Shown piece by piece: positions 1 through 5,899 of a DNA stretch of 5,899 bases (positions are counted from its first letter, which is position 1; every line of letters starts with the position of its first letter). Under the pieces are notes generated by a model. It was given only the letters and a program-made list of their open reading frames with translations, made no database searches and had not been told where the DNA came from. A program made the translations under genes and the position numbers. The stretch covers positions 1 through 5,899 of the forward strand of contig CALZNR010000099.1 in NCBI GenBank assembly GCA_945827565.1, in the 5' to 3' direction. This stretch comes from an uncultured Prevotella sp. (GTDB taxonomy: Bacteria > Bacteroidota > Bacteroidia > Bacteroidales > Bacteroidaceae).

Positions 1-47
1 GAGATTTCTGCCTGTCTCGTGGGCTCGGAGATGTGTATAAGAGACAG
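1..47. other. Untrimmed Illumina Nextera i7-side adapter (artefact)
   Basis: This is laboratory sequence, not genome. Bases 1-5 match the end of the P7 primer, 6-13 (TTCTGCCT) match the i7 index usually called N703 as read in the primer, 14-28 are the Nextera read-2 linker, and 29-47 are the 19-bp Tn5 mosaic end AGATGTGTATAAGAGACAG. Genomic sequence begins at base 48. The minus-strand gene that reaches this edge stays in frame through the adapter, so automatic translation would append the false tail PVSYTHLRAHETGRNL. Confidence 0.98.
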
Positions 48-2589
48 GTCGCTCGGTGTGTGGTCGATGTAGTCGCTTGTACAGTTGGTCAAGTTCCATG
101 AACACCCGTTCATCGTTTTCGTCGAGTGCAAAGGCACATTCCATCATCTCCACTGCTTTCTCTTCTTTTCCCTGTTTGTTGAATGTTCCGAGGGCGAGGT
201 TGCGCCACACGGTGGGGAACTGAGGATTGATATCTACAGACAGTTGCCAGTTTTGCATGGCAAGATCGTATTGGCGGGCAGCGTAATATAGGCAGCCGAG
301 CAGGTAGGGTGCGTGGGCATCTTTGTTGTTGGCTCGTTTGGCGGCTTCGAGGGCGATGATGGCCTCAGGGCGGTTGGGGAAACAGTAAGTAAGGTCGGTT
401 TTCATGGCCTCTTCGTAGCGTCCCATGTAGTAATACGTCATGGGTGTAACGGCTCCTTCCTTGATGGCTATCTGCCAAATGCTATGTGCCTCTTCGCGAA
501 GTCCGGCTGCCAGATAGTCAAGAGCCACCTCGTCGTAGTTCTGGTCGCTCTTGCGTAGCATCTGTATCATTTCAGCAAGCACCGTCTCGTCTTGCTCAAT
601 AAGGTATCTCTCGTAGCGGCATCCGTAGTTGAACAAGTCTATCTCCAGCGACTCTTGGATGAGCGAGAGTGCGCTGTCTGTCTGTCCGCTTCTTCGCAGG
701 ATGGCGGCTTTCAAGGCGCGCGCCTTATGGTTATGTCCGTTGTTGATGATGCTGCGGTTTATCTCGTCAAGGGCATCCTCGTAGCGACCTTGTGCAGTGC
801 TTATTTTGGCTGCCTCGAAGTATGCGGCATCTGCCCAGCCCTTGTTCCAAGAGGCTTTCCAAAACAGTTCGTATGCCTCGGAGAGTTTGCCTTGATACTT
901 GAGCGACACGGCAAGATTATAGATAGGTTCGCCGTCGTAGGGGTTGGGGTTACGCTTCTGCGACAGTTTTACAGCTTTGCGCAGGTATTCTTCAGCAAGG
1001 GCAAAGCGCCCCTTTCGGATGTACCACAGTCCCATGGCGTTGAGGCAGCGGATGTCGTTGGGGTCACGTCGCAGTGCCTCTTCGTAGTAGTCGGTGGCGT
1101 GCCATGTGGCATGGCGGTACTGTTCCAGGTGCAAACCGGTGAGATAGAGTTGCTCGTTCGTTTTGGTCTGTTCGGGTAGCAGCGCAGCCTCTGCACTGTC
1201 GGGGATGGGACGTATGTCGTCGCTCTCCTCATGCCATTGCAGTACGGTGCGTGTGCCGTAGTTAAATTTTTTCTGTATCTCAAAGGTCAGCTCATTCCAT
1301 CGTGCTCCCTTGGTGTCAACGGTTTCTGTGAGCACCTTCTCAGGACAGATGGTCAGCGCCTTATTATAATAGGTGGTGCCGTTGTCATTGCACAGAGTGA
1401 TGATTACCTCTTGTTTTGAGGTGGCAAACACCTTGAACTCCACCAAGCCATTGTTCAGCTTGTTGATGTTGAAGATGAGGTCTTTCGAGGCTTCCTTCAC
1501 CACTCCCAGCTCTCTGTAGGGCATAAAATACTGCGTAAACTGCTTCTCTTCGTAAGGCATGAGCCAGGCAAAGTCGGGCTGATTCTCTGTATAAACGCCA
1601 GCCATCAGTTCTATATACGGGCGGAAGCCCTTGCGATCTATATTCCATTGTTCCATTTCTGCGTCTGTCGCCTCGTCGGTGAGGTTGCGATCCCATGCAC
1701 GTCCAAAGTCGCCATTGCCCCAGGTCCACTGCTTCTTGCCTGGCGAAAAGTGGTGACTTGCCACGTGCAACATGCCAGCCTGCGTGTCGTTTTCATAACC
1801 TCCCTCGAAGTTGAAGCGGCTGTTGACCCCCATGTAGCTGGTGGGCACAAAGATATTCTTGTAGTTAGAGATGTCCACACCGGCGGAGTAGTCCATCTTG
1901 TAGTAGGTGCCTGTTGCGATGGGAAAGCTGGACACGGCTCGCTTGCCATGATCGAACACTGCGTTGATATCGGGTGGAAATACGCTCTGATAGGCATCGT
2001 TCACTTCAACGGCGGGGTTGGCCCACCACAGGAACGTCTGTGGCACATCGGTACGATTGTACAGTCTTCCCTTGATTTCCAGGTAGGCGCAGTCGGGGTG
2101 TAGTGTAAAGCCTGCCATCCCCTTTTGGTGAAACATCTTCTCCATCTCGCTCACCCATACGGTCATAGAGCCGTCTGTATTCTCTTCGATACAGGTGTCA
2201 ACTGGCATAAAGGTTGACGGACGATGATGCTGTGGCCAGTTGAATTCGATGCCTCCCGAAATCCACGGACCTGCAAGTCCCACAAGGGCGGGTTTGATCA
2301 CGTGGTTGTAATAAACAAAGTGGCGCTGCTTGATCTTGTCATAAGCCATCTGTATGCGTCCGCCCAGTTCGGGCAGCACCATCACCTTGATGTATTTGTT
2401 CTCCATCCAAATGGCCAGATAATCCTTATCCACCTTCTCGTTGCTCATGGTTTCGATAACGGGATAGGGATAAACCACACCACTTGAACCTTGATAGACT
2501 CTTTTCTCCAAAAACATTGGATTCTTTTCTGGTTTTCCCACCTCGTATGTTGGGATGGTCACCATTTCTCTCCAAACTTTTACCGACAT
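48..2589 (-). CDS. DUF5107 domain + TPR repeat protein, 3'-truncated (first 847 residues)
   Basis: Large, probably cytosolic protein of unknown function; no signal peptide or membrane segment is visible. I translated the minus strand from the ATG at 2589 without interruption to codon 847, where the adapter begins, so the true C-terminus is missing (family members are about 1,100 residues from memory). The start MSVKVWREMVTIPTYE fits the family. Residues about 1-330 form the DUF5107 part, with LPELGGRI (72-79), GGIEFNWPQHHRP (112-124) and WWANPAV (188-194). The LPELGG segment resembles the galactose-mutarotase-like beta-sandwich found in aldose epimerases, which suggests a carbohydrate ligand (inference). 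From about residue 475 the protein becomes a series of TPR helices, with units such as YYEEALRRDPND (from residue 500), RFALAEEYLRKAV and RYEDALDEINRSI. It lies 75 bp downstream of the sugar transporter on the same strand with no promoter box between, so co-transcription is likely. The enzymatic or scaffold role is not established. Confidence 0.93.
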
Positions 2590-2590
2590 T

Positions 2591-2630
2591 GTTGTATGTT
2601 TTGTGTGATTGCTGTATGTTTTACGTGTTA
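2591..2630 (-). repeat. Two-copy 20-bp imperfect tandem repeat just upstream of the DUF5107-TPR start
   Basis: The units 2591-2610 and 2611-2630 match at 15 of 20 positions and share the core TGTATGTTTT (2593-2602 and 2613-2622). On the coding strand this gives two AAAACATACA elements, the second ending just before the ATG at 2589. Bacteroidales commonly use A-rich leaders instead of a Shine-Dalgarno sequence, so the repeat may simply be a duplicated A-rich translation enhancer. The exact 20-bp period would also suit a protein binding site. Function unknown. Confidence 0.5.
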
Positions 2631-2664
2631 GGCTGAACAGTGATGGTAGTGGATGCACTCCATC

Positions 2665-4098
2665 TTACTTCTTTACCAAATCTTTTCCCAATTGTTCAAG
2701 GCTCTTACCCTTGGTTTCAGGCAGGCGTGTCAGGAAGAACATAAAACCACAGCAGCAGACCAAGGAATAAATCAGAAATGTGCCATAAGAGTTCAGTTCC
2801 TTATTTAACAAAGGGAAGGTGTAGGTCAGTGTGGTGGACCCCATCCACAGCGCAAACGTACACGTGGCAACGGCAATGGCACGAACACGATTGGGGAACA
2901 GCTCGGAAATGAGAACCCACGTGCATGGACCCAGTGTCATGGCATAGCAGGCAATGGCCATCAACACAAGGATAATCATGCCAAATCCTGTCAGGTGCAT
3001 GTAGTAGCAGCAACCCAGTGCGGTATAGATGATGCACAAACCTGCTGCACCAATCAGCATCAAGACACGGCGCCCCAACTTATCCACGGTGAATATGGCC
3101 ACAAGGGTAAATATCACGTTGGCCACACCTGTTATCACGATGTTGAACAACACATCGCCCACACTATACCCTGCCGACTGAAATATCTCTTGTGCATAGT
3201 TGAAGATAACGTTCGTGCCACACCACTGCTGAAACACGGCAATCACAATGCCCAACAGTAGTACCTTATGAAATGGCTTGGAAAAGAGCGTATCCAATCC
3301 TGCTTGTTCTTGTGCATCAGTGTTTGCCGTAGCAATGGCCTTGAGCTCACTCTCTGCATAAGTAGTGCCGCCAATCCTTGTCAGTGTGGCACGTGCCTTC
3401 TGCACAGCCACTGAGCATCCTTTGTCATCTATTCTTCCCTTTTCGTTGAGTGCTAATCCCAGTGCCTGCCAGCGTGGACTTTCTGGTATGAAGAATACCA
3501 AAAGCAGAAACATTACAGCTGGTACGGCACCTGCCCAAAACATCCAGCGCCATGCCATCTGCCCATTCCATGAGGCGGCAATCTCGGCAGATGAAAAGCC
3601 ATCGGGAATAGGAGCGGCTATCTGCCAGTTCACTATCTGTGCCGCCAATATACCTATTACGATGGTCATCTGATTCAAACTCACCAGTTTGCCACGAATG
3701 TGTGATGGTGCTACCTCTGCTATGTACATGGGCGAGAGCCCCGATGCAATGCCGATGCCAATGCCTCCGAAGAAGCGGGCCACGAGAAAAGCACCGAAGG
3801 TGGAGAAAGCACCTGTAAGAATGGATGAAACGAGGAAGATAACGGCCGACACCACCAGCAACTTCTTCCTGCCAATTCTGTCAGCCAACCAGCCGCAGCC
3901 ACAGGCACCAATCATACAGCCAATCAGCGCAATTGACATGGCTAATCCCTGATAGGATGGCGACTCAGAGATATTGAAATACAACTCGTAGAATGGTTTG
4001 GCACCGCCAATAACCACCCAGTCATAGCCAAAGAGCAGACCGCCCATTGCCGAGACCAAGCAGATGAAATAAGTAAAGCCTTTGTTGATTCCTTTCAT
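2665..4098 (-). CDS. Sugar porter family MFS transporter (XylE-like H+/monosaccharide symporter)
   Basis: A complete 477-residue inner-membrane protein with the twelve hydrophobic segments and hallmark motifs of the sugar porter family. These are GGLLFGYD (19-26), GWLADRIGRKK (69-79), RFFGGIGIG (108-116) followed by PMYIAEVAPSHIRGKLVSLNQ-type sequence (to 143), PESPR (205-209), QQWCGTN (290-296), DKLGRR (339-344), GPCTWVLISELFPN (390-403) and PETKGKSLEQL (460-470). D26 and R108 align with XylE D27 and R133, the pair tied to proton coupling, so proton symport is more likely than facilitated diffusion. Q290, Q291, N296 and W394 match XylE sugar contacts, but the equivalents of Q168 and Q415 are I150 and L417. 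The substrate is therefore a monosaccharide or related polyol that I cannot name. It is the first gene of a probable operon with the DUF5107-TPR gene and is divergent from the AraC regulator, whose putative sites adjoin its promoter. Confidence 0.96.
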   Translation of the reverse strand: MKGINKGFTYFICLVSAMGGLLFGYDWVVIGGAKPFYELYFNISESPSYQGLAMSIALIGCMIGACGCGWLADRIGRKKLLVVSAVIFLVSSILTGAFSTFGAFLVARFFGGIGIGIASGLSPMYIAEVAPSHIRGKLVSLNQMTIVIGILAAQIVNWQIAAPIPDGFSSAEIAASWNGQMAWRWMFWAGAVPAVMFLLLVFFIPESPRWQALGLALNEKGRIDDKGCSVAVQKARATLTRIGGTTYAESELKAIATANTDAQEQAGLDTLFSKPFHKVLLLGIVIAVFQQWCGTNVIFNYAQEIFQSAGYSVGDVLFNIVITGVANVIFTLVAIFTVDKLGRRVLMLIGAAGLCIIYTALGCCYYMHLTGFGMIILVLMAIACYAMTLGPCTWVLISELFPNRVRAIAVATCTFALWMGSTTLTYTFPLLNKELNSYGTFLIYSLVCCCGFMFFLTRLPETKGKSLEQLGKDLVKK

Positions 4099-4104
4099 AT
4101 TGTT

Positions 4105-4109
4105 TCCTT
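4105..4109 (-). promoter_or_regulatory. Shine-Dalgarno-like AAGGA before the transporter start
   Basis: On the coding strand AAGGA lies 6 nt before the ATG at 4098, which supports this start. Such a match is unusual in this window: the other three genes have only A/T-rich leaders. It may be chance in a purine-rich leader. Confidence 0.45.
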
Positions 4110-4123
4110 AGATTGTTTTGCTG

Positions 4124-4131
4124 CAAAGGTA
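4124..4131 (-). promoter_or_regulatory. Candidate -7 box (TACCTTTG) of the transporter operon
   Basis: The minus strand reads TACCTTTG, a full match to the Bacteroidales -7 consensus TAnnTTTG, 25 nt before the ATG at 4098. No TTTG -33 element is present 19-21 nt upstream; that stretch lies inside the direct-repeat array instead. A good -7 box without a -33 box is what one expects of a promoter that needs an activator, here plausibly the adjacent AraC protein (inference). Confidence 0.65.
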
Positions 4132-4190
4132 TGGACTTTTCTTCTATAACTATATGGACTTTTCTTGCAATAATATGGATTATTTTTCTT
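4130..4190. promoter_or_regulatory. Three-copy direct-repeat operator, probable AraC-family binding sites
   Basis: The plus strand carries TATGGACTTTTCTT at 4130-4143, an identical copy at 4153-4166, and the related TATGGATTATTTTTCTT at 4174-4190. Left edges are 23 and 21 bp apart, about two DNA turns, so all copies present the same face of the helix. AraC-family dimers typically bind direct repeats with this spacing. The array occupies the gap between a transporter gene and a divergent AraC gene and just touches the -7 boxes on both sides. That this particular AraC protein binds here is inference. Confidence 0.75.
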
Positions 4191-4197
4191 ACATTTG
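4164..4197 (+). promoter_or_regulatory. Candidate promoter of the AraC-family gene (-7 box TACATTTG)
   Basis: TACATTTG at 4190-4197 matches the Bacteroidales -7 consensus TAnnTTTG. Upstream, CTTG at 4164-4167 is a weak -33 candidate at a 22-nt spacing, one longer than the usual 19-21. The leader to the ATG at 4248 is about 40-45 nt. Its -33 region lies within the second direct repeat and its -7 box abuts the third, so autoregulation of the regulator is likely (inference). Confidence 0.6.
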
Positions 4198-4247
4198 CCG
4201 TCGTTAACTTGAAGAGGTAACCAATGCTGCTCCTCTGACCTAATGCT

Positions 4248-5132
4248 ATGATAAAGAAGAAAGACGGATTTATAGGCGAACGCTTCATCGTACTCTCTCC
4301 CATGGTTGTAGAGATGGAGGCGAACGACCCATTGGTCTCTAACCTCTACCTGACTGATATTGGCTACTACCCGAGGGCAACCAACCACTATCGCTGTCGT
4401 CAGCAGGCCATTGACCAATATGTGCTCATCTATTGTGTGGATGGCAGTGGCTGGTATAGGGTGGGAGAGGAGCAATACACCGTTCGAAAGAACCAGTTCT
4501 TCATACTTCCTGCTGGTTGCCCCCATGCTTACGGTGTTGCCCAGGGAAGTGAGTGGACTATCTACTGGATACACTTTCAGGGAGAACTTGCCCATTTCTA
4601 TGCCGAGGGAGCTCAAAAACCACAGGAGATCAATATCTCTACGGTGTCGCGTGTCAGCGAGCGCAATAACATCTTTGAGGAGATTTTCCATACGCTGGAG
4701 CAGAGCCAAAATATAGAAAGTCTGCGCTATGCCTCTTCGTTGTTGCACCATTATCTGGCCTCCATGCGCTATCTGAAACAGTTCAGGCAGGCAAAAAAAA
4801 TAGAAGAAAATGTCAATGTTGTTGAGGCTGCCATTCATTATATGAAAGAGAATGTGGAGCGTCGTGTCACCATTCAGGAAGTCATCAATTACATAGGCTA
4901 TTCTCCCACCCGTTTCCACACCCTGTTCAAAAAACAAACGGGAAGCACACCTCTCAGTTACTTTAACCAGCTGAAGATGCAGTGGGCATGCAAACTGCTG
5001 AGAGAAACGGACATGAAGATGAACCAGATATGCTTCAAAATAGGCATTGAAGATAGTTTGTACTTCTCGCGTCTCTTCTCAAAAAACGTGGGTATGTCAC
5101 CACGTGAGTACAGAAGGAGGCACTCAGACTGA
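4248..5132 (+). CDS. AraC-family transcriptional regulator, cupin sensor domain
   Basis: A complete 294-residue cytosolic DNA-binding protein, typical in length for the family. The N-terminal half carries an AraC-type cupin ligand pocket, visible as YVLIYCVDGSGWYRVG (58-73), the NQFFILPAGCPHAYG segment (82-96) and WTIYWIHFQG (103-112). A helical linker follows. The C-terminus has the two expected helix-turn-helix units, the first at about 207-229 (VTIQEVINYIGYSPTRF) and the second at about 257-280 (MNQICFKIGIEDSLYFSRLF), ending in the signature GMSPREYRRR (282-291). The start at 4248 has no Shine-Dalgarno sequence, but MIKKKDGFIGER fits Bacteroidales relatives. It is divergent from the transporter operon and separated from it by the triple direct repeat, so it probably controls that operon and itself in response to a sugar or derivative. 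The ligand is unknown. Confidence 0.96.
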   Translation: MIKKKDGFIGERFIVLSPMVVEMEANDPLVSNLYLTDIGYYPRATNHYRCRQQAIDQYVLIYCVDGSGWYRVGEEQYTVRKNQFFILPAGCPHAYGVAQGSEWTIYWIHFQGELAHFYAEGAQKPQEINISTVSRVSERNNIFEEIFHTLEQSQNIESLRYASSLLHHYLASMRYLKQFRQAKKIEENVNVVEAAIHYMKENVERRVTIQEVINYIGYSPTRFHTLFKKQTGSTPLSYFNQLKMQWACKLLRETDMKMNQICFKIGIEDSLYFSRLFSKNVGMSPREYRRRHSD

Positions 5133-5187
5133 ATGGAACCTTTGCTGCTCTTTTTTTTTGCTCCTTTGCCTTCTTTAACACCTACAG

Positions 5188-5219
5188 TTTGCAAACATTT
5201 GATAAAAAATGTAAGTTTG
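5188..5219 (+). promoter_or_regulatory. Full-consensus Bacteroidales promoter for the YhcH-family gene
   Basis: TTTG at 5188-5191, exactly 20 nt of spacer, then TAAGTTTG at 5212-5219 match the Bacteroidales housekeeping promoter TTTG-n19-21-TAnnTTTG. A transcript would start a few bases further on, giving a leader of roughly 25-30 nt before the ATG at 5255. The gene therefore probably has its own promoter and does not depend on read-through from the AraC gene 122 bp upstream. Confidence 0.8.
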
Positions 5220-5222
5220 CAA
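5189..5222. repeat. Imperfect inverted repeat overlapping both promoter boxes
   Basis: TTGCAAACATTT at 5189-5200 pairs with AAATG at 5207-5211 plus TTTGCAA at 5216-5222, leaving a 6-nt loop and a 4-nt bulge. The left arm is part of the perfect 10-bp palindrome GTTTGCAAAC (5187-5196), and AGTTTGCAA recurs at 5214-5222. Because each arm contains a promoter box (TTTG and TAnnTTTG), part of the symmetry follows from the promoter itself. The flanking CAA and CATTT/AAATG matches do not, so a regulator site is possible but unproven. Confidence 0.4.
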
Positions 5223-5254
5223 CAATTATCCTGCATGATTAAACCGTTATAAGC

Positions 5255-5854
5255 ATGAAATATTTACAATCAATCTTTACCGCAGTTATCAGTGTCTTTT
5301 TCTTCTTGCAGGTTGCTGCACAGGATGTTTACACCAAGGCGCCAGCCGACAAGAAAACAGAGAAGAAGGCTGCCAAATGGGTAAAAAAGGGAACGTGGCG
5401 ACAAGGCTTTACTGCCGCAGCACCTCATGCCTCTGTAAATCTTAGTGAGTTCTATACCCAATATCAGCGCAACACCGCTCAGTGGCAAGCCATGTTCCGA
5501 TGGTTGGCTACCCATGATTTGCTTGCCATTCCCGCAGGAAAGCATCCCATTGAGGGTACCTCTTTGGTGGTCAGTGTAGAGGACAGCGAGAATGGGCCAC
5601 TTGCCAAGCGTCGCAGTGAAAGCCACTATCATCACATTGATTTTCAATACGTGGTGAGAGGCACCGAGCGTTTTGGAATTATAGAACACAACAGTTCCAA
5701 ACCCAACAGCAAGTATAAACCAGATGTGATGCACTATGATTACGACCTGTCCAAGGCTGTCTTTCATGATTCCACTCCCGATGCCTTTTTTCTATTCTTT
5801 CCCGACGATTGGCATATCGCCAAGGTGCAGACAGAAAAGGCAGACCAGCATATC
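5255..5854 (+). CDS. Exported YhcH/YjgK/YiaL (EbgC-like) family protein, 3'-truncated (first 200 residues)
   Basis: Member of the YhcH/YjgK/YiaL family, which includes EbgC and the sialate anomerase YhcH/NanQ; known roles involve sugar anomer handling or helping a glycosidase. Residues 1-23 form a signal peptide, with a basic start, a hydrophobic core and an AAQ end, so the protein is exported to the periplasm. There is no lipobox cysteine. The family core is clear: HPIEGTSLVVSVEDSENG (97-114), ESHYHHIDFQYVVRGTERFGI (122-142) and FFLFFPDDWHIAKVQ (178-192). E122, H124 and H187 are plausible metal or active-site residues. Codon 200 ends exactly where the adapter begins. The apparent stop at 5873-5875 and the last six residues LSLIHI come from adapter, and I estimate 15-25 real residues are missing. 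The gene follows the AraC gene on the same strand but has its own promoter. The substrate is unknown. Confidence 0.92.
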
Positions 5855-5899
5855 CTGTCTCTTATACACATCTGACGCTGCCGACGATATGCAGTGTGT
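5855..5899. other. Untrimmed Illumina Nextera i5-side adapter (artefact)
   Basis: Bases 5855-5873 are the Tn5 mosaic end (CTGTCTCTTATACACATCT), 5874-5887 the Nextera read-1 linker in reverse complement, 5888-5895 (TATGCAGT) the reverse complement of the i5 index usually called 506, and 5896-5899 the start of the P5 primer. Genomic sequence ends at 5854. The first in-frame stop in the adapter makes the upstream gene look complete when it is not. Confidence 0.98.

Follow-up and report, generated by a model that had tools for sequence, protein, structure and literature searches.

The AraC light switch of Escherichia coli involves DNA looping, with the distal half-site some 200 bp away. The pocket residues through which AraC contacts arabinose include P8, T24, R38, H80, Y82, H93 and W95. 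PMC4760080 describes activating and repressing use of the E. coli araI and O1 sites, and the existence of araO1L and araO1R. In Bacteroides and Prevotella, the bacterial group of the locus described here, control of sugar-use operons has been reported for BtAraR (BT0354; PMC4666351). BtAraR is an NrtR-family (Nudix-related) protein that uses semipalindromic sites, whereas the regulator considered here belongs to the AraC family. Bacteroides promoters carry TAnnTTTG at -7 (PMC7366714).

Here, we analyze a three-copy direct repeat that is the predicted operator of an adjacent AraC-type regulator. It lies in a 5,899-nucleotide stretch of DNA from an uncultured Prevotella sp., hereafter the window, which is one entire contig (G000:C99) of a source genome that is 69% complete. 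In the open-access literature, with few subscription journals covered, we found no description of such an operator in this bacterial group, and the open-access literature likewise yielded no publications on a Prevotella AraC with MFS and TPR proteins. A search on DUF5107 returned nothing relevant, only work on marine stramenopiles, and nothing useful was found in the literature on AraC half-sites in general or in the accessible part of a review of hemicellulase gene regulation (PMC10766802).

Results

The locus and its relatives

The genes of the window are as follows.

50-2589, minus strand: DUF5107-TPR protein (PF17128, 4.3e-49), presumably from the second gene of the transporter operon; its 3′ end is lost at the contig end
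2665-4098, minus strand: MFS sugar porter (SP family, XylE-like), the predicted target (PF00083, 7.1e-106)
4248-5132, plus strand: AraC/XylS-type regulator of 294 aa, with AraC_binding and two-HTH domains (PF02311, 1.4e-22; PF12833, 6.1e-20)
5255-5854, plus strand: YhcH/DUF386 protein, downstream of the regulator gene

The predicted fold of the regulator is plain from Pfam. PF02311 marks an N-terminal AraC-like ligand-binding domain; the C-terminal two-helix-turn-helix domain exceeds the cut-off for PF12833, also matches PF00165, and can be aligned with the DNA-binding domain of E. coli AraC (2k9s). Against the AraC equivalog NF007860 (NCBIfam), the protein scores 118.3 bits, below the cut-off of 208, and it is identical to E. 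coli AraC at 68 of 264 aligned positions. All 59 aligned rows retain R38, H80, Y82 and W95 of E. coli AraC, and 51 retain P8, while T24 is replaced by Y in 58 of the 59 and H93 by I in 58. By its sequence, the regulator is likely a sugar sensor of a specificity other than that of AraC. The porter scores 340.7 bits against TIGR00879, above the cut-off of 237.8, and falls below the cut-off of the XylE equivalog (365.6 versus 608). The DUF5107 gene comes after the MFS gene in related loci as well (for example L007, L009, L143, L148 and L152). The N-terminal stretch of the YhcH/DUF386 protein resembles a signal peptide.

Both contig ends (1-49 and 5855-5899) carry apparent untrimmed adapter, presumably Nextera. 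The genome contains 282 copies of its 19-nt core, and the first 100 listed lie near contig ends. The residues of the end ORFs closest to the contig ends are therefore artefacts.

Relatives of the regulator were collected as 18 loci from named genome contigs, from same-genus whole genomes (20 of 150 at an E-value limit of 1e-60; 44 of 398 at 1e-112) and from family-level ones (58 of 399 with regulator relatives at 1e-80). In the 1e-112 genus search, only 30 matches with loci were used, and 15 without loci were left out. After removal of 6 duplicates from 118 loci, 112 remained, of which 59 have a divergent MFS gene; L103-L153 and L175-L183 were left out of the counts of orthologous gaps. Relative to the window, L007 has a regulator that is 75% identical, a DUF5107 protein that is 82% identical and a porter (2492-3817 of that locus) that is just 56% identical; the corresponding values for L009 are 62, 85 and 82%. 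From these identities, the porter may have been swapped beneath the same operator. The regulator ortholog at L074 (G315) contains one in-frame TAG stop and is perhaps a pseudogene.

Three half-sites and their conservation

The preliminary description had claimed two perfect 14-bp copies and one variant at 23- and 21-bp intervals, all on one face of the helix. The copies are as described: TATGGACTTTTCTT is found perfectly at 4130-4143 and 4153-4166, and the variant TATGGATTATTTTT at 4174-4187, with start-to-start spacings of 23 and 21 bp. Between porter and regulator lies a gap of 149 bp, and an exact direct repeat of at least 14 nt arose in this gap in 1 of 2000 dinucleotide-preserving shuffles. 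The claim about helical phase holds only in part. At 10.5 bp per turn, a spacing of 21 bp is two turns, and one of 23 bp overshoots this by about 0.2 turn; the copy at 4130 is therefore not exactly on the same face. As 17-mers, the predicted half-sites are:

4130-4146, minus strand: half-site 1 (extra copy), TAGAAGAAAAGTCCATA, 23 bp from site 2
4153-4169, minus strand: half-site 2 (I2-like partner), TGCAAGAAAAGTCCATA, 21 bp from site 3
4174-4190, minus strand: half-site 3 (I1-like, strong, distal to the transporter promoter), AAGAAAAATAATCCATA, the top match of the ortholog matrix, with a position conserved in orthologs

The same half-site is conserved in the gaps of orthologous loci. A de novo motif search of 46 orthologous gaps, with the window excluded, returned gATGGActATtTTACt, the half-site of the window, in its three best runs; a fourth de novo motif was read as porter coding sequence. 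This search and the shuffle null described below were run on an earlier locus set (46 and 47 loci, respectively). The strong-site matrix was likewise built from that earlier set, restricted to rows whose strong site scored 9 of 11 or better; this gave 45 rows, the window not included, and dropped L043. In leave-one-out scans over both strands of the gap and its flanks, the called strong site was the best match in 43 of 45 loci. On its porter side, orthologs carry a weaker partner, ATRGA. Scored as ATRGAY (5 or 6 of 6), the partner lies 21 bp away in 34 of 47 divergent loci and 22 bp away in 5 of 47; in loci with a spacing of 22 rather than 21, the strong site has usually shifted and the partner has stayed in place. 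In L066 and L056, an additional half-site (22.4 and 6.0 bits) lies 22 bp from the called strong site in the direction of araC, and by their sequence the called site would then be the partner, 22 nt from a -7-like box.

When both strands of the window were scanned with the ortholog-trained matrix (window excluded), site 3 ranked first (13.9 bits) and site 1 second (13.1 bits). Site 2 ranked only seventh (4.8 bits); with the partner matrix it scored 9.7, versus an ortholog median of 10.0. By these scores, site 2 is a predicted weak-partner site of the typical kind, and site 1 a predicted half-site of the strong type. Recognition by an AraC-family protein, which had been suggested from the repeat, is well supported by the conserved half-site; the TCCATA core, its direction and the 21-bp tandem spacing are also common to E. 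coli AraC sites. DNA looping, also put forward at that stage, gains no support, because outside sites 1 and 3 nothing in the window exceeds 6.2 bits. Four positions (4891, 1881, 3030 and 4551) score 5.4-6.2 bits, above the 4.8 bits of site 2, and a weak distant looping site is possible on this measure.

Geometry relative to the predicted promoters

A sigma-70 promoter scan gave 1 match versus 0.8 expected and was rejected as unsuited to this phylum. With the Bacteroides consensus TAnnTTTG, two -7 boxes are predicted:

4124-4131, minus strand: predicted -7 box TACCTTTG of the transporter operon, which fits the consensus and whose distance from the operator is fixed in orthologs
4190-4197, plus strand: predicted -7 box TACATTTG of the araC-type gene, a consensus match directly after site 3

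The proximal edge of site 2 is 21 bp from the transporter box, at a predicted position of about -34; the transporter transcript is predicted to begin near 4119. The last TA of site 1 (TCCATA) is the TA of this same box. The araC box follows the A of the site 3 ATGGA by 15 nt, a distance that is variable in orthologs.

A composite of the form box, 22 nt, ATRGA, 21 or 22 bp, ATGGA is present in 42 of the 59 divergent loci. Two others have 21 nt with a 22-bp pair, 1 has another geometry, and at the thresholds used the composite is absent from 14. In loci without a divergent MFS gene, it precedes araC in only 12 of 53, 9 of them in the main geometry. Xylanibacter ruminicola and relatives (L010-L014) have a GH35, GH2 or GH30 enzyme gene divergent from araC, in the place of the porter; the composite is present in L011-L014 and not in L010. 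Among 940 mononucleotide-shuffled gaps, there were 2 composites and none of the main geometry; the real counterpart, the first 47 loci, contains 33 with the composite, 31 of them in the main geometry. The repeats could in principle reflect A/T-rich composition, or belong to another regulator, given the five further and weaker AraC-type matches in the window's genome. Shuffled gaps fail to yield the composite, and the composite tracks genomes with orthologs of the regulator, a comparison that is partly circular (see below). On this evidence, we consider both ideas together highly improbable.

The two promoters differ in how the pair is placed. The strong site stands 43 or 44 nt from the transporter -7 box in 47 of 57 loci (no box was found in 8, and 2 have other distances). 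To the araC -7 box, distances are scattered: 44-47 nt in 17 of 57, a loose cluster, 14-15 nt in 6, and many other distances elsewhere, with no araC box found in 6. A distance fixed on the porter side and scattered on the araC side means that the pair is tuned to the porter promoter. This bears directly on the earlier proposal that the operator toggles between the two divergent genes, with one dimer moving between sites 1+2 and sites 2+3 and so choosing between transporter and araC expression. The arrangement in the window has what such a scheme calls for, namely three half-sites with a common middle copy, site 1 overlapping the transporter -7 box and site 3 abutting that of araC. The araC side, however, lacks the spacing constraint seen on the transporter side, and a good third copy is missing in 39 of 42 composite loci. 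A toggle is not favoured by these data, and we regard it as improbable.

The overlap of site 1 with one predicted -7 box, and the contact of site 3 with the other, might instead be read as repression only, with the regulator blocking both promoters until an effector releases it. In 42 of 59 loci, however, the transporter -7 box stays uncovered: the pair stops 22 nt upstream of it, at the place that araI2 has at pBAD. Pure repression therefore seems quite improbable to us.

The third copy

The expectation that the repeats recur in orthologous gaps proved correct for sites 2 and 3, which are kept as a pair, and largely incorrect for the third copy. Only 3 of 42 composite loci (the window, L041 and L069) have a half-site scoring 8 of 10 or more at the place of site 1, versus 0.12 expected from spacer shuffles. 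Without the window, there are 2 of 41 loci, and 0.8% of shuffled sets give at least as many; L041 was already known as an example when this test was run, and the shuffled sets include the spacer of the window. In L041 and L069, whose regulators are 53% and 55% identical to that of the window, the third half-site lies exactly at -23. At 7 of 10, there are 5 loci versus 0.8 expected; at 6 of 10, there are 7 versus 3.5 expected (5.2% of shuffled sets), and the excess is not clear. Site 1 is absent in L007, the nearest ortholog read (75% identical regulator). Across 399 genomes of the family, the fused-site pattern gives 8 matches at up to 2 mismatches (1 in the control), and 0 mismatches only in the window. 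The third copy thus seems, from these counts, to be a minority feature that recurs.

Such a distribution leaves considerable room for a neutral origin, in which a small local duplication placed a copy of site 2 onto the -7 box; this would be compatible with an activator at sites 2 and 3. The 14-bp identity between sites 1 and 2 is what a recent duplication would leave behind, and most composite loci lack site 1. The good half-sites at exactly -23 in L041 and L069 argue the other way. We give the neutral origin a little less than an even chance.

Composite sites away from araC

The composite, -7 box included, was sought in whole genomes. At up to 2 mismatches, it occurs in 27 of 40 ortholog-bearing genomes (chosen from 77, and spanning six genera) versus 2 of 37 ortholog-free genomes (all of one genus, their status being set by the E-value limits of the ortholog searches). 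These correspond to 38 places (2 for a reversed-pattern control) and 2 places (2 for the control), respectively. At up to 1 mismatch, the counts are 24 of 40 versus 0 of 37. One caveat to this comparison is that it is partly circular, because the motif was learned beside araC and in many of the same genomes.

Composite places away from araC are free of that circularity. By coordinates, 23 of the 38 places lie beside an araC start and 15 elsewhere. Ten of these 15 were read (three in G210 and two in G228 were left out), and all ten have a reading frame in the predicted direction. Four are MFS-DUF5107 pairs, named from N-terminal sequences. For these operons, araC is still in the neighbourhood in G533 and G445, about 10 kb off in G182, and on another contig in G123. 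In G533 (L147, 147-1225), the porter is split into two frames (92 and 263 aa), which may reflect a broken gene or a sequencing error. The remaining places precede GH35 and GH2 genes (L142), a GH2 gene followed by a GH3-like gene (L145), a phosphodiesterase/sulfatase-like gene (L146), an NPCBM protein gene (L149) and a SASA protein gene (L150; L151 likewise, by resemblance). At L150, the mechanical start of the frame overlaps the site, so that the true start is probably further in. As judged from these predicted products, the targets suggest plant or host glycans, with no single sugar fixed.

A search of the source genome of the window for the pair alone, with no -7 box required, gave 7 matches at up to 2 mismatches, versus 3 for the control, and revealed no further targets; the window site alone matched at 1 mismatch. 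Further targets could have been missed, as the genome is 69% complete.

Discussion

Sites 2 and 3 are very probably a conserved AraC-type activator operator for the promoter of the transporter-DUF5107 operon. We propose that the adjacent AraC-type protein binds this pair as a dimer, and that its effector would be a sugar, in keeping with the retention of R38, H80, Y82 and W95. With sugar bound, the dimer would contact RNA polymerase at about -34 and activate the porter-DUF5107 operon, analogous to the action of AraC on araI1-I2 at araBAD. Site 3 abuts the predicted -7 box of araC, so that a dimer bound there would probably hold down araC expression as well.

The role of site 1 is less clear. 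A dimer on sites 1 and 2, 23 bp apart, would cover the -7 box, and the transporter promoter might be shut or damped at high levels of the regulator; we hold this role as a promoter block with much lower confidence than the activator operator. It could also be imagined that the locus is a loop-free light switch contained in 60 bp, in which the middle half-site is shared, an effector-bound dimer on sites 2 and 3 activates, and an effector-free dimer on sites 1 and 2 shuts the promoter. The fused site seems to recur in distant relatives. We think such a switch rather unlikely. If true, a half-site fused to the promoter would replace the distal O2 loop of E. coli, and the locus in any case raises the question of whether a half-site added to the -7 box could do the work of a DNA loop.

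For an AraC-type regulator of Prevotella-like gut and rumen bacteria, the activator reading provides a concrete conserved operator and promoter geometry, derived from sequence alone. It also names genes for study: the sugar porter, DUF5107, and the GH35 and GH2 enzymes.

How closely does this operator resemble that of E. coli? As reference, we used the araB-araC gap of E. coli K-12, with stretches that we take to be I1, I2, O1 and the -10 element. At the level of sequence, the likeness is modest. The araO1 stretch AGAAAAGTCCACA is close to AGAAAAGTCCATA of the window: it agrees at 13 of 17 positions in sites 1 and 2, and nowhere else in the window at more than 12. The half-sites of araO1 are TCTATA and TCCACA, 21 bp apart, and ATAGA, the reverse of the araO1 TCTAT, is the weak partner in many orthologs; unlike the window pair, araO1 lies between araI1 and araC. 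For araI1, none of the three sites exceeds 11 of 17, and other parts of the window reach 12. Since 17-mer identity is modest, and for araI1 no better than at chance places, the case rests on geometry and conservation.

In geometry, the agreement is close. As in araI1-I2 at pBAD, the window has two direct-repeat half-sites about 21 bp apart (sites 2 and 3), and the proximal one stands at a fixed distance, next to -35/-33 of the predicted activated promoter. From the end of the proximal half-site to the -10 or -7 element, there are 20 bp for E. coli araI2 and 21 bp for site 2. The stronger half-site contains TCCATA, and the half-sites of the window, read towards the porter, finish with this core as araI1 does; the direction towards the activated gene is the same, and the regulator gene is divergent from its target in both systems. 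Other features differ. The TAGC end of the E. coli half-site is just partly kept, the promoter is of the Bacteroides TAnnTTTG type, unlike pBAD, and the window has an additional half-site placed on the -7 box, whereas E. coli relies on a distal O2 with a loop (PMC4760080). Taken together, these comparisons suggest that the araI layout of E. coli has been preserved to within 1 bp despite a different promoter consensus, and that the system is likely a variant of that layout rather than a new kind.
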